Shown: positions 1 to 64,000 of the stretch, one piece after another
How positions within the stretch are numbered: position 1 is the first letter of the stretch
How the letters are laid out: the number at the start of each line of letters is the position of its first letter
DNA from: Oxynema aestuarii AP17
Lineage (GTDB): Bacteria; Cyanobacteriota; Cyanobacteriia; Cyanobacteriales; Laspinemataceae
Direction: 5' to 3'
Length of the DNA: 64,000 nucleotides
Assembly (NCBI RefSeq): GCF_012295525.1
Contig: NZ_CP051167.1
Location: forward strand, 434,001-498,000
Notes under the pieces: generated by a model
Database searches by the model: none
Told to the model about the DNA's origin: nothing
Seen by the model: only the letters and a program-made list of their open reading frames with translations
Position numbers and translations under genes: made by a program

Positions 1-107
1 CGCGAATATTGACGGTAGCCAGTCGTGGCGATCGTCGTCGATTCTGTTAAATTCCGGGGCGCGATCGCTCTATAAATAACTAAAACCCTCATTAAATAAG
101 TATTTCC

Positions 108-151
108 AGCCGGAATCAAACACGGTGTTCGATTCCGGCTCCTGTTTTTTT
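108..151 (+). terminator. Rho-independent terminator of the gene upstream of the window
   Basis: A 10-bp perfect stem, AGCCGGAATC (108-117) with GATTCCGGCT (131-140), is followed by CCTG and seven T residues. It points to a plus-strand gene ending just before the window. It also insulates isiA from upstream transcription. Confidence 0.8.
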
Positions 152-282
152 ACAAAACTTAACGATCATTTATTGAGAAGTATTCTAAACTAATTCTCGA
201 AAGTTAGTTGACAATTATTTGCAACTAACCTCAATGTCCGCCGACCAAATCAATACCATCGATACAATCGACAGACAAACCC
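152..282 (+). promoter_or_regulatory. isiA promoter and leader region
   Basis: This is the only gene-free DNA between the upstream terminator and isiA, so it must hold the isiA promoter. It is AT-rich. It contains an interrupted inverted repeat, GAGAA (174-178) and TTCTC (194-198), and a TTGACA-like hexamer near 209. isiA is repressed by Fur in other cyanobacteria, so the repeat could be an operator. It is not a good match to the classic Fur box, and that reading is inference. Confidence 0.45.
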
Positions 283-1323
283 ATGCAAACTTATGACAAC
301 CCCAATGTAACTTATGCTTGGTGGGCGGGAAATGCCCGCTTTGCCAACCTTTCCGGTTTATTCATTGCCGCCCACGTGGCGCAAGCTGCATTAATTACCT
401 TTTGGGCCGGAGCATTTACCCTCTTTGAAATTTCCTCATTCGACCCCAGCCGTCCCATGGGGGAACAGGGTTTGATTTTGCTCCCTCACTTAGCCACCCT
501 CGGTTTGGGTGTAGAAGATGGCGGCACCGTGGTCGATACCTATCCCTACTTTGTGATTGGCGCCGTTCACCTAATTTCCTCTGCCGTCCTCGGGGCCGGG
601 GCGCTGTTTCATACCTTCAAAGCCCCTGAAAACCTGAAAAAAGCAACAGGTCGGGCGAAAAAATTCCATTTTGAATGGGGCGACCCCAAACAATTGGGCT
701 TAATTCTGGGCCATCACCTCATCTTTTTAGGGGCGGGTGCCTTGTTACTGGTAGCGAAAGCGATGTATTGGGGCGGACTCTACGACGCCACCACCCAAAC
801 CGTGCGCGTCATCAGCGAACCGACCCTCAATCCCGCGATCGTCTACGGCTACCAAACTCACTTTGCTAGCATCAGCAGTTTGGAAGATCTCGTCGGCGGA
901 CATATTTATGTCGGCGCGATGCTGATTGCGGGTGGAATTTGGCACATCCTCGTTCCCCCTTTAGGGTGGGCGAAAAAAGTGCTGAGTTTTTCTGGCGAAG
1001 CAATTTTGTCTTATTCCCTCGGTGGAATTGCCTTAGCGGGATTTGTGGCGACCTACTTTTGTGCAGTCAATACGTTAGCGTATCCCGTCGAATTTTACGG
1101 TCCGCCTCTGGAAGTAAAAATGGGCATTTTACCTTACTTTACCGATACGATCGACTTGCCTTTTGGGGTTCATACGCCTCGGTGTTGGCTGGCTAATGCT
1201 CATTTCTTTCTCTCCTTTTTCTTCTTGCAAGGACATTTGTGGCACGCTTTACGAGCGATCGGCTTTGATTTTCGTCGTGTTGAAGGGGCATTAAATTCGA
1301 TGCAATCCGTCGAAAATCTCTAA
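283..1323 (+). CDS. isiA: Iron-stress chlorophyll-binding protein IsiA (CP43')
   Basis: A six-helix chlorophyll a antenna protein of the CP43/Pcb family. In iron starvation it forms rings around photosystem I and dissipates excess energy in the thylakoid membrane. The 346-aa product starts [20 protein letters not shown], the typical IsiA opening, and carries membrane segments rich in His ([47 protein letters not shown]). It lacks the large lumenal loop of PsbC, which separates IsiA from CP43. A terminator follows at once, so it is probably monocistronic. The flavodoxin gene isiB, often next to it, is not present here. Confidence 0.95.
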
Positions 1324-1341
1324 TTCCTCCTACACAGCAGC

Positions 1342-1386
1342 GAGGGGTTGTTGGAAGGGACGAATTGAGACAACCCCTCTTTCTTC
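1342..1386 (+). terminator. isiA rho-independent terminator
   Basis: GAGGGGTTGT (1342-1351) pairs perfectly with ACAACCCCTC (1370-1379), followed by a T-rich tract (TTTCTT). It begins 19 bp after the isiA stop codon. Confidence 0.8.
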
Positions 1387-1425
1387 CAAGATTTCATAGC
1401 GGGTATTTTTAACGGAGATCGAAAA

Positions 1426-1617
1426 ATGATGAATTGTCCTTGCTGTTCCAACTCGTTATTGGCTCATATTGGTTCGAGCGGATTGTATTGGTACTGTTGT
1501 AATTGCCGTCAAGCGATGCCTGCTTTATCGGAATATCGGCGATCGCACCATCGAATCAGTTCGCGGTTTTCTCGGGAGCAAGAGGATTGTTTGGATAGCT
1601 CTAATTTAGAAAATTGA
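1426..1617 (+). CDS. Small zinc-ribbon-like protein
   Basis: A 63-aa protein whose N-terminal half holds two Cys pairs, C4-P-C-C7 and C24-C-N-C27, separated by a short hydrophobic stretch with YWYC. This is the layout of a one-domain zinc ribbon. The C-terminal half is polar and probably disordered. The start has a GGAG ribosome site about 10 bp upstream; the second Met is equally possible. I recall similar short CPCC...CxxC proteins in other cyanobacteria, but know of no assigned function. It sits behind the isiA terminator and upstream of a Crp-type regulator on the same strand. Confidence 0.65.
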   Translation: MMNCPCCSNSLLAHIGSSGLYWYCCNCRQAMPALSEYRRSHHRISSRFSREQEDCLDSSNLEN

Positions 1618-1745
1618 TATTAGATAGGCTTGATTGCCAACAATACAACATCGATATCCACAGACTATTTCAACTTGCCAATCGTTGTAGCGGAAATAGT
1701 CGCAGTCGGAAAAGTAATTGAGTCATTATACGAGGTTAAAAAAGA

Positions 1746-2150
1746 GTGTTATCTGATTGGGCTTCTATCAATGAAATTCGTGAACTCTGGGGAGTGATTT
1801 GTCCAATGACGATCTTGACTATTTTAGGAATGTTGACACTTTCGGCTTATTCGGCTCTTCGCAATGGAATAGAGCAGATCCGAACTTTGCATCAAATTCT
1901 CTATATGAATTATGCATTTTTTACGAGAAACTATCGACTGAAATTTACAATTCATCCAGTTAAAGCGTTATTGAAAGAAGCGATTGACTGCCTAGATTAC
2001 GAACCTTTAATATTTCCCGTAGCTTCCGATTTTCCCTCATTTTATAAAACGGAGGATCGGCCTAAAACTCGGGAAACGGATCCGAAAAAATCGAAGTGTC
2101 AAAATTGTGAAAACTGTCAATCTCGTGGTTGTCCGTTGAAGTTTGAGTGA
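1746..2150 (+). CDS. Membrane-anchored cyanobacterial hypothetical protein
   Basis: A 134-aa protein beginning at GTG with GAGG upstream. Residues about 15-38 form one transmembrane helix (ICPMTILTILGMLTLSAY). A conserved-looking cytosolic segment follows (RNGIEQIRTLHQI...FFTRNYRLKFTIHP...EAIDCLDYEP), then a charged linker and a Cys-rich tail (CQNCENCQSRGC). From memory, relatives in other cyanobacteria carry Cys where this one has Tyr and Phe, so a metal site may be lost here or moved to the tail. It overlaps the TTG-initiated form of the next reading frame by 8 bp, which suggests co-transcription with the Crp regulator. Function unknown. Confidence 0.6.
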   Translation: MLSDWASINEIRELWGVICPMTILTILGMLTLSAYSALRNGIEQIRTLHQILYMNYAFFTRNYRLKFTIHPVKALLKEAIDCLDYEPLIFPVASDFPSFYKTEDRPKTRETDPKKSKCQNCENCQSRGCPLKFE

Positions 2151-2217
2151 TATTGAGAATTTCGGGAAGTTTGAAGATCTTAAGAAGAGTGGAAATATCG
2201 AGAAGGTTAAGGCTGTC

Positions 2218-2796
2218 ATGTTAGTAACTCGTTCGATCTGTCCCAGTTATAGAAACCATTTGGCGGTAGTACATAACCCGCAATTGTTTAAACCTAAAGC
2301 ATCGATTGTTCCCACGTCAGATACGATTTGGAAAATTGAGCGAGGGGTCTTGCGAACGACAACTTGGAATGAGGAAGGAAAACGAATTTCTCTAGGGTTT
2401 TGGGGATCGGGAGATGTCGTCGGACAGCCATTAACTCGATTGACACCTTGTGAAATGGAATGTTTGACGCCGACTGAATTAAGTCCAATTTCCACGGAGA
2501 CGAGCTATTTTGCACAAGCTTTATTGGTGCGTGGGTGGAAGAATGAAGAACTTTTGAGTATTATTCATCAAACTTTTGTGAGCGATCGCCTAATTCTCTT
2601 ATTACAATGGTTGTCTCGACAGTTTGGTAAAGAAATTGAGCGGGGTATTTTACTCGATATGCACTTGACCCACGAGGCGATCGCCGAAACCATCGGTACG
2701 ACTCGGGTAACCGTGACTCGCTTGCTCAAAACCTTAGAACGAGAAGGTAGGATTCACAAACTTCGCCGTCAGTTCGTAGTCAGCGATCGCAGATAA
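2218..2796 (+). CDS. Crp/Fnr family transcriptional regulator
   Basis: A 192-aa regulator with an N-terminal cyclic-nucleotide-type beta-barrel (residues about 15-95, including GFWGSGDVVGQPL) and a C-terminal winged helix (HLTHEAIAETIGTTRVTVTR) typical of Crp/Fnr proteins. No Fe-S cysteine cluster is visible, so Fnr-type oxygen sensing is unlikely. The ATG at 2218 is preferred because AGAAGG lies at 2201-2206. The frame stays open to a TTG at 2143, inside the end of the upstream gene. The effector and targets are unknown. Placement near isiA suggests, but does not show, a stress-response role. Confidence 0.8.
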   Translation: MLVTRSICPSYRNHLAVVHNPQLFKPKASIVPTSDTIWKIERGVLRTTTWNEEGKRISLGFWGSGDVVGQPLTRLTPCEMECLTPTELSPISTETSYFAQALLVRGWKNEELLSIIHQTFVSDRLILLLQWLSRQFGKEIERGILLDMHLTHEAIAETIGTTRVTVTRLLKTLEREGRIHKLRRQFVVSDRR

Positions 2797-2840
2797 CCTG
2801 ATGACAAAAACTTCGGTGAGATCCGAGGGCAAAAATTGCC

Positions 2841-3482
2841 TCATAGACGATTGGTTTTACTGGCTTTGTGTTCGCGATAAATCTGTACGAGAGACGTCGT
2901 GCAAGACACGGTAATCATAACCAAAATAATCGGCAATAAATAGCGATCGATATCGTCGCCGATCAGCGCCCCGAGATAATAACCGAGGAGGGGAATACCA
3001 AACGCCCAAATGGCACCGCCGACAGTATTATAGATTAAAAAAGTCCGATAATTCATCGAGCCGATCCCGGCCACGATCGCCCCAAACGTGCGAATAATCG
3101 GCAAAAACCGAGCCATGACGATCGTATTTCTGCCGTGTTTTTCGTAGAAAAGTTGGGCGGCGACTAAATGTTTTTTGTGAAAAATCAATGAATCTTCGCG
3201 ACGGAACAAACGGCGTCCGAAACGGTAACCCGTACTGTAGCCAATATTGTTCCCGAGAACCGCACAAACGAACGCACCCATAGTCAGCGCGCCGAGATCG
3301 AATAAGCCTTGTTGGGCCAAGACCCCTGCGGTGAATAGCATACTGTTTCCCGGCAAAAAGACGCCGAAGAAAACCCCCGTTTCCAGTAAAACGATCGTCC
3401 AGACTCCGATCAAACCGAACGCCTTAATCGCCTCGGGTAAATCGCTCAAGCTGTTAATCAGATTCGCGAATTCAGACAACAT
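2841..3482 (-). CDS. DedA family membrane protein
   Basis: An integral membrane protein of the DedA/SNARE-associated family, recently linked to flipping of undecaprenyl phosphate or phospholipids across the inner membrane. The family signature FLPGNSMLFTAGVLA and the segment ARFLPIIRTFGAIVAGIG are intact, and five or six hydrophobic helices are visible. From the ATG at 3482 the protein is 213 aa, the usual family length. A longer frame open to 3590 adds about 36 polar residues made from HIP1-rich DNA and is unlikely to be translated. It lies 108 bp downstream of exoD and is probably co-transcribed with it. Confidence 0.85.
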   Translation of the reverse strand: MLSEFANLINSLSDLPEAIKAFGLIGVWTIVLLETGVFFGVFLPGNSMLFTAGVLAQQGLFDLGALTMGAFVCAVLGNNIGYSTGYRFGRRLFRREDSLIFHKKHLVAAQLFYEKHGRNTIVMARFLPIIRTFGAIVAGIGSMNYRTFLIYNTVGGAIWAFGIPLLGYYLGALIGDDIDRYLLPIILVMITVSCTTSLVQIYREHKASKTNRL

Positions 3483-3590
3483 TCGATTGTGGGGAATGTA
3501 GAGTTTAGATTTTAGAGTGGAAATCCGGCGATCGCCCGCCACCATCGAGCATAACAGGCGATCGCCGTTCGGGGAAAATGAATCCGTCAA

Positions 3591-4214
3591 TTATAATCCG
3601 ATCGACTCGCGAACCAAATCGATCGCCCGTTTGACCACTTCGTAACCGAAAAACAAAATCGACGCCGAAAGCACGAAACCCATCGCGCAGACCACCAAAC
3701 CCGCCAGAGAGATCGCGCCGTCATCGTCGAGTAAACCGAATCCCGTAATAAAAATGCCCATCGCGGGTAAAGTATTGGTTCCCGGAATCGGAATCATCAT
3801 CGAAATCGACATCAAAGCGATCGCCAAACCGATAATCAAACGACCGGAAACACTAGTACAGATATAACTGAAGCGAGGACGGGACAGCACCTCAATTTTT
3901 TGCAACCAAGGAATCCCGGCTTTTAAAAACCCCTGAACCGTACTCAGGGCGATCGGACGGCGCAGCATTCTTTCCGGTAACCAAGGCTGTTTCGATCCCA
4001 TCATCAACTGCACCGCCAAAAATAATAAAACAATTCCAAACGGAATCGAGTAACCCGGGGCGGGAACGGGGAGGGCCGAAGGTAGAGCTAAAACCACGAA
4101 CAGAAAGCCGAAAATACGCTCTCCAGCCAACATCCACATATCTGAAAGCGTAACTTCGGCAGCACGTTCTTCTTGGAAAAAGTAGCGAGTTAATTCAACA
4201 GAAAGTCGAGCCAC
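3591..4214 (-). CDS. Exopolysaccharide synthesis protein, ExoD family
   Basis: A 207-aa membrane protein of the ExoD family, first described in rhizobial exopolysaccharide production; the biochemical role is unknown. The N-terminal region (LSDMWMLAGERIFGFLFVVLALPSA) and the block with IPIPGTNTLPAMGIFITGFGLLDDDG are typical. About four transmembrane segments are seen. It precedes the dedA-like gene on the same strand. A role in envelope polysaccharide is inference from the family name only. Confidence 0.85.
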   Translation of the reverse strand: MARLSVELTRYFFQEERAAEVTLSDMWMLAGERIFGFLFVVLALPSALPVPAPGYSIPFGIVLLFLAVQLMMGSKQPWLPERMLRRPIALSTVQGFLKAGIPWLQKIEVLSRPRFSYICTSVSGRLIIGLAIALMSISMMIPIPGTNTLPAMGIFITGFGLLDDDGAISLAGLVVCAMGFVLSASILFFGYEVVKRAIDLVRESIGL

Positions 4215-4310
4215 AGGGTTAACTACTTCTAGTGAAATTATAGTGAGATCGTGAAAATGAAATCGTCAAAAAATACTAGGAACGCAGAAAAAACCGTCAA
4301 GATAGCGAAA

Positions 4311-4332
4311 TAGGGTGGACGAATCCACCCTA
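4311..4332. repeat. Short palindrome between ahcY and exoD
   Basis: TAGGGTGGA (4311-4319) and TCCACCCTA (4324-4332) form a perfect 9-bp stem with a 4-nt loop, 27 bp after the ahcY stop. No T-tract follows on the minus strand, so it may be a weak terminator or an RNA-stabilising hairpin. A related palindrome with the core GGGTGG/CCACCC is at 22421-22449. Confidence 0.6.
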
Positions 4333-4358
4333 AATCCTTAAATTAATTCAGTTGGTCA

Positions 4359-5660
<1,302 letters not shown>

Positions 5661-5744
5661 TTAACGACAATTTTTACGTTTGCCAACCTTACCACCTTAG
5701 TACACACCCGCCCGGAATGTCAGGGGACCCCCTGTTAAGCAGGC

Positions 5745-6947
5745 TCAAGGAGAGGGGGATTGAGTTGGCGTGGGGGTTGAGTTTTCCGTCGGTGCGGTGG
5801 GAGTTGGCTGGGGTTGATTGCGGGAGGGATCTTGGTGTTCCCGACCCCCCGGATCGAGGGTTGGGTTCGCTGTTTTTTTCGGTTTTAACATATCCTCTGA
5901 CGGAGGAGGGTAGAGGCGATCGCCGCCTAAACCTCCCGTCGCCGGGTCGAAGGGTTCTAAGACTTCGGAGATGCCTTTGCTAGGCGTGCTGCGGACTTCC
6001 CGGATTTGACTTTCTCGAAATACTAAGGTGAACTGGCGTCCCATGCGGCGATCGAGAAATTTTTCAACTTCTCTGACTTGTTTGGAGGTAATCGGTTGTT
6101 TGACTTCGACGCTTAAAAAGACTTCTGGCGGTTGTTTCGTCCAATCGATTTCGATCGCCGAGAGTAAGTTAACTTGTTGTCCGACAGTAATCGTTTCGCG
6201 CTTAAGAATTTCTTTGAGATTCGATCGCACGTTGGCTTCGCGCAGCAAGGTCCAGAGGCTGAAAAATAAAGGAATTGCGATCGCCCCAGTCAGGGCAAAA
6301 GTCCAGCCCAAGGCGCGCCCGATTTTTTGGGTTTCGATATAGTAACCGCCCCAAACAAACACCAACATGCACGCGAGAACGATCCCTAAAAAGTTAGTGA
6401 AATAGAGCAGGAAAGACCCCCAACTCGCTACCCAATAGTTTTGAGCTAAACTGAGCCCGACCACGCACAACGGCGGCATCAGAGCGACGGAAATCGCCGT
6501 TCCGGCTAAGGCGTCGCTCAACTTGGGGCGGATTTTGGCAAAACCGCTAATTGCTCCGGCGGCGATCGCCACTGCAAGATCGGCAAGATTGGGTTGGGTT
6601 CGCGAGAGGATTTCGCTGCCAAATTCGGAGATCGGTAAGTTGACTAAGCGACCGAGCATCCACGAAAGAAAAATGGCGATCGCCGTCCCGCCACCGACAG
6701 TTGTCAAACTTTTACGAATTAAGTCGATATCGGCTTCTAAGGCGCCGAGGGCGACTCCGCGCAAGGGCATCATTAACGGGGCAATAATCATCGCGCCAAT
6801 AATGACGGCGGGACTGTTATTGAGTAAACCCATGGTCGCGATCGCGCAAGAACTGATGACTAAAACGGCATAATTTAAGTCAAAATCTGCATCTTCTAAC
6901 AGTTGCTTGCGCAGTCGTAAAAGATCTTCAAAGGTGGCTTTGTGCAT
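5745..6947 (-). CDS. DUF389 domain membrane protein
   Basis: A 400-aa protein with an N-terminal block of about five or six transmembrane helices in the DUF389 arrangement. The hallmark LLNNSPAVIIGAMIIAPLMM is at residues about 41-60, followed by ISGFAKIRPKLSDALAGTAI and a conserved ALMPPLCVVGLSLA segment. The cytosolic part (about 235-320) is followed by a Pro/Thr-rich tail, PTPTAPTENSTPTPTQSPSP, which is probably disordered. The function of DUF389 proteins is not established. The ahcY start is 109 bp upstream on the same strand side, but ahcY lies downstream in transcription order. Confidence 0.85.
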   Translation of the reverse strand: MHKATFEDLLRLRKQLLEDADFDLNYAVLVISSCAIATMGLLNNSPAVIIGAMIIAPLMMPLRGVALGALEADIDLIRKSLTTVGGGTAIAIFLSWMLGRLVNLPISEFGSEILSRTQPNLADLAVAIAAGAISGFAKIRPKLSDALAGTAISVALMPPLCVVGLSLAQNYWVASWGSFLLYFTNFLGIVLACMLVFVWGGYYIETQKIGRALGWTFALTGAIAIPLFFSLWTLLREANVRSNLKEILKRETITVGQQVNLLSAIEIDWTKQPPEVFLSVEVKQPITSKQVREVEKFLDRRMGRQFTLVFRESQIREVRSTPSKGISEVLEPFDPATGGLGGDRLYPPPSEDMLKPKKTANPTLDPGGREHQDPSRNQPQPTPTAPTENSTPTPTQSPSP

Positions 6948-7185
6948 GGAAGCGATCGCCTGTTTTCAAGTAATAGATAAAAAATCAAGCGCCGGGTCTA
7001 AATTTGCTATTAATTATAGAGCCTTTCTCTGCTCAAGGGGCGATCGTCCCCACGAATCGAGTTGGATCGGATCGCCTCGGCGAACGACCACTTTTGTGTG
7101 TATAAATGCTGGCGATCGGGTTTCAATATTTATTAGCATTTAAAATAAAAAGAGCGGCAACCAAAGACATACAGCCGATACAGAC

Positions 7186-9957
7186 TTATTCTGCCTCGCC
7201 GATTAACGTGAATGCGGCCCACCCATAGGGATTGGGATCGTTCGCCATCGTTTTCAACATCGCCTGTCGTAAGGCTTGAGCCTTGTCTCCGGAAACGAGC
7301 CAATGCTGATAAAACTCTTCCATCAACACGGCGGTGGTATCGTCGGGGACGGACCACAGAGAGACCAAGACACTCGCCACTCCGGCAGAAATGAGCGATC
7401 GCGACAACCCGATCGCCCCATCCCCCGTAATTTTCCCCCGTCCCGTCTCACAAGCGGACAACACCACTAACTCCGCATTCAAATCTAACTCAAAAATTTC
7501 CGCCGCCGTCAGCAAGCCGTCGTCAGTGGGTGAAGGAGTCAGTGCGATCCAACTGTCGAGGGCTTGTTGCGGGTCGAAACTGCCGTGAGTCGCCAAGTGA
7601 ATCAGCCTCGCCATTTGCATCTGCTCGACCACTGCGGTTTCTGTCGCCTTCTTGCCGATTAACGGCGTTGCTTGCAAAATTTGGCCGATTTCCTGGGCTT
7701 CGCGTTCGGCATAAGGTAACGGTTTGAGGGCGATCGCCCGTTCGCCGACCCCGTCCGCGACCAGAGGCATTTCCGGATTGCCGACAATCAAAACCTCGCG
7801 ATTTGCCAGCACCTCACTTTGTTGTCGAGTGAACTCCAGCACTTGAATGGAAGGGGCGGTCAGCATGGCGTGTTTTTCGATTAAATAGCGCCCGTTTTCA
7901 TCGATTAAAGCGGGAAACGGCAACAGAAACAGGGAATCTTGAGGGATAAAAATCACGTGCCGATTGGGATCGGTGGGGAGCAGATCGGCGATCGGATCGA
8001 TCAGCAGTTGGTGCAGTTGTTTTAACTCGTCATAGGTCGCTTCCCATTCCGGCGGTGGTTCGATATGAGTCGCTTGGGCGCCGAGATTGAAACTTCTAGG
8101 CGGTCTGGGATCGATCGCCTGGGGCGGTTGGTTTCCTCGTCCGGCGGTCTCGAACTGGGAATAACAGCTAAAATCGCCGAAACAGCGCGACTTATAAATT
8201 AATTCGGCGATCGAAGTCTGTTGCTGTTGCCATAACGGGGTCAAATCGACGCGCCGAAAGGCGATCGCCCCCGTCGGTCGAATCACCCAGATATACAATT
8301 GTGATTCGCGCCATTGGGGAGACCCGCCGACGGTAAACTCATCTAAAACTATCGAATATTGGACGATCGCGGCATTCTGAAGCCGAGCGATCGCTCGAAT
8401 GCGATCGAGATCGGGAGGGGCGCTGGCGGAGGCGAGATCGAAATCCTCACTCACTCGCCGGGCGAGTAATTCTACAAACGCTCTCGCCCGACCCCGTTCG
8501 GCGATTTCGAGGGCTTTCTCGATCCGATCGCGGGCGATGAGGACACTTTGCAGGCGTTCGTAAGTGCGCCTGTACTGGTCGAACAGGGTAATTTTCTGGC
8601 TGTCGCTGAGATCGGGCCGCAATTGCTCGCGGATTTGGATCGACTCCAATAAATATTGCTCGGCGCGATCGTATTGTTCTAACTTTTCATAAAGACTGCC
8701 GAGATTGTGCAGGCTGTTGGCTTGGGCGCGCCGATCGCCAATGTCGCGGGCGATCGCTAACGATTGCAAGTAAGAGCGGATGGCGCGATCGAAGTCTCCA
8801 CGGCGTTCGTAGAGAATCCCCAGATTGCCCAGGGTATTGCTTTGCGCGACCCGATCGCCCCGTTCCTGACTCATCGCCAACGATCGCCGATAAGCGTCTT
8901 CAGCCCGATCGCCCTCGGCGAGATGGTTGTAAACCGTTCCCAGGTTATCGAGAATTTTCGCTTGAGTCGCGCGATCGCCGTCTTCCGTAGCAATCGTGAG
9001 AGAGTCCCGATACACCTGCAAAGCTCGGGGATATTCCCCGCGACTCTCGTAAACAATACCGAGATTGGTCAGAATTTGTCCTTGCTTGGGGCGATCGCCC
9101 TGTTGCTCGCTAATGGCGAGTGCTTGCTGCAAATAATATTCCGATTCCCGATATTCCCCCACGGCGTGGAACACCAACCCCAGACCCACCCGCGCATCCG
9201 CTTCGCGAGTCTGATTACCCAGTTCCCGCGCGACGACTAAAGCGCGTTGATAAAATTGCTGCGATCGCCCATATTCTCCCCGACTCAGATAAACATTCCC
9301 CAGTCCGACGGACGAACCACTTTCCCCTTCCCGATCTCCCAATTCCCGGGAAATCTCTAAAGATTGTCCGTAAACCTGCTCCGCTTGTCGATACTCCGCG
9401 AGCGCTTGGTAGACAGTCCCCAGGTCGTGGAGGGCTTCGCTTTCCCCCTCGCGATCGCCGATTTGGCGCGCCAGCATTAAAGATTGTCGGTAAACCTGCT
9501 CCGCTTGTCGATACTGCGCGAGACGTTCGTAAACCCGACCCAAGTTATGGAGCACCCCCCGTTCCGCGTCGGATTTGCCGAGTTCGCGAACGATCTCTAA
9601 GGATTGCTGGTGGTAGGCGACGGCGCGTTCGTCGTCCCCCAACGTTTCATAAAGGAGTCCGAGGTTGATGGCGGTCCAGCCTTGTTTCAATTTATCCCCA
9701 ACCTCCTCGTAAATCTCTAAGGCGCCCTGCCACGATCGCCGAGCCGCATCGAGCTGATTTTGTCGCACTTGTTCGAGTCCGAGTTGGGACAGGCGATCGG
9801 CTTGTTGGATGCGCTCTCGGGGAGTCGATGACTCACTTTGTGCTAGTGCGGGGGCGAGGAAGCGGCGCGCCTGACTCGCAGGGGTGGAAGACGTCAGAGA
9901 AAACAGTAATAAAGAGAGAAAAAATAGAGAAATGCGAAAATAGGGAAAGTGCTGCAT
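7186..9957 (-). CDS. Secreted TPR and CHAT domain protein
   Basis: A 923-aa protein with an N-terminal signal peptide (hydrophobic core FFLSLLLFSL, probable cleavage after ALA near residue 40). About ten tetratricopeptide repeats of 40 residues follow (about 48-460), then a linker and a C-terminal CHAT domain (about 640-920). CHAT is a caspase-like cysteine peptidase fold, and both dyad residues are present: His791 in LATHGS and Cys836 in SACETG. The catalytic state therefore looks intact. The TPR array probably binds a partner or substrate. It is transcribed divergently from a TPS-domain protein gene, a pairing I have seen repeatedly in filamentous cyanobacteria. The substrate is unknown. 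Confidence 0.9.
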   Translation of the reverse strand: MQHFPYFRISLFFLSLLLFSLTSSTPASQARRFLAPALAQSESSTPRERIQQADRLSQLGLEQVRQNQLDAARRSWQGALEIYEEVGDKLKQGWTAINLGLLYETLGDDERAVAYHQQSLEIVRELGKSDAERGVLHNLGRVYERLAQYRQAEQVYRQSLMLARQIGDREGESEALHDLGTVYQALAEYRQAEQVYGQSLEISRELGDREGESGSSVGLGNVYLSRGEYGRSQQFYQRALVVARELGNQTREADARVGLGLVFHAVGEYRESEYYLQQALAISEQQGDRPKQGQILTNLGIVYESRGEYPRALQVYRDSLTIATEDGDRATQAKILDNLGTVYNHLAEGDRAEDAYRRSLAMSQERGDRVAQSNTLGNLGILYERRGDFDRAIRSYLQSLAIARDIGDRRAQANSLHNLGSLYEKLEQYDRAEQYLLESIQIREQLRPDLSDSQKITLFDQYRRTYERLQSVLIARDRIEKALEIAERGRARAFVELLARRVSEDFDLASASAPPDLDRIRAIARLQNAAIVQYSIVLDEFTVGGSPQWRESQLYIWVIRPTGAIAFRRVDLTPLWQQQQTSIAELIYKSRCFGDFSCYSQFETAGRGNQPPQAIDPRPPRSFNLGAQATHIEPPPEWEATYDELKQLHQLLIDPIADLLPTDPNRHVIFIPQDSLFLLPFPALIDENGRYLIEKHAMLTAPSIQVLEFTRQQSEVLANREVLIVGNPEMPLVADGVGERAIALKPLPYAEREAQEIGQILQATPLIGKKATETAVVEQMQMARLIHLATHGSFDPQQALDSWIALTPSPTDDGLLTAAEIFELDLNAELVVLSACETGRGKITGDGAIGLSRSLISAGVASVLVSLWSVPDDTTAVLMEEFYQHWLVSGDKAQALRQAMLKTMANDPNPYGWAAFTLIGEAE

Positions 9958-10170
9958 AAAATTTCGGGCGATCGCCCTCCAAAGGCTTAGAGATCGACTG
10001 TTGGAAAAACTGGGAATGTAACGAACGGGTGGGTTCTCCAGTAGATGCAGAGTTTCGCCATCGAGATCGATCGGGGATCGTTTCCGTTATAACTCCCTTG
10101 AGTGCGATCGCGGCTAGCTGCGTCGCTACTGTCCGGGGTGCAAGGTTAGCATAGAAGAACTCGCGATCGC

Positions 10171-10198
10171 GTAGGGGCGCTTCGCGAACCGCCCCTAC
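10171..10198. repeat. 28-bp imperfect palindrome (GTAGGGGCG type)
   Basis: GTAGGGGCGCTTCG is followed by its imperfect inverse ending CGCCCCTAC. It lies 16 bp before the start of the TPS protein, in the 257-bp divergent intergenic region. The same palindrome in perfect form ends the tandem array at 42097-42193, so it is a dispersed repeat in this genome. Confidence 0.7.
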
Positions 10199-10214
10199 TG
10201 CTCCCCCATTTTCT

Positions 10215-12632
10215 ATGAACTTTCCTCTCCGATTACTCCTCAGTGCGATCGCCTGTCTCCTGTGGACTGCATCGCCCCCACGCGCTCAAATTATTCCCGA
10301 TCGCAGTTTGCCGGAAAACTCCACCGTCACGGAAACTGACGGCGTTCGCGTCATTACAGGCGGCACGCGATCGGGCGATTTACTCTTCCACAGTTTTGAA
10401 GAATTTTCCCTCCCGACGGGAGGCGAAGCCTTTTTCAACCAAGGGCCGGATATTGCTACAATCTTGACCCGAGTCACCGGAACGGATCGATCGCAAATCG
10501 ACGGTTTAATTCGCGCCAATGGCGGCGCAGACTTGTTTCTGCTCAACCCTAACGGGATTCGCTTCGGGCCGAATGCGCGCCTCGATCTCGGCGGTTCCTT
10601 TGTCGCCACCAGCGCCGATCGCCTCGTGTGGGACAACGGCAGTTTCTACAGCGCCAGCGAAGCAAACGCGCCCCCATTACTGACGGTCGGCGTACCGACG
10701 GGGATCCAATTCGGCAGGGAACCCGGCCCGATTGATGCCGCCGGATTCGGTCACGACCTGGCGGTTCAAACGCGCCCGGTGCCGACAGTTCGCGGCGATC
10801 GCCCCGCCAATTTAGGCGTCGAACCCGGTGCGACCCTCGCCCTGATCGGCGGTTCCGTGAACCTGTCCGGCGCCATTCTCGAAGCGGACAACGGCGCGAT
10901 CGCCTTGGGGGCGGTCGGTCGTCACGATCGCCCCGTTCGCGTCGGTCTGGCCCGGACAGATTCCGGTTTCAGCTTCGATTACAGCGCGATCGACAACTTC
11001 GACGCAATTACCCTGCAATCGCGCGCTTTGGTCGGCGTCACGGGAGATCGTCCCGGGGCGATCGACGTGCGAGGGCGCTTGCTGACCTTAGAAGGCGGTT
11101 CCGCGATCTTTTCCCAAAACCAAGGCGGCGAAACGGCGCCACCGTTGCAAATCGCCAGTCGCGACGGCGTAATCCTACGCGGAACCAGTAGTGACGGTAT
11201 TCGCAGCAGCCTCAAAAGCGAAACGATCGCCTCGGGAGAAGGGGCTGCGATCGTCATTACGGGAGCGCGAGTCCGTCTGGAACGACAAGGAGACGTGCGA
11301 TCGAATAGTTTCGACAGTGGAAAAGGCGGCGACATCCGCATCGACGCCACTCAGTCGATTTTTGTCGGATCCGATACCCGGACCAGTACGGTGATGACCG
11401 CCCAAACCTTCGGATCGGGCAGTGGTGGCAATCTCGACTTAGCCGCCGGAACCTTAACCGTCGCCAATTCCGGACAAGTCTCCTCGATTACCTTCGGTAC
11501 GGGTCGCGGCGGTAACGTACAGGTGCGAACCCGCGAAGCGGTCAATATTGACGAGGGGATTTTATCCGCCTCTACCTTTGCGACCGGACCGGGGGGCAAT
11601 TTGGCGATCGCCACCGGACGACTCTCCGTTTTAAAAGGGGGACGGGTGAGTGCGACTAATGTAGCGTTTGGAAATGCAGGCAGTTTGACGGTGGAGGCGT
11701 CCGAATTTATCGAAGTACGCGGCGAGACTCCGGCGTTGTTTAATACCAGTCAAATCGATGCCTCGTCTAATGTTCTCGATCCGTTCTTGCGCGAACTGTT
11801 TCGCCTTCCCGATCGCGTTTCCGGGAATGCAGGGGATTTGCAAATAACGACCCCCATGTTGAGGGTGAGCGATCGCGGTTCGATCAGCGTCAAAAACGAC
11901 GGCGACGGTAATGCGGGGACCCTGACCCTCAATGTGGAGCGGGTGATGCTGGAAAATCAAGGAAAAATTACCGGATCGACCCAATCCGGGGAAGGCGGCG
12001 ACCTGCAAGTGTATATTGGCGATCTCCTGACCTTGCGCGATCGCAGTCAAATTACGACGGAAGCGGGAGGGACCGGGAACGGCGGTAATTTGACCCTCAA
12101 CAGCGATTTACTTGTGGCTGAGGGCAATAGCGACATCGTCGCCAATGCCTTTGAAGGGGCCGGGGGCCAGATCGCGATCGAGGCGCGCGGGATTTTCGGG
12201 ATCGAATTTCGTCCGAGACTGACCTCGGAAAGCGATATCACGGCGAGTTCTCAGTTTGGGATTTCGGGTACGGTGGCGATCGATTCTCCGGAAGTCGATG
12301 CGAGTCGCGGGACGTTGGAATTGCCGACTCCGTTGATGGCGGGGAGTTTGCAACTCAATTACGGTTGCGTGACCCATGGGGAGAATTCGTTTGCGGTTGT
12401 CGGACGCGGCGGCTTGCCGAACGCTCCCACGGAGGCAATCTTGCCGCAAGTTTTTTGGCAAGACTTGCAAGATTTCGGAACCGACGAGGGCGCGATCGCC
12501 CCATCCCCCCAGTCGCAAGTCTTATTGAAAGCCCCCCGAGAAGCCACGCACTGGGTCAAGCGCGGCGATCGCCTGGAGTTGGTGGCCCCTCGAACTGCAC
12601 CGGGCTTTGTTAAGGTGCCAACTTGTTTTTAA
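10215..12632 (+). CDS. TPS-domain (filamentous haemagglutinin N-terminal) secreted protein
   Basis: An 805-aa exoprotein of the two-partner secretion type. It has a signal peptide (FPLRLLLSAIACLLWTA), then the TPS domain (about 25-160) with the hallmark LFHSFEEFSLPTGGEAFFNQ and the NPNGI motif (FLLNPNGIRFGPNARLDLGG). The rest is a beta-helix-like body rich in Gly-Gly-Asn/Asp turns (GSGGNLDLAAG, GRGGNVQVR, GPGGNLAIATG). Such proteins normally cross the outer membrane through a TpsB/FhaC pore; no tpsB is in this window. A near-C-terminal Cys pair (YGCV...VPTCF) is present. It is divergent from the TPR-CHAT gene. Confidence 0.9.
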   Translation: MNFPLRLLLSAIACLLWTASPPRAQIIPDRSLPENSTVTETDGVRVITGGTRSGDLLFHSFEEFSLPTGGEAFFNQGPDIATILTRVTGTDRSQIDGLIRANGGADLFLLNPNGIRFGPNARLDLGGSFVATSADRLVWDNGSFYSASEANAPPLLTVGVPTGIQFGREPGPIDAAGFGHDLAVQTRPVPTVRGDRPANLGVEPGATLALIGGSVNLSGAILEADNGAIALGAVGRHDRPVRVGLARTDSGFSFDYSAIDNFDAITLQSRALVGVTGDRPGAIDVRGRLLTLEGGSAIFSQNQGGETAPPLQIASRDGVILRGTSSDGIRSSLKSETIASGEGAAIVITGARVRLERQGDVRSNSFDSGKGGDIRIDATQSIFVGSDTRTSTVMTAQTFGSGSGGNLDLAAGTLTVANSGQVSSITFGTGRGGNVQVRTREAVNIDEGILSASTFATGPGGNLAIATGRLSVLKGGRVSATNVAFGNAGSLTVEASEFIEVRGETPALFNTSQIDASSNVLDPFLRELFRLPDRVSGNAGDLQITTPMLRVSDRGSISVKNDGDGNAGTLTLNVERVMLENQGKITGSTQSGEGGDLQVYIGDLLTLRDRSQITTEAGGTGNGGNLTLNSDLLVAEGNSDIVANAFEGAGGQIAIEARGIFGIEFRPRLTSESDITASSQFGISGTVAIDSPEVDASRGTLELPTPLMAGSLQLNYGCVTHGENSFAVVGRGGLPNAPTEAILPQVFWQDLQDFGTDEGAIAPSPQSQVLLKAPREATHWVKRGDRLELVAPRTAPGFVKVPTCF

Positions 12633-12711
12633 TCGATCGAACCCTTTGGCAAATATCGCGATCGCGCTTTTAGAAAATATTCCCGATTTCTAATTCCCGA
12701 TTCCCGACTCC

Positions 12712-14604
12712 CTACTCCCCATTTCCGCCTTCTGCCACCACCATTTTCGGCAATCGCATCGTAAACGTAGAACCGACATTCGCTTCACTTTCGACGATAA
12801 TTTCACCGCCCATCAGTTCGCAAAAACGCTGGCTGATCGCCAATCCCAAACCCGTTCCGCCATATTTGCGAGTCGTGGAGTTATCCGCTTGAGTAAAGGC
12901 TTCAAAAATATGTTCTTGTTGCTCTAAAGTCATGCCAATTCCCGTATCGCTGACACTAAAGAACAGCAAAGTCTCGCCTGGGTTTGCTTCGGCAGGGTTC
13001 GGTGGGCTGTCTTGACGCACGTTGACCACGATCGAGCCTTTTTCGGTGAAATTAGCCGCATTACTGAGTAAATTGAGTAAGATTTGTTTGACTTTGGTGC
13101 GATCGGCGTACATCGAGTCCAAATCGCGGGCGAGGTGAATGGAAAGGGTGTTATTTTTTTTCTGAACTAAAGGCTCGACAGTCGTTCTAACTTCGGCGAT
13201 CAGGGTGGCAATATCGAAGTTTTCCAGATACAGGGTCATCTGTCCGGCTTCGAGTTTGGAAATATCGAGAACGTCGCTGATGATCGAGAGTAAATGTAAT
13301 CCCGCTTGTCTGATTTTTTGTAAGTCCGGGAGTAAGTCCTCGTAGCCTAAATCTTCGACTTCTTCGCGCAAGAGGTCGCTGTAACCGAGAATGGCATTGA
13401 GGGGGGTTCGTAGTTCGTGGCTCATGTTGGCTAAAAAGACGCTTTTAGCGTGGTTGGCGGCTTCGGCGGCTTCTTTGGCTTGTTCTAGCTCGAATTGAGC
13501 GAGTTTGCCTTCGGTGACATCGCGCACGATCGCCAACACTTCGTTTTCGCCACTGACGACGAAGCGCGCCTCAAAATGGCGGCGTTTGTTGTTAATAAAC
13601 CATTCGTACTCGAAAACTTGAATTTCGCGGGTTTGTAGGGTGCGCTCGACGTATTTTAGATAGAGTTTGGCGAGTTGGGCGGGTAAAACGTCGGAAACGG
13701 TTTTACGTAACAGTTCTCCGGCAGGTCGTAGGATCGTATCGCCGCGACCGCCTTTAAAATCGACGAAGGTACCGTCGTGGCTGAACTCGAACATTAAGTC
13801 GGGAATGGCGTTGAGGAGGGCGATATTTTTGGCTTCGCTTTGGTGCAACGCTTCGGCCCTTTGGGCCATACTTTCGATCAGGTCGCGCAATTCTTCCGCC
13901 ATGCGGTTGAAGGAATTGGCGAGGACGCCGAGTTCGTCGCGACTGTTGACGGTAATGTGACGGGTGAGGTCGCCTTCGGCAAATTCTTCGGTGGCGGCGG
14001 TGATTTCTTGCAACGGTCCGATAATCGATCGCCCGAGGAGGACGGCGATCGCGGCGCCGACGCTAGCGGCGATCGCGGCGACGAGTAACCCTTGATTGCG
14101 AACGGTCACCATTTTGAGCTGAAGCGGTTCCGTAGACAAGCCAATGCTGACGGCGCCGATCGGCTGACCGTCGGCGAGAACGGCTTTTCCGGCGATCAGG
14201 CGATCGGCGTACCATTCGTAAACGACTTGGTCGCTGTCGATCAGTTTTTCGCCGAAGGGATCTACTTGGGGATCGGATAGGAGTAATTGGTTTTCGTAAA
14301 TATCGGCGATCGCCCGTCCGTCTTGTCGATAAATCCGTCCCGACACTAACAGTCCGTCTTCTCCGAGGCGATCGGCGATCTTGGCGATCGCTTGACTGTC
14401 GAGGGGATTGAGAACGTCGGAAGTAGCCAGATCCAATGCTTCGACCCAAATCGCCGCTTGTTGTTGCAATTCTTGGCGAAAAGAGAGTTGTTGGCGGCGC
14501 AGGGATAGCCAGGTGACGCTACCGACAGCAACAATGACCACACTCGTCATCGCTAGGGTCAATTTGGTGGCAAGGGAGCCTTGTCTCCAGCTAAATATGC
14601 CCAT
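12712..14604 (-). CDS. Sensor histidine kinase (Cache-like sensor, HAMP, PAS, HisKA, HATPase)
   Basis: A membrane-bound sensor kinase. From the ATG at 14604 it has 630 aa. Order: transmembrane helix (about 12-32), an extracytoplasmic sensor of about 140 residues, a second helix, HAMP ([14 protein letters not shown]), a short coiled coil, one PAS domain, HisKA with phospho-acceptor His396 ([16 protein letters not shown]), and an HATPase with DTGIGM and [10 protein letters not shown]. There is no receiver domain, so its partner lies elsewhere. The start at 14604 is preferred because AAGAAGAAG precedes it; a longer frame runs to 14721. The kinase core is closely similar to that of the 31831-33633 gene, so they are paralogues. 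Confidence 0.9.
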
Positions 14605-14931
14605 GAATCGCTTCTTCTTTACCTGCTTTACAAGTGGTTCGATCGCCGGAAGTGGCGGACGCAACAAACGGGAAACCGCTATCGTGCTGTATGGGCGCAC
14701 CAACAGTTCGGTCAATTCCATTCCATTCTAGGCGGTCGATCTCGGTGGGTCATCAAGGCTGCAGATCGAATCGATCGATCCGACGATCGCTTTAGCGTCG
14801 CTTTGTCCGTAGTGTACCTTAGCGTTACCCCTGTAGATCCTCGATCGCTCGAGTCTCAATCCTTTTTGAAATCGTACTTTTCTCAAAACGCCCACCCGAT
14901 CTTAACCGACCCTGTGGAGGGGCGATCGCCA
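14605..14931. other. Gene-free spacer upstream of the histidine kinase
   Basis: About 330 bp between the kinase start and the terminator of the next minus-strand gene. I see the kinase ribosome site and some HIP1-like GATCG clusters, but no coding frame, RNA gene or clear repeat. The kinase promoter should lie here. Confidence 0.5.
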
Positions 14932-14972
14932 TAAAAAAACGCCGTGGATCGGGCAAAGTTCCATCGGCGTTT
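14932..14972 (-). terminator. Rho-independent terminator
   Basis: On the minus strand AACGCCG pairs with CGGCGTT (14938-14944 with 14965-14971) and is followed by at least six T residues. It ends the transcript of the small secreted protein at 14994-15389. Confidence 0.8.
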
Positions 14973-14993
14973 TCCCTATCTTGCAGTTAAAAT

Positions 14994-15389
14994 TTACTCG
15001 AATTCAGAAGTACGACCGCTCATGTCCGGTTCGCGATCGGGCAAAATTTCAATATTCCCCGGTTCTAACTGTTGCAATTGTCGGTTACGAAATTGAGCAG
15101 CCGCATCGTCAATATTTTGCTCCGTTCCCAAGCGAAATTCATCCATCGATCGCCCGCCGCCGAGTTTGGCCCGGTGAATCAACTCGAACATATCCACCCG
15201 GGTATCCGCCTCCCCACTGGTTCCTTCAAACGGATCCCGTCCGTCTTCGAGTTCTAAGGAGTTACTTTGCACGGGTTCGACATCCGCCTCCGGTTCGGCG
15301 ATCGCCTGTTGTCCCATCCCTACAGAAATTGCGGCGATCGCCGCCAGGGTTGACAAAGCCAAAGGGGAAAATCTACGAACAAAGATCAT
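14994..15389 (-). CDS. Small secreted hypothetical protein
   Basis: A 131-aa protein with a clear signal peptide (FSPLALSTLAAIAAISVGMG, cleavage likely after AIA near residue 31). The acidic mature part of about 100 residues contains a DPFEGTSGEAD segment and a predicted helix with LGTEQNIDDAAAQFRNRQLQ. No catalytic motif or Cys is visible. It is probably periplasmic or lumenal. It ends at a strong terminator. I do not recognise a named family, though similar short exported proteins are common in cyanobacteria. Confidence 0.7.
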   Translation of the reverse strand: MIFVRRFSPLALSTLAAIAAISVGMGQQAIAEPEADVEPVQSNSLELEDGRDPFEGTSGEADTRVDMFELIHRAKLGGGRSMDEFRLGTEQNIDDAAAQFRNRQLQQLEPGNIEILPDREPDMSGRTSEFE

Positions 15390-15466
15390 CGGTTGGTTCC
15401 TCTTGCGATTTGCGATAAACGTCTGCGGTTGCCAAGAACAACGCTATATGCTAAGGACGATTCTAC

Positions 15467-16309
15467 TCAAGCAAAGGTTCTTCTGAGAAGGGGCTGAATG
15501 CTGGCGAGCAATACCGTCGCGAACGCCGCCAACACGAGCAAGGCACCCCCAAAACTGACATCCCCCCAGGGCGCGTGCATGACCACACTGCCCAAATTCC
15601 AATCGGGATGCAAGTACAAATATCGAATCGGCTCGATCGCGTAACTCAACGGATTGAGCGTTGCCACAACCTGCAACCATTTTGGCATAAAAGATAAGGG
15701 AGCTAGCGCCGTACTTGCAAACAATAACGGCAAATTCGTCACGAAAATCACCGCGATCAATTCCACGTGACCCGGTAGCGCAAACGCCAGCCCCAAACTC
15801 AATCCGGTTACCCCGAGAACGAGTAAGAAAATAATCACGGCGATCGCCGCTAATCCCAGTCCTCCCGGCAATCCAGCCCCCATCAGCGCCCCGGCGGTCA
15901 AAATAATTCCCGTTTGCAGAAAACTGAGAACGACAATGTAAACCGCCGACGCTACCACGATCGAAAAGCGCGTCGATAAGGGGGCGACTAAAAATCGATT
16001 GAGAAAGCCGAATTCGCGATCGAACATCACGGGTAACCCGGCGTTGAGCGCCCCGGCAAATGCCGTAAATACGATCACCCCAGCCCCTAAAAATTGCAGG
16101 TAATTTAAACTTTCTCCAAATAACCCTTTCGGTGCATTTTGAAACAACGCCCCGAACAAAATTAACCACATCAACGGTTGAATAATTCCAGCAATTAATG
16201 TGGAAGGACGGCGCTGTAATTGGACAAATAACCGTTTCGTCAATGCCGTCGTTTCTTGCAAGAATTCGGCGATCGCATTTCCAGTTTCTGGCACGGGCTG
16301 AGTCGTCAT
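15467..16309 (-). CDS. ABC-2 type transporter permease
   Basis: Membrane subunit of an ABC exporter of the DrrB/ABC-2 family, about 280 aa with six transmembrane helices. The family segment IIQPLMWLILFGALFQ lies near the N-terminus and GLSLGLAFALPGHVELIAVI in the middle. A tail NPLSYAIEPIRYLYLHPDW is typical of cyanobacterial members. The start at 16309 (MTTQPVPETGN) has AAAGGGAAAAG just upstream; the frame is open to an ATG at 16387. The ATPase gene is immediately upstream on the same strand, so the two form one transporter. The substrate is unknown; homologues export drugs or lipids. Confidence 0.88.
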   Translation of the reverse strand: MTTQPVPETGNAIAEFLQETTALTKRLFVQLQRRPSTLIAGIIQPLMWLILFGALFQNAPKGLFGESLNYLQFLGAGVIVFTAFAGALNAGLPVMFDREFGFLNRFLVAPLSTRFSIVVASAVYIVVLSFLQTGIILTAGALMGAGLPGGLGLAAIAVIIFLLVLGVTGLSLGLAFALPGHVELIAVIFVTNLPLLFASTALAPLSFMPKWLQVVATLNPLSYAIEPIRYLYLHPDWNLGSVVMHAPWGDVSFGGALLVLAAFATVLLASIQPLLRRTFA

Positions 16310-16419
16310 TTTCTTTTCCCTTTCTGGAGAATCGATAGTTTGGCTCATCTTAATTTTAATAAATCGGTTGACGCGGGGAGTGACCATGGGGAAATGAGAA
16401 CAGGGAACACAGGAGTCAG

Positions 16420-16516
16420 ATATCAGATCTGAAATTCTAAATTCAACAATCTAAACTCTAAACTCCCCATTCCCTCAATCTAAAATCTAAACTTTTAACT
16501 CTCAACTCTCAACTCC
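16420..16516. repeat. Short tandem repeats (STRR-like) between the two ABC genes
   Basis: The spacer between the ATPase and permease genes is made of degenerate 7-bp units such as CTAAACT, CTCAACT and AATCTAA. This is the pattern of cyanobacterial short tandemly repeated repetitive sequences. Similar tracts occur at 19758-19800, 34520-34545 and 57080-57115. Confidence 0.7.
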
Positions 16517-16519
16517 CTT

Positions 16520-17539
16520 TTAACGCATATTCTGTTTGCGTTCCTGTTTCGGATCCCGGGTTCCGGCGGTGGCTAATTCCGCATCGAGTAAAGTTTGACC
16601 CGTGGCGGCTAAATAAACATCGTCGAGACTGGGGCGCGATTGAGCGATTCCAAACGTCGGCAATCCCGCATCGCGTAAGGCTTGTTGGATCGAGATCAGT
16701 GCGTCGCTTTGCGGTTCGACCACCAGATTTAACGAGTTCCCTTGGGCGTGGTTGATAATCACTTCGCGCACGAAAGGTAAGGGTTCGAGTAAAGATTTGA
16801 CTTTTTCGGCTTCGTCGAGGGGGGAAAACTCGCGAACGCGCAAGGTGACCCGATCGCCCCCGACCCGATCTTTGAGTTGGGATGGGGTTCCCGTATCGAT
16901 GACGACGCCGCGATCGATAATGGCGACGCGATCGGCTAAAGCGTCGATTTCTTCTAAATAATGACTGGTAATTAACACCGTCGTCCCGCGATCGCGCAAT
17001 TGCCGCAAAAAGGCCCAGACTGCCATCCGGCTTTCAATATCTAATCCCACGGTGGGTTCGTCGAGCACTAACACGTCCGGTTCGTGCAGCAATCCCGCCG
17101 CCAAATCCAAGCGCTTGCGCAATCCGCCGGAATATTTCCCGGTTTGACGGTCGGCCCATTCTTCTAAACCGAGCAAACTCAACATCGTTTTGATGCGATC
17201 GCCGATCGCCGCCCGGGGAATATGGTAAAGCGCCGCTTGCAATTCGAGCAGTTCTCGACCCGTCAGCACTTTATCGAGGGCGACTTCCTGCGCTACGTAA
17301 CCCAAACGCTGCCGCGCCGCCTTCGGATTGGCGACCACGTCGATTCCCGAGACTTGCAACTGTCCCGCATCCGGCGAGGTCAAAGTACACAAACACCGGA
17401 TCGTGGTCGTTTTTCCGGCACCGTTGGGGCCGAGCAATCCGAAAATTTCCCCGGGTTCGATGGTAAAAGAGATATCTTTAACCGCTTCGATATCGCGGTA
17501 GCGTTTCTGCAAGTTTTCGACAATAACGGCAGGTGCCAT
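16520..17539 (-). CDS. ABC transporter ATP-binding protein (DrrA-like)
   Basis: Cytosolic ATPase of the exporter whose permease follows. It is 339 aa, with Walker A GPNGAGKTTT (about 36-45), Q-loop region YVAQE, the ABC signature YSGGLRKRLDLAAGL, Walker B VLVLDEPTVGLD and the switch His in LITSHYLEEID. The C-terminal 110 residues form the extension typical of daunorubicin-resistance type ATPases. The ATG at 17539 is preceded by AGAGAA. Substrate not deducible. Confidence 0.92.
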   Translation of the reverse strand: MAPAVIVENLQKRYRDIEAVKDISFTIEPGEIFGLLGPNGAGKTTTIRCLCTLTSPDAGQLQVSGIDVVANPKAARQRLGYVAQEVALDKVLTGRELLELQAALYHIPRAAIGDRIKTMLSLLGLEEWADRQTGKYSGGLRKRLDLAAGLLHEPDVLVLDEPTVGLDIESRMAVWAFLRQLRDRGTTVLITSHYLEEIDALADRVAIIDRGVVIDTGTPSQLKDRVGGDRVTLRVREFSPLDEAEKVKSLLEPLPFVREVIINHAQGNSLNLVVEPQSDALISIQQALRDAGLPTFGIAQSRPSLDDVYLAATGQTLLDAELATAGTRDPKQERKQNMR

Positions 17540-17627
17540 AGGTTCTCTGTTAAGGTTCTTGATACAAAACTACATATTCGTTAAATATTATTTTAAGGCG
17601 ATCGGGTTTTGCTGGCGGGCGATCGCG

Positions 17628-19337
17628 TCACGAGGGTTTGCGTTCGAGTGAATTCTGCTCGAGTGCAACCGAGGGAGTTTGACGATCCACCTCCGAGATC
17701 GGGCCGAGGGGAAGGGTGACGATAAAGCGGGTACCGACCCCGACTTCACTTTCGACGGCGATCGTGCCGTAATGGGACTCGACGCAGCGTTTGACCATGC
17801 TCAATCCCAATCCGGTACCGGGGATATTGCCGACATTGGTAGCGCGATAGAACGGGTCGAAGAGGCGATCGCACTCTTCCGGAGGGATCCCGATACCGCG
17901 ATCGCTCAAATAAAAAATCGCCCGCTCGTCTTCACAGGCGACGTGAAACTCGACGAGCATTCCTTTTGGCGAATACTTGCAAGCATTGGCGAGTAAATTT
18001 GTAAAAATGTAGCGCAGTAATTTTTCATCCATACAGACTTCATCGCGATCTCCTTCAATTTCAAACGAAATCGGATTGCGTCCCCCGTCGCTCAAATGCT
18101 GCTGTTCGATCAAATCCTGACAAACTTCGTCTAAAGCGAGCGGTTTGGGATTAAACTCCAGTTTGGCTTCATCGGACCCGCCAATCACGAGCAAATCCTC
18201 AATTAACTGATTCATATATTGCGCCGTGCGCCGAATACGCAGTAAATAACTGCGTTTTTTCTCCTCCGTCGCCCGATGACCGAAGGTTTCTAATAACTGC
18301 GTCGAATATAAAATGGTCGTCAGGGGATTGCGAAACTCGTGGGTGACCATCGAGGTAAAGCGGGATTTGAGTTCGCCGAGTTCTTGCTCTTGAATCGCGA
18401 TTTTGTGCAGTTCGGCTTCGAGACGGCGACGCTCGCTCCGTTCGCCTTCTAACTGCTCGCCGAGCTGTTGCATGGTTTCGTAAATCGTCTGGGGGTCGAA
18501 CCCTTGCAGCAACTGGCTTTGAGTGAGGACGCCGAGCAGTTCGCCGCGATCGCCCGTGACGGTTACATGGCGGATGCGGTGCTGTTGCATCCGTTCGTGA
18601 GCGCACCATAAGGACTCCTCGGGACGGATCCCGATTAAAGGGGCGCTCATCACTCGGTCGGCCCGGGTAGAGCGTAAATCCCATTGGAGGTGTTGTAGGC
18701 GGAGGATATCCCGTTCGGTCACGATCCCGACGGGGAGCGGTCGCGCCGGGCGATCGAGCTGTTCGAGCCGATCGCAGATGACGACGCATTCCGTGGGGCG
18801 ATCGGCCATGACCCGCGTCAGCTCCAGGATCGAGGCGTTCGGCGGCGCGGTGGAGGGGGTTTCGGCGATCGCTTGCGCCACGGATCGCACGTTAAATAGA
18901 TAGCACGGTTGCAAAATTTGGCGAATCGTTTCGAGGGCGATCGCTCCGAGAACGGTGTCGTCATCTTCAACGACCGGGAGATACTGAATCGCGCGATCGC
19001 GCATCAGCGCCAACACGCCGAACAGATCCCCCAACTGCGATCGGCGGACCGTCTCCACCGGAGCGCCCATTACTTGCGCTAAAGTCGTCCGTTGAAAATC
19101 GAGTCCTTTGGCACTCCAGCGCACCACATCTCGCTCGGTAAACATCCCCACCCGCTTCGACTCGGCGATCGCGATCGCGCACCCCCCCAGTGCCGATCCC
19201 CGTTCCGACCCTTCCGGGAACTCCAGCATCAGTCCGATAACATCGAGCAGGAGCATGTCCGGGGTCGCGAGGGGCAAAGCGGCAATGGCATCATCTAAAG
19301 CTGGACTGTCAGCAGGCACAGTACGATCTAGGGGCAT
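17628..19337 (-). CDS. CBS-domain sensor histidine kinase
   Basis: A soluble 569-aa kinase with four CBS motifs in two pairs (about 18-150 and 155-285), a coiled coil (about 285-325), HisKA with His333 in VTHEFRNPLTTILYST, and HATPase (N-box LLANACKYS, DRGIGIPPEE, GTGLGLSMV). CBS pairs usually bind adenine nucleotides, so this kinase may read energy charge or a nucleotide second messenger. No membrane segment is present. The repeated GIVTERDI and GVLTQSQLL motifs confirm the CBS assignment. No response regulator is adjacent. The ligand is inference from the domain family. Confidence 0.9.
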   Translation of the reverse strand: MPLDRTVPADSPALDDAIAALPLATPDMLLLDVIGLMLEFPEGSERGSALGGCAIAIAESKRVGMFTERDVVRWSAKGLDFQRTTLAQVMGAPVETVRRSQLGDLFGVLALMRDRAIQYLPVVEDDDTVLGAIALETIRQILQPCYLFNVRSVAQAIAETPSTAPPNASILELTRVMADRPTECVVICDRLEQLDRPARPLPVGIVTERDILRLQHLQWDLRSTRADRVMSAPLIGIRPEESLWCAHERMQQHRIRHVTVTGDRGELLGVLTQSQLLQGFDPQTIYETMQQLGEQLEGERSERRRLEAELHKIAIQEQELGELKSRFTSMVTHEFRNPLTTILYSTQLLETFGHRATEEKKRSYLLRIRRTAQYMNQLIEDLLVIGGSDEAKLEFNPKPLALDEVCQDLIEQQHLSDGGRNPISFEIEGDRDEVCMDEKLLRYIFTNLLANACKYSPKGMLVEFHVACEDERAIFYLSDRGIGIPPEECDRLFDPFYRATNVGNIPGTGLGLSMVKRCVESHYGTIAVESEVGVGTRFIVTLPLGPISEVDRQTPSVALEQNSLERKPS

Positions 19338-19516
19338 GGAACTTCAAGCACAGAGAGTATGGAGAACTCGGTTAAGCGCGCGTCAATTCGAGCGCACGAG
19401 GGTCATGGCAACCCGCATTTGTCTTTTTTAAGATAAATGGAAACTTGGCGATCGAACCGTTTATTTTTCACAAAATTCGTGCGGAAATAGCCGCAAATCT
19501 CCCCCAGATCTTACGA

Positions 19517-19756
19517 TTACCAAGTCGGATCGACATACAAACTAATTGTGATTTCCGATTTTCCCGGGGGAACCCCGGAAATACACGCGCAAATCATTTC
19601 GCCGTCATCGACTTCGACTTCACAGGCATGACAAGACCCCATCAAACATCCGGTGGGGATCGAAATGCCCGCGCGATCGGCCACTTCTAATAACGGTTCT
19701 CCCACTTGAGCTTCAACGGTAATATCATCCGGGATAAATCGAATTTTGACACTCAC
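19517..19756 (-). CDS. 2Fe-2S ferredoxin-like protein
   Basis: A 79-aa plant-type [2Fe-2S] ferredoxin fold protein and electron carrier. The cluster ligands are C37-x4-C42-x2-C45, with the fourth ligand C56 or C58 in MICACISG. It is shorter than photosynthetic PetF (about 97 aa), lacks the acidic C-terminal helix and ends DPTW. Photosynthetic ferredoxins have a longer gap before the fourth Cys, so this is probably a specialised carrier. It lies between the CBS kinase and cobQ on the same strand. The redox partner is not evident. Confidence 0.82.
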   Translation of the reverse strand: MSVKIRFIPDDITVEAQVGEPLLEVADRAGISIPTGCLMGSCHACEVEVDDGEMICACISGVPPGKSEITISLYVDPTW

Positions 19757-19757
19757 G

Positions 19758-19800
19758 ATGGATTTTAGATTTTAGATTTTAGGTTTTAGATTTTAGATTG
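19758..19800. repeat. TTTTAGA short tandem repeat
   Basis: Five or six tandem copies of a 7-bp unit near TTTTAGA lie immediately upstream of the ferredoxin gene. It belongs to the same STRR-like class as the tract at 16420-16516. Confidence 0.7.
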
Positions 19801-19870
19801 AGGGAGTGAGGATTTTAGAGTTTAGGTGGCGGACCGATCCTCTCCTCCCAATTGTCTCTTGCTTTTCAAC

Positions 19871-21334
19871 CTACAATAGCGGTTTTAAATTTACATGAGA
19901 CTGTACCACGTCCGCCAATCGGTCTAACAAGCTTTCGCGTTGTTCTCGATAGTTGGGAATGCCCGTGGGTAAAGCTTTCAGCCCGCGCTGGTGGCGTAGG
20001 CGGTTCAACCAAGCGCGTCGCCACGGACCGTTATCGAAAATGCCGTGCAGGTAGGTTCCCCACACCGATTGTTCTTGGTCTACCATGCCCAAACTGGGAT
20101 CGTCAAACAGGTTTTTGACGCCGTTGGAGGTGCCAAATTGGGAGCGACCTTGGTGGATTTCATAGCCGGAAACGGGCAAGCCTTCGTAAGGATATTGGGA
20201 GGTGACGAGCCGTTGGCGGGCGATTTTATGCGGGGTGATAATGGTTTTGACCGGGAGTAAATTTAAGCCTTCAAATCGTCCTTCTTGTCCTTCGACGCCT
20301 TCGGGATCGGCTAACATTTCGCCGAGCATTTGAAAGCCGCCACAAATACCGAAAATGGTACCGCCTGCAGTGACGTAGTTTTGCAGTTGTTCTGCCATTC
20401 CGGTTTTTTTGAGCAGGAGTAAATCGGGGATGGTGGCTTTGGACCCGGGGACGATGACTGCGTCGGGATAGTTTAAAGACTGTTTGGGGCTGACATATTC
20501 GACGGTGACGGTGGGTTCGGCTTCGAGGGGGTCGAAGTCGGTAAAGTTGGAAATACGCGGCAGGCGGATTACGGCAATGGTCAGATCGGTGCGTCCTTTG
20601 CGCGAGGGGCGATCGACTAAACTGAGGGAGTCTTCGGCGGGGAAGACTTCGTCGATCCAGGGAATGACGCCGAGGACGGGGATCCCGGTGCGTTCTTCGA
20701 GCCAGGTGATGCCGGAGTCCAACAACGATCGCCGCCCGCGAAATTTGTTGATGACGACGCCGCGAATCAGTTCCCGTTCGTCGGGATCGAGGAGTTCGAG
20801 GGTCCCGACGACATGGGCGAAGGCGCCGCCGCGATCGATATCGACGACGAGGATCGTGGGGGCGTTGAGGTGTTTCGCCACCCGCATGTTGGTGAGATCC
20901 CGGTGTTTGAGGTTGATTTCGGCGGGACTTCCGGCCCCTTCGCAAACGATTAAATCGAATTCTGCACTGAGTCGTTTGAGCGAATCCGCGATCGCCTGCC
21001 AGCCAATATCGATAAACTTTTCGTAGTAGTCTAGGGCGTTAATTCTCCCTTGGGCTTTGCCGTGGACGATGACTTGGGAGGTCATATCTCCCTGGGGTTT
21101 TAATAAAATCGGGTTCATGTCCACTTCTGGCGTCACTCCCGCCGCCCAAGCTTGCAAGGCTTGCGCGTAACCGATCTCGCCCCCTGTTGCCGTGACGTAG
21201 GCGTTCAAGGCCATATTTTGTCCCTTGAACGGGGCGACCCGCCATCCCCGACGGGAGAGAATGCGGCACAATGCCGTTGCAACGAGGGATTTTCCGGCGT
21301 GGGAGGTGGTTCCCACTACCATAATTGCTTTCAT
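19871..21334 (-). CDS. cobQ: Cobyric acid synthase
   Basis: Glutamine-dependent amidation of the corrin ring side chains b, d, e and g during (pseudo)cobalamin synthesis. The 487-aa protein opens with MKAIMVVGTTSHAGKSLVAT, the dethiobiotin-synthetase-like P-loop, followed by GRINALDYYEKFIDIGWQ and LVVDIDRGGAFAHVVGTLEL. The C-terminal amidotransferase domain carries the nucleophile in GICGGFQMLG and the His in GTYLHGIFDNG. Length and order match CobQ/CbiP. It is transcribed behind the winged-helix gene at 21371-21781, 36 bp away. Confidence 0.95.
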   Translation of the reverse strand: MKAIMVVGTTSHAGKSLVATALCRILSRRGWRVAPFKGQNMALNAYVTATGGEIGYAQALQAWAAGVTPEVDMNPILLKPQGDMTSQVIVHGKAQGRINALDYYEKFIDIGWQAIADSLKRLSAEFDLIVCEGAGSPAEINLKHRDLTNMRVAKHLNAPTILVVDIDRGGAFAHVVGTLELLDPDERELIRGVVINKFRGRRSLLDSGITWLEERTGIPVLGVIPWIDEVFPAEDSLSLVDRPSRKGRTDLTIAVIRLPRISNFTDFDPLEAEPTVTVEYVSPKQSLNYPDAVIVPGSKATIPDLLLLKKTGMAEQLQNYVTAGGTIFGICGGFQMLGEMLADPEGVEGQEGRFEGLNLLPVKTIITPHKIARQRLVTSQYPYEGLPVSGYEIHQGRSQFGTSNGVKNLFDDPSLGMVDQEQSVWGTYLHGIFDNGPWRRAWLNRLRHQRGLKALPTGIPNYREQRESLLDRLADVVQSHVNLKPLL

Positions 21335-21370
21335 ATCGGCAAGCCTGCGAGCGTATGAGTTCGATTACGG

Positions 21371-21781
21371 TTAGAACGGTAGACGCAGCCAACGAGCGCC
21401 AGCATTATAGAGGCGATCGCACCAACCCGGCGCCCCCCAATTCACCGCATCTGCGTCCTGGCGATCGATCAGTTGCCGTCCGAGGGGGGTCAGACGAAAA
21501 CTGTCGGTAATTCCCTGTCCGTCTACTTCCCGGCGCAATACGCCGACTTGAATGAGCCACATCAGGTCATTTTCGACCCGCAGTTCGGCGATCGCCCGTC
21601 GGGTATAGTTCTGTTGGATCCCCGATTCCGAGGCGATCGCGCTGAGGGGAACGCTGTCAGTTTTCATCGCCTCGAACAGTACCCGGGTGAACGGAGAACA
21701 CGCCAGTGCCCGTCTAGCCCGAGTAACGGTACGCGGCGGATACGCAATGGACTGAGCGGGTTGAGATTCGACAGCTTTCAT
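21371..21781 (-). CDS. Winged-helix cyanobacterial protein (Npun_F0494-like)
   Basis: A 136-aa protein with a predicted winged helix: VPLSAIASESGIQQNYTRRA as the DNA-reading part, then LMWLIQVGVLRREVDGQGIT and the wing SFRLTPLGRQLIDR. It ends GARWLRLPF. I recall this set of motifs from a cyanobacteria-specific family labelled Npun_F0494; the function is unknown. The Met at 21781 is preferred because the conserved part begins just after it; the frame is open to 21928. It lies 36 bp upstream of cobQ and is likely co-transcribed. It faces the divergent prxQ gene. Confidence 0.65.
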   Translation of the reverse strand: MKAVESQPAQSIAYPPRTVTRARRALACSPFTRVLFEAMKTDSVPLSAIASESGIQQNYTRRAIAELRVENDLMWLIQVGVLRREVDGQGITDSFRLTPLGRQLIDRQDADAVNWGAPGWCDRLYNAGARWLRLPF

Positions 21782-21947
21782 TCTTGGCGCCAATTCTTGA
21801 GAAAGTGGAGAATACGCGGACAGGCGATCGGGTCGGCCTAACATTCTAGTAGTAGCATACCAATCGGCGATCGCCTCCCCTCTCTCCCCCCACGTAACAA
21901 GTTTGTTAGGATTTGGATCGAGTTTCAAAAAGGAAAATTACGCATCT

Positions 21948-22388
21948 ATGTCTTTATCAGTCGGAACCACCGCACCGGATTTCACCGCCAAAGACACCAA
22001 CGGTAACACGGTCAACCTCACTGACTTCAAGGGCAAAACCTTGATTTTGTACTTCTACCCCAAAGACGACACCCCCGGTTGCACGAAAGAAGCCCAAAGC
22101 TTCCGCGATGCGTACAACGAATATCAAAGCAAAGACATCGCAGTTCTCGGCGTCAGCATGGATGACGAAGAATCCCACAAAAAATTTACCGAGAAATATA
22201 ATATTCCCTTCCCCTTACTCGCCGACAGCGACGGTACCCTAACCAAAGCTTACGACGTCGAAGGCGGCGGCTACGCCAAACGGGTCACCTACGTCATCGA
22301 TGGCGACGGCAAAATCACCCAAGTCTACGAAGGATCTAACCTCAAAACCGACACCCACGCCGCCGACATCCTCGCCGCAATGGCCTAA
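21948..22388 (+). CDS. Peroxiredoxin, PrxQ/BCP family
   Basis: A thiol peroxidase that reduces H2O2 and organic hydroperoxides. The 146-aa product has the peroxidatic Cys45 in PKDDTPGCTKEAQSFRD and the family fold segments FYPKDDTPG and VLGVSMDDEESHKKF. Cys45 is the only Cys in the protein, so the usual resolving Cys five residues later is replaced by Gln. It must work as a 1-Cys enzyme or use an external thiol. The ATG at 21948 follows AAGGAAA; a longer frame from 21903 adds no conserved sequence. Divergent from the winged-helix/cobQ pair. Confidence 0.92.
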   Translation: MSLSVGTTAPDFTAKDTNGNTVNLTDFKGKTLILYFYPKDDTPGCTKEAQSFRDAYNEYQSKDIAVLGVSMDDEESHKKFTEKYNIPFPLLADSDGTLTKAYDVEGGGYAKRVTYVIDGDGKITQVYEGSNLKTDTHAADILAAMA

Positions 22389-22420
22389 TTGCTCCACTCA
22401 AGTGAGTTAAATATCGCTTC

Positions 22421-22449
22421 GTAGGGTGGGCAAGTTTTGCCCACCCTAC
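22421..22449. repeat. GTAGGGTGGGCAA palindrome downstream of prxQ
   Basis: A perfect 13-bp inverted repeat, GTAGGGTGGGCAA with TTGCCCACCCTAC, around a 3-nt centre, 32 bp after the prxQ stop. It could act as a transcript end or stabiliser; a strong T-tract is missing. Its core is shared with the palindrome at 4311-4332. Confidence 0.7.
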
Positions 22450-22849
22450 TCATTTTGAGCGCAAGCGCTTGCGATCGATAGCGATCGCAAAGCAAGGGCG
22501 GCCCGTCTTTTCATCTGTCCCTATTTTGTTCCAGTGTGTTTTAACAAAAGCTTCATTAAATATGACAGCAGAAAGATAGTCTATTGACTTGAGTCACTTT
22601 TGCGAGTCTATTTTAACTTCTATCTTTTCACTCTAATCTTATTATTCTCACTTGTAAGCCCGCTCTCGCAAAGACGGTGCCACGATCGCCCCACCGAAAC
22701 GATAAAATTGGGAGACTAAAGCCCGATCGCCCGTCCCTGACTTCTCAAAAAATTGAAAATCTAAACTCTAAAATGGGATCGATTCACCCCGATTTTCCGA
22801 GCTGACGATCGCAGCATCTATTCCATCCCTCGTCAAAGGAGCAGTATTC
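22450..22849. other. Gene-free region upstream of the C39-like peptidase
   Basis: A 400-bp region without a convincing coding frame. It contains HIP1 octamers near 22470-22490, an AT-rich section (22540-22660) where a promoter could lie, a short STRR-like tract near 22750 and the ribosome site AAAGGAGC just before the GTG start at 22850. Confidence 0.5.
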
Positions 22850-25522
22850 GTGTCCAGCATCCTGACTTATCTCGAACCCAAAGAAGTCTTACTCAGAACC
22901 GCCACCGTTCTCAAAGGAACCTTCGACCCGGCAAAAGTTGCCACGGTGTCCGTCGTCGCCGAAGATAAATATCCCCTCAGCGTCGAACTCAACCGAGCTG
23001 AGGGTCGCTGGCAGGTCGATTTACCTAACGGTTTGACCGCGCCGGGGATTCGCTGGTTGCGCCTTAAGGCGATGGATAGTAGCGGTCGCGAACTCGACAA
23101 CCAACAAGCCTACATCACCGTCAGCGAACAACCGATGACGGTGGCGGACTCTCTCTCTTTAGAAGTGCTGCACGATACCTTTTTTAAAGCGACTCCGGCG
23201 CCTTCGACGACCTTGAGCGATCGCCACAAAGCCCAAATCCCCAAAGGTCGCTCCTTCGGGGTCAGTCGCTATACCGTGGAAGGCGATCGTGTCAAAATCG
23301 AACTCAACACCGATGTCGAACCCCTCGGACGGTTTGGATACTTCTACAAACCTCACGTTCAACTGGTCAAAGCCGAACAAACCCAGCGCGTTACCGTCGA
23401 TAACGTTCCCGACCCCCCGCCGGGATTCTGTCAGTTGTGGGTCGCCCAAACCACTAAAATTAAAACCAAACCGGAAGATTCGATCCAACTGAGCGCCCAC
23501 CAACAAGCCGAACTCCTCCAAGGACAAACCTTTTTAACCTTCGGTCATACCTCCTTCGCCAACCACTTTCGCATCATGTTGCGCGACCCGATCCCGGGAT
23601 TCGGACAAATTGGCTACGTCTATAAAGATCACGTCAAACTCAAAAAAGACGGAGAATGGATCGAATACAATCCCAACGCCACGAATTTAAGCATTCTCAA
23701 AACCACGGTGATTAAAAAACGCCCCGTGGATTCGAGTACCTTAAGTGCGGCAGATCGATACACTCTTCCCATCGGTTCGGTGTATGGGGTCGTCGCATAT
23801 TCCTCGGAAGCGGGCCATCTGAAAGTATCGCTGAGTGAAAATTTACCCGGTTTCGGCAATACGGGCTATCTTTATGCCGATTTCGTGCGCTTGTTACGCG
23901 GCGAAACGCCCCTATCGGCGGTGAGCGATCGCACTCCCTCCCCGGAAGACCCGTTGACCTATACCGGACCGAAAGAAGTTCTAGTCAAACAAGCGGTTAC
24001 CTTAACCGGAAACTTCGACCCGCAAAGCATTAGTGCGATCGCCGTCGTCGCCGAAGACAAATATCCCCTCAAAGTCGAACTCGATCGCGACGCCGGAACT
24101 TGGCGCGTCGTACTCAGCAATGGCTTTAACACCGCCGGACTGCGCTGGTTGCGCTTGCGCGGCGCCGACAGCAATAACCAACTCGTTTCCTCGGAAATCA
24201 TCTACATCACCGTCAGTACCCAAGCGACCACCGTCGGCGAACCCCTACGCTTGCGCGTCGAACAAAATACTTGGTTTAAAGTCGCCCCCCTCGATTCCCA
24301 ACAACTGGCGGACGAACAAAAAGTAATGGTCAAAGGGGGCACCACCTTTAGCGTCAGTCGATACGGACTGGTAGACGGACACCTGAAAGTCAACCTCGAT
24401 CCCGCCGTCAATCCCGTGGGGTCGTTCGGTTACTTTTACGAAGGTCATGTCGAACTGACCAAAGGGGAAAAAGTCCTGCGCTTCGACATCGAGGACGTTC
24501 CGGATACCAACTTGACGGCGAAAATGTTGGTCACCCGAACCACTTTTATTAAAGCCCGTCCGGTGGATTCGTCGATGCTCAATGCCAGTCAAAAAGCCGA
24601 TTTAAAATTAGGAACGACTTACGGAATTACCGGATATGCCTGTACCGAAGGGCATTTTCGCGTCACTCTGACCAACTCGATTCCCGGTTTTGGCAATGTC
24701 GGTTATATTTACTGGCAACACGTCCAAATTAAGAAGAATAACGATGTCATTCCCTACGAACCGGACGCGCTGACGATTACGATTCGCGAGACGACGGCGT
24801 TTAAAAAGCGCCCGATTTCGGCGGCGAACCTCGGTCCGACGGAGAAAACTACCCTCAATCTGGGGCGAGTTTACGGGGTGGCGAGTTACGCGATCGAAGA
24901 CAATCACCTCAAGGTCTCGCTGACGGAAGAGTTTCCTCAATTCGGCAATACGGGATATATTTATCCGCCTCACGTGTTGATGCGTCGCGGGAGTCGGGCG
25001 TTCGATCCGCTTCCGGATCGGATCGAGCTCAACGTCCCTTATTTCTCCCAACGGGATAACCCGCGTTACTATTGGTCTACTTGTAATGTAACCTCGATCG
25101 CCATGGTGTTTTATTACTACGGCGTGCGATCGAAGTGGGGCGGACAGCTTGAAGACGAGTTGCTCCAGTGGTGTTTCAACTATGCCGGAGAAGGCTCGCA
25201 AACCAATCACAGCGTGCTTTCGGCGCTGATTCGCGCTTACGGCTTCAAGCATCAATTCGTGACGACGGCGCGCTGGTCCGACGTCAAAAACGAGCTGATT
25301 AACCGCCGTCCGGTGGTGATTGCCGGATACTTTACGGCGACGGGACATATTCTCACGATTATCGGTTTTAACAGTCGGGGGTACATCGTACAAGATCCCT
25401 GGGGCGATGCCCTGACGGGATATAGTTATACGGAAGGGCGGAAGTTACTTTATCCCTACGGATACATGGATGAGGTGTGCGGTCCCGAGGGGAATATTTG
25501 GATTCATACGATCGCCCAATAA
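22850..25522 (+). CDS. Repeat-built protein with C-terminal C39-like cysteine peptidase domain
   Basis: An 890-aa protein starting at GTG behind AAAGGAGC, with no signal peptide. Two module types alternate. Module A (about 8-95 and 368-455) contains VVAEDKYPL and RWLRL. Module B (about 75 residues, starting near 101, 193, 278, 466, 555 and 640) contains TxxKxxPxDSxxL and GFGxxGYxYxxHV. The order is A-B-B-B-A-B-B-B, so a block of about 362 residues has been duplicated in tandem. The final part (about 726-890) is a papain-like C39-family domain with Cys745 (STCNVTS), His833 (ATGHIL) and Asp849 (VQDPWGD) as the likely triad. Modules B look like small beta barrels of SH3 type. The natural substrate is unknown. 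Confidence 0.85.
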   Translation: MSSILTYLEPKEVLLRTATVLKGTFDPAKVATVSVVAEDKYPLSVELNRAEGRWQVDLPNGLTAPGIRWLRLKAMDSSGRELDNQQAYITVSEQPMTVADSLSLEVLHDTFFKATPAPSTTLSDRHKAQIPKGRSFGVSRYTVEGDRVKIELNTDVEPLGRFGYFYKPHVQLVKAEQTQRVTVDNVPDPPPGFCQLWVAQTTKIKTKPEDSIQLSAHQQAELLQGQTFLTFGHTSFANHFRIMLRDPIPGFGQIGYVYKDHVKLKKDGEWIEYNPNATNLSILKTTVIKKRPVDSSTLSAADRYTLPIGSVYGVVAYSSEAGHLKVSLSENLPGFGNTGYLYADFVRLLRGETPLSAVSDRTPSPEDPLTYTGPKEVLVKQAVTLTGNFDPQSISAIAVVAEDKYPLKVELDRDAGTWRVVLSNGFNTAGLRWLRLRGADSNNQLVSSEIIYITVSTQATTVGEPLRLRVEQNTWFKVAPLDSQQLADEQKVMVKGGTTFSVSRYGLVDGHLKVNLDPAVNPVGSFGYFYEGHVELTKGEKVLRFDIEDVPDTNLTAKMLVTRTTFIKARPVDSSMLNASQKADLKLGTTYGITGYACTEGHFRVTLTNSIPGFGNVGYIYWQHVQIKKNNDVIPYEPDALTITIRETTAFKKRPISAANLGPTEKTTLNLGRVYGVASYAIEDNHLKVSLTEEFPQFGNTGYIYPPHVLMRRGSRAFDPLPDRIELNVPYFSQRDNPRYYWSTCNVTSIAMVFYYYGVRSKWGGQLEDELLQWCFNYAGEGSQTNHSVLSALIRAYGFKHQFVTTARWSDVKNELINRRPVVIAGYFTATGHILTIIGFNSRGYIVQDPWGDALTGYSYTEGRKLLYPYGYMDEVCGPEGNIWIHTIAQ

Positions 25523-25666
25523 AACAGGCATCGAGATCGCGGACGTTCGGCGGAAAGGGCGAACGCCCGCGATTGGAAGGTTTCTGGATTCGTTAAAATA
25601 GCCATTTTTATCCATTCCATCCATAGAAATTTAGCGGTATGGTAAGAACAACTCTAGGGAATTGGA

Positions 25667-26746
25667 ATGATGGCTAAAAAACAGAAAAAGCAGAAAAAAG
25701 AAACAGGCGATCGCGATCGCCCCGTCGCGGAAACTAACCTGGCGTCTACCTCTCCAGACGCCCGCTTCCAGTTTCTACAAGAACGACAAAAAAAGATATT
25801 GACCTTAATTAAGCGAAAGCGAACGGAACTGTCAAACTTAACCGAACAGATGCAAGAGATTGCGCGATCGATGCTCTATCACGGTCAACCCATTTACGAA
25901 CAAGCACAACAGCTCGATCGCGAAATTCACGAATTATTTCACGATATTTTTACCAAGCGCAAATTTGCTAAAAAAACCAAACTCGAAATTCGAGAAGTTT
26001 ACGAAATACTCCAATTTACAGGTCGTATCAGTCCCCATTTCGACGAAGAAGACGAAGACTTCGCCCGGGAGGAAGAAGCCGAAGCCGAACGGGAACATCC
26101 GAATGAGGAAAATGACGACAGTTTCGACGACGAAGATGGTTCGGAATGGGGCAGTCATTCCCTATTTGAAGAAAACCATGCCCCTCGTCCTTCGCGGGAT
26201 ATGAGAAAACTGTTTCTAAAATTGGCCGATCGCTTTCACCCGGATAAAATTGCCGATCCGGAAAAAAGAGAGCATTATACCGAAATCATGAAAGAGGTTA
26301 ATATTGCTTATAAAAGTGGCGATTTTGCCCGCTTGTTGGAAATTGAACAACAAAGCGAATACGAGCAAAAAATTGAAACTTCACAAAACGATCGCGATCG
26401 CCAGTGCAAGCAACTCGAACACGATCTAAAAATTCTCGAACGGCAATACGAACAATTAAAAGACCAAGTTCGCGAAACCCGCAACACCCCTCAAGGGATG
26501 ATGGTCAAAGAATATCGCAAAGCCAAACGAGAAGGCATGGATTTAGTGGAAGCCTCCCTCGAACAATTTAAAGCCGAACTCGAATCCCTCGAACAGATTC
26601 GCGATTTCGTTAAAGATTTTCGCGATCGAAAGATAACGCTGAAGGAATTTTTATGCGGTCCGTCCCGTCGCCAACCCTTGGATTTGGACAATATCGAAGA
26701 TGTCATCGACGAACTGGCAAAAAATGGGATTCACATCCATTTTTAA
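25667..26746 (+). CDS. J-domain protein with flanking coiled coils
   Basis: A 359-aa soluble protein. Residues about 1-25 are Lys-rich and polar. A coiled coil (about 35-115) precedes a very acidic linker (about 125-160). A J domain follows (about 180-235) with HPD in LADRFHPDKIADPEKREHYT and helix IMKEVNIAYKSGDF. A second long coiled coil ends the protein. The HPD motif is needed to stimulate Hsp70, so it is probably a specialised DnaK co-chaperone. There is no Gly/Phe or zinc region, so it is not DnaJ itself. Either of the two adjacent Met codons may start it. Confidence 0.8.
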   Translation: MMAKKQKKQKKETGDRDRPVAETNLASTSPDARFQFLQERQKKILTLIKRKRTELSNLTEQMQEIARSMLYHGQPIYEQAQQLDREIHELFHDIFTKRKFAKKTKLEIREVYEILQFTGRISPHFDEEDEDFAREEEAEAEREHPNEENDDSFDDEDGSEWGSHSLFEENHAPRPSRDMRKLFLKLADRFHPDKIADPEKREHYTEIMKEVNIAYKSGDFARLLEIEQQSEYEQKIETSQNDRDRQCKQLEHDLKILERQYEQLKDQVRETRNTPQGMMVKEYRKAKREGMDLVEASLEQFKAELESLEQIRDFVKDFRDRKITLKEFLCGPSRRQPLDLDNIEDVIDELAKNGIHIHF

Positions 26747-26818
26747 TCGTCAAGCCGTACCGTTCGATGGCAGATCCCTCGATGGGATTGAGGAGGAAAA
26801 CCGAAGAGCGATCGCCGT

Positions 26819-27820
26819 TTACAAGAAGTCAAAGAGTTCGCCGATAAACCAACCGTAAAAAACAAAAAATAATAAGCCTTCCCAACGGCTAAATTGTTTG
26901 TTTTGTGTGGTGAGGAAAAACAAGATCGTTCCCGCTAGCATGGCGGGCAATCCTTCGGCGATAATCACCGGGGCAATTTCTAAATTATCGATCGCCCCCG
27001 CCACGCCCATCACGGCAAAGCAGTTAAAAATATTAGACCCCAAAACATTGCCGACGGCCATTTCTGGATTGCCTTTACGGGTGGCAACAATGGTCACGAT
27101 CAGTTCGGGTAAAGAGGTTCCAAAGGCGACTGCACTGATGGCAATCACTTCTTTTCCGATTTGAAGAAATTCCGAAATTTTAGTCACCGATTCGATCGTA
27201 TATTCCGCACTTCCCCAAATAAAAATTAAGCTAACGATCGCGATCGCTAAACTTTTGACGGGAAAGCGATCGGGTTTTTTTAAACAATTGGCGGTGTCTT
27301 CTGCGGGATCTTCTTCGGCATCTCGTTCGGAAGATTCACCGGAGGTTTCCAAAGTATTCGGATGCGACAAAACTGCATAAAGAAGATAAATAATAAAGCC
27401 GCCCAAAGATAACCAGGCATCCCCGGCGGAAAAGTCGCGATCTCCGACGGCGAGACAGAGTAAAAATGCTGACGATAGAAAAATCTGCAAGTCTACTTTG
27501 AGGGAATGGTAAGTAATTTTAAATTTACGGGACATCGCCGAAGCGACTCCCACAATCAGAAAAATATTGGTAATATTAGAACCGACGACGTTACCGAGAA
27601 CGACTTCCGAGGACTGTTGCAAAACGGCGGCGATCGATGAGGCTAATTCGGGCAGGGACGTCCCGATCGCCACGATCGTAACGCCAATAATAAACGGGTG
27701 AAATCCGAGAAAAATTCCCAGTCTCTCCGCAGCATCGGTAAAATAATCCGAGGCTTGAACGAGGATAAATAGACTGAGAACAAAAATGGCAGCCCAAAGC
27801 ATTAAGGAAAAGGAAAACAT
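26819..27820 (-). CDS. Calcium/sodium antiporter, CaCA family (YrbG-like)
   Basis: A cation/Ca2+ exchanger of the inner membrane, 333 aa, with about ten helices. The two alpha repeats are present: GTSLPELASSIAA with GNVVGSNITNIF in the first half, and GTSLPELIVTIVAT with GNVLGSNIFNCF in the second. An acidic loop (SERDAEEDPAEDTAN) joins the halves. The ATG at 27820 opens directly into the first helix (MFSFSLMLWAAIFVLSLFI). The frame is open to 28000, but that extension overlaps the next gene and lacks features. It likely exports Ca2+ or handles Na+/H+ balance. Confidence 0.9.
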   Translation of the reverse strand: MFSFSLMLWAAIFVLSLFILVQASDYFTDAAERLGIFLGFHPFIIGVTIVAIGTSLPELASSIAAVLQQSSEVVLGNVVGSNITNIFLIVGVASAMSRKFKITYHSLKVDLQIFLSSAFLLCLAVGDRDFSAGDAWLSLGGFIIYLLYAVLSHPNTLETSGESSERDAEEDPAEDTANCLKKPDRFPVKSLAIAIVSLIFIWGSAEYTIESVTKISEFLQIGKEVIAISAVAFGTSLPELIVTIVATRKGNPEMAVGNVLGSNIFNCFAVMGVAGAIDNLEIAPVIIAEGLPAMLAGTILFFLTTQNKQFSRWEGLLFFVFYGWFIGELFDFL

Positions 27821-27996
27821 CGCGATCGCCCGAGGGGATTTGTACGGTTGAATTATCCCACATGGCCGCCACAGGGACAGAAGGGGAAACGGGTTCGACG
27901 ATGGGCTACAAACGGGAGAAAAAGTGCAAATCGATCGTTTCCATCGATCGTTTCCAAAAGCGATAAAAACGCCCCGACGATCGCCACCGATCGCCT

Positions 27997-28857
27997 TCAC
28001 GAAGGGAGATCGACCCGGCGATCGCCCGGTGGAATCTGTGGCGAAACGTCGATGTTGTAGGCGATCCCTTCCAAAGTGCCGATCCAGTAGGGGCGATCGT
28101 CATCTTGCCAGCGCACGATCGCCCGGGCGGGAACGCGCAAGGGACCGAAAGAACGAAGTTCCGATAAGGTAATCTCCCAAGGAATACGATCTTCGCCCGG
28201 TTGACGGTAGCGTAAAGCTTCGATCCGGGCGATGGCGGCGGTTTTCGGGTCGAATGCGAGTTGCAAGCGCACTTCGCGATCGCCAAAGGGTAAATAAGCG
28301 GAACAATGTGTCTCGTCGATCGCCTCCCAACGGACGCCGGGATGGGCGATCGCCATCGGCGGCAACATGGCGACTTCTTCGGCCCATAGCGCCAACACCT
28401 GCCCTTCGGCGATCTCTTCTCCAGTTTGGAACAGATTCATCAAGCCGCGTACTTGTAGCTTTCCTTCGCCGCCGATGTAAGAGTCCACGGCCCTCATCAG
28501 GGGCAATCCAAACCAGGTTAACTCCATTTCCCGGCAAAATTCTCCCTGACGGTAAAAACTTTTAAACCGTAACATGCTATAAGCAAAGCCGAGTTTAAAT
28601 TTGGCCCGTCCCCAAATCATCGCCGATTCCACCTGGGGCAGATCCGCGCTAGTGCAGGATGCTAAATATCGCCGGATCGGTTCGGGTAAGTCGTCGGGAA
28701 CGCCGAGGGAACCGCGATCGCGGCTGACTTGCGTCGGCGGTGGAAATGGACTGGGGACGATTTGAAAGCCCCAAAAAAGTACCAGGGGTAAAGCCAGAAA
28801 TAAGCCCGCCGAGATCGCGGTCGCGATCGCTATACTTTGCATAATATTGCTCCTCAA
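27997..28857 (-). CDS. DUF6544-like protein
   Basis: A 286-aa protein with one N-terminal hydrophobic segment (IATAISAGLFLALPLVLFWGF), an anchor or signal, and a globular part outside. Recognisable pieces are LPEPIRRYLASC near residue 60, FYRQGEFCREMELTWFGLPLM, GEIAEGQVLALWAEEVAMLP and the closing VPARAIVRWQDDDRPYW. I associate this pattern with DUF6544, for which no function is known. The second Met at 28842 is also possible. It sits directly upstream of the antiporter gene on the same strand. Confidence 0.6.
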   Translation of the reverse strand: MRSNIMQSIAIATAISAGLFLALPLVLFWGFQIVPSPFPPPTQVSRDRGSLGVPDDLPEPIRRYLASCTSADLPQVESAMIWGRAKFKLGFAYSMLRFKSFYRQGEFCREMELTWFGLPLMRAVDSYIGGEGKLQVRGLMNLFQTGEEIAEGQVLALWAEEVAMLPPMAIAHPGVRWEAIDETHCSAYLPFGDREVRLQLAFDPKTAAIARIEALRYRQPGEDRIPWEITLSELRSFGPLRVPARAIVRWQDDDRPYWIGTLEGIAYNIDVSPQIPPGDRRVDLPS

Positions 28858-28990
28858 AACCTCTGAATACTCTGGAAATCCTCCGGGTGTGCTGTCGCGA
28901 TCCGCGCCGTTAGCTTCGCGACTCCGTAGGCGTAGCCGCCCCGAAGGGGCTAGGAGTTAGGCGTATCGCCGGACGGACCGAAAGCGCAGT

Positions 28991-29599
28991 TTATCCCGGT
29001 GGAGACCCCGAGGAAGAGGCGATCGGGGGTTCTGGAGAGGGAGGTGCTTCTAATTCCAGGGATAAAGCACTGAGAATGCCATCGATATTCCACGGTTGAA
29101 TGCCGTTGTAACTCGGATCGGACGGGTGGCGGGTGTCGATCAAGTGAATGCGGCTGTCTTTGGCGGCCCAGGCGATCGCGCAAGGGTCGAAGCTTTCTTG
29201 AATCCAGACGACCCGCGAGGCGTCGTGGGCGTGCCAGATCGCGGCGAGGGTCTTGCCGTCGAACTTTTCCAGGTTGAGTTTGGGGTAGATCGAGACCAAC
29301 CCGCGCATTTGGCGCATGGAAAGCGGGTAGCCGATCCGCCAATGGCGGGTAGCGGACCATTCGTTCCACACCGTGGCGTTTTCCAACCACTGGGCGGAAA
29401 ACCAGATCGGTTCGATCCACTCGGCGCGATCGACTGCTTGCAGGAAACTGCGGGCGAGAGATACGGGAAAGCCATAGGCGCCCTCGTAAGATTCTTCCAA
29501 CAATCCTGCAGGCATGTGGGTACTCAGGAGTTGGGGCGTCCCGGAGTCGGTGACGTTGAGGACGCCATCGATGGATAAAAATAAGAAAACTTTTTGCAT
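28991..29599 (-). CDS. HAD-like protein lacking the usual nucleophile
   Basis: A protein of about 202 aa whose N-terminus FLFLSIDGVLNV aligns with motif I of HAD-fold phosphatases (normally hhhDxDGVLN). The first Asp, the nucleophile, is Ser here while the second Asp is kept. WFSAQWLENATVW probably covers motif II, and VWIQESFDPCAIAWAAK with HLIDTRHP the C-terminal motifs. The best family guess is the HAD domain found in bacterial RNA-repair-like proteins. With Ser at the nucleophile it may bind rather than hydrolyse phosphate. The C-terminal tail is Pro/Ser-rich. The ATG at 29599 is preferred over 29608. Confidence 0.65.
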   Translation of the reverse strand: MQKVFLFLSIDGVLNVTDSGTPQLLSTHMPAGLLEESYEGAYGFPVSLARSFLQAVDRAEWIEPIWFSAQWLENATVWNEWSATRHWRIGYPLSMRQMRGLVSIYPKLNLEKFDGKTLAAIWHAHDASRVVWIQESFDPCAIAWAAKDSRIHLIDTRHPSDPSYNGIQPWNIDGILSALSLELEAPPSPEPPIASSSGSPPG

Positions 29600-29671
29600 G
29601 ACTCGCAAGATTTTAAAGGTGAAAATTTGAGAATCCAGATTGAAAAATCCGGGCTAGAAACGAGCGATCGC

Positions 29672-30250
29672 TTATCTCTTGTTAGCCAAGAATTTAGCGG
29701 CGATCGCGCCACTGACCAACCCGCAGAAATGGCCTTCCCAAGAAATAAACGGATGGGTCGGCAAAACCCCCCATATTAAGCCCCCATAGAAAAAGCCGAC
29801 GAATAATGACAGGGCGATCGACATAAAATTGCGTTGAAAAAAGCCGCGCGAAATTAAAAAACCCAAATAACCGAACACCAAACCACTCGCCCCAATATGA
29901 ACCGAGTTCGAGGCGCCAATCAGCCACACGCCTAAGCCGCCGAGGAGGGTGGTGACGACGGTGACGAACAGAAAGTCACCCGTGTCTTGCAGCATCACGA
30001 ACCAACCGAGGGTTAAAAAAGGAACGGTATTGGCTATTAAATGGGGAAAGCCTCCATGCAAAAACGGCATCCACAAAATCCCCCACAATCCGCTTATTTC
30101 TCGTGGATGAATGCCGTATTGATTGAGGGCTTGTCCGAGAAAAATGGTATCGACGAACTCCAGAATCCACATGATGGCGATCGCGCCACCGAGTAAGCGG
30201 ATCTGGGTTTTCAATTCCCGGGCGAGTGCTTTGCTCTCGTCGCTACTCAT
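29672..30250 (-). CDS. Rhomboid family intramembrane serine protease
   Basis: A 192-aa membrane protein with six helices. The catalytic Ser is in IGASGLVFGYLGFL and the catalytic His in WEGHFCGLVSGAIAA. The L1-loop region GLWGILWMPFLHGGFPHLIANTVPFL carries the typical HxxxHxxxN-like block (here HGGFPHLIAN). It should cleave transmembrane proteins within the bilayer. The substrate is unknown. The end of the neighbouring transposon lies only about 20-50 bp upstream of its start, so insertion probably changed its promoter. Confidence 0.9.
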   Translation of the reverse strand: MSSDESKALARELKTQIRLLGGAIAIMWILEFVDTIFLGQALNQYGIHPREISGLWGILWMPFLHGGFPHLIANTVPFLTLGWFVMLQDTGDFLFVTVVTTLLGGLGVWLIGASNSVHIGASGLVFGYLGFLISRGFFQRNFMSIALSLFVGFFYGGLIWGVLPTHPFISWEGHFCGLVSGAIAAKFLANKR

Positions 30251-30269
30251 GAGTTGGCCTGTGACGTTC

Positions 30270-31715
30270 TCCCGACGCTGACCTATGCGCTTCGCGCAGG
30301 CTTCGCCAACGGTACAGCGCGGGCTTCACCGGATCGCTCCAGCGACTACCTGCTTCGTTCGGTCTTGTCTAGGCAATGCCTCCGACCGAACCCGTCCACA
30401 GGCGATTTCATCAGCCGTGAGACCCACGACTGAGAGGCCACGATTGCGAATAACTTGAGCGCTGGCAACATCTCTGGGCTTGATGGAACCGCATTCACTG
30501 CAATGGTGAATACGGTCTTTTAATTCCTTGCGGACTTGAGCCCCACACTCAGGGCATTCCTGGCTGGTGCCTCTAGGATTGACCTTGCTGTAGTAGACAC
30601 CACGCTTCCAGCACACCCACGGCAGCACAATGTTGACGAACTGACCCAAGCCAGCATCAATCATCTGTTTGCCGAGGAAGCCCTTAGCGAGTGTCCTGAA
30701 GTCCAAGTCTTCAACAAATATTATCCCGGCTCGATCGCAGAGATGATGAGCCAGCTTAAACTGCCAGTCCAGACGGTAATTCGCAATATTTTCGTGAACT
30801 CTACCGATCCGCTCGATTAACTTGAGCCAGTTTTTCGACCCCTTCTGCTTCCCTTTTAGCCTACGTTGCAGCGATTTCAGCTTGCGGTGCAGCTTATTGA
30901 AGAAACGAGGACGAGAAACCTGCTCGCCATCAGAGGTGGATAGAAAATACTCCAGACCCACATCCAGCCCCAGGGCATGACCTTCTGGCGGGATGTCGGG
31001 TATATCAACGTTGGCTTTTAGAATCAGCATGACGTACCAGCCTGAATGCTTCCGCACGACCCGAACGGCTTTCAGATCGAAGCCCTCTGGGATGGGGCGA
31101 TGCAAGTTGATAGGCACCTGGCCGATCTTTGGCAGCTTAATGCTGTTGCCATCAATCGCCTCGCCCTTCATCTGCGGAAACAGAAATGACCGCATCCGAC
31201 CAAATTTCTTGAACCGAGGAAACCCAGTTCGCTTTTGGTGGAAGGCGACGAAAGCAGCATCAACCCTCCCCATGACATCCTGAAGCACCTGAGAATGAAC
31301 TGCCTTGAGTTCGGGGTTCGTTTTCTTGGCTTCAGTTAATGCCTTTTTCTGGTGGTAGTAATCGGGATATGGGGCGTTAGCTGGGATGATGTACTCCTTC
31401 TGGAGAGTGCAAGCATTGACCGAGCACTTCCGACTGTCGATCCAGTCCTTGCGCTCTCCGACCGCATAGTTGTAGACCTGGCGGCAAGTCTCCAGCCAAT
31501 TCAGCATCTGGAGTTCTTGTTCGAGATCTGGGTAAATCCGGTATGAGTAGGTCAATACAAGCATGTAGTTATTATAACTTAGGAGAAACAGCAATGTTCC
31601 CTAGAAAATCGCGAAAGAGTATGGCGACTCCGTTCCACTCCATCGCCTCGGCTTTCATCCCGATACTCACGCTTCGCGTAGAGTGCGGGGCTTCCCGCCG
31701 ATTAAGCTAAAGTCT
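30270..31715 (-). mobile_element. IS200/IS605-type element with tnpB only
   Basis: A single-gene element on the minus strand. Boundaries are approximate. The tnpB-distal (right) end holds the hairpin TGCGC-TTC-GCGCA within 30282-30300. The left end holds the imperfect palindrome ACTCACGCTTCGCGTAGAGT at 31665-31684, plus a GGCGGGAAGCCCCGC hairpin just outside it. Subterminal hairpins instead of terminal inverted repeats are typical of this family, which moves as single-stranded DNA through a Y1 transposase. No tnpA is present, so it would need one in trans. The DNA after tnpB (30251-30330) is where the guide RNA (omega RNA) of such elements is normally encoded. Confidence 0.7.
30326..31564 (-). 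CDS. tnpB: RNA-guided endonuclease TnpB of an IS200/IS605-type element
   Basis: A 412-aa TnpB/OrfB, ancestor-type relative of Cas12 that cuts DNA under guide RNA control and helps the transposon persist. An N-terminal OrfB helix-turn-helix region (YSYRIYPDLEQELQMLNWLETCRQVYNYA) leads into the RuvC fold. The catalytic set is complete: Asp201 in LGLDVGLEYF, Glu285 in FVEDLDF and Asp365 in KPRDVAS. The four-Cys zinc finger is intact (SQECPECG and HHCSECG). The start at 31564 (MLVLTYSYRI) fits the family better than the 31594 start. It looks functional. Confidence 0.92.
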   Translation of the reverse strand: MLVLTYSYRIYPDLEQELQMLNWLETCRQVYNYAVGERKDWIDSRKCSVNACTLQKEYIIPANAPYPDYYHQKKALTEAKKTNPELKAVHSQVLQDVMGRVDAAFVAFHQKRTGFPRFKKFGRMRSFLFPQMKGEAIDGNSIKLPKIGQVPINLHRPIPEGFDLKAVRVVRKHSGWYVMLILKANVDIPDIPPEGHALGLDVGLEYFLSTSDGEQVSRPRFFNKLHRKLKSLQRRLKGKQKGSKNWLKLIERIGRVHENIANYRLDWQFKLAHHLCDRAGIIFVEDLDFRTLAKGFLGKQMIDAGLGQFVNIVLPWVCWKRGVYYSKVNPRGTSQECPECGAQVRKELKDRIHHCSECGSIKPRDVASAQVIRNRGLSVVGLTADEIACGRVRSEALPRQDRTKQVVAGAIR

Positions 31716-31830
31716 ACTTTCGATTTTAGAGTTTCCTGACAGGAATTGGACAGAGGCGAACGCGGCGATCGCCCCCGAGGTGAAAGCGTTTAGGTGTTTC
31801 TTCTCTCGATCGAGTTCGCAACACACAACA

Positions 31831-33633
31831 TTAAAGGGAAACCTTGAGGGTAGCGGCGATCTCTTGGGAACAATCTATGGGAAGACAAACCGTAAAAATG
31901 GAGCCGCGATCGCGCTGGCTGCTCAGGGTAATTTCGCCGCCCATCATCTCGCAAAAATGATGGCTGATGGCCAATCCCAAGCCCGTCCCGCCGTATTTGC
32001 GCGTCGTCGAGGCATCCCCTTGAGTAAAGGGTTGAAACAGTTTTTTTTGCTGTTCTTCTGACATGCCGATGCCCGTATCTTTCACTTGAAAATACAGGCC
32101 ATCGCTACCGTTGTCGCGGGGCGATCGTGTCACCGTCAAGCTAATTTCACCATTGTGGGTAAATTTCGCCGCATTACTGAGTAAATTAAATAAAATTTGC
32201 CGCACTTTTGTCGCGTCGGCATACATAGTTTTCACCGGACAATTGCCGTCGAATTGGAGAGAATTTCCGTTTTTTTCGATTAACGGTTCCACGGTGGTTA
32301 CGACACTTTCGAGCAGCCGCTCTAACTCGAAGTTTTCGAGATAGAGATCCATGCGTCCCGCTTCGATTTTGGATAAATCGAGAATGTCATTAATTAAGGT
32401 TAATAAATGCCTGCCTGCAGTCCGAATTTTTTGCAAGTCCGGGATTAAATCGCTGTAGCCAAAGTCTTGAGCGTCTTCTTCGAGCATTTCACTGTAGCCG
32501 ACGATCGCATTTAAAGGGGTTCGCAATTCGTGGCTCATATTCGCCAGAAACGTACTTTTGGCGTGATTGGCTTTTTCTGCCGTATCTTTAGCGGTTTCCA
32601 GTTCTTCCGTGCGTTGGGCGACTTTGGCGATCAGATGATTGAGGGAGGTGGCGAGGGAATCGATTTCTTGTAATTCGCTGTTGACGGGCGATCGCAGGCT
32701 AAAATCCGCCTCGCGGGCGACTCGTTCGGCCATGTCGGTGACGCCGACGATCGGTTCGGCGATCGCCCGTGTCGTCCGCCAGGCAATGATTCCGGCGATC
32801 GCTACCGAGAGCAACGCACCGAAAACTATCATGAATTTTTCCACCCCTTGGGCGTCTTCCATGACGATCGCCCCTTGTTGTTGCTGAATTCGGGCGATTT
32901 CTAACAGGTCGCTCAACTCGGCGCCGAGGCGATCGAGCTGTTCGGCTTGTTCCCCACTGGCGATTCGGATTAACTGCGATCGCGCCGTCTCGACGGAAGT
33001 CGAGGTCGTTGACAACGGATCGACCGCTTTTAAGCTGGTTTCGATTTGTCCGACGTAGGTGTTTAAATGGCTTTCATATTCGGAGAGTAAGGCGAGGATC
33101 GCACTCGGGCGATCGGCCAACCACGCCGGGTTGCTGTTTAAATAGTCTTCAATGTCTGTTTTTAACTCCCCGAGGCGATCGCTCTGCTTTAAAAAGGTTT
33201 CGCGACGGACCCGTAATTGTTGGGAATCGTCGATCGCCCCGGGAAATCTCGACCCCTGTAATTGGATGGTAACGGCGAGGTCTTTAAAATGACTGAGTAG
33301 GTGAAATTGTTCTTGAGCATCGACAAACTGCTCGACCCCTTTGCCTTGATAGTAATCGGCTACGAGCATTCCGGCGATCGAACCGACAAAACCAATCGCA
33401 ATGGCGATCGAATAGCCATAACCGATTTTTTCGTGAATGCGCCAAGAACGGGTACGATCTTGGCGGGCAAATGGCAAACCAAAGGGCAAAGATCCCATCC
33501 ACCCCGGCAACAACCGCCGCCGTCGAGGCGGGCGATCGTTGCCGGAAGAATGAGCATCGGATTGCGGGAAATCGGGATGGGTCACGATCTCTGATTTACT
33601 CGTGTGGAACGTTCGGGGGTGCCACCCTTCCAT
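31831..33633 (-). CDS. Membrane sensor histidine kinase (HAMP, HisKA, HATPase)
   Basis: A 600-aa kinase. A polar Arg-rich N-terminus (about 60 residues) precedes a transmembrane helix ([21 protein letters not shown]). A helical extracytoplasmic sensor of about 190 residues follows, then a second helix, HAMP, a coiled coil, HisKA with His368 ([19 protein letters not shown]) and HATPase ([20 protein letters not shown]). There is no PAS or receiver domain. The kinase core and the [11 protein letters not shown] spacing closely match the kinase at 12712-14604. It is divergent from the SIMPL gene. A later Met would shorten the polar N-terminus. Confidence 0.9.
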
Positions 33634-33745
33634 ACTTCGGCCTTTCGGTTACCAAAACCGTAACTGACGGCTCGGTTCCACCTTGGCCGTGACAGACTGT
33701 TGAAATAAAACAGTCCATGAAGAATTTGTGAGGAGATCTATCTCG

Positions 33746-34480
33746 ATGAAAGTGACTGGAGCATGGCGTCCTCGCCTCAATGTTTGGAGTCAGGTTACTG
33801 CTCTAACCTTAGCATTGGGAATCGTTCAGATGGGCGCCCTCGACCCGGCGATCGCCCAAGAGCAACGCTTGAGAATCCTCAACGTAAGCGGACAGGGCAT
33901 CGTTTCGATTCCGACGAGTTTGACCCAAGTCAGTTTGGGGGTAGAAGTCCAGGGCAAAACCGCAGAAGAAGTACAGCAGGAAGTGGCGCGGCGATCGTCG
34001 GCGGTGGTGGAGTTACTGCGATCGCGCAATGTAGAGAAGTTAGAAACCACGGGCATTCGTCTCAACCCGATTTACAACTATACCAACAACCGACAAATCA
34101 TTAGCGGATATTCGGCGAGTAATATCGTCAGTTTCCGCATCGCCACCGAACGCGCGGGCAATCTCCTCGATGAAGCGGTACGAGCAGGAGCTACGCGCAT
34201 TGACGGCATTAGCTTTGTCGCCACGGACGAGGCGATCGCCGCCGCCCGCCAGCAAGCCTTACGCCAAGCCACCGAAGACGCCCAAGCCCAAGCCGATACA
34301 GTTTTAAGTACCCTCAACCTCACCCGTCGCGAAATTGTTAACATCCAAATTAATGCCAGTATGCCCACTCCCCAACCATTAATCCTGCGCGAAAGCGCCG
34401 CCGTGGCCCAGTCGAGTACCCCGGTCGTCGGCGGCGAACAACAGGTGCAGGCCAATGTTTCATTAGAGATTAGTTATTGA
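33746..34480 (+). CDS. SIMPL domain (DUF541) periplasmic protein
   Basis: A 244-aa exported protein with a signal peptide (QVTALTLALGIVQMGALDPAIAQ, cleavage likely after the second Ala-rich site). The SIMPL domain follows: ILNVSGQGIVSIPTSLTQVSLGVEVQGKTAEEVQ, then GIRLNPIYNY and GYSASNIVSFRI, and the C-terminal ALRQATEDAQAQADTV helix. Bacterial members form periplasmic ring assemblies and are tied to oxidative stress, but no activity is established. The ATG at 33746 has GAGGAG upstream; the GTG at 33728 is less likely. Confidence 0.88.
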   Translation: MKVTGAWRPRLNVWSQVTALTLALGIVQMGALDPAIAQEQRLRILNVSGQGIVSIPTSLTQVSLGVEVQGKTAEEVQQEVARRSSAVVELLRSRNVEKLETTGIRLNPIYNYTNNRQIISGYSASNIVSFRIATERAGNLLDEAVRAGATRIDGISFVATDEAIAAARQQALRQATEDAQAQADTVLSTLNLTRREIVNIQINASMPTPQPLILRESAAVAQSSTPVVGGEQQVQANVSLEISY

Positions 34481-34543
34481 TGAGGCTAGATCCAGGAGGT
34501 AGCGGGTCAATCAACAATTACAATCTCAAAATCTAAAATCTAA

Positions 34544-34582
34544 AAATCGCGCGGGCTTGAAACTTCAAAACCCGCGCGATTT
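34544..34582. terminator. Bidirectional terminator between SIMPL gene and metK
   Basis: A 12-bp perfect stem, AAATCGCGCGGG (34544-34555) with CCCGCGCGATTT (34571-34582), sits between two convergent genes and can serve both. The flanking A/T bases give short U tracts on both strands. Confidence 0.75.
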
Positions 34583-34639
34583 AACGATCTCAAGCGACCA
34601 CCGCGATCGCCCCACCGATGTGGGACAGCATCAGTCGTC

Positions 34640-35893
34640 TTACTGGGCCACAGTAACCGCACTCAATGCCTCTTTGAGCAGATCGGCTTTATCCGTTCTT
34701 TCCCAGGGTAAATCTAAATCCGGGCGTCCGAAGTGACCGTAAGCCGCTACATTTTGGAAGAAGCGACCGCCTCGTTCGGAAGGCAAGTTTTGTAAGTTAA
34801 ACGTTTGAATGATTCCCGCCGGACGCAGTTCAAAGTTGGCTTTGACGACTTCGAGCAGTTTGTCTTCGTCAACCTTGCTGGTACCGAAGGTTTCGATCGT
34901 GATGCTGACCGGACGGGCGACTCCGATCGCGTAACTCAATTGCACTTCGCATTTGTCGGCCAATCCGGCGGCGACAATGTTTTTGGCCACGTAGCGGGCG
35001 GCATAAGCGGCACTGCGATCGACTTTCGTGGGATCTTTGCCGGAGAAGGCACCGCCACCATGACGGGCGTAACCACCGTAAGTATCGACGATGATTTTGC
35101 GACCCGTCAAGCCGGAATCCCCTTGAGGTCCGCCGATGACGAATTTACCCGTGGGATTGACTAAAAAGCGGGTGTTGGCGTCGGGTTTGACGTCGATATC
35201 GGCAAAACTAGGCTGGACGACGTGAGTCCACAGATCCTGTTTGATTTTTTCTTGGACCGCAGCGTTATCGCGCAGCTCGCCAATTGCGGCGGTGTGTTGG
35301 GTCGAAATTAGGATGGTATCGATCGCGATCGGTTTGCCATCTTCGTAGAGGACGGTGACCTGAGTTTTGCCGTCGGGACGTAAGTAAGACAGTTCGCCGT
35401 TTTTGCGCACTTCGCTCAAGCGCAAGGAAATGCGGTTGGCTAAGGAACTGGTCAAGGGCATCAGTTCGGGAGTTTCGTTACAGGCGAAACCGAACATCAA
35501 GCCTTGGTCTCCGGCGCCGATCGCATCGAGTTCGTCTTCGGAGAGTTCCCGGCTTTCTTGGGCTTGGTCTACCCCTTGAGCAATATCGGCAGACTGTTCG
35601 TCTAAGGCGACTAAGACGGAGCAGCTATCGGCAGAAAAGCCGTTTTCTGCGTTAACATAACCGATTTCGGCAATTTTTTCCCGGGCTAAGTTAACGTAGT
35701 TAACTTGTGCTTGAGAGGTGATCTCTCCGGTAATCAGAACTAAACCCGTGTTGACGACGACTTCAGCCGCGACGCGACTTTTAGAATCTTGCGAGAGCAA
35801 GGCGTCGAGAATGGTATCGGAAATCTGGTCGCAGATTTTATCCGGATGTCCTTCGGTAACGGATTCAGAAGTAAAAAGATATCGACGAGACAA
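34640..35893 (-). CDS. metK: S-adenosylmethionine synthetase
   Basis: Makes S-adenosylmethionine from methionine and ATP; cytosolic tetramer. The 417-aa sequence has the N-terminal [20 protein letters not shown], the [16 protein letters not shown]/Met loop, [11 protein letters not shown] and the [20 protein letters not shown] segment with the metal- and phosphate-binding residues. The start codon is TTG at 35893, supported by the strong ribosome site GGGAGGAAAA and by the conserved start of the protein; no ATG fits. It closes the methyl cycle with ahcY at 4359-5636. No SAM riboswitch is apparent upstream. Confidence 0.97.
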
Positions 35894-36048
35894 CGATTTT
35901 CCTCCCAGGAAAACTAGGGTGATAGAGCGATCTTCAACATATAGGTGTTCGGGCGTCAGGGCAAGTTTCAGGACAGGAGTAGACCTCTAGGCAAATGGTC
36001 AAAAGCCCTTTTTTTGAAGGGAGTTAATTTCCAAATGGGCTAAGCGGT

Positions 36049-36786
36049 CTATAGTAGGTGGATGTCATCCAACTGCGCGATCGCCACATCTGCCCCGGCC
36101 AATCGTCCCGGAGAACTCGGGCGCCAGCTTATACCGATACACCCGGCTGCACCTGCCCGTTTGGCCATTTCAATATCGGCTGGAGAGTCCCCCACCATTA
36201 AGGTTGCATTGGCGGGAACGCCCAATGCTTCGCAGGCTTGGAGAAATAAGGCCGGATCGGGTTTACTCGGTCCGGAATCGACCCCCATCTGCACCTGGAT
36301 GTAGGGTTCGAGTCGATAGTGATTTACAAAACTTCGTACTCTTTCCGTCGTATCGGCGGAGAGAATGCCGAGTTTGAGGCCCTTGTTAGAGAGCATCTGA
36401 AGGGTTTCGAGCGACCCGACAAACAAGGGGGAATGCTTGTTGTCGTTTTTAAGCAACTCGTCAGCGTCTGCAAATGCTTGTCGGGCGATCGCCAGCGATT
36501 CTAACCAACCTCGACCCGTTTCGGCAACATAGGCGGCGGCGGCAATTTCGTTTTCGTGGCGGCTACCGACGGCGAGCAACCCGGTGGGATCGACCTGATT
36601 ATCGACCAGACCGAAGGCCATTAACAGGGGATCTCCGGTCCCGGGAATTTGAGCGTCTACGCGGCGCGATCGCGCGATCGCGATCGTCCGCAAAAAGTCT
36701 TCGGAATCTTCTAAGGTGCCGTCTTTATCAAATAAAATCGCTTCGACGTTTTTGAAGGTAACGCCCCTGCATTCAATGTCAATCAA
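36049..36786 (-). CDS. HAD family phosphatase (Gph-like)
   Basis: A haloacid-dehalogenase fold hydrolase, 246 aa. Motif I is ILFDKDGTLEDSEDFLRT (nucleophile Asp of DKDGT), motif II LGILSADTTERV, motif III SKPDPALF with its Lys, and motif IV MVGDSPADIEMAKRAGA. The helical cap between I and II suggests phosphoglycolate- or sugar-phosphate-type substrates. I place the start at a TTG at 36786, because GGGAGG lies 8 bp upstream and the upstream in-frame sequence is AT-rich, Tyr/Cys-rich and unlike protein. It overlaps nothing and is downstream of rpsA. Confidence 0.85.
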   Translation of the reverse strand: MIDIECRGVTFKNVEAILFDKDGTLEDSEDFLRTIAIARSRRVDAQIPGTGDPLLMAFGLVDNQVDPTGLLAVGSRHENEIAAAAYVAETGRGWLESLAIARQAFADADELLKNDNKHSPLFVGSLETLQMLSNKGLKLGILSADTTERVRSFVNHYRLEPYIQVQMGVDSGPSKPDPALFLQACEALGVPANATLMVGDSPADIEMAKRAGAAGCIGISWRPSSPGRLAGADVAIAQLDDIHLL

Positions 36787-36907
36787 GGGTTTGGCCTCCC
36801 TATGCCTCGGATATTTATCATAACTAATGTACCTACAAAATGTTCCTATCTTATAAGTACATATTTGGATATAAATGTAACTACACACGTAAAGACAAAA
36901 ATACCCA

Positions 36908-36934
36908 TAAAAAAAGAGGGGGTTACCCTCCGGG
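36908..36934 (-). terminator. rpsA rho-independent terminator
   Basis: On the minus strand GGAGGG-TAA-CCCCCTC is followed by a run of seven T residues. It lies 65 bp after the rpsA stop and separates rpsA from the HAD gene. Confidence 0.8.
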
Positions 36935-36998
36935 TACAAGCGGCTTGCGGCGATCGAATGCGATCGCCTCGCCCTTGTACGCTCTTATTAGAATACTT

Positions 36999-37997
36999 TT
37001 ATTCCTCGACGGTAGAACCGCTTTCGCTGTCGTCGTCGCTCGCCGAAGGAACATCAACTTCTTCCGTCGCTTCCGAAGTGACTTGTTCCGCTTGCTGCTG
37101 CTGTTGCATCATTTGCTCGCGGAATTTCGCCGCCATTTCTTCGGCTTTATCGTAAACCAACTGCGGGTTCTTGACCATATCGCCCGGTTCGGGTTCGAGC
37201 TGCTTGGTAGACAGGGAAATGCGACCGCGTTCCGCATCCAAGTCGATAATCATGACTTTGAGTTCGTCATTGACATTGAACACGCTATGCGGCGTATCGA
37301 TATGATCGTGGGAAATTTCGGAAATGTGGAGCAAACCACTGACGCCACCGATATCGATAAACGCCCCGTAAGGTTTGATCCCGCGTACCGTACCGATGAC
37401 CACTTCGCCGACTTCCAAGCGGTTCATCTTGCGCTCGACCAGAGCGCGACGGTGGCTGAGAACCAGACGGTTGCGGTCTTCGTCCACTTCCAAGAACTTC
37501 AGAGGCAGTTCTTCGCCGACGAGTTCTTCTTTTGGCTTGCGAGTGCTGATATGAGAACCGGGAATAAAACCGCGCAACCCTTCAATGCGAACGAGCGCCC
37601 CACCGCGATTGGTCGCAAAGACTTGCGATCGCACCGTCGCATCTTCCGCCTGCAACTGACGGACGCGCTCCCACGCCCGCATGTATTCAATCCGGCGGAT
37701 GCTCAAGGTGAGCTGTCCATCTTCATTCTCATCGGTAAGGATGAAGAATTCCCGCGTTTCGTTCGACTGCAAAACCTCTTCGGGAGCGTCAACCCGATTG
37801 ATTGACATCTCCTGAATCGGAATGTAGGCGGCTGTCTTGGCACCGATGTCAATCAGAGCGCCCCTCGGTTCTATACTGAATACCGTCCCGGCCACGACAT
37901 CGCCAGGACTGAAGTGATAGTCGTATTTGTCGAGTAGGGCAGCGAAATCTTCGTGAGTGAAGCCAACATCTCTAGCAATTGTTTTCTGATTGACCAT
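36999..37997 (-). CDS. rpsA: 30S ribosomal protein S1
   Basis: RNA-binding ribosomal protein that recruits mRNA to the 30S subunit. The 332-aa cyanobacterial form has three S1 OB-fold repeats (about 32-103, 120-183 and 197-268) against six in Escherichia coli. They read GDVVAGTVFSIEPRGALIDIG, ATNRGGALVRIEGLRGFIPGSH and GEVVIGTVRGIKPYGAFIDIG. The tail is acidic and Gln-rich (QQQQQAEQVTSE). It lies downstream of psbB, psbT and nrdR on the same strand, an order found in other cyanobacteria. A 535-bp leader separates it from nrdR. Confidence 0.95.
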   Translation of the reverse strand: MVNQKTIARDVGFTHEDFAALLDKYDYHFSPGDVVAGTVFSIEPRGALIDIGAKTAAYIPIQEMSINRVDAPEEVLQSNETREFFILTDENEDGQLTLSIRRIEYMRAWERVRQLQAEDATVRSQVFATNRGGALVRIEGLRGFIPGSHISTRKPKEELVGEELPLKFLEVDEDRNRLVLSHRRALVERKMNRLEVGEVVIGTVRGIKPYGAFIDIGGVSGLLHISEISHDHIDTPHSVFNVNDELKVMIIDLDAERGRISLSTKQLEPEPGDMVKNPQLVYDKAEEMAAKFREQMMQQQQQAEQVTSEATEEVDVPSASDDDSESGSTVEE

Positions 37998-38176
37998 GCG
38001 TATTGTTTCCTGGGATCGATCTCCGTAGTTATTTTTGGCGTTCTACTGATGGATGTCGTAGATTTTGGTAAAAGTTAGTATAGCCTGACCTTTACGCGGA
38101 CAACACCACAACGGCTACAACTCGTACAACTCGTGTAACAAGCAGAAATTAACAACCTTTTCAGGTTTTGCGCCTT

Positions 38177-38345
38177 TGCAGGAAATGGGTTTCATTTCTT
38201 GCCTTTGGCAGATGGCCAGTTGCGATCGCCTGACCCTCGGACAAACCTGTAGGTAGCTAACTTCGAGCCGCGAATAGACCCATGCTGTTGCTTCCTGGTT
38301 CTGGTCTGCCCGCTTAAAGCAACTTCCTTCCGCGAGACTACCCGA
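38177..38345. ncRNA. Candidate structured RNA or leader between nrdR and rpsA
   Basis: The 535-bp gap 37998-38532 has no coding frame but contains nested inverted repeats. GGTAG (38252-38256) pairs with CTACC (38338-38342), CGCG (38269-38272) with CGCG (38331-38334), and GTTGCTT (38287-38293) with AAGCAAC (38317-38323). Just beside it is a 10-bp hairpin with one G-T pair, GCAGGAAATG with CATTTCTTGC (about 38178-38202). The result is a rod-like fold of about 90 nt. It could be the 5' leader of rpsA (minus strand) or a separate small RNA. The strand and identity cannot be decided from sequence alone. Confidence 0.35.
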
Positions 38346-38532
38346 AAGTGAAGTTCTAGACGCAAGGATCTATTCTATCTGATTTTCTTGAGAATGGTTG
38401 GGTTAAAAGCAGTTTTTTTTAAATCGGGGGAGAGGCGATCGTCCTCGACCGTAGCCAAGGATGCCGAGACTCGGGTTCAAAGTAGGTTTTAACCGCCGAG
38501 GAGCGCCGACGAGGGAGCCGTCGATTTCGGCG

Positions 38533-39120
38533 TTAGGTTTGGCTCATCAACGAGATCGATTCTGGGGACGGTCTCAAAGATGCCCCCCGATCTTCCGCTT
38601 CGAGACTGCGGTGTTCGACCTCCCGGGAATCTCCCGCACGGGTCGCCTCGGACTCGCGAGTTTGAGCGGCTTGTCGTTCCAAGTGATTGAGAGTTTCGAC
38701 AAAATCGCGAATGCCGCGAAATTTTCGATACACTGAAGCGAAGCGGATGTAAGCGACTTCGCTGAGTTCTTGGAGGTGGGACAAGACTAATTCGCCGATT
38801 TCGTTGCTGGTGACTTCGCGGATGACTTGTTGTTGCAGGTAGGCTTCAATTTCATCGACTAAAGACTCCAATTGAGCCGCCTCTATCCCGGTTTTTTCGC
38901 AAGCTCGCACGATCCCGCGTAGCAATTTCGAGCGGTCGAAAGACTCGCGCCGACCGTCGCGTTTGATCACGGCGACGGGGACGAATTCGATCCGCTCGTA
39001 GGTGGTAAAACGGCGCTTGCAGTGGATACATTCGCGCCGTCGGCGAACGCTTTGACCTGCTTCTGCCGATCGCGATTCTAAAACTCGACTTTCGGTATGC
39101 TGGCAAAATGGACATCGCAT
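38533..39120 (-). CDS. nrdR: Transcriptional repressor NrdR
   Basis: Represses ribonucleotide reductase genes in response to nucleotide (dATP/ATP) levels. The 195-aa protein has an N-terminal four-Cys zinc ribbon ([17 protein letters not shown] and [13 protein letters not shown]) and an ATP-cone ([20 protein letters not shown] to [17 protein letters not shown]). The C-terminal 45 residues are charged and longer than in short NrdR proteins (about 150 aa), a usual cyanobacterial trait. It lies in the psbB-psbT-nrdR-rpsA block. No rnr gene is in the window. Confidence 0.95.
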
Positions 39121-39399
39121 GATTGAATTCCTCTCAGGAAGAAGAAAGTTTTAGCAGGGAGGCTAGAGACATTCAGGAGGAAACTCTACCGGAGGACGAG
39201 TACCGAATGGCATCCGTACGCCCCAATTGCCTTCGATCGCCGTCTACAGAGAGGGGTTGACAGATTTGTCCTCACCAGAATCGATAACAATGGAAAAACC
39301 TGAGCCAATTCATCTAGACTCTATGGCTTCGATCCCGAAGACAGAAAGGTCTAGAGTAGAGTGGCTCAGCGAACTAAAAAAATAGGTTGGCTTTTGTGC

Positions 39400-39495
39400 T
39401 TACTTGCCAATCCGAGGCGGCTCGCGGAAGGCGATCGCGAAGAAGAGCAATCCGATCGTTAAAGTCAGAATTAAGATGTAAGCAACGCTTTCCAT
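39400..39495 (-). CDS. psbT: Photosystem II protein PsbT
   Basis: A 31-aa single-helix subunit at the photosystem II dimer interface that stabilises QA and supports repair. The reading frame [20 protein letters not shown] then [11 protein letters not shown] is a textbook PsbT, ending at TAA. It was found by translating the spacer. It lies 141 bp downstream of psbB, with a strong terminator between them, so it probably has its own promoter or depends on read-through. Confidence 0.96.
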
Positions 39496-39544
39496 GTTAT
39501 CCGTTCCAAATTTTTACAATTGATCTCAGTCTACCAAGCAACAG

Positions 39545-39601
39545 AAAAAAAGGTCTAACAAACTGTTCGTGTCTTAATGGACTCTCTCAGTTGTTAGACC
39601 T
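39545..39601 (-). terminator. psbB rho-independent terminator
   Basis: GGTCTAACA (39552-39560) and TGTTAGACC (39592-39600) form a perfect 9-bp stem, followed on the minus strand by seven T residues. It sits between psbB and psbT. Confidence 0.85.
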
Positions 39602-39636
39602 CGATCCTCAGATTGAGTCGATTGAGTTCAATGACG

Positions 39637-41163
39637 TTAGACTTCTTGTTTCCGGGTGGTGATATCACCCAGTTTTTGGAAGACGCCAAACTCGATTTGC
39701 TCTTCCAGGTCGGGATCGATCCCGGCAAACACGTCGCGGAAGATAGTGCGCGAACCGTGCCACAAGTGACCGAAGAAGAACAACAGGGCAAAGCAGGCGT
39801 GACCGAAGGTAAACCAGCCGCGCGGACTGCTACGGAACACCCCGTCGGAATCTAAGGTTTCGCGATCGAAGGCGAAGGGTTCGCCGAGAACCGCTTTCCG
39901 GGCGTAGGTTTTGACATCGACGGGATCCGTAAAGGTTTTGCCGTCGAGTTCGCCACCGTAGAAGGAGACCGTTACCCCCGTTTGCTCGAAGCTATATTTC
40001 GATTCGGCGCGACGGAAGGGAATGTCGGCGCGGACGACACCATCGGCATCGGTCAACAACACCGGGAAGGTCTCAAAGAAGTTCGGCATCCGACGGGCGG
40101 TGAGTTCGCGACCGTCTTTGTCGGTGAACACCGGATGGCCCAGCCAAGCTTGGGCGATGCCGTCGCCTTGGTCCATCGGACCGACGCGGAACAGACCGCC
40201 TTTAGCGGGGCTGTTGCCGATGTAATCGTAAAACGCCAGTTTGTCGGGAATAGCCGACCACGCCTCGGACAAGTCTTTCCCGGCATCGAGATCGGCTTGT
40301 ACGCGACGTTGAATTTCTTGTTTGAAATAGCCGCCATCCCATTGATAGCGGGTCGGGCCGAACAGTTCGATGGGGGTGGTGGCGGAACCGTACCACATGG
40401 TGCCTGCGACGACGAAAGCCGCAAAGAACACCGCAGCAATACTGCTGGAGAGAACGGTTTCGATGTTCCCCATCCGCAGAGCTTTATAGAGGCGCTCGGG
40501 CGGACGGACGGTTAAGTGGAAGATTCCGGCAATAATCCCGACAATCCCGGCGGCGATGTGGTGGGCCACGATACCCCCCGGGTTGAAGGGGTTAAAGCCA
40601 TCGGGTCCCCATTCCGGGGCGACGGGCTCCACGTGTCCGGTCAAGCCGTAGGGGTCGGAAATCCACATGCCCGGTCCGAATAGCCCGGTCAGGTGGAAGG
40701 CACCGAAGCCGAAGCAGAGCAAACCCGCTAAGAACAAGTGGATGCCGAACATTTTCGGCAAGTCTAAAGCCGGTTGACCCGTGCGGGCGTCGGTGAACAG
40801 TTCGAGGTCCCAATAAACCCAGTGCCAGCAGGCGGCTAGGAAGAGAAGACCCGACAGGACGATATGAGCAGTGGCGACGCCTTCAAAGGACCAGAATCCC
40901 GGATCGACGGCGGTCTCTCCGGTGATGCTCCAGCCTCTCCAAGAGTCGGTGACGCCGAGACGAGCCATGAACGGCATGACGAACATGCCTTGTCGCCACA
41001 TGGGGTTCAATACGGGATCGCTCGGATCGAAAATGGCGAGTTCGTAAAGTGCCATCGACCCAGCCCAACCAGCCACGAGAGCCGTATGCATCAGGTGTAC
41101 GGCAATCAGGCGGCCTGGGTCATTCAGGACGACTGTGTGTACGCGGTACCAGGGTAGTCCCAT
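39637..41163 (-). CDS. psbB: Photosystem II core antenna CP47
   Basis: Chlorophyll-binding inner antenna of photosystem II, 508 aa, six transmembrane helices and a large lumenal loop between helices V and VI. It begins [20 protein letters not shown] and ends near [17 protein letters not shown], both typical. His-rich helices ([56 protein letters not shown]) bind chlorophyll. A strong ribosome site, GAGGAGGAAG, is 9-18 bp before the ATG. The first photosystem gene of the block psbB-psbT-nrdR-rpsA. Confidence 0.98.
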
Positions 41164-41439
41164 TGACTACACTTCCTCCTCGATTAGAAAAATCTACTTG
41201 GACGCTATCTTGGTGCCTTTTATTAGAGTCTTTGCCTTGCTGCCCAGAGGGGGCCAATTGGCTGAGAACTAAGCAGTGAGGCAGTTCGACAAGAGTATTC
41301 TCAAAAATGAGAGTATTTAAAGAAGTGTAACTATTGACTGAGCCGATTGCAAGCATCTCGATGGCTTGGGGCAAAATGACGATCGCCCGTTAAGGCGCGA
41401 GATCGTGCTGCCGGGGTTGGATACTGACACGATCGCGCT
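41164..41439 (-). promoter_or_regulatory. psbB promoter and leader region
   Basis: A gene-free 276-bp stretch between psbB and the next minus-strand gene. It must contain the psbB promoter. I see the ribosome site at about 41173-41182 but no confident -35/-10 pair or operator. Confidence 0.4.
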
Positions 41440-41775
41440 CTAGGAGAATTTGGGCGATCGCATTCCATCCGCCATCTGACAGATCGTTTGCGAATCGCAC
41501 AGTCTGGCGAGTACCTGGTCGCCGCTCATCAACCGTCGGATGAAGACTTGACCGATGGTTGAGGGCGGAAGATTGGCGTCCGGTAGAGGTTTGACTTCGA
41601 CCATAATCACCGGATCTTCGACGCGGTAGAGCCACAGTTTTTCACTGCTCTCCAGCAAACACAGGTTCATGCGCTCGATCTGCGGCGCCCGTCGCCACGC
41701 CAACTCGTTCCACAATCCTTCGACTCCCCACACTCGACCCACGGTCCAGCCTTCAGTTAGAAAGAAGTATTTCAC
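41440..41775 (-). CDS. Conserved cyanobacterial hypothetical protein
   Basis: A 111-aa soluble protein. The N-terminal part MKYFFLTEGWTVGRVWGVEG and the core ERMNLCLLESSEKLWLYRVE, then VMVEVKPLP-like strands, read as a compact mixed alpha/beta domain. The C-terminus is helical (IGQVFIRRLMSGDQVLARLC). I recall close relatives throughout cyanobacteria without an assigned function. It lies upstream of psbB on the same strand. A role tied to photosystem II is only suggested by position. Confidence 0.7.
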   Translation of the reverse strand: MKYFFLTEGWTVGRVWGVEGLWNELAWRRAPQIERMNLCLLESSEKLWLYRVEDPVIMVEVKPLPDANLPPSTIGQVFIRRLMSGDQVLARLCDSQTICQMADGMRSPKFS

Positions 41776-41837
41776 GGAAAATCTTTGCTCTTGTTTGGAA
41801 GCCCTGTCACTTTAGCGCAGGGAGGAAAAACGATACG

Positions 41838-41901
41838 GGCGGTTTTAACCGCCGTCCCCTCGTGGGAGCGAGGGAAAAGAGGTGCTCTTTTCCCTCGCTC
41901 C
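41838..41901. repeat. Two adjacent perfect palindromes
   Basis: GGCGGTT-TT-AACCGCC (41838-41853) is followed by a 17-bp perfect stem starting GGAGCGAGGGAAAAGAG (41865-41881), a GTG loop and the complementary arm (41885-41901). Such extreme hairpins are typical of transposon ends or REP-like elements. They lie 60-125 bp upstream of the hypothetical gene's start. Confidence 0.8.
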
Positions 41902-42096
41902 TGTTAGCCGGAGTCACCTAAAGTGCCCGGCGTCATAGCGCCTCGCCAATGTTATCGGTCGGTACTTTCCAAACTGCACGGTCTTACCCCTCGTACGACG
42001 GTTTAACGGTTTGGTTCTAGAGCAGGAGACTGGCGACGTATCCCCAGGTAGGAACTTTAACGCTTACCGATAACGTAGCCCTCGAAGGACTTAGCC

Positions 42097-42193
42097 TGGG
42101 TAGGGGCGTTTCGCGACATGGGTAGGGGCGTTTCGCCAAATGGGTAGGGGCGTTTCGCGACATGGGTAGGGGCGTTTCGCGAAACGCCCCTAC
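42097..42193. repeat. Four 22-bp tandem repeats ending in a 28-bp palindrome
   Basis: Units TGGGTAGGGGCGTTTCGCGACA start at 42097, 42119, 42141 and 42163; the second differs by CCAAA at its end. The last unit runs into its own inverse, giving a perfect 28-bp palindrome at 42166-42193 (arm GTAGGGGCGTTTCG). The same palindrome, imperfect, is at 10171-10198. Confidence 0.85.
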
Positions 42194-42958
42194 GAAAGGA
42201 GAGGCACGAATCCCGGTTAATTTAGGGTGGGGTGCTGACAAATATTTCTAGGCAGTAGACAAAGAACTTGCTGTTTACCATATCGCGAAATTGCGCCAAT
42301 TTTCGAGGGAGTGCCATCCATATTTTCTGACGCGATCGCCCGCCCACCCTTGCCACTTTGGATCCCGAGAAGCGAAAATTAGAATTAAGGCCGACCCCTT
42401 GAAATTCCTCGAACGATTGCCAACCCTGGGAGATCGCTGACACCGGGCGATCGTTCTTAGGATCGACTCAGGCAATGAATTGAGCTAATTCACCGATGAT
42501 TTTTTGAGTTCTGTTCTTTTCTCTATCCATCTCTATTCCTGTTGGCTTATCTTGAAACTGAGGGATCGATCGCACTCAATGCTTCCGTGCGATTCAGAAT
42601 TCTGACCCGTTTAAAAGTTTCGATCTGCTCCATTGACTCTCGGCAGAACAATTTCAATTGATGCGCTATCGATCGCAACATCGGGAGATCTCGAACGGTG
42701 TGGAGGCTTGAAAACCGCACGAAAAATATCCATCAATTGAATAGGTCGCTTTAAGGCTCGGAATGAAGCGATTGAAGGAGCATTTTCGTTCAAGTGTCAA
42801 CCTAGCGCTTCCTTTCTGTACCCTTGAAAAATTTAAGCGCTATATTTCTAAACATGAAAAAACAAAATCTGGAAGGATAGAGAATATCATTTAGATTGCC
42901 AATCAACCTTCGGGGTAAAATATCCAAGTATTTTTACGGAAAGATCGTAACGTATAAA

Positions 42959-45900
42959 ATGCCAAAAATCTCCTTACGCACTGTTTTGATCGGTGTATTC
43001 ACCTTGCAAGTATTGGTAACTGTCGGTGCTATTAAATATCTTTCCAATCGGAACCAGAAGCAATCCATTAAAGAGTTGACCCATCAAGTGATGGAGGAAG
43101 TCGGCGATCGCATCGGCGATCGTCTCGAAAGCTACTTACAAGTCCCCCAAGATATCGTCAGGTTTAACGATTTAGCCACTCGTAACGGAATCCTGGATCT
43201 TAACGATATCGATTCCCTCCAAAAATATCTATGGAATCAGATCGACAGTCGGCCCGATCTCACCTCAATTTATTTTGCAAACAATAAGGGAGAACTGATC
43301 GAATACATCAGGGTTTCCAGTCAAAAAGAAGTCGAAGTAGGCAAAAGATTAACGGGGAAAGAACCGACGATCGGCACTCTCTATTTAGGAGAAGTAAGGC
43401 GAGAAAACTTAAGTCAGCGCAATTACTATTCTTTGGACGAATCAGGCCGACCTCAAGAAGTTGTGTATAGCACCGATATCAACTTTTCTAAATTGGGTTG
43501 GTACCGTCAAGCGATCGGCAGTAAAAAACAAGCTTGGACACCGGTTGTTATTTACCAAGTATCAGGAATTTTAGGGATCTTTGCCGTTGCCCCAATTTAC
43601 AGTAAAACAAATGAATTTCAAGCAGTTTTCGCCTCTCATATCAGTCTCAGTAGTTTGAGTGATTTTCTCAGAAAACTGAATTTTTCCACTTCTGGAGAAG
43701 CATTTATTCTAAATCGTTCCGGTCATTTAGTCGCTACTTCTACCTCTGAATCGCTTGCCGTAAAATCCCCCGATCGTCCTTTTGAGCTTCTCCCTGCCGA
43801 CCGGAGTAACAACCCTCGAATTCGCGAGATTTATCGACAAATTTCTCAAAATTTAGACCGCTTAGAAACATTAAAAGAACCACAAAATCTTACAGTTTTC
43901 ATTGAAAATCGTCTTTTGTTTGTTCGAGTCATTCCTTATCGAGATCCATTGGGATTGGACTGGCTGATTGTGGTGAACATTCCGGAACATGATGTGATGG
44001 GAAAGATCCACGAAAATACGCGAACGACGGTTTTTTTGTCGATCGTAATTTTGATGATTTCCACCGGAATCGGAATTCTTACTGCTCGCTGGATTACTCA
44101 ACCGATTATTCGCTTAAATGAAATTGCCAAACAATTTAGTTTGGGAGACTTTCATCCCTCTATTCCGGAGAATCCGATTCATGAAATTGGGGAATTAGCC
44201 GATTCCTTTCAGCGAATGTCGCGATCGCTCGATCGTTCATTTGAAGCGCTTAAAAAGAGTGAAGAAAAATTTTCAACCTTATTAGATGCGGTTCCTGTTG
44301 GCATTTCTGTATTGGATCGGAAAGGAAAAGTAGTAGTGATGAATGGGTTTGCCAAAAAGATTTTAGGTTTGGCCAATTTAACCCAATATAAAATTAGATG
44401 GATACCTAAATTTTATCAAATTTACGTAGCGGGAACCGATCGCCTATATCCTTGGAAACAATTACCTTTTCTGCGAGCCTTGAAAGGGGAAACAGTCTTA
44501 GCAGACGATCTGGAAATTCATCGCCGTGACGGTAAAGTTATTCCCCTAGAAATTCGTGCAACTCCAGTCTTTGACGATCGCGGAAAGGTTATTTATACGA
44601 TTAATGCTTTTGTCGATATTAGCGATCGCCTCGAAGCGGAACGAGTCTTATTAAATTACAACCATATGTTAGAAGTGCAAGTTCGGGAACGAACGGAAGC
44701 ATTACAGTCTACCGAAGCACGACTGAATGCCTTTTTTGCCTCTGCAACGGTGGGAATGTGCATTTTAGATGACGAACTCAATGCGATCAAAATTAACGAA
44801 CCTTTCGCCGCAATTGATGCAGTTGATATTCCCAATTCGATCGGAAAATCTTTAGAAGAGATATCTCCAAAACTAGCCGCTAAATTGCAATCTCTATGTC
44901 GTCGAGTCTTGAGGAGCGATCGCGGAATCTTAAATCGAGAATTTGCGATTGAATATCCTCTACTTAATCATTACAAACGCGACTTTATGGCATCTTTATT
45001 TCCTATTTTAAGTAAGAAGTCTACTCATTGTGGAGTCGGGATAGTTCTTTTAGAAATCAGCGATCGCAAACGAGTAGAAGAAGCATTAAGCCAGAGCGAA
45101 TCGACGTTGCGGAGCTTTTTTAACAGTGCCTCAATGATGATGGGAATTGTCGAAGTCCAGGACAATGACATTCTTCATATCTCAGATAATTTGAGCTATG
45201 CGCGTTTTTTTGGAACCACACCAGAAGCGGTTAAAAATCGTTGGGCCAGTGAAATAGCAGTGCCGGAATCTGTACGACAGTTGTGGATCGAACGGTATCG
45301 CGAAGCAGAACGGACTCAATCTCCGGTACGTTTTGAGTACGTTCATCAGACACCAGATGGAGATCGATACTTGTCAGCAACAGTTTGCACGATCGCGGTC
45401 AATGTCAACGGACGATCGCGATTTTCTTATATTGTTGAAGATATTAGCGATCGCCAACGTGCGGAACAAGCGTTGCGAACCAATGAAGCACGGTTGCGAA
45501 ATTTAGCCACGGCGATTCCCGGGATTATTTATTCTCTGCTGAAATATAGAGATAGTTCTTTGAAATTTGAATATATTAATCGAGCGGTTGAAGAAATTTA
45601 TGAGATAAAAGTTGAGGACTTTTTAGAAAATACAGAAGAAACGCTCTTGAGATCGATCTATCCCGAAGATTTAGAGGCTTATCAGAAAGCTGTGAATCGC
45701 AGTGCAGAAACTTTAGAAAGATTCAGGCATGAATGGAGAATTATCACCCCTTCGGGAAAAATTAAATGGTTACAAGCGAACTCCCAACCGGAAGCTCGTC
45801 AAAATGGAGAGATTTGCTGGCATGGCATCGTCCAAGATATTAGCGATCGCAAACAAGCTGAAGTCGAACTAGCCAGAGCGAAAGAAGCGGCAGAAGCGGC

Positions 45901-47434
45901 CAACCAAGCTAAAAGCACATTTCTTGCCTCGATGAGTCACGAATTGAGAACGCCACTCAATGCGATTCTCGGTTTTGCTCAATTAATGAGTTATAGCTCT
46001 CATTTGACACCGAGCGATCGCAAGTCAATCGAGATTATTAATCGAAGTGGATCGCATTTATTGATGCTGATTAATGACGTTCTGGATATGGCAAAAATTG
46101 AGGCAGGTCGTATTATTTTAAATGAAAATAGCTTTAATTTTAATATTTTTATTGAAGATCTAAGAGAACTGTTTGATTTGAAGGCAATCGAGAAAAAACT
46201 ACTCTTACAAGTTGATATCGATCCTAACATTCCGACATGTTTAGAAGCCGATGAAGTCCGTTTGAGGCAGATTTTAATTAATTTATTGGGAAATGCAATT
46301 AAATTTACCGATTACGGGTTTATTCTTTTGAAGGCGTCTTTACAAGACAACGACAAATCGCCTAGCACTTCGGAGGAAGCCCCGCGTCAATTGTCAGGGA
46401 CTGTTGCAGGCGATCGCGTGCGGGTTGAATTTGAAGTAAGAGATAGCGGTATTGGCATTCCAGAAGAACAATTAGAAAGTATATTCGAGCCGTTCTTACA
46501 AACACGAACGGGTAAACAATCGCAAGAAGGAACGGGTTTAGGTCTGGCGATCGTCCGCAAATTCGTCACCTTGATGGGGGGAACTATTTCGGTTCGCAGT
46601 CAACTCGGAGAAGGCAGTCAATTTTTATTACGAGTTCCGTTAAAAGTCGCTTCAATTCCTGGGGACGGCGGCGAGCGATCGCTGACTGAAAAACCGATTG
46701 CTCTGGAAGGGAACCCCTCTCGCTATCGAATTTTAGTAGTTGACGATTGCGCGGATAATCGAGAACTGTTGCTACAAATTCTTTTACCTTTTGGCTTTCA
46801 AATTCGCGAAGCCAGTGACGGTTTTGAAGCCTTAGAAGAATGGGAACGCTGGCGACCCGATGTCGTCTTTATGGATATGCAAATTCCCGGAATGGACGGG
46901 ATGGAGGTGACTCGGGAAATCAGAAAACGAGAAGATCGGTTGACTCCTGAAGACAATCGACAGGCGCCAGGAGGCGATCTCGTTGGCGAAAGCGAGCTCT
47001 TTTCTCAGTCTAAAACGATTGTGATTTCCGTTAGTGCAAGTAGTTTTCAACAACAAAAAAATTTGATCCTCAATTCTGGATGCGACGAAGCAATTGACAA
47101 ACCCTTTCAGACATTCCAAATTCTTGAAAGTTTGTCAAAACATTTAGGATTGCGGTATATTAGTAAATTGCCAGCCACTTCAAATCTCCGTCTTTCCTCT
47201 CCAGACAAGGAAGTCGATTCAACGCAGTTTGCTACTGTATCTGTCGAACAAATTCTGGCTTTGGAAGCGGCCAGCCTCCGGGGAAAAATTAGTGAAATTT
47301 ATAGTATTCTCGATCGAATTGCACTAGAGAATACAACCTTGTCCGAGCAACTCAGATCTTTAGCGGATCGCTTTCAATATCAGAAAATATTGACAGCTAT
47401 TCAAAACTTCAGAGAAAATTCCAATCTACATTGA
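42959..47434 (+). CDS. Hybrid histidine kinase (dCache, HAMP, four PAS, HisKA, HATPase, REC)
   Basis: A very large membrane-bound hybrid kinase of 1491 aa. Order: transmembrane helix (about 7-27), periplasmic dCache sensor (about 35-330, with DLTSIYFANNKGELIEYIRV), second helix, HAMP, four PAS domains (roughly 435-555, 575-700, 705-835, 840-965; each ends in a DISDR-type linker), HisKA with His994, HATPase ([19 protein letters not shown]) and a C-terminal receiver with Asp1306 (FMDMQIPGMDG). A helical tail of about 85 residues follows. The ATG at 42959 is preferred; the frame is open from a TTG at 42896. It is paralogous to the next gene. Confidence 0.9.
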   Translation: MPKISLRTVLIGVFTLQVLVTVGAIKYLSNRNQKQSIKELTHQVMEEVGDRIGDRLESYLQVPQDIVRFNDLATRNGILDLNDIDSLQKYLWNQIDSRPDLTSIYFANNKGELIEYIRVSSQKEVEVGKRLTGKEPTIGTLYLGEVRRENLSQRNYYSLDESGRPQEVVYSTDINFSKLGWYRQAIGSKKQAWTPVVIYQVSGILGIFAVAPIYSKTNEFQAVFASHISLSSLSDFLRKLNFSTSGEAFILNRSGHLVATSTSESLAVKSPDRPFELLPADRSNNPRIREIYRQISQNLDRLETLKEPQNLTVFIENRLLFVRVIPYRDPLGLDWLIVVNIPEHDVMGKIHENTRTTVFLSIVILMISTGIGILTARWITQPIIRLNEIAKQFSLGDFHPSIPENPIHEIGELADSFQRMSRSLDRSFEALKKSEEKFSTLLDAVPVGISVLDRKGKVVVMNGFAKKILGLANLTQYKIRWIPKFYQIYVAGTDRLYPWKQLPFLRALKGETVLADDLEIHRRDGKVIPLEIRATPVFDDRGKVIYTINAFVDISDRLEAERVLLNYNHMLEVQVRERTEALQSTEARLNAFFASATVGMCILDDELNAIKINEPFAAIDAVDIPNSIGKSLEEISPKLAAKLQSLCRRVLRSDRGILNREFAIEYPLLNHYKRDFMASLFPILSKKSTHCGVGIVLLEISDRKRVEEALSQSESTLRSFFNSASMMMGIVEVQDNDILHISDNLSYARFFGTTPEAVKNRWASEIAVPESVRQLWIERYREAERTQSPVRFEYVHQTPDGDRYLSATVCTIAVNVNGRSRFSYIVEDISDRQRAEQALRTNEARLRNLATAIPGIIYSLLKYRDSSLKFEYINRAVEEIYEIKVEDFLENTEETLLRSIYPEDLEAYQKAVNRSAETLERFRHEWRIITPSGKIKWLQANSQPEARQNGEICWHGIVQDISDRKQAEVELARAKEAAEAANQAKSTFLASMSHELRTPLNAILGFAQLMSYSSHLTPSDRKSIEIINRSGSHLLMLINDVLDMAKIEAGRIILNENSFNFNIFIEDLRELFDLKAIEKKLLLQVDIDPNIPTCLEADEVRLRQILINLLGNAIKFTDYGFILLKASLQDNDKSPSTSEEAPRQLSGTVAGDRVRVEFEVRDSGIGIPEEQLESIFEPFLQTRTGKQSQEGTGLGLAIVRKFVTLMGGTISVRSQLGEGSQFLLRVPLKVASIPGDGGERSLTEKPIALEGNPSRYRILVVDDCADNRELLLQILLPFGFQIREASDGFEALEEWERWRPDVVFMDMQIPGMDGMEVTREIRKREDRLTPEDNRQAPGGDLVGESELFSQSKTIVISVSASSFQQQKNLILNSGCDEAIDKPFQTFQILESLSKHLGLRYISKLPATSNLRLSSPDKEVDSTQFATVSVEQILALEAASLRGKISEIYSILDRIALENTTLSEQLRSLADRFQYQKILTAIQNFRENSNLH

Positions 47435-47694
47435 TGGCTATATCTTCTCGTCCGCAAATGTTTTAAGATGCGATCGCGCCGTGCGATCGCCACGAGAGTT
47501 AACTCGCTCAATTGAGGGGTTAGACCCGTCGTCTTCCCCGATCGGTGCTGGAAGTGGTCTCAAAGCGATCGCGGTTCAATTGAGAAGACTTCTCAATTAT
47601 TATCTCGTTTCTCGATTAATTTTTAGGGTTTAGAAATTAAGAAGCGGGTCGGTCGATACTCATTTCAACCCCACCATTGTAACAGGGTACAAAA
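47435..47694. other. Spacer between the two hybrid kinase genes
   Basis: 260 bp with HIP1 octamers near 47470-47490, an AT-rich section from 47580 and no coding frame or terminator that I can see. The downstream kinase start is preceded by only a weak ribosome site (AACAGGGTACAAA). Confidence 0.45.
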
Positions 47695-50600
47695 ATGAAT
47701 ACGTTGGCAGAAAAAGTAACGGCTAATATTGTAATTATTGATGACGATCCGAATAACTTGAGATTGCTGACCAACTTGCTCGCTCGTCACGGATATGAAG
47801 TGCGACCGATCGCCAACGGACGCCTCGGATTATCGGCGATCGCCGCCGAACCTCCCGACTTAATTTTATTAGATATTATGATGCCGGATCTCGACGGTTA
47901 CGAGATCTGCCATCAACTCAAAGCGAACGAGAAAACCCGCGATATTCCCGTGATTTTTTTGAGTGCTTTATCGGAAGCTTTTGATAAAGTCAAAGCCTTT
48001 TCTATTGGTGGTGTAGATTATATCACAAAACCCTTTCAAGCCAAAGAAATTTTAGCAAGAATTCAAAATCATCTCAAAATATTTCAACTACAAAAACAGC
48101 TTTTTACTCAAAATGAAGCCTTACAAAAAGAAATATACGAGCGCAAACTCCTAGAAGATAAACTGCAATCGTCTCAACAAGAAATCCTAGCGTTTTTTGA
48201 AGCGATTACCGATGTCGTACTGATTCTAGATCGCGACGGAAAGACACTCAAACTGGCGCCAACTCGTCCCGAAAGACTTTACCCGCCAGGAATTGATATT
48301 CTGACGCAAACCGTCGAAGCATTTTTTGGCGATCTGCAATCCGACGTGCTGCATTACATTCACGAAGCCTTAGATACCCAATCCGTGCTCAACTACGAAT
48401 ATGGGTTACAGATTGGAGACCAAACCGCTTGGTTTTCTGCCAGAATTGTACCGTGTTCCGAGCGAACGGTGGCGTGGGTCGCACGGGATATCAGCGATCG
48501 CAAAATCGTCGAAGAAGCACTGCGAGAAAGCGAAGAACGTTTCGAGTTAGCTGTTTCCGGAACCAATGACGGTATTTGGGATTGGGATTTAGAGAGCGAT
48601 CGCGTTTACTATTCCCCAGTTTGGATGAAGATTTTGGGTTATCAAGAAGGCGAACTTCCCCAACATTTGACGACCTGGAGCGATCGCATTCACCCGGAAG
48701 ATTTAAACATGGCTTTAGCCGCAATTAACGATCATTTTGAAGGAAAAACAGAAATCTACGAACACACTCACCGACTCCAACATAAACAGGGATATTGGAT
48801 TTGGGTGCAAGCGAAAGGACGCTGTTTGCGCGATCGCGACAGCCACCCTTATAGAATCATCGGGACGATCTCCGATATTACGCAAAAAAAAGCCGTCGAA
48901 CAAGCTTTAAAAGAAAGTGCCGAACGAGAAAAAGCACTCTCCACGGTGATTCAAAAAATGCGGCAAAGCCTCGATATTCGTACAATTTTTGCCGCCACGA
49001 CTTCAGAATTGCGCGAACTGCTCGAGTGCGATCGGGTTTTAGTCTATCAATTCAATCAAGATTGGAGCGGGCAATTTGTCGCCGAATCCGTCGATAAAAA
49101 ATGGATGACGATCTTACATCATTCTCCCTTGTGCGATCGCATCGTTACGGGTAAAAATTGTCCCGTTCGAGAGCTAGTAACTAGCGATCTTTTTTTTGAA
49201 GACACTTATTTAAAAGAAACCCAAGGCGCATTTTATCGCCAAGATCTTCATTATATCGCCGTTTCCGATGTCGAAGCTCGAAACTTCGACGATTGCTATT
49301 TAGAATTACTCGATCGCCTGCAAGCAAAAGCCTATATTACCGTTCCTATTTTTAGTCATAACCAACTCTGGGGATTGCTCGCCATTTATCAAAACGCAGC
49401 CCCGAGAGAATGGACGGAATCGGAAATTTTTATCGTCATGCAAATCGGCAATCAATTAGGGATTGCCTTGCAACAAGCCGAATTACTCGAACGAACTCAA
49501 CAGCAATCTGAAGCCCTACAAAAAGCAGTTTTTGCCGCAGACAAAGCCAATCAGATTAAAAGCGAGTTTCTCGCCTCGATGAGTCACGAACTGCGGACGC
49601 CCCTCAATGCGATTCTGGGATTCGCTCAAGTCATGAGTAGCGATCCGTCTCTTTCGGAAGAAAATCAGAAAAGCCTGTCGATTATCAATCGTTCTGGGGA
49701 ACATTTACTCGATCTAATTAATGATATTTTAGAACTCTCCAAAATAGAAGCGGGAAGGCTCTCGTTAAATGAGGAAAACTTCGACCTGCTACAGTTAACC
49801 GACAATCTGGAAAAAATGCTGCAACTCAAAGCAGCGTCTAAAGGATTAAAACTCATTTTTGAATATGGCGATGACTTGCCGAAATACATCAAATCCGACG
49901 AAGGGAAATTGCGTCAAGTTCTGCTCAATCTTTTGGGAAATGCGATTAAATTTACCGAAGTCGGTCATGTGAGTTTGCGCCTGCGAGCCGATCGCTCAAC
50001 CGACAATACCGATCGCTCTTCTCCATCGTGCCGATTGTACTTTGAAATTGAAGATACGGGATTGGGGATCGCTCCGGAAGAACTGCACTTGTTATTTGAA
50101 GCATTCACACAAACGGAAACGGGCAAAAAATCCCATCAAGGAACGGGATTGGGTTTACCGATTTCGCAAAAGTACGTGCAGTTAATGGGGGGCAACATTA
50201 CAGTTAAAAGTACCCCCGGTTGTGGGAGTTTGTTTGCCTTCGATCTTCCCGTGACTCTCGGGGATGCGAAGGCGGTAACCAAGGCAAAACCGTCAGCCGA
50301 AATTCTCGGATTATCCCCCAATCAACCGGAATGCCGTATTTTAATTGTTGACGACATTGCCGAAAGTCGTTTGTTATTGGTCAAAATGTTAAAGCCGTTA
50401 GGATTTTCCCTCAAAGAAGCAGACAACGGTCGAGAAGCGTTGGCGGTTTGGCATCAGTGGCAGCCCCATTTAATTTTAATGGATATGGGGATGCCCGTGA
50501 TGGATGGATATGAGGCGACGCGGGCGATTCGAGAGCAAGAAGCGAACGGGGAAAACCCGGAAAGGCGATCGCCGGAAACAGGAGATAGAACGACGATTTT

Positions 50601-51024
50601 CGCGCTCACGGCGAGTACCTTTACAGAACAGCGCCAAGTGATTTTAGCGGCGGGGTGCGATGATTTTGTTGGCAAGCCGTTTCAGAAACAATATTTACTC
50701 GAAAAAATCCAGACTTATCTCGGGATTAAATATGACTATGGAAGCGAGGAAGCGTCGCCGAATCGAGACGCCAGCGATCGCCCGGCGGTGACGGCGGCTC
50801 AAATGGGCGAATGGCTGGTGCAAATGCCCTCACCGTGGCTGCAAAAACTCTACGAGGCAAGCTGCGAGTGTAACGATCTCAAAGTGATAGAATTGCTCCA
50901 CGATCTGCCTCCAGAACGGGAAAAACTGGCGATCGCCCTGACCGGACTCGCCGAAAATTTCGAGTTTCATAAAATTCTCGACTTATTTGCCTCTTATCTC
51001 CCCGAAATCGGCGATCGCCCTTGA
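47695..51024 (+). CDS. Hybrid histidine kinase with a cyanobacteriochrome-like GAF domain
   Basis: A soluble 1109-aa kinase: N-terminal receiver (Asp60 in LDIMMPDLDGYE), coiled coil, two PAS domains (about 165-270 and 275-405), a GAF domain (about 420-600), HisKA with His631 ([19 protein letters not shown]), HATPase (DTGLGIAPEE, GTGLGLPIS), second receiver (Asp930) and a helical tail. The GAF reads VLVYQFNQDWSGQFVAESV, then DVEARNFDDCYLELLDRLQA, with Cys534 in the C-Y/H position used to attach a bilin in cyanobacteriochromes. It is thus a candidate photoreceptor kinase. The tandem paralogue upstream lacks the GAF domain and the first receiver. Confidence 0.9.
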   Translation: MNTLAEKVTANIVIIDDDPNNLRLLTNLLARHGYEVRPIANGRLGLSAIAAEPPDLILLDIMMPDLDGYEICHQLKANEKTRDIPVIFLSALSEAFDKVKAFSIGGVDYITKPFQAKEILARIQNHLKIFQLQKQLFTQNEALQKEIYERKLLEDKLQSSQQEILAFFEAITDVVLILDRDGKTLKLAPTRPERLYPPGIDILTQTVEAFFGDLQSDVLHYIHEALDTQSVLNYEYGLQIGDQTAWFSARIVPCSERTVAWVARDISDRKIVEEALRESEERFELAVSGTNDGIWDWDLESDRVYYSPVWMKILGYQEGELPQHLTTWSDRIHPEDLNMALAAINDHFEGKTEIYEHTHRLQHKQGYWIWVQAKGRCLRDRDSHPYRIIGTISDITQKKAVEQALKESAEREKALSTVIQKMRQSLDIRTIFAATTSELRELLECDRVLVYQFNQDWSGQFVAESVDKKWMTILHHSPLCDRIVTGKNCPVRELVTSDLFFEDTYLKETQGAFYRQDLHYIAVSDVEARNFDDCYLELLDRLQAKAYITVPIFSHNQLWGLLAIYQNAAPREWTESEIFIVMQIGNQLGIALQQAELLERTQQQSEALQKAVFAADKANQIKSEFLASMSHELRTPLNAILGFAQVMSSDPSLSEENQKSLSIINRSGEHLLDLINDILELSKIEAGRLSLNEENFDLLQLTDNLEKMLQLKAASKGLKLIFEYGDDLPKYIKSDEGKLRQVLLNLLGNAIKFTEVGHVSLRLRADRSTDNTDRSSPSCRLYFEIEDTGLGIAPEELHLLFEAFTQTETGKKSHQGTGLGLPISQKYVQLMGGNITVKSTPGCGSLFAFDLPVTLGDAKAVTKAKPSAEILGLSPNQPECRILIVDDIAESRLLLVKMLKPLGFSLKEADNGREALAVWHQWQPHLILMDMGMPVMDGYEATRAIREQEANGENPERRSPETGDRTTIFALTASTFTEQRQVILAAGCDDFVGKPFQKQYLLEKIQTYLGIKYDYGSEEASPNRDASDRPAVTAAQMGEWLVQMPSPWLQKLYEASCECNDLKVIELLHDLPPEREKLAIALTGLAENFEFHKILDLFASYLPEIGDRP

Positions 51025-51112
51025 GTCCAGACGATCCTTTCCCAACCGCCAGGGCATGGTAACGAGCCAAACCAAACCGCTAAGATAGATAAACCTGTCC
51101 CCAGGCACTTGG

Positions 51113-53041
51113 ATGCTGACCATGACCTCATCTACCTCATCTGTAGACTTTCAAGATTGTTTCGATATTGTCGTCGTTGGCGCCGGACATTCCGGTTGCG
51201 AAGCCGCCTTGGCGACGGCGCGCCTCGGTTGCCGGACCTTGCTGCTGACCTTGAATTTAGACAAGATCGCGTGGCAACCGTGCAATCCTGCAGTGGGAGG
51301 TCCGGCAAAATCCCAGCTTACCCACGAAATTGACGCCCTCGGGGGCGAAATCGGCAAAATGGCCGATCGCACCTACCTACAAAAGCGGATCCTCAACTCC
51401 TCACGCGGTCCGGCAGTGTGGGCCTTGCGCGCTCAAACCGACAAGCGGGAATACTCCCGGGTGATGAAAAATATTGTCGAAAACCAAGACAATTTACTGT
51501 TGCGCGAAGGGATGGTCACCGATTTAGTCCTCGGGCCGAATCAAGAGATCGTCGGCGTCGAGACCTATTTCGGGGTCGCCTTCGGTTGCAAAGCGGTGAT
51601 TTTAACCACGGGAACCTTTCTCGGCGGTCGGATTTGGGTGGGGAACAAGTCGATGCCTGCGGGACGGGCCGGAGAGTTCCCGGCGGTGGGATTGACGGAA
51701 ACCTTGAATCGATTGGGGTTTGAAACCGGACGGCTGAAGACGGGAACCCCGGCGCGGGTGGATCGGCGATCGGTCGATTTCAGTCAAATGGAAGCGCAAC
51801 CGGGGGATGAGGAGGTGCGTTGGTTCAGTTTCGATCCGGAAGTTTGGGTCGAACGGGAACAGATGAATTGCTACCTGACGCGCACTACGGAACAAACTCA
51901 CCGTCTGATTCGCGAAAATTTACACCTGTCTCCGGTTTACGGCGGCTGGGTGGACGCCAAAGGTCCGCGCTACTGTCCGAGTATTGAGGATAAGATCGTC
52001 CGCTTTGCAGATAAGGAAAGTCATCAGATCTTTATCGAACCGGAAGGACGGGATATTCCCGAACTGTACATCCAGGGGTTTTCGACGGGGCTGCCGGAAA
52101 AACTGCAACTGGCGATGCTGCACAGTTTGCCGGGGTTGGAACGCTGCACGATGCTGCGTCCGGCGTATGCGGTGGAGTACGACTATTTACCCGCGACCCA
52201 GTGCTATCCGACGTTGATGACGAAGGCGATCGAAGGGCTGTTTTGTGCGGGGCAAATTAACGGCACTACGGGTTATGAAGAGGCGGCGGCCCAGGGTCTC
52301 GTGGCGGGGATCAATGCGGCGCGGTTTGCCCGAGGGGAAGAAATGGTGATTTTCCCGCGCGAGGAGAGTTACATCGGAACGTTGGTGGACGATTTGTGTA
52401 CGAAGGATTTACGCGAACCGTACCGGATGTTGACGAGTCGTTCGGAGTACCGTTTGTTGCTGCGATCGGATAATGCGGACCGCCGCCTGACGCCGTTGGG
52501 TCGCGAACTGGGAACGATCGACGATCGCCGTTGGCAGTTGTTTACGCGCAAGCAGGGGCAAATCGAAGCGGAGAAAAAACGGCTGCAGGAGACGCGCATT
52601 AAGGAACACGAGGAATTGGGGGTGGCGATCGCCTCGGAGACCCAACAACGGATTAAAGGGTCGATTACCTTGGCCGAACTCTTGCGCCGTCCGGGGTTCC
52701 ATACCGCCGACCTCGACCGCTACGGTCTGGGGAATCCGTCTCTGAGTGTCCCGGAACGAGAAGGGGCGGAAATCGATATTAAATATTCCGGTTATATCGA
52801 ACGCCAACAACACCAGATCGAGCAAATTTCTCGCCAAGCCAACCGCAAGTTACCCGCGAATTTGGATTACAGCCAAATCGAAACTCTTTCGATGGAAGCG
52901 CGGGAAAAATTGGCGAAGGTCAAACCGCTTACGGTCGGTCAAGCTAGCCGCTTGGGTGGGGTGAATCCGGCGGATATTAATGCTTTGTTAATTTATTTGG
53001 AAGTGCGAGGACGGCAATTGGCGACCTCGGCTTCGAGTTAA
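51113..53041 (+). CDS. mnmG: tRNA uridine-5-carboxymethylaminomethyl modification enzyme MnmG
   Basis: With MnmE it installs the cmnm5 group on wobble U34 of tRNAs, using FAD, NADH and a folate donor. The 642-aa protein has the FAD site [20 protein letters not shown], the motif [22 protein letters not shown], the [11 protein letters not shown] strand and the catalytic loop region [15 protein letters not shown]. The C-terminal helical domain ends with the conserved [16 protein letters not shown]. Cytosolic heterotetramer with MnmE. ATG at 51113 or the next in-frame ATG at 51122. Confidence 0.97.
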
Positions 53042-53242
53042 GGGCGATCGCGACCCGATCGCCCTCCCCTTCTCCCTCCTCGTCTGTGGTTGCACGATCT
53101 CCCGTGCAAGTGGTAAGACTAAACCAAAGATAATAGAACGCGGGAGCGGCGATCGCTCGTTTCTGTTGTCTCCTTCGCGGCGGTATTGTAAAGTTTAACT
53201 GAATCCATAGTCAAGTATAGTCATTCCTGTTAAGATATAACC

Positions 53243-53805
53243 ATGAAACTCTCAGACTATGCCAAAAAAGCCGGGGTGAGTTATCAAACGGCGTGGAGAT
53301 GGTGGCAAAAAGGTCATCTAACGGGCTATCAACTTCGGGAACAATTATCATTACCGAAGAAGGGAAGAAGAAAACCGAGAGAATGGCCTGTATTTATGCC
53401 AGAGTCTCTAGTGCAGAAAATAAAGATCACCTTGAGCGACAAGCGGAACGGTTAAAAGATTATGCTATTGCCAGAGGCTATCAAATTTATAAAGTCGTCA
53501 AAGAAATTGGCAGTGGTTTAAATGATAATCGTCCAAAATTGGCTAAGGTTTTAACCAATTCCCATTACGATATATTGATAGTGGAGCATAAAGACCGTTT
53601 GGCGAGGTTTGGGACAAATTACCTTGAGATCCGGTTAAAAGAGAGGGGAAAAACCGTTGAGATTGTCAATCATAGCGAGGATCGACAAGATGAATTGATG
53701 GAAGATTTAATTGCTATCATTACTTCATTCTGTTCTCGTCTTTATGGATGAAGACGCTCGAAACGGAAAACCGAAAAAATTATTGCCGAATTAAAGGAAC
53801 GCTAG
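53243..53805 (+). pseudogene. tnpA: Broken IS607 serine recombinase tnpA
   Basis: The first 30 codons (MKLSDYAKKAGVSYQTAWRW, a MerR-like helix-turn-helix) are in one frame. The resolvase domain (CIYARVSS with the catalytic Ser, ERQAERLKDYA, DRLARFG) continues in the -1 frame. The shift lies near 53334, where loss of a single T in CTT-TCG explains it. A second defect is an in-frame TGA at 53749-53751 after SFCSRLYG; the frame continues RRSKRKTEKIIAELKER to a TAG at 53803-53805, the normal tail of the family. The recombinase is therefore probably inactive. No slippery heptamer supports programmed frameshifting. Confidence 0.85.
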
Positions 53806-55034
53806 TGAAATTAGTCGAAAGACATATAATCAAAAAAGGTCATAGGTTTTGGGATGAGATAGATGAGTTATCATGGCATTCCAAAAATCTCTACAATGCG
53901 GCTAATTATCTAATCCGTCAAAACTTTATTTATGGTCATGGTTACTTGAACTATAACCGGATGGATAAATTAATGCAGAAGACGGAGCAATATCGCGCTT
54001 TACCAGCTAAAGTCTCTCAACAGGTGTTACGAGGATTAGACAAAAACTGGCAATCCTTTTTTGCCGCCAATCAAGCCTACAAAGTCAACAAGGAGAAGTT
54101 TTTAGTCAACCCGAAAATCCCCAAATATAAAAACACTCAGAAAGGTCGTCAATTATTGGTGTACGTGAAACAGGCTCTAAGTAAAGTGGCTTTAAAAAAA
54201 GGTAAAATCAAATGCTCAAAAACCCAAATAGAGTTGGAGACTTCTGTAGCCGAAAAAGTAGTGGAGGTGAGAATCGTTCCTCGATGCGATTGTTATATCA
54301 TTGAGGTCATTTATGAAGAAGTAGAACCAACATTAAAATCCAATGAATGGGTCGCTAGTGTGGATTTAGGTGTAGATGTTTTAATGGCTGTAACTTCTAA
54401 TCAACCGGACTTTGTTCCTCTGTTGATAAATGGCAGACCCTTAAAAAGCCTGAATCAATTCTACAATAAACGAAAAGCCTTTCTCCAATCCCAATTAAAA
54501 GGAAATCGACCCACCTCTAAGAGAATCCAGCGTCTGACTCGATGCCGAAATCAAAAAGTGGAGAACTATCTCCATCGAGCCAGCCGTTATCTGGTCAATC
54601 TACTGCTTGATAAAAATATTACTACTTTAGTCATTGGCAAAAATGAGGGGTGGAAACAAAATGCCAAGATGGGGAAAGTGAACAACCAAAACTTTGTGGG
54701 GATTCCTTTCAACCGTCTGATTGAAATGTTGACCTATAAATGTCAATTAGTAGGGATTAAAGTGGTTCTAACTGAAGAGAGTTATACGAGTCAGTCGAAC
54801 TTTTTCAACTTAGATCCGCTTCCGGTTTATGGAGAAACGGTAAAAGTTCCTAAGTTGACGGGAAAAAGAATTAAAAGAGGTCTTTACCGGACTGATACAG
54901 GATTCTTGTGTCAAGCGGATATCTTAGGCTCCTATAATATCTTAAGAAAAGCATTCCCAAATGCCTTTATGGGCTATGGGATAGAGAGGTGCGTAGTTCA
55001 CCCAAGGAGAATTAATCTCTCGAAGCCAAAATGA
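53805..55034 (+). CDS. tnpB: RNA-guided endonuclease TnpB of the IS607 element
   Basis: A 409-aa IS607-type TnpB. The GTG start at 53805 overlaps the tnpA stop (TAGTG) and gives the family opening KLVERHIIKKGHRF; a frame from 53748 only adds tnpA-overlap sequence. The RuvC triad is present: Asp187 (SVDLGVD), Glu281 (GKNEGWKQ) and Asp372 (QADILGSYN). The compact zinc finger seen in many TnpB proteins is reduced: TSQSNF lacks the usual Cys. The PAKVSQQVLRGLDKNW and KGRQLLVY segments are typical. It looks intact although its partner recombinase is dead. Confidence 0.9.
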   Translation: MKLVERHIIKKGHRFWDEIDELSWHSKNLYNAANYLIRQNFIYGHGYLNYNRMDKLMQKTEQYRALPAKVSQQVLRGLDKNWQSFFAANQAYKVNKEKFLVNPKIPKYKNTQKGRQLLVYVKQALSKVALKKGKIKCSKTQIELETSVAEKVVEVRIVPRCDCYIIEVIYEEVEPTLKSNEWVASVDLGVDVLMAVTSNQPDFVPLLINGRPLKSLNQFYNKRKAFLQSQLKGNRPTSKRIQRLTRCRNQKVENYLHRASRYLVNLLLDKNITTLVIGKNEGWKQNAKMGKVNNQNFVGIPFNRLIEMLTYKCQLVGIKVVLTEESYTSQSNFFNLDPLPVYGETVKVPKLTGKRIKRGLYRTDTGFLCQADILGSYNILRKAFPNAFMGYGIERCVVHPRRINLSKPK

Positions 55035-55123
55035 AGGGGATTTTTGAAATAGAATCCATGTCTTGTTTATATCTGACTATATTTTGGTTAACTATCCCAT
55101 CATTTCCCTTTCCCTAAAAAGCT

Positions 55124-56347
55124 ATGTCTCAGGATCTCAGCACTAAACCCATCGACCCCGCCCAAGCGGGAACCTCCGGCGATCGCATTCCGGGAGAACC
55201 GTGGTCCGTGGATGCGTCTGCCGATCGCCTGATGGACGAACTGTTTGAAGATGTAGACCGGGTGCTCGAAGGCGGCACTTCCCTGCCGAAATCCGTCAAA
55301 GCCCCGGAAACAGTCAAGTTAAAGTCGATCCAAGTTCCCCAGATCGTCATGCCGCCGTTGGTGATGCCGCGTCCCCCTCGCGAAGACGCGACCACGGTGG
55401 ACGCGAAAGCTACCCGAACGGGAGACAAGAAGAAACAAAAAACGGGCAAATCCTTCGATCGCCTCTTGTTCGGCGGCGCCTGCGCCTTACTCGCCCTCAC
55501 CGTCGGCTTATTGCTCGCCAATCGCGAACCGTTGCAGCGTCTCTGGTTCAAATTGCAACCCCAAACGGCTCAAGCCCCCGTTCCGGCGGCGAAAACCCCC
55601 GAACAGCTCAAAGCCGATGCCGATGCCGCTTTTGTGGAATATATGCAGCGATCGCTCGAAGCGATGGATCGCCAAGCGGTCGGCGCCCCGACCGAACCTG
55701 TCCCGGTGCCGAATACGGCTCTCCAAGTGCCGATGCCCCCGGCGCCCACGGTCAACGTCAACGTCCCGCCTCAAAATGTGACGGTGACCGCACCCCATCA
55801 GGGCAATTTGGCAGAAGTGTTGAATCGGATCGCGATCGCCCTCGAACGCGGCATCAATCCCACCCTGGTTCAACCAAATCTCACGGTTACCGTTCCCAAA
55901 TCGCCCAAACCGCCACAACAAACCGCCGCCGCCCCGTCTCCTGCGGCTTCCCCGTCTCCTGCGGCTTCTCCTTCGCCGACGGCTTCCCCTTCGCCCAAAC
56001 CCGCCCCGAAAGTCGTCGCCCCAGAACCGACGGTCGCCGCCTCGCCGCCCCCCGCCGCCGCGAGTCCGTCCCCCGAGCCCGCCCCCGAACCCGCACCCCC
56101 GGCGCCGACGGCTGAACCGACGACCCCCGCTTCTAGCGCCCCGGGAACAGTTCACACCTTAGTGGGGATTTTGGAGTTGGGCGATCGCTCCGCCGCCCTG
56201 TTCGAGATTAACGGCGTCGCCCGCCGCGTCAACATCGGCGAAAGCATCGGCTCTAGCGGCTGGACCTTGGTCGAAGTCGAGCAAGGCGAAGCGGTCATCC
56301 GCCGCAACGGAGAAGTGCGATCTATTTTTGCCGGACAATCGTTCTAA
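55124..56347 (+). CDS. Single-helix protein with Pro-rich linker and GspC/PilP-like C-terminal domain
   Basis: A 407-aa protein. A cytosolic acidic N-terminus (about 1-105) precedes one transmembrane helix (LLFGGACALLALTVGLLLAN). A helical segment, a long Pro/Ala/Ser linker (ASPSPAASPSP repeats, about 260-345) and a C-terminal beta domain follow (LVGILELGDRSAALFEINGV, then GESIGSSGWTLVEVEQGEAV). The end domain resembles the HR domain of GspC and PilP, which links inner- and outer-membrane parts of type II secretion or type IV pili. A role in envelope spanning is inference. The 56479 gene follows on the same strand. Confidence 0.65.
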   Translation: MSQDLSTKPIDPAQAGTSGDRIPGEPWSVDASADRLMDELFEDVDRVLEGGTSLPKSVKAPETVKLKSIQVPQIVMPPLVMPRPPREDATTVDAKATRTGDKKKQKTGKSFDRLLFGGACALLALTVGLLLANREPLQRLWFKLQPQTAQAPVPAAKTPEQLKADADAAFVEYMQRSLEAMDRQAVGAPTEPVPVPNTALQVPMPPAPTVNVNVPPQNVTVTAPHQGNLAEVLNRIAIALERGINPTLVQPNLTVTVPKSPKPPQQTAAAPSPAASPSPAASPSPTASPSPKPAPKVVAPEPTVAASPPPAAASPSPEPAPEPAPPAPTAEPTTPASSAPGTVHTLVGILELGDRSAALFEINGVARRVNIGESIGSSGWTLVEVEQGEAVIRRNGEVRSIFAGQSF

Positions 56348-56478
56348 CTCGTGTATCGCTACTCGTGTTGTTCGTTATTGGTCGAACGGCGTGAGAAAAT
56401 TTAAGTAAAGAAATGATTCCGGCGGTCGAGGGCGATCGCCGCCGTCCGATAACGAACCTATGCGAGGAGTTTTTGCCG

Positions 56479-57078
56479 ATGAGCTTATTCGATGATGTCA
56501 GTCGTTTTTTAGAAAGTCGTCTCGACGAATTCATGCGTAACAATCCCCATCTAGAATTACAAGTTTTAGAAGAACAGTTACGCGAACAAGAAGAAGACGC
56601 CCTCAAGCTAATTGCCGAGTCCCAGCTCAAAGAAAAGCAGTTACAAGACCAAATCCTCTCCACCGCTCAAGAGATCCAACGCTGGCACGAACGCATCTCT
56701 AAAGCCCGTCAAGCCGGACGCGACGACCTCAAACGCGCCGCCGAGGAACGCGAAGCCGCCCTTCTGCGCCAAGGAAATCAGTTGTGGGGACAAATGCAAG
56801 GGGTCAAAGATCGGATTGCAAAAGCCAGAGAGTTACAACGCCAGATCCAAGTCCGCCGCCAAGAAGTGAGAGCGAAAGCGACTGAAGCGGCAGCGTCGCG
56901 AGCCAAAGCCGAAGCCCAAAACAGTCAAAGCACTCAAAGCAGTCAAAGCAGTTGGGATACGGGGTGGAATCAGAATTATCGTACCTTTAGCAGTTCCATG
57001 GATCCCCTAGAGCAAGAGTTCCAACGCTGGGAAACCGACGACGAATTGGAACAGATGAAACGCAATATGGGAAGGTAG
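56479..57078 (+). CDS. TIGR04376-like coiled-coil protein
   Basis: A 199-aa soluble protein beginning MSLFDDVSRFLESRLDEFMR, with GAGGAG upstream of the ATG at 56479. Residues about 25-150 form a long, highly charged coiled coil (LEEQLREQEEDALKLIAESQ). The C-terminus is Ser/Gln-rich then acidic (DPLEQEFQRWETDDELEQMK). The opening and closing motifs match the cyanobacterial family I know as TIGR04376; its function is unknown. It is 132 bp behind the GspC-like gene. Confidence 0.75.
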   Translation: MSLFDDVSRFLESRLDEFMRNNPHLELQVLEEQLREQEEDALKLIAESQLKEKQLQDQILSTAQEIQRWHERISKARQAGRDDLKRAAEEREAALLRQGNQLWGQMQGVKDRIAKARELQRQIQVRRQEVRAKATEAAASRAKAEAQNSQSTQSSQSSWDTGWNQNYRTFSSSMDPLEQEFQRWETDDELEQMKRNMGR

Positions 57079-57223
57079 AGGGTTTTAGATTTTGGATTTT
57101 GGATTTTTGATATTTGATGGGGACGGTAACGCTTCGGTTCTAGATTCTAGCTTTTGCCTGGTGACGGCTTCGAGGCGGGCAACATGCTCGCCCTAGAGCT
57201 TCCCACTTGCCACGCCACACACC

Positions 57224-57262
57224 AAAAACGCTCCCCTCGTTCGGACGAGTGGGAGCGCTTTT
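57224..57262. terminator. Bidirectional terminator downstream of nblA
   Basis: CGCTCCC (57229-57235) pairs with GGGAGCG (57251-57257), with an inner CTCG/CGAG stem. A-runs on one side and T-runs on the other give U tracts on both strands, so it serves nblA and the upstream plus-strand gene. Confidence 0.8.
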
Positions 57263-57291
57263 GTCTTTTCCGTTGCTCGGGCGCAGTTGCA

Positions 57292-57462
57292 CTACGCCCC
57301 TCGCTTCAGTAAGTGCTTGAACAAATTGTCTTTGACCATGTTTTGTCTAAGGACTTCGAGTAGGTATTCTTGCGCCTGTTCCCGGCTGAGGCTCTTGACT
57401 TGGTCGCGCAGGACTTCGAGTTTGAATTGTTGTTCTAAGCTGAGTTGAGTGGGAATATCCAT
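57292..57462 (-). CDS. nblA: Phycobilisome degradation protein NblA
   Basis: A small adaptor that binds phycobiliproteins and ClpC to trigger phycobilisome breakdown under nutrient stress. The 56-aa protein has the family helices: LSLEQQFKLEVLRDQVKSLS, then REQAQEYLLEVLRQNMVKDN and the tail LFKHLLKRG. The start at 57462 has AAGGAG just upstream; a longer frame to 57591 only adds leader sequence. It is divergent from cpcS, whose product helps build the same antenna. Confidence 0.95.
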   Translation of the reverse strand: MDIPTQLSLEQQFKLEVLRDQVKSLSREQAQEYLLEVLRQNMVKDNLFKHLLKRGA

Positions 57463-57694
57463 GATTTTCGCTCCTTGTGGTCTGTTGTTGTTTGTCTCCC
57501 CCGTCTTTAAAGACGCGGTTTCGAGCAAACGGGTTTCGCTTAAATGTAAATTATCGTTACTTTGGCTTGACAATCTGTCCAATATGTACATTTTAAAACT
57601 AATTATTGCTACAAAAATTTATCAAAGGGTTCAGGATTTATCATAAAAGGGGTCAAACTAGAGCCGATTGACGAAATAAAAGGGATAAAAATTC
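57463..57694. promoter_or_regulatory. Shared nblA-cpcS divergent promoter region
   Basis: A 232-bp, markedly AT-rich region between the divergent nblA and cpcS genes. It must hold both promoters. I see the ribosome sites and AT-rich stretches near 57590-57640, but no operator that I can name. NblA is stress-induced in other cyanobacteria through NblR/NtcA-type control; no clear NtcA site (GTA-N8-TAC) stands out. Confidence 0.5.
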
Positions 57695-58327
57695 ATGAGT
57701 CAGATGGACGCAATGGAATTTTTCAGACAAAGTGCCGGGAAGTGGCGATCGCAACGGACGACGCACCACCTGGCTTTTAGAAGAGCTGAAATGGGGGATT
57801 CTCAGATTGAGGTAGAAACCCTGGAAGCGGATCATCCGAAAGTGATTGAAATCTGCGAGTTGCACGAGGTCGATCCGAGTCGGACCGTCGGCGGGGCGTT
57901 CGTCACCTGGCACGGGTCGATGGATTGGGACCGCGACAGTGAAAATCACCAAGGTTCGACGGTGTTCGCGTTAGTACCGGAAGCGGACAATCCGCGACGC
58001 GGGCAGCTTTTGCGCGAGCGCGGTTATGCGGAAATTGTCCCGGTGGCGGGTCGTTACGAAATTGACGATGAAGATGCCTTAGTGCTGACGACGGAGTACG
58101 AAACCATGAGCGCGATCGAGCGATTTTGGTTTCCCCAACCGAATATGCGGGTGAGAACCAGCACGGTGAAACGGTTTGGCGGGTTTAGCAGCGCGTCTTT
58201 TTGTACGGAAATTCGCATGGAGGAGTCGGCTAACGGCTCCGGAGCGGCGACAGGCGGGGGTGGCGCCCAAAGCGCTAACAACAATGGCGCCAACGGCGCC
58301 CAGTTCTATTCTGTATTGGGATGGTAA
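57695..58327 (+). CDS. cpcS: Phycobiliprotein lyase, CpcS/CpeS family
   Basis: Attaches phycocyanobilin to the conserved Cys of phycobiliprotein beta subunits and allophycocyanins. The 210-aa protein begins [20 protein letters not shown] and has the lipocalin-like core [46 protein letters not shown] and [13 protein letters not shown] Gly/Asn-rich insertion precedes the ending FYSVLGW. Cytosolic; acts alone or with CpcU. The next frame starts 9 bp after the stop. Confidence 0.93.
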
Positions 58328-58336
58328 AAGTAGAGA

Positions 58337-58948
58337 TTGAGCCGAGTTCCAGAGTCAACCGATGTTTTCAGTTCGGGCGCCGAGAGTGTGTCCGCCGCGA
58401 TCGCCGATCCCTTCGTTCGGGGGAGTGACTACCTCAATCGAGTGCGGCAATTGGCCTTAGATCCGAGCGATATCGAGCTACCGGAGGACATTAACGATCG
58501 CATTCGCATCTGTACGTGGATTGGCGAGCATGGCGATGCCGTCAATGCCGAATTACAAAGTTGCCTCGACGCTTGCCATCAATGTTTTGGGGGCGATCGA
58601 CGGCGCCCGATGCGGATTCTGGCCGCACCGTTAGCCGAACGTCTCGGAGTAGATGCCCTGTGCAACATCCACCTCGATCCGGTGGTGATTTTTGTCGATG
58701 TCGGACGCATCGATCCGGCAGATTGGTTGAGCGTCGTCGTTCACGAATACGCCCACGCCCACCTCAAATCTCCCGGTCACGGGCGATCCTTTTTAGAAGT
58801 GGTCACTCATTTATGTTTGGGATTGGGGTTACCCCCCCCGACAGTCGAGGGAACCGGGGACGCCCCCGACGATGAAAAGCTCTTGCGCCATTGGCCTCAT
58901 TGCCAGTCCACTCGGGATCCCCAGAGGTGGTGGCGGGGCAGTCCCTAA
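58337..58948 (+). CDS. SprT-like zinc metalloprotein
   Basis: A 203-aa soluble protein. The zinc site HEYAHAHLKSPGHGRSF has HExxH and a downstream His in GHGRSF, as in SprT/Wss1/YgjP-type metallopeptidases. Upstream strands LCNIHLDPVVIFVDVGR and RMRILAAPLAERLG-like segments fit a small peptidase fold. The frame cannot extend past a TAG at 58331-58333, so translation starts at TTG 58337 or an inner GTG. It lies 9 bp behind cpcS, so the two are probably coupled. A role in phycobilisome turnover or assembly is suggested by position only. Confidence 0.7.
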   Translation: MSRVPESTDVFSSGAESVSAAIADPFVRGSDYLNRVRQLALDPSDIELPEDINDRIRICTWIGEHGDAVNAELQSCLDACHQCFGGDRRRPMRILAAPLAERLGVDALCNIHLDPVVIFVDVGRIDPADWLSVVVHEYAHAHLKSPGHGRSFLEVVTHLCLGLGLPPPTVEGTGDAPDDEKLLRHWPHCQSTRDPQRWWRGSP

Positions 58949-59409
58949 AAATTGTCGAGAAATATTACAGATTGTTGCGTTCCCTCAGAAAAATGAGACT
59001 GAGATCGCCGTCATCCCTTACTCTGAATGATGTCTATCCAAATGAGCTGCACAACACCAGTCACCATCTGCGATCGAGGCGGGTACTCGGTTTCGCGCAG
59101 TCCAGCCGACTGACGCATTGAGCAGCCAATCTTCCCGGTATTTGGGGAATCTCCACCCCTAACCTTTAACTTGGGTGGAGAGGATGTCAAGCTCGATCGC
59201 CCGACCTACTGGAGGCACCCAGGAAGTCATGCCTGTAAACCCCAAGCGACCGAGATCGAGCGAGGTGACTCAATCGATCGCCCACAGTCCGGGATACAGG
59301 AAATTCCTTCAGTGATGGAGGAACTCCCCTCAGCTCGTCGTTCGAGAAGCCGGGGGGAGGTGTCAATCATAGAAAAATAACCAGATTTTCAGATTACGGA
59401 GATTCTGAC
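58949..59409. other. cpcG upstream region with a transposon-end remnant
   Basis: A 461-bp gap. From about 59130 to 59390 it resembles the 3' end of an IS200/IS605-type tnpB: a 9-bp hairpin TCTCCACCC/GGGTGGAGA (about 59149-59180) and an open frame (59171-59380) whose tail (HPGSHACKPQATEIERG to [12 protein letters not shown]) resembles TnpB C-termini. I think it is a solo remnant carrying the region that usually encodes omega RNA. The cpcG promoter lies in or beside it. The first part (58950-59130) shows nothing definite. Confidence 0.45.
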
Positions 59410-60174
59410 GTGGCAATTCCTTTGTTAGAGTACGCTCCAAACAGTCAAAACCAGCGTGTTTCTGGATTTGAAATTCCGACTGAAGAGCAACCTAGAATTT
59501 ACTCCACCGAAACCATGCCCTCGCCGAGCGAGATCGAGGAGTTAATCTGGGCCGCTTACCGCCAGATCTTCAGCGAACACCAAATCCTCAAAAGCAACCG
59601 CCAGACCTTTTTGGAGTCTCAACTCAAATACGGTCAAATTACCGTGCGCGACTTCATTCGCGGTTTGGTGCTTTCCGATGCCTTCCTGCGCTTGAACTTC
59701 CAGACCAACAGTAACTATCGCTTCGTCGAAATTTGCGTCCAACGGATTCTCGGACGCGACATCTACAACGAGCGTGAAAAAATTGCTTGGTCGATCGCGA
59801 TCGCGACCAAAGGCGTTCAAGGCTTCATCGACACCTTACTCGATAGCGAAGAATACTTAGGCGCTTTCGGCTACGATACCGTTCCTTACCAACGCCGTCG
59901 GATTCTGCCGCAACAAGCCAAAGGCGAAGTCCCTTTCAACCTCAAAACCCCGCGTTACGGCGAATACCACCGCAGTCAATTGGGTTTCCCCCAAGCGATC
60001 TGGCAAGTTCAAGTCCGCCGTTTCGTCCCCCAAGACAAACAAGCTCGCGAAGGCGACCCCAACCGCTTTTTGGGTTTGGCGCGGCAGCTTAACTTTGCTA
60101 AAGGGGCCACGCCTCCGAGGGTGTCTACGGTCAACATGAACTATCAAAACATGGTTCCTTACCGCAAGCGCTAA
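59410..60174 (+). CDS. cpcG: Phycobilisome rod-core linker CpcG
   Basis: Links phycocyanin rods to the allophycocyanin core in the thylakoid-attached antenna. The 254-aa protein starts at GTG ([20 protein letters not shown]), the standard CpcG opening. The linker domain runs about residues 20-190 with [40 protein letters not shown] and [20 protein letters not shown]. The C-terminal 60 residues ([17 protein letters not shown], then [12 protein letters not shown]) are hydrophilic and not the membrane type, so it is CpcG1-like. The GTG is supported by conservation and GGAG upstream. Confidence 0.96.
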
Positions 60175-60225
60175 TCTCAATTGAGTCGGTCGGCTTAATT
60201 GACGATTCTGCTCGGTCAATTGAGG

Positions 60226-60307
60226 GACAAGACGCCAAAGACAGGACACGGGAGAAGATCTCAAAAAGATCTCAACGGGTTTGTTTTTGGTGGCTTGTCT
60301 CTTTTAG
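60226..60307 (+). terminator. Probable cpcG terminator
   Basis: GACAAG (60226-60231) pairs with CTTGTC (60294-60299) in a long imperfect stem that includes GCCAAA/TTTGG, followed by TCTCTTTT. Inside is AGATCTC-AAAA-AGATCT. It lies 50 bp after the cpcG stop. Confidence 0.55.
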
Positions 60308-60442
60308 TAGGGAATTGAGACTAGGGAATAGGGACGGATTCGGCGAAAAGCAAGAGGTAGAAGCTGTGGGGCGGGATCCTTCCGCTTGGGCGAAGAACAC
60401 TTGAGCGCTGTTGAAGGAGCCAACAACTCCCAATTCCCTCCC

Positions 60443-61123
60443 CTAGGGAATCATCGGCGGTTCCGGCGAAGATAAATCGACCGTCGGGGCGGGTGGGGCG
60501 ATTTGGGGAGTATGTTTGTTGAGGGTGTTAGAAACTAAAATGTAGCCGAGATAAGCGGGTAGAATCATCAGGGTAAGTGCGGCGATTCCCCCGAGTAAGT
60601 GGATCGTACCCATGGACGGACCGTAGTGGACGCGATAGGGATCGAAAGGTAAACCGTCTTCTTTAAGCATTTTGCGCCAGACGAGGGCGCGTTTGAAGCG
60701 AACGCGGCGATCGTCGAGTTTTTCGAGTAATACCCATCCGGCTTGACTTTCTTCTTCGCACAATTGGTGGAAAATGTCGGGATTGCGGAACAGGTCGAAA
60801 TTGGCGCGCACGATTTTATATTCCCACTCTCCTAAAGGGGGGTCGTGGGGAGAGGGCGATCGCAGTTCCGGTAACGGATCGTGACGGATCGACTCGCCAT
60901 CGGAGGAGTTTCGCTGTTCTACGTTTCCGGTGGGGAGAAAGGAGGTGGGAGGCATGTCAATGGCCGGGAGTTGACCATTACCGGAATAAGCATCAAACAT
61001 TTCTTCTTCCTCTTGATGTGTTCGTGCGATCGCAAAATGTCTCCAGCGCAACCATCCGCCAGCCACTAGTGCCTCAATTCCCAAACTGCCTACAAAAACA
61101 CTCCACACTACAATTTCGAGCAT
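60443..61123 (-). CDS. Two-helix hypothetical membrane protein with DUF4177-like core
   Basis: A 226-aa protein with an N-terminal helix (LEIVVWSVFVGSLGIEALVAGG), a cytosolic middle, and a second helix near the end (LLGGIAALTLMILPAYLGYIL). The middle part GEWEYKIVRANFDLF...CEEESQAGWVLLEKLDDRRV resembles a small DUF4177-like alpha/beta unit (WEYKxV...GWELV). The tail is Pro-rich. It is convergent with cpcG and upstream of nothing on the same strand. Function unknown. Confidence 0.65.
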   Translation of the reverse strand: MLEIVVWSVFVGSLGIEALVAGGWLRWRHFAIARTHQEEEEMFDAYSGNGQLPAIDMPPTSFLPTGNVEQRNSSDGESIRHDPLPELRSPSPHDPPLGEWEYKIVRANFDLFRNPDIFHQLCEEESQAGWVLLEKLDDRRVRFKRALVWRKMLKEDGLPFDPYRVHYGPSMGTIHLLGGIAALTLMILPAYLGYILVSNTLNKHTPQIAPPAPTVDLSSPEPPMIP

Positions 61124-61196
61124 AGTTATTTAACTGAGCTAATTCGTCGATCGCCGACCCGGGGCGATCGTTCCCAAAACTTTCAAAATCCCGTGT

Positions 61197-62297
61197 TTAG
61201 GGGTTTAAATACCCTTCCAGGACGCAATCGGAACCGACACTGCGCCATTGCACCCGTTCTAAAGTCAGCGCCCGATCCATCTGAGTCAATCCTAAATCCC
61301 CGACCGGAGAAGGCGCCAAACGACCGCCGATGATTTTCGGCGCGATAAACGCCAAAATTTTCTGGACGGCGCCATCGGCGATCGCCCGAGCGCCCAGGGT
61401 GCCGCCGCATTCCCACAGCACCGAGAGAAACTGACGCTCGTAAAAATACTCCATTGCTTTCGCCGGAGTCAGTGGATCGAGTTCGACGACTTCAACCCCT
61501 CTATTCAGCAGTCGCTTCTGCACTTCCGGATGGCTGCCCGCTTCGGTCAGCACCAAGGTCGCAGCTTCGTCAAGATCCCACAAGCGCGCTCGTTCCGGTA
61601 ACTCCAACGAACGACTCATCACCACCCGCAAGGGGTTGTGGCTCCCTACACGATGGCTGGTCAAGTGGGGATTGTCTTGGCGGACCGTATTACCGCCGAC
61701 GATCACCGCATCGCACGCCGATCGCAACAAGTGGACTTCCCGGCGAGCGGCTTCGCTGGTGACCCAACTGCTGTGACCCGTCGTGGTGGCAATTTTGCCA
61801 TCTAAGGTCATGGCATATTTCAAAATCCCAAAGGGACGTTGGTGGAGCGATCGGTAAATAAACGCTTCGTTGACTTGGCGGCAGTCTTCTTCTTCGACGC
61901 CGACCACCACTTCGATCCCCGCCGACCGGAGGCGATCGATCCCGCCACCGGAGACCCGCGCGTCCGGATCGACAAAACCGACGACCACCTTCGCCACCCC
62001 CGCCGCGATCAGCGCTTCGCTACACGGTGGGGTGCGTCCGTAATGATTGCAAGGCTCCAAACTAACATAAACCGTTGCCCCTCGGGCGCGATCGCCCGCA
62101 TCGCGCAAGGCAAACACTTCCGCATGGGGTTCCCCCGCACGGGGATGAAATCCTTCGCCGACAATCTCGCCGTCGCGAACGATGACACAACCCACCAAGG
62201 GATTCGGGGCCGTCTGTCCCAACGCTCGGCGAGCAAGTTCCAGACAACGTTGCATCATCTGGCGATCGAAATTCTGGGCGTCCTGATTCGTACTCAT
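61197..62297 (-). CDS. ribD: Bifunctional riboflavin biosynthesis protein RibD
   Basis: Deaminates and then reduces the pyrimidine intermediate of riboflavin synthesis. The 366-aa protein has an N-terminal zinc deaminase domain (about 10-150) with HAEVFALRDAG and the Cys ligands in EPCNHYGRTPPCSEAL. The C-terminal reductase (about 155-366) contains KYAMTLDGKIATTTGHSSWV and VIVGGNTVRQDNPHLTSR. Cytosolic. The ATG at 62297 is followed by the conserved MMQRCLELARRALGQTAPNP. No other rib gene is in the window. Confidence 0.95.
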   Translation of the reverse strand: MSTNQDAQNFDRQMMQRCLELARRALGQTAPNPLVGCVIVRDGEIVGEGFHPRAGEPHAEVFALRDAGDRARGATVYVSLEPCNHYGRTPPCSEALIAAGVAKVVVGFVDPDARVSGGGIDRLRSAGIEVVVGVEEEDCRQVNEAFIYRSLHQRPFGILKYAMTLDGKIATTTGHSSWVTSEAARREVHLLRSACDAVIVGGNTVRQDNPHLTSHRVGSHNPLRVVMSRSLELPERARLWDLDEAATLVLTEAGSHPEVQKRLLNRGVEVVELDPLTPAKAMEYFYERQFLSVLWECGGTLGARAIADGAVQKILAFIAPKIIGGRLAPSPVGDLGLTQMDRALTLERVQWRSVGSDCVLEGYLNP

Positions 62298-62483
62298 GAA
62301 GCTAAATTTTAACTATCCGCCATCTCACGATCCCCGTGGAGTCGGTCGAAGGTCTACAAAAAAATGCGGTGCGAGGGTACTTCCTCCCCTGAGTGTATCG
62401 GAAAGACGGACGGCGAAACACAGACCGACTCCAATCGTCTGTTAGAGTAAACTTTTGTAACGCTCAAGGGCATCTGCTTCACT

Positions 62484-64000
62484 ATGAATTTGAGCAAGCA
62501 TCCGACAACCCCAATGACCATCCGGCAGACCCGGTTCGACGACAAACCCCATCCATTTTCCCCCCGATCGCTCCTGCGTTGGGGTGGAGCGATCGCGCTT
62601 CAGGCGGTGACCCTTTACAGCCTCTCTACAGTCCCCGTCTCGGGTCAGACGCCGACTTTCATCCCCTCCCAACTTCCGGAAGCGCAAAAACCGACCTCAA
62701 ACGACAATGGATCGGGGGAGTCTGGAGAGTCGGCGTCGGATAAGCAAGGCGCCGAGGCAGACGCTTCCCCCTCACAACCCGCTCCCCAAGAGACCCAAAG
62801 CTCTGGTAACGGTTTTTTGCCGTTTATGGGCGGGGAAGAACAAATCCCCCAAACCCCGGTTTATCTCGACGGTCGCAAATTATTCGAGATCGCCACCAAC
62901 GATAGCGAACGGGTTCGCGAAATCGAAACCCGCCTCAAAGAAATCGTTCGCAACGGCTTCGAGCCGGAAAAACTCTCGGTTTACAATGCAGTTCTCAATG
63001 GCGAAACTGTGATTTGCCTTGCACCCGATGGCAATAGCGATCGCGTCTGCAAGGAACCCGCCATTTACCTGATGACCGTCACCAGTACGGATGCCCGCCT
63101 CAATCGCTTTACCGCCGATCCCCAACTGCTTGCCGACGAGTGGAGTCAACGGATCGAGCGGCAACTCGACCGAGCGATTGAAGAACGCCAACCCCAACAC
63201 CTCAAAGAACAACTTTCCCTGGCGGCGGCGATCGCCCTGGTCATGGTTCTAGGCAGTTTTACCCTCGCTCACGAACGGCAAAAACTGGAAGCGCAACGCC
63301 AAAAAATCGCCAACGAACCGACCCCTCCCCCCTCCGAATCGAGTTCCGAAACCGATTTATCCGAGTCTACCGCGACCAATCCCGTCGAGTCCGACTCCCT
63401 CGACCGACGCCACGAATCGGAATCGATCGGCGAGTTGCAGCACAAGATGAATCAGCGCGAAAAACGCAACATCAACGACCTCAAACAACGACTGATTCAA
63501 ATCGGACAGGTCGGCGTTTGGGGGGGCGGCAGTTACGCGATCGTCGGTCTATTTCCTTACACGCGTTGGTTGCAACCCCTCGTCCTTTCTTGGTTACCCT
63601 TTCCGCTTAAAATTGTCGGAATTGTTTTTAGTTCCTATGCGGGTATTCGCCTCACTTACGTGGGCATCGATCGCTTTTTTAGTGCCTTACAGGACGAAGA
63701 CTTTCTCGATGCAGACGAATCCCGGCGTTTGGCCTTGCGGTTCTCGACCTTTTCCGCAGTTTTTAAAAGTATCAGTTTTGCCGGATTTGTCAGTGTCGGT
63801 ACCTTGGCGATGCTCTCGGCGATCGGTCTCAATCTCGCCCCGATCTTAGCTGGTGCCGGGATTATCGGTTTGGGCATTTCGTTAGCGTCCCAAAGTTTGA
63901 TCAAAGATGCGATTAACGGCTTCTTAATTCTCTTAGAAGATCAATACGCCGTCGGCGATGTGATTATCGTCGGCGATGTCGGCGGCTTGGTCGAAAATAT
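62484..64000 (+). CDS. MscS-type mechanosensitive channel protein (partial, cut by window end)
   Basis: The frame is open from ATG 62484 to the window end, 505 codons so far. An N-terminal signal or anchor (LLRWGGAIALQAVTLYSL) leads to a Ser/Gln/Pro-rich segment, an extracytoplasmic domain (about 115-235), a helix (AAAIALVMVLGSFTLA), a charged linker and then several helices. The last part, FVSVGTLAMLSAIGLNLAPI followed by LAGAGIIGLGISLASQSLIK, matches the pore helix TM3 of MscS channels. It presumably releases solutes on membrane tension. The C-terminal beta domain is outside the window. An alternative Met is at 62514. Confidence 0.85.
   Translation, partial: MNLSKHPTTPMTIRQTRFDDKPHPFSPRSLLRWGGAIALQAVTLYSLSTVPVSGQTPTFIPSQLPEAQKPTSNDNGSGESGESASDKQGAEADASPSQPAPQETQSSGNGFLPFMGGEEQIPQTPVYLDGRKLFEIATNDSERVREIETRLKEIVRNGFEPEKLSVYNAVLNGETVICLAPDGNSDRVCKEPAIYLMTVTSTDARLNRFTADPQLLADEWSQRIERQLDRAIEERQPQHLKEQLSLAAAIALVMVLGSFTLAHERQKLEAQRQKIANEPTPPPSESSSETDLSESTATNPVESDSLDRRHESESIGELQHKMNQREKRNINDLKQRLIQIGQVGVWGGGSYAIVGLFPYTRWLQPLVLSWLPFPLKIVGIVFSSYAGIRLTYVGIDRFFSALQDEDFLDADESRRLALRFSTFSAVFKSISFAGFVSVGTLAMLSAIGLNLAPILAGAGIIGLGISLASQSLIKDAINGFLILLEDQYAVGDVIIVGDVGGLVEN

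Follow-up and report, generated by a model that had tools for sequence, protein, structure and literature searches.

A candidate peptidoglycan peptidase with a doubled array of predicted Ig-like and SH3b-like modules and a conserved peroxiredoxin neighbour in Oxynema aestuarii and related cyanobacteria

PeiR is described as a viral wall peptidase in which wall-binding repeats form the N-terminal part and a C39 domain the C-terminal end (PMC6189367). An 890-residue protein encoded by Oxynema aestuarii AP17 resembles PeiR and the pseudomurein endoisopeptidases in this order of (putative) wall-binding repeats and C-terminal C39-like peptidase, with a similar catalytic fold. PeiR differs in its archaeal pseudomurein target and its PMBR repeats, whereas the Oxynema protein has a duplicated block of Ig-like and SH3b-like modules, is encoded on a bacterial chromosome and has a peroxiredoxin gene as neighbour. 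Lysin A of mycobacteriophages offers another parallel, since its N5 domain is also a C39-like cysteine peptidase within a modular protein, although it is N-terminal, has other partner domains and has an activity that is likewise a prediction (PMC3314691). The open-licence literature, as far as its text was accessible, yielded no description of an A-BBB-A-BBB-C39 protein or of its PrxQ neighbour.

The window, that is, the whole stretch of 64,000 nucleotides analysed, covers positions 434001-498000 of a single-contig genome of 6.36 Mb. The gene lies on its plus strand at 22850..25522, as defined by the open reading frame, HMMs and an orthologue alignment; it begins with GTG, and a Shine-Dalgarno-like AAAGGAG can be read directly 8 nt 5' of this codon (22835..22841, +). 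Orthologue modules, a structural model and HMMs delimit on the same strand a first block made of the Ig-like module A1 (residues 2-97, 22853..23140) and the SH3b-like modules B1 (102-176, 23153..23377), B2 (193-266, 23426..23647) and B3 (278-351, 23681..23902), followed by A2 (367-460, 23948..24229). The second block continues with the SH3b-like modules B4 (465-539, 24242..24466, +), B5 (556-630, 24515..24739, +) and B6 (641-714, 24770..24991, +), and the protein ends in a C39-like papain-fold peptidase domain (722-890, 25013..25519, +). The order of two A and six B modules given by the first-pass annotation was recovered by HMMs built without the window protein, the A model matching residues 5-96 (116 bits) and 369-459 (130 bits), with an extra third match at E 0.36 that is spurious, and the B model matching 103-174, 195-266, 279-351, 467-539, 558-629 and 641-714 with 78 to 113 bits; 200 shuffled copies of the protein gave zero matches to either HMM. 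Two details of that annotation had to be adjusted: the A module, present in two copies as claimed, spans about 92-96 residues and not 85, and equivalent motifs are 363-364 residues apart instead of 362.

In predicted models A and B are separate folds, as had been supposed. The model of the full protein, made with 25 sequences, has a mean pLDDT of 83.3 and a pTM of 0.40, so the domains are good and their overall arrangement is not fixed, and Foldseek with this whole model retrieved mainly multi-domain Ig-like and S-layer chains. For A an Ig-like beta sandwich is predicted, residues 3-93 of A1 aligning to an Ig domain in VIA-align with Z 10.6 and 2.1 A over 88 residues; the Pfam Big models gave nothing convincing for A, the best being Big_13 with 5 of 34 members and a best E of 0.01. 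For the lone model of B5 (pLDDT 96.8) the best rows, SH3b parts of wall enzymes among them, have Z 7.2 to 7.8 over 63-64 of its 75 residues, with 2.4 A over 64 at Z 7.8, values below 8, the level at which the tool warns of a mere shared arrangement. Foldseek of B5 against the PDB gave no match at E 0.001 or better, its rows being mostly SH3 domains at E 0.06 and worse, and the best BFVD match was a cyanophage 'putative peptidoglycan-binding protein' (E 5.4e-4, TMq 0.78, 27% identity). With a limit of E 1, 30 B modules matched 10 Pfam families in all, and none of these is an SH3 model. Sequence searches of the PDB, run with the whole protein, with A, with B and with the full alignment, returned nothing below E 0.15, and NCBIfam had no match to the whole protein. 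The domain comparisons rest on the VIA-align rows, and families missing from its lists may also fit. Structure prediction and these comparisons assign A to an Ig-like sandwich, B to an SH3b-like barrel and the C-terminus to a C39-like papain fold at the level of predicted models. The earlier idea that the B modules are barrels was right in shape, but in place of presenting substrates, SH3b-type modules may hold the enzyme on the wall.

In the catalytic domain, Peptidase_C39_2 (PF13529) matches residues 727-851 at 60.9 bits against a curated cut-off of 24. The triad Cys745/His833/Asp849 had been read correctly, and Gln734 should be added to it; all four residues are invariant in 25 aligned orthologues. 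Of 58 distinct C39 sequences whose proteins have at least three B modules, 57 also keep all four, the lone exception being L124, in which Gly replaces the Cys. When every kind of C39 sequence is counted the figure is 74 of 76, a phage ORF in L098 being the other exception besides L124. The PHROG endolysin family phrog_10051 matches the domain at E 2.4e-19, while two of the three best PHROG matches are families of no assigned function. In VIA-align the top match of the C39 model is 6mpz, a PCAT C39 protease (Z 15.3, 2.5 A over 132 residues), followed by 3erv (Z 14.8, 3.0 A over 148) and the pseudomurein endoisopeptidase PeiR, 8z4h (Z 13.8, 2.9 A over 137). No match to PMBR, for which Pfam has a model, occurs among the Pfam matches of the window protein. 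PCAT-type proteases, which cut leader peptides, fit the fold no worse than PeiR does, and the protein could be imagined as a leader-peptide processing or other specific maturation peptidase, like the C39 domain of bacteriocin ABC transporters; a phage relative located among capsid and tail genes would also fit a maturation protease. However, PeiR is within 1.5 Z of the top row, no transporter membrane or ATPase domain is found among the Pfam matches of the protein, and among the scanned neighbours no ABC transporter gene is closer than an ABC-2 permease about 6.5 kb off (15467-16387), which leaves such a processing role with a very small probability.

The company kept by these domains points to the cell wall. 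An HMM search for the modules elsewhere found B combined with M15 peptidases (L070, L072, L125, L131-L134), an M23 peptidase (L127), GHL10 (L073), GH19 (above the cut-off in L064, below it in L071) and phage lysozyme (L067, where B itself reaches only 18 bits), as well as a single-block A-BBB-C39 form in the class. The C39 domain is found elsewhere with PG_binding_1, GH19 (around the cut-off in L003), Amidase_2 and phage lysozyme. A scan of viral contigs, in which two of 27 candidate stretches were confirmed, found lysozyme, B and C39 in a single protein (L155/L156) that scores as an endolysin in PHROGs, and in a phage collection 73 records match, the 20 matches listed all falling within residues 685-888. 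In Synechococcus phage S-B68 the C39 protein is annotated as endolysin and has a GH19 match below the cut-off. The L155/L156 endolysins share with the window protein the pairing of B and C39, and their N-terminus begins directly in the lysozyme domain; they and the S-B68 protein differ in that their genes are viral and encode another catalytic domain as well, lysozyme or GH19-like, whereas the window protein has the peptidase only. No phage, holin or lysis gene was recognised among the 10 neighbours scanned, three of which have no family match.

From these associations it is proposed that the window protein is a candidate cysteine endopeptidase of peptidoglycan that would bind the wall through an SH3b array and has no recognisable signal peptide, a reading based on sequence and modelling to which somewhat better than even confidence is given. 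The six SH3b-like B modules, with the two Ig-like A modules as spacers, would hold the enzyme on the wall, and the C39-like domain would cut peptide bonds of peptidoglycan by means of its Cys-His-Asp triad, with Gln serving the oxyanion hole. We infer peptidoglycan as ligand and as substrate, as we do any functional meaning of the peroxiredoxin. The wall reading is favoured because B and C39 co-occur with wall-hydrolase domains, because of the viral lysozyme-B-C39 proteins and because of the S-B68 annotation. It is held slightly less confidently because in Arthronema virus TR020 the gene of the C39 protein ('putative cysteine protease') is flanked by capsid and tail genes, because the phage relative in L098 is without the catalytic residues as aligned, and because the authors of a study on cyanophage S-SRP02 consider its amidase, and not its C39 family peptidase, the likely lysis gene (PMC8790148).

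How such an enzyme would reach its substrate depends on its export. In agreement with the first-pass annotation, no signal peptide is recognisable: no ATG, GTG or TTG start of the locus gives a signal-like N-terminus by a crude rule used without a positive control set, and the top mean hydropathy over 19 residues is 1.73, in a stretch mostly upstream of the start codon. Among 57 family members whose start region is not cut, the same crude rule gives a signal-like N-terminus at some candidate start in three, two of these starts lying at the margin of A1 and one being an upstream GTG. Among 30 other B proteins it does so in two, namely L064, a SLATT fusion with membrane helices, and L132. Because it has, like endolysins, no recognisable signal peptide, the candidate endopeptidase would be stored in the cytosol and would reach its substrate only after the inner membrane is breached or by some export route. 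A leaderless, wall-hydrolase-like architecture with many wall-type modules would also suit a lytic weapon that is freed when the producer lyses and, in the manner of a leaderless bacteriocin, attacks the walls of neighbouring cells. This is considered highly improbable, as no immunity gene was recognised adjoining the gene (some neighbours being without family match), a conserved peroxiredoxin neighbour would be unexpected, and delivery by contractile injectors is not general. On the gene product as possible cargo of such injectors, a weak comparison showed sheath genes not to be clearly enriched: a phage-sheath match occurs in 8 of 19 carriers, which were read by eye, versus 27 of 77 other genomes of the same sample, with a sheath model that can miss members. 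The Oxynema genome itself has one match to that model.

The peroxiredoxin linkage is new and is the most unusual feature of the gene, although it lies outside the coordinates of the first observation. The PrxQ/BCP-type peroxiredoxin is encoded at 21903..22388 on the plus strand (5' end provisional); it matches Pfam AhpC-TSA, and its best NCBIfam model is PrxQ, below the cut-off of that model. Of 39 distinct doubled loci whose upstream flank is 1.2 kb or longer, 35 have a peroxiredoxin gene upstream of the peptidase gene and on its strand, where distinct means distinct C39 sequences and close species are counted separately; L035, L147, L148 and L149 are without it, and L006 was left out as its flank is too short. 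The gene is also upstream in 7 of 11 single-block loci, a count that includes L110 (0.8 kb flank), since the gene was found there, and leaves out L061, as a piece of a doubled copy, and three more with too short a flank; it is present in none of three A-BBBB-C39 rows, two of which are one locus. When ORFs within 1.4 kb were clustered as a control, the largest upstream cluster of the doubled loci was the peroxiredoxin (35 of 39, always on the strand of the peptidase), the next reached 18 of 39 on the opposite strand, and the largest downstream cluster 8 of 39; in the single-block loci the largest clusters comprised 6 of 11 upstream versus 3 of 11 downstream. Some loci have two peroxiredoxin copies in tandem, and elsewhere in the Oxynema genome there are another five peroxiredoxin matches, all weaker.

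The lack of a leader and the conserved peroxiredoxin gene alongside would suit a peptidase of the cytosol equally well. In one version of this idea it would be a protein peptidase in redox homeostasis, with PrxQ detecting or clearing peroxide and so gating the catalytic Cys, and with A and B binding protein partners. The missing signal peptide and the neighbour's frequency in both doubled and single-block loci speak for it, as does the window peroxiredoxin having a single Cys (PGCTKEAQ), the usual second one being absent, so that it might need a partner thiol. However, many of the neighbouring peroxiredoxins retain the second Cys (PGCTKEAC or KQAC) and thus have no general need of a partner thiol, the neighbour is missing at 4 of 39 doubled loci, and the modules co-occur with wall hydrolases in the proteins scanned; this version is regarded as rather unlikely. 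A one-Cys peroxiredoxin as the general partner of the family was likewise discarded in view of the many neighbours that keep the second Cys.

The layout had been thought to match no described protein, but it is conserved in many cyanobacteria and a single-block form exists; the protein is a member of a conserved cyanobacterial family and not a singleton. In 30 of 148 genomes of the order, its own included, a place covers at least 700 of the 890 residues (loci L001 and L018-L046), which rules out a unique layout, and others have the C39 end alone or a fragmented match. Across the phylum, 40 of 292 genomes gave some match at E 0.001 when the alignment served as query. Exact peptide patterns, which reach close relatives only, were used to scan named genomes and confirmed 12 loci in Kamptonema, Phormidium, Oscillatoria, Lyngbya, Laspinema, Planktothrix, Microcoleus and uncultured Oscillatoriales, the seven named genera being filamentous. 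Relatives of the B-C39 kind are annotated generically as 'C39 family peptidase'.

The tandem duplication of a 1.1-kb block is borne out by the alignment of the two halves of the protein, which are 45% identical across 347 residues (E 6e-111). A1 and A2 of the window protein share 49% identity, and its closest B pairs are B1-B4 (42%), B2-B5 (42%) and B3-B6 (47%), the remaining pairs sharing 24-39%. When the 148 B modules of 25 orthologues are placed in one tree, the same pairs group, with support of 0.975 for B2+B5, 0.915 for B3+B6 and only 0.405 for B1+B4; mean identity is 43% for B1-B4 and 29-30% for B1 against the other B modules, which agrees with that weak node. It follows from these groupings that the whole block was doubled before these lineages separated. 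The duplication, whose age the first-pass annotation had left to be dated, is old: the DNA of the two blocks in register shares about 42% of its bases (best offset 1092), and the doubling is common to all doubled forms. Other families of the class have the single-block form A-BBB-C39, with ORFs of 546-583 aa. A FastTree built from the last block and peptidase of 58 sequences, a few rows of which are cut copies of one gene, separates 40 doubled proteins and L061, a piece of a broken doubled copy, from 17 others with support of 0.999, and this split is compatible with one doubling event. A recent duplication was discarded, given that low DNA identity in register and the position of the doubled forms on one side of the split. 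Among the 25 orthologues the first block is the more diverged, with mean identities of 45% for A1s and 42% for B1s versus 51% for A2s and 58% for B4s. A1 is absent in nine of the 25, two of which are also without most of B1, and tblastn in 13 loci of lineages without A1 found no A1 relics, so that A1 was either cleanly lost or never acquired there.

The Oxynema genome encodes two paralogues, L002 (C39) and L003 (C39-PG_binding-GH19), whose homologous C39 domains are about 41% identical to that of the window protein and which also have no hydrophobic N-terminus. They differ from the window protein in having no A or B modules and in being adjoined by a TIR-WD40 gene, while the window gene is without such a neighbour. 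In this gene (L170) TIR was read by eye in the sequence and WD40 comes from PDB matches. A homologue of the TIR part is near C39/GH19 genes in 9 of 16 loci (L169-L172, L174-L185; some end at contig edges), and SLOG-like and SLATT genes accompany them in three of the 16 (L169, L171, L172); three C39 loci without GH19 (L186-L188) have neither the TIR homologue nor the SLOG-like and SLATT genes. The SLOG-like protein resembles TRPM2 channels (E 2.4e-5), and a membrane protein of the cluster matches Cache domains. In L064/L169 a single ORF of 763 aa comprises DUF4231/SLATT, B, C39 and GH19, and L173 is a SLATT-B fusion. Since no homologues of the TIR, SLOG, SLATT, Cache and GH19 queries were found in the 64-kb window or in the available flanks of 28 relatives, the TIR/SLOG/SLATT cluster is not the window gene's own context, and it hints only at what related leaderless lysins may be used for.

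A broader scheme would join both groups as a cytosolic store of leaderless, endolysin-like enzymes for programmed self-lysis. The A-BBB(-A-BBB)-C39 proteins would form a branch tied to oxidative stress through their PrxQ neighbour, which would limit peroxide and maintain the catalytic Cys in its reduced state up to the point of membrane failure, whereupon the enzyme would dismantle the wall. The paralogous C39/GH19 lysins would form another branch, tied to TIR/SLOG/SLATT signalling, with the two-helix SLATT protein as a host-encoded holin. The scheme is considered decidedly unlikely.

In stressed Anabaena, the peptidoglycan wall was absent in all 88 ghost cells examined, and the part of that report available names no enzyme (PMC8894136). 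The link to the present family goes only as far as a question, namely what role the family may have in wall loss, which can be asked in cyanobacteria that carry it. The B module is predicted to represent an SH3b-like family without a Pfam model, and within the class it is a marker of various proteins that resemble wall hydrolases. If the candidate endopeptidase does act on the wall, a conserved protein that so far bears a generic name would become a candidate for wall lysis, and its partner gene could be defined.

Tandem pairs of peroxiredoxin genes (PrxQ/BCP type) lie upstream of the peptidase gene in L007, L008, L016, L019, L020, L036 and L037, all loci of relatives in other genomes. In L007, L016, L019 and L020 the two copies differ: one reads EAC, with the second Cys in place, and one reads EAQ. 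In L036 and L037 both copies retain this Cys. Upstream of 18 of the 39 distinct loci with the doubled A-BBB-A-BBB-C39 layout there is also an ORF of a second conserved cluster, which runs antiparallel to the peptidase gene. One doubled copy (L061, L082; genome G038) is broken by an internal stop, and the peroxiredoxin gene is still present upstream of its first part. In the window itself, a 359-aa protein (25667-26746), whose HPD motif resembles that of J-domains, gave no match in a Pfam search; an IS605 OrfB/TnpB-like gene lies at 30326-31594.

The single-block form, A-BBB-C39, carries a long N-terminal extension in L062/L146 (genome G383), L113 and L118, and that of L062 bears three PG_binding_1 stretches. 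The family member at L124 (196-2298) has Gly at the catalytic Cys column, and perhaps this protein is an inactive binder.

C39 and C39-GH19 genes adjoin a TIR-WD40 homologue in L170, L171, L172, L175, L176, L178, L181 and L182, and SLOG-like, SLATT and Cache-domain genes are additionally present in L171 and L172. On viral contigs, the gene of a lysozyme-B-C39 endolysin (L155, L156 3503-4804) is preceded by an ORF that has a hydrophobic stretch at its start and gave no match in a family search; it is perhaps a holin or part of a spanin. In a single 763-aa chain, encoded by one and the same ORF (L169 3632-5920, L064 898-3186), a two-helix domain of the DUF4231/SLATT type is fused to a B module, the C39 domain and a GH19 domain; this fusion protein could possibly unite holin and endolysin.
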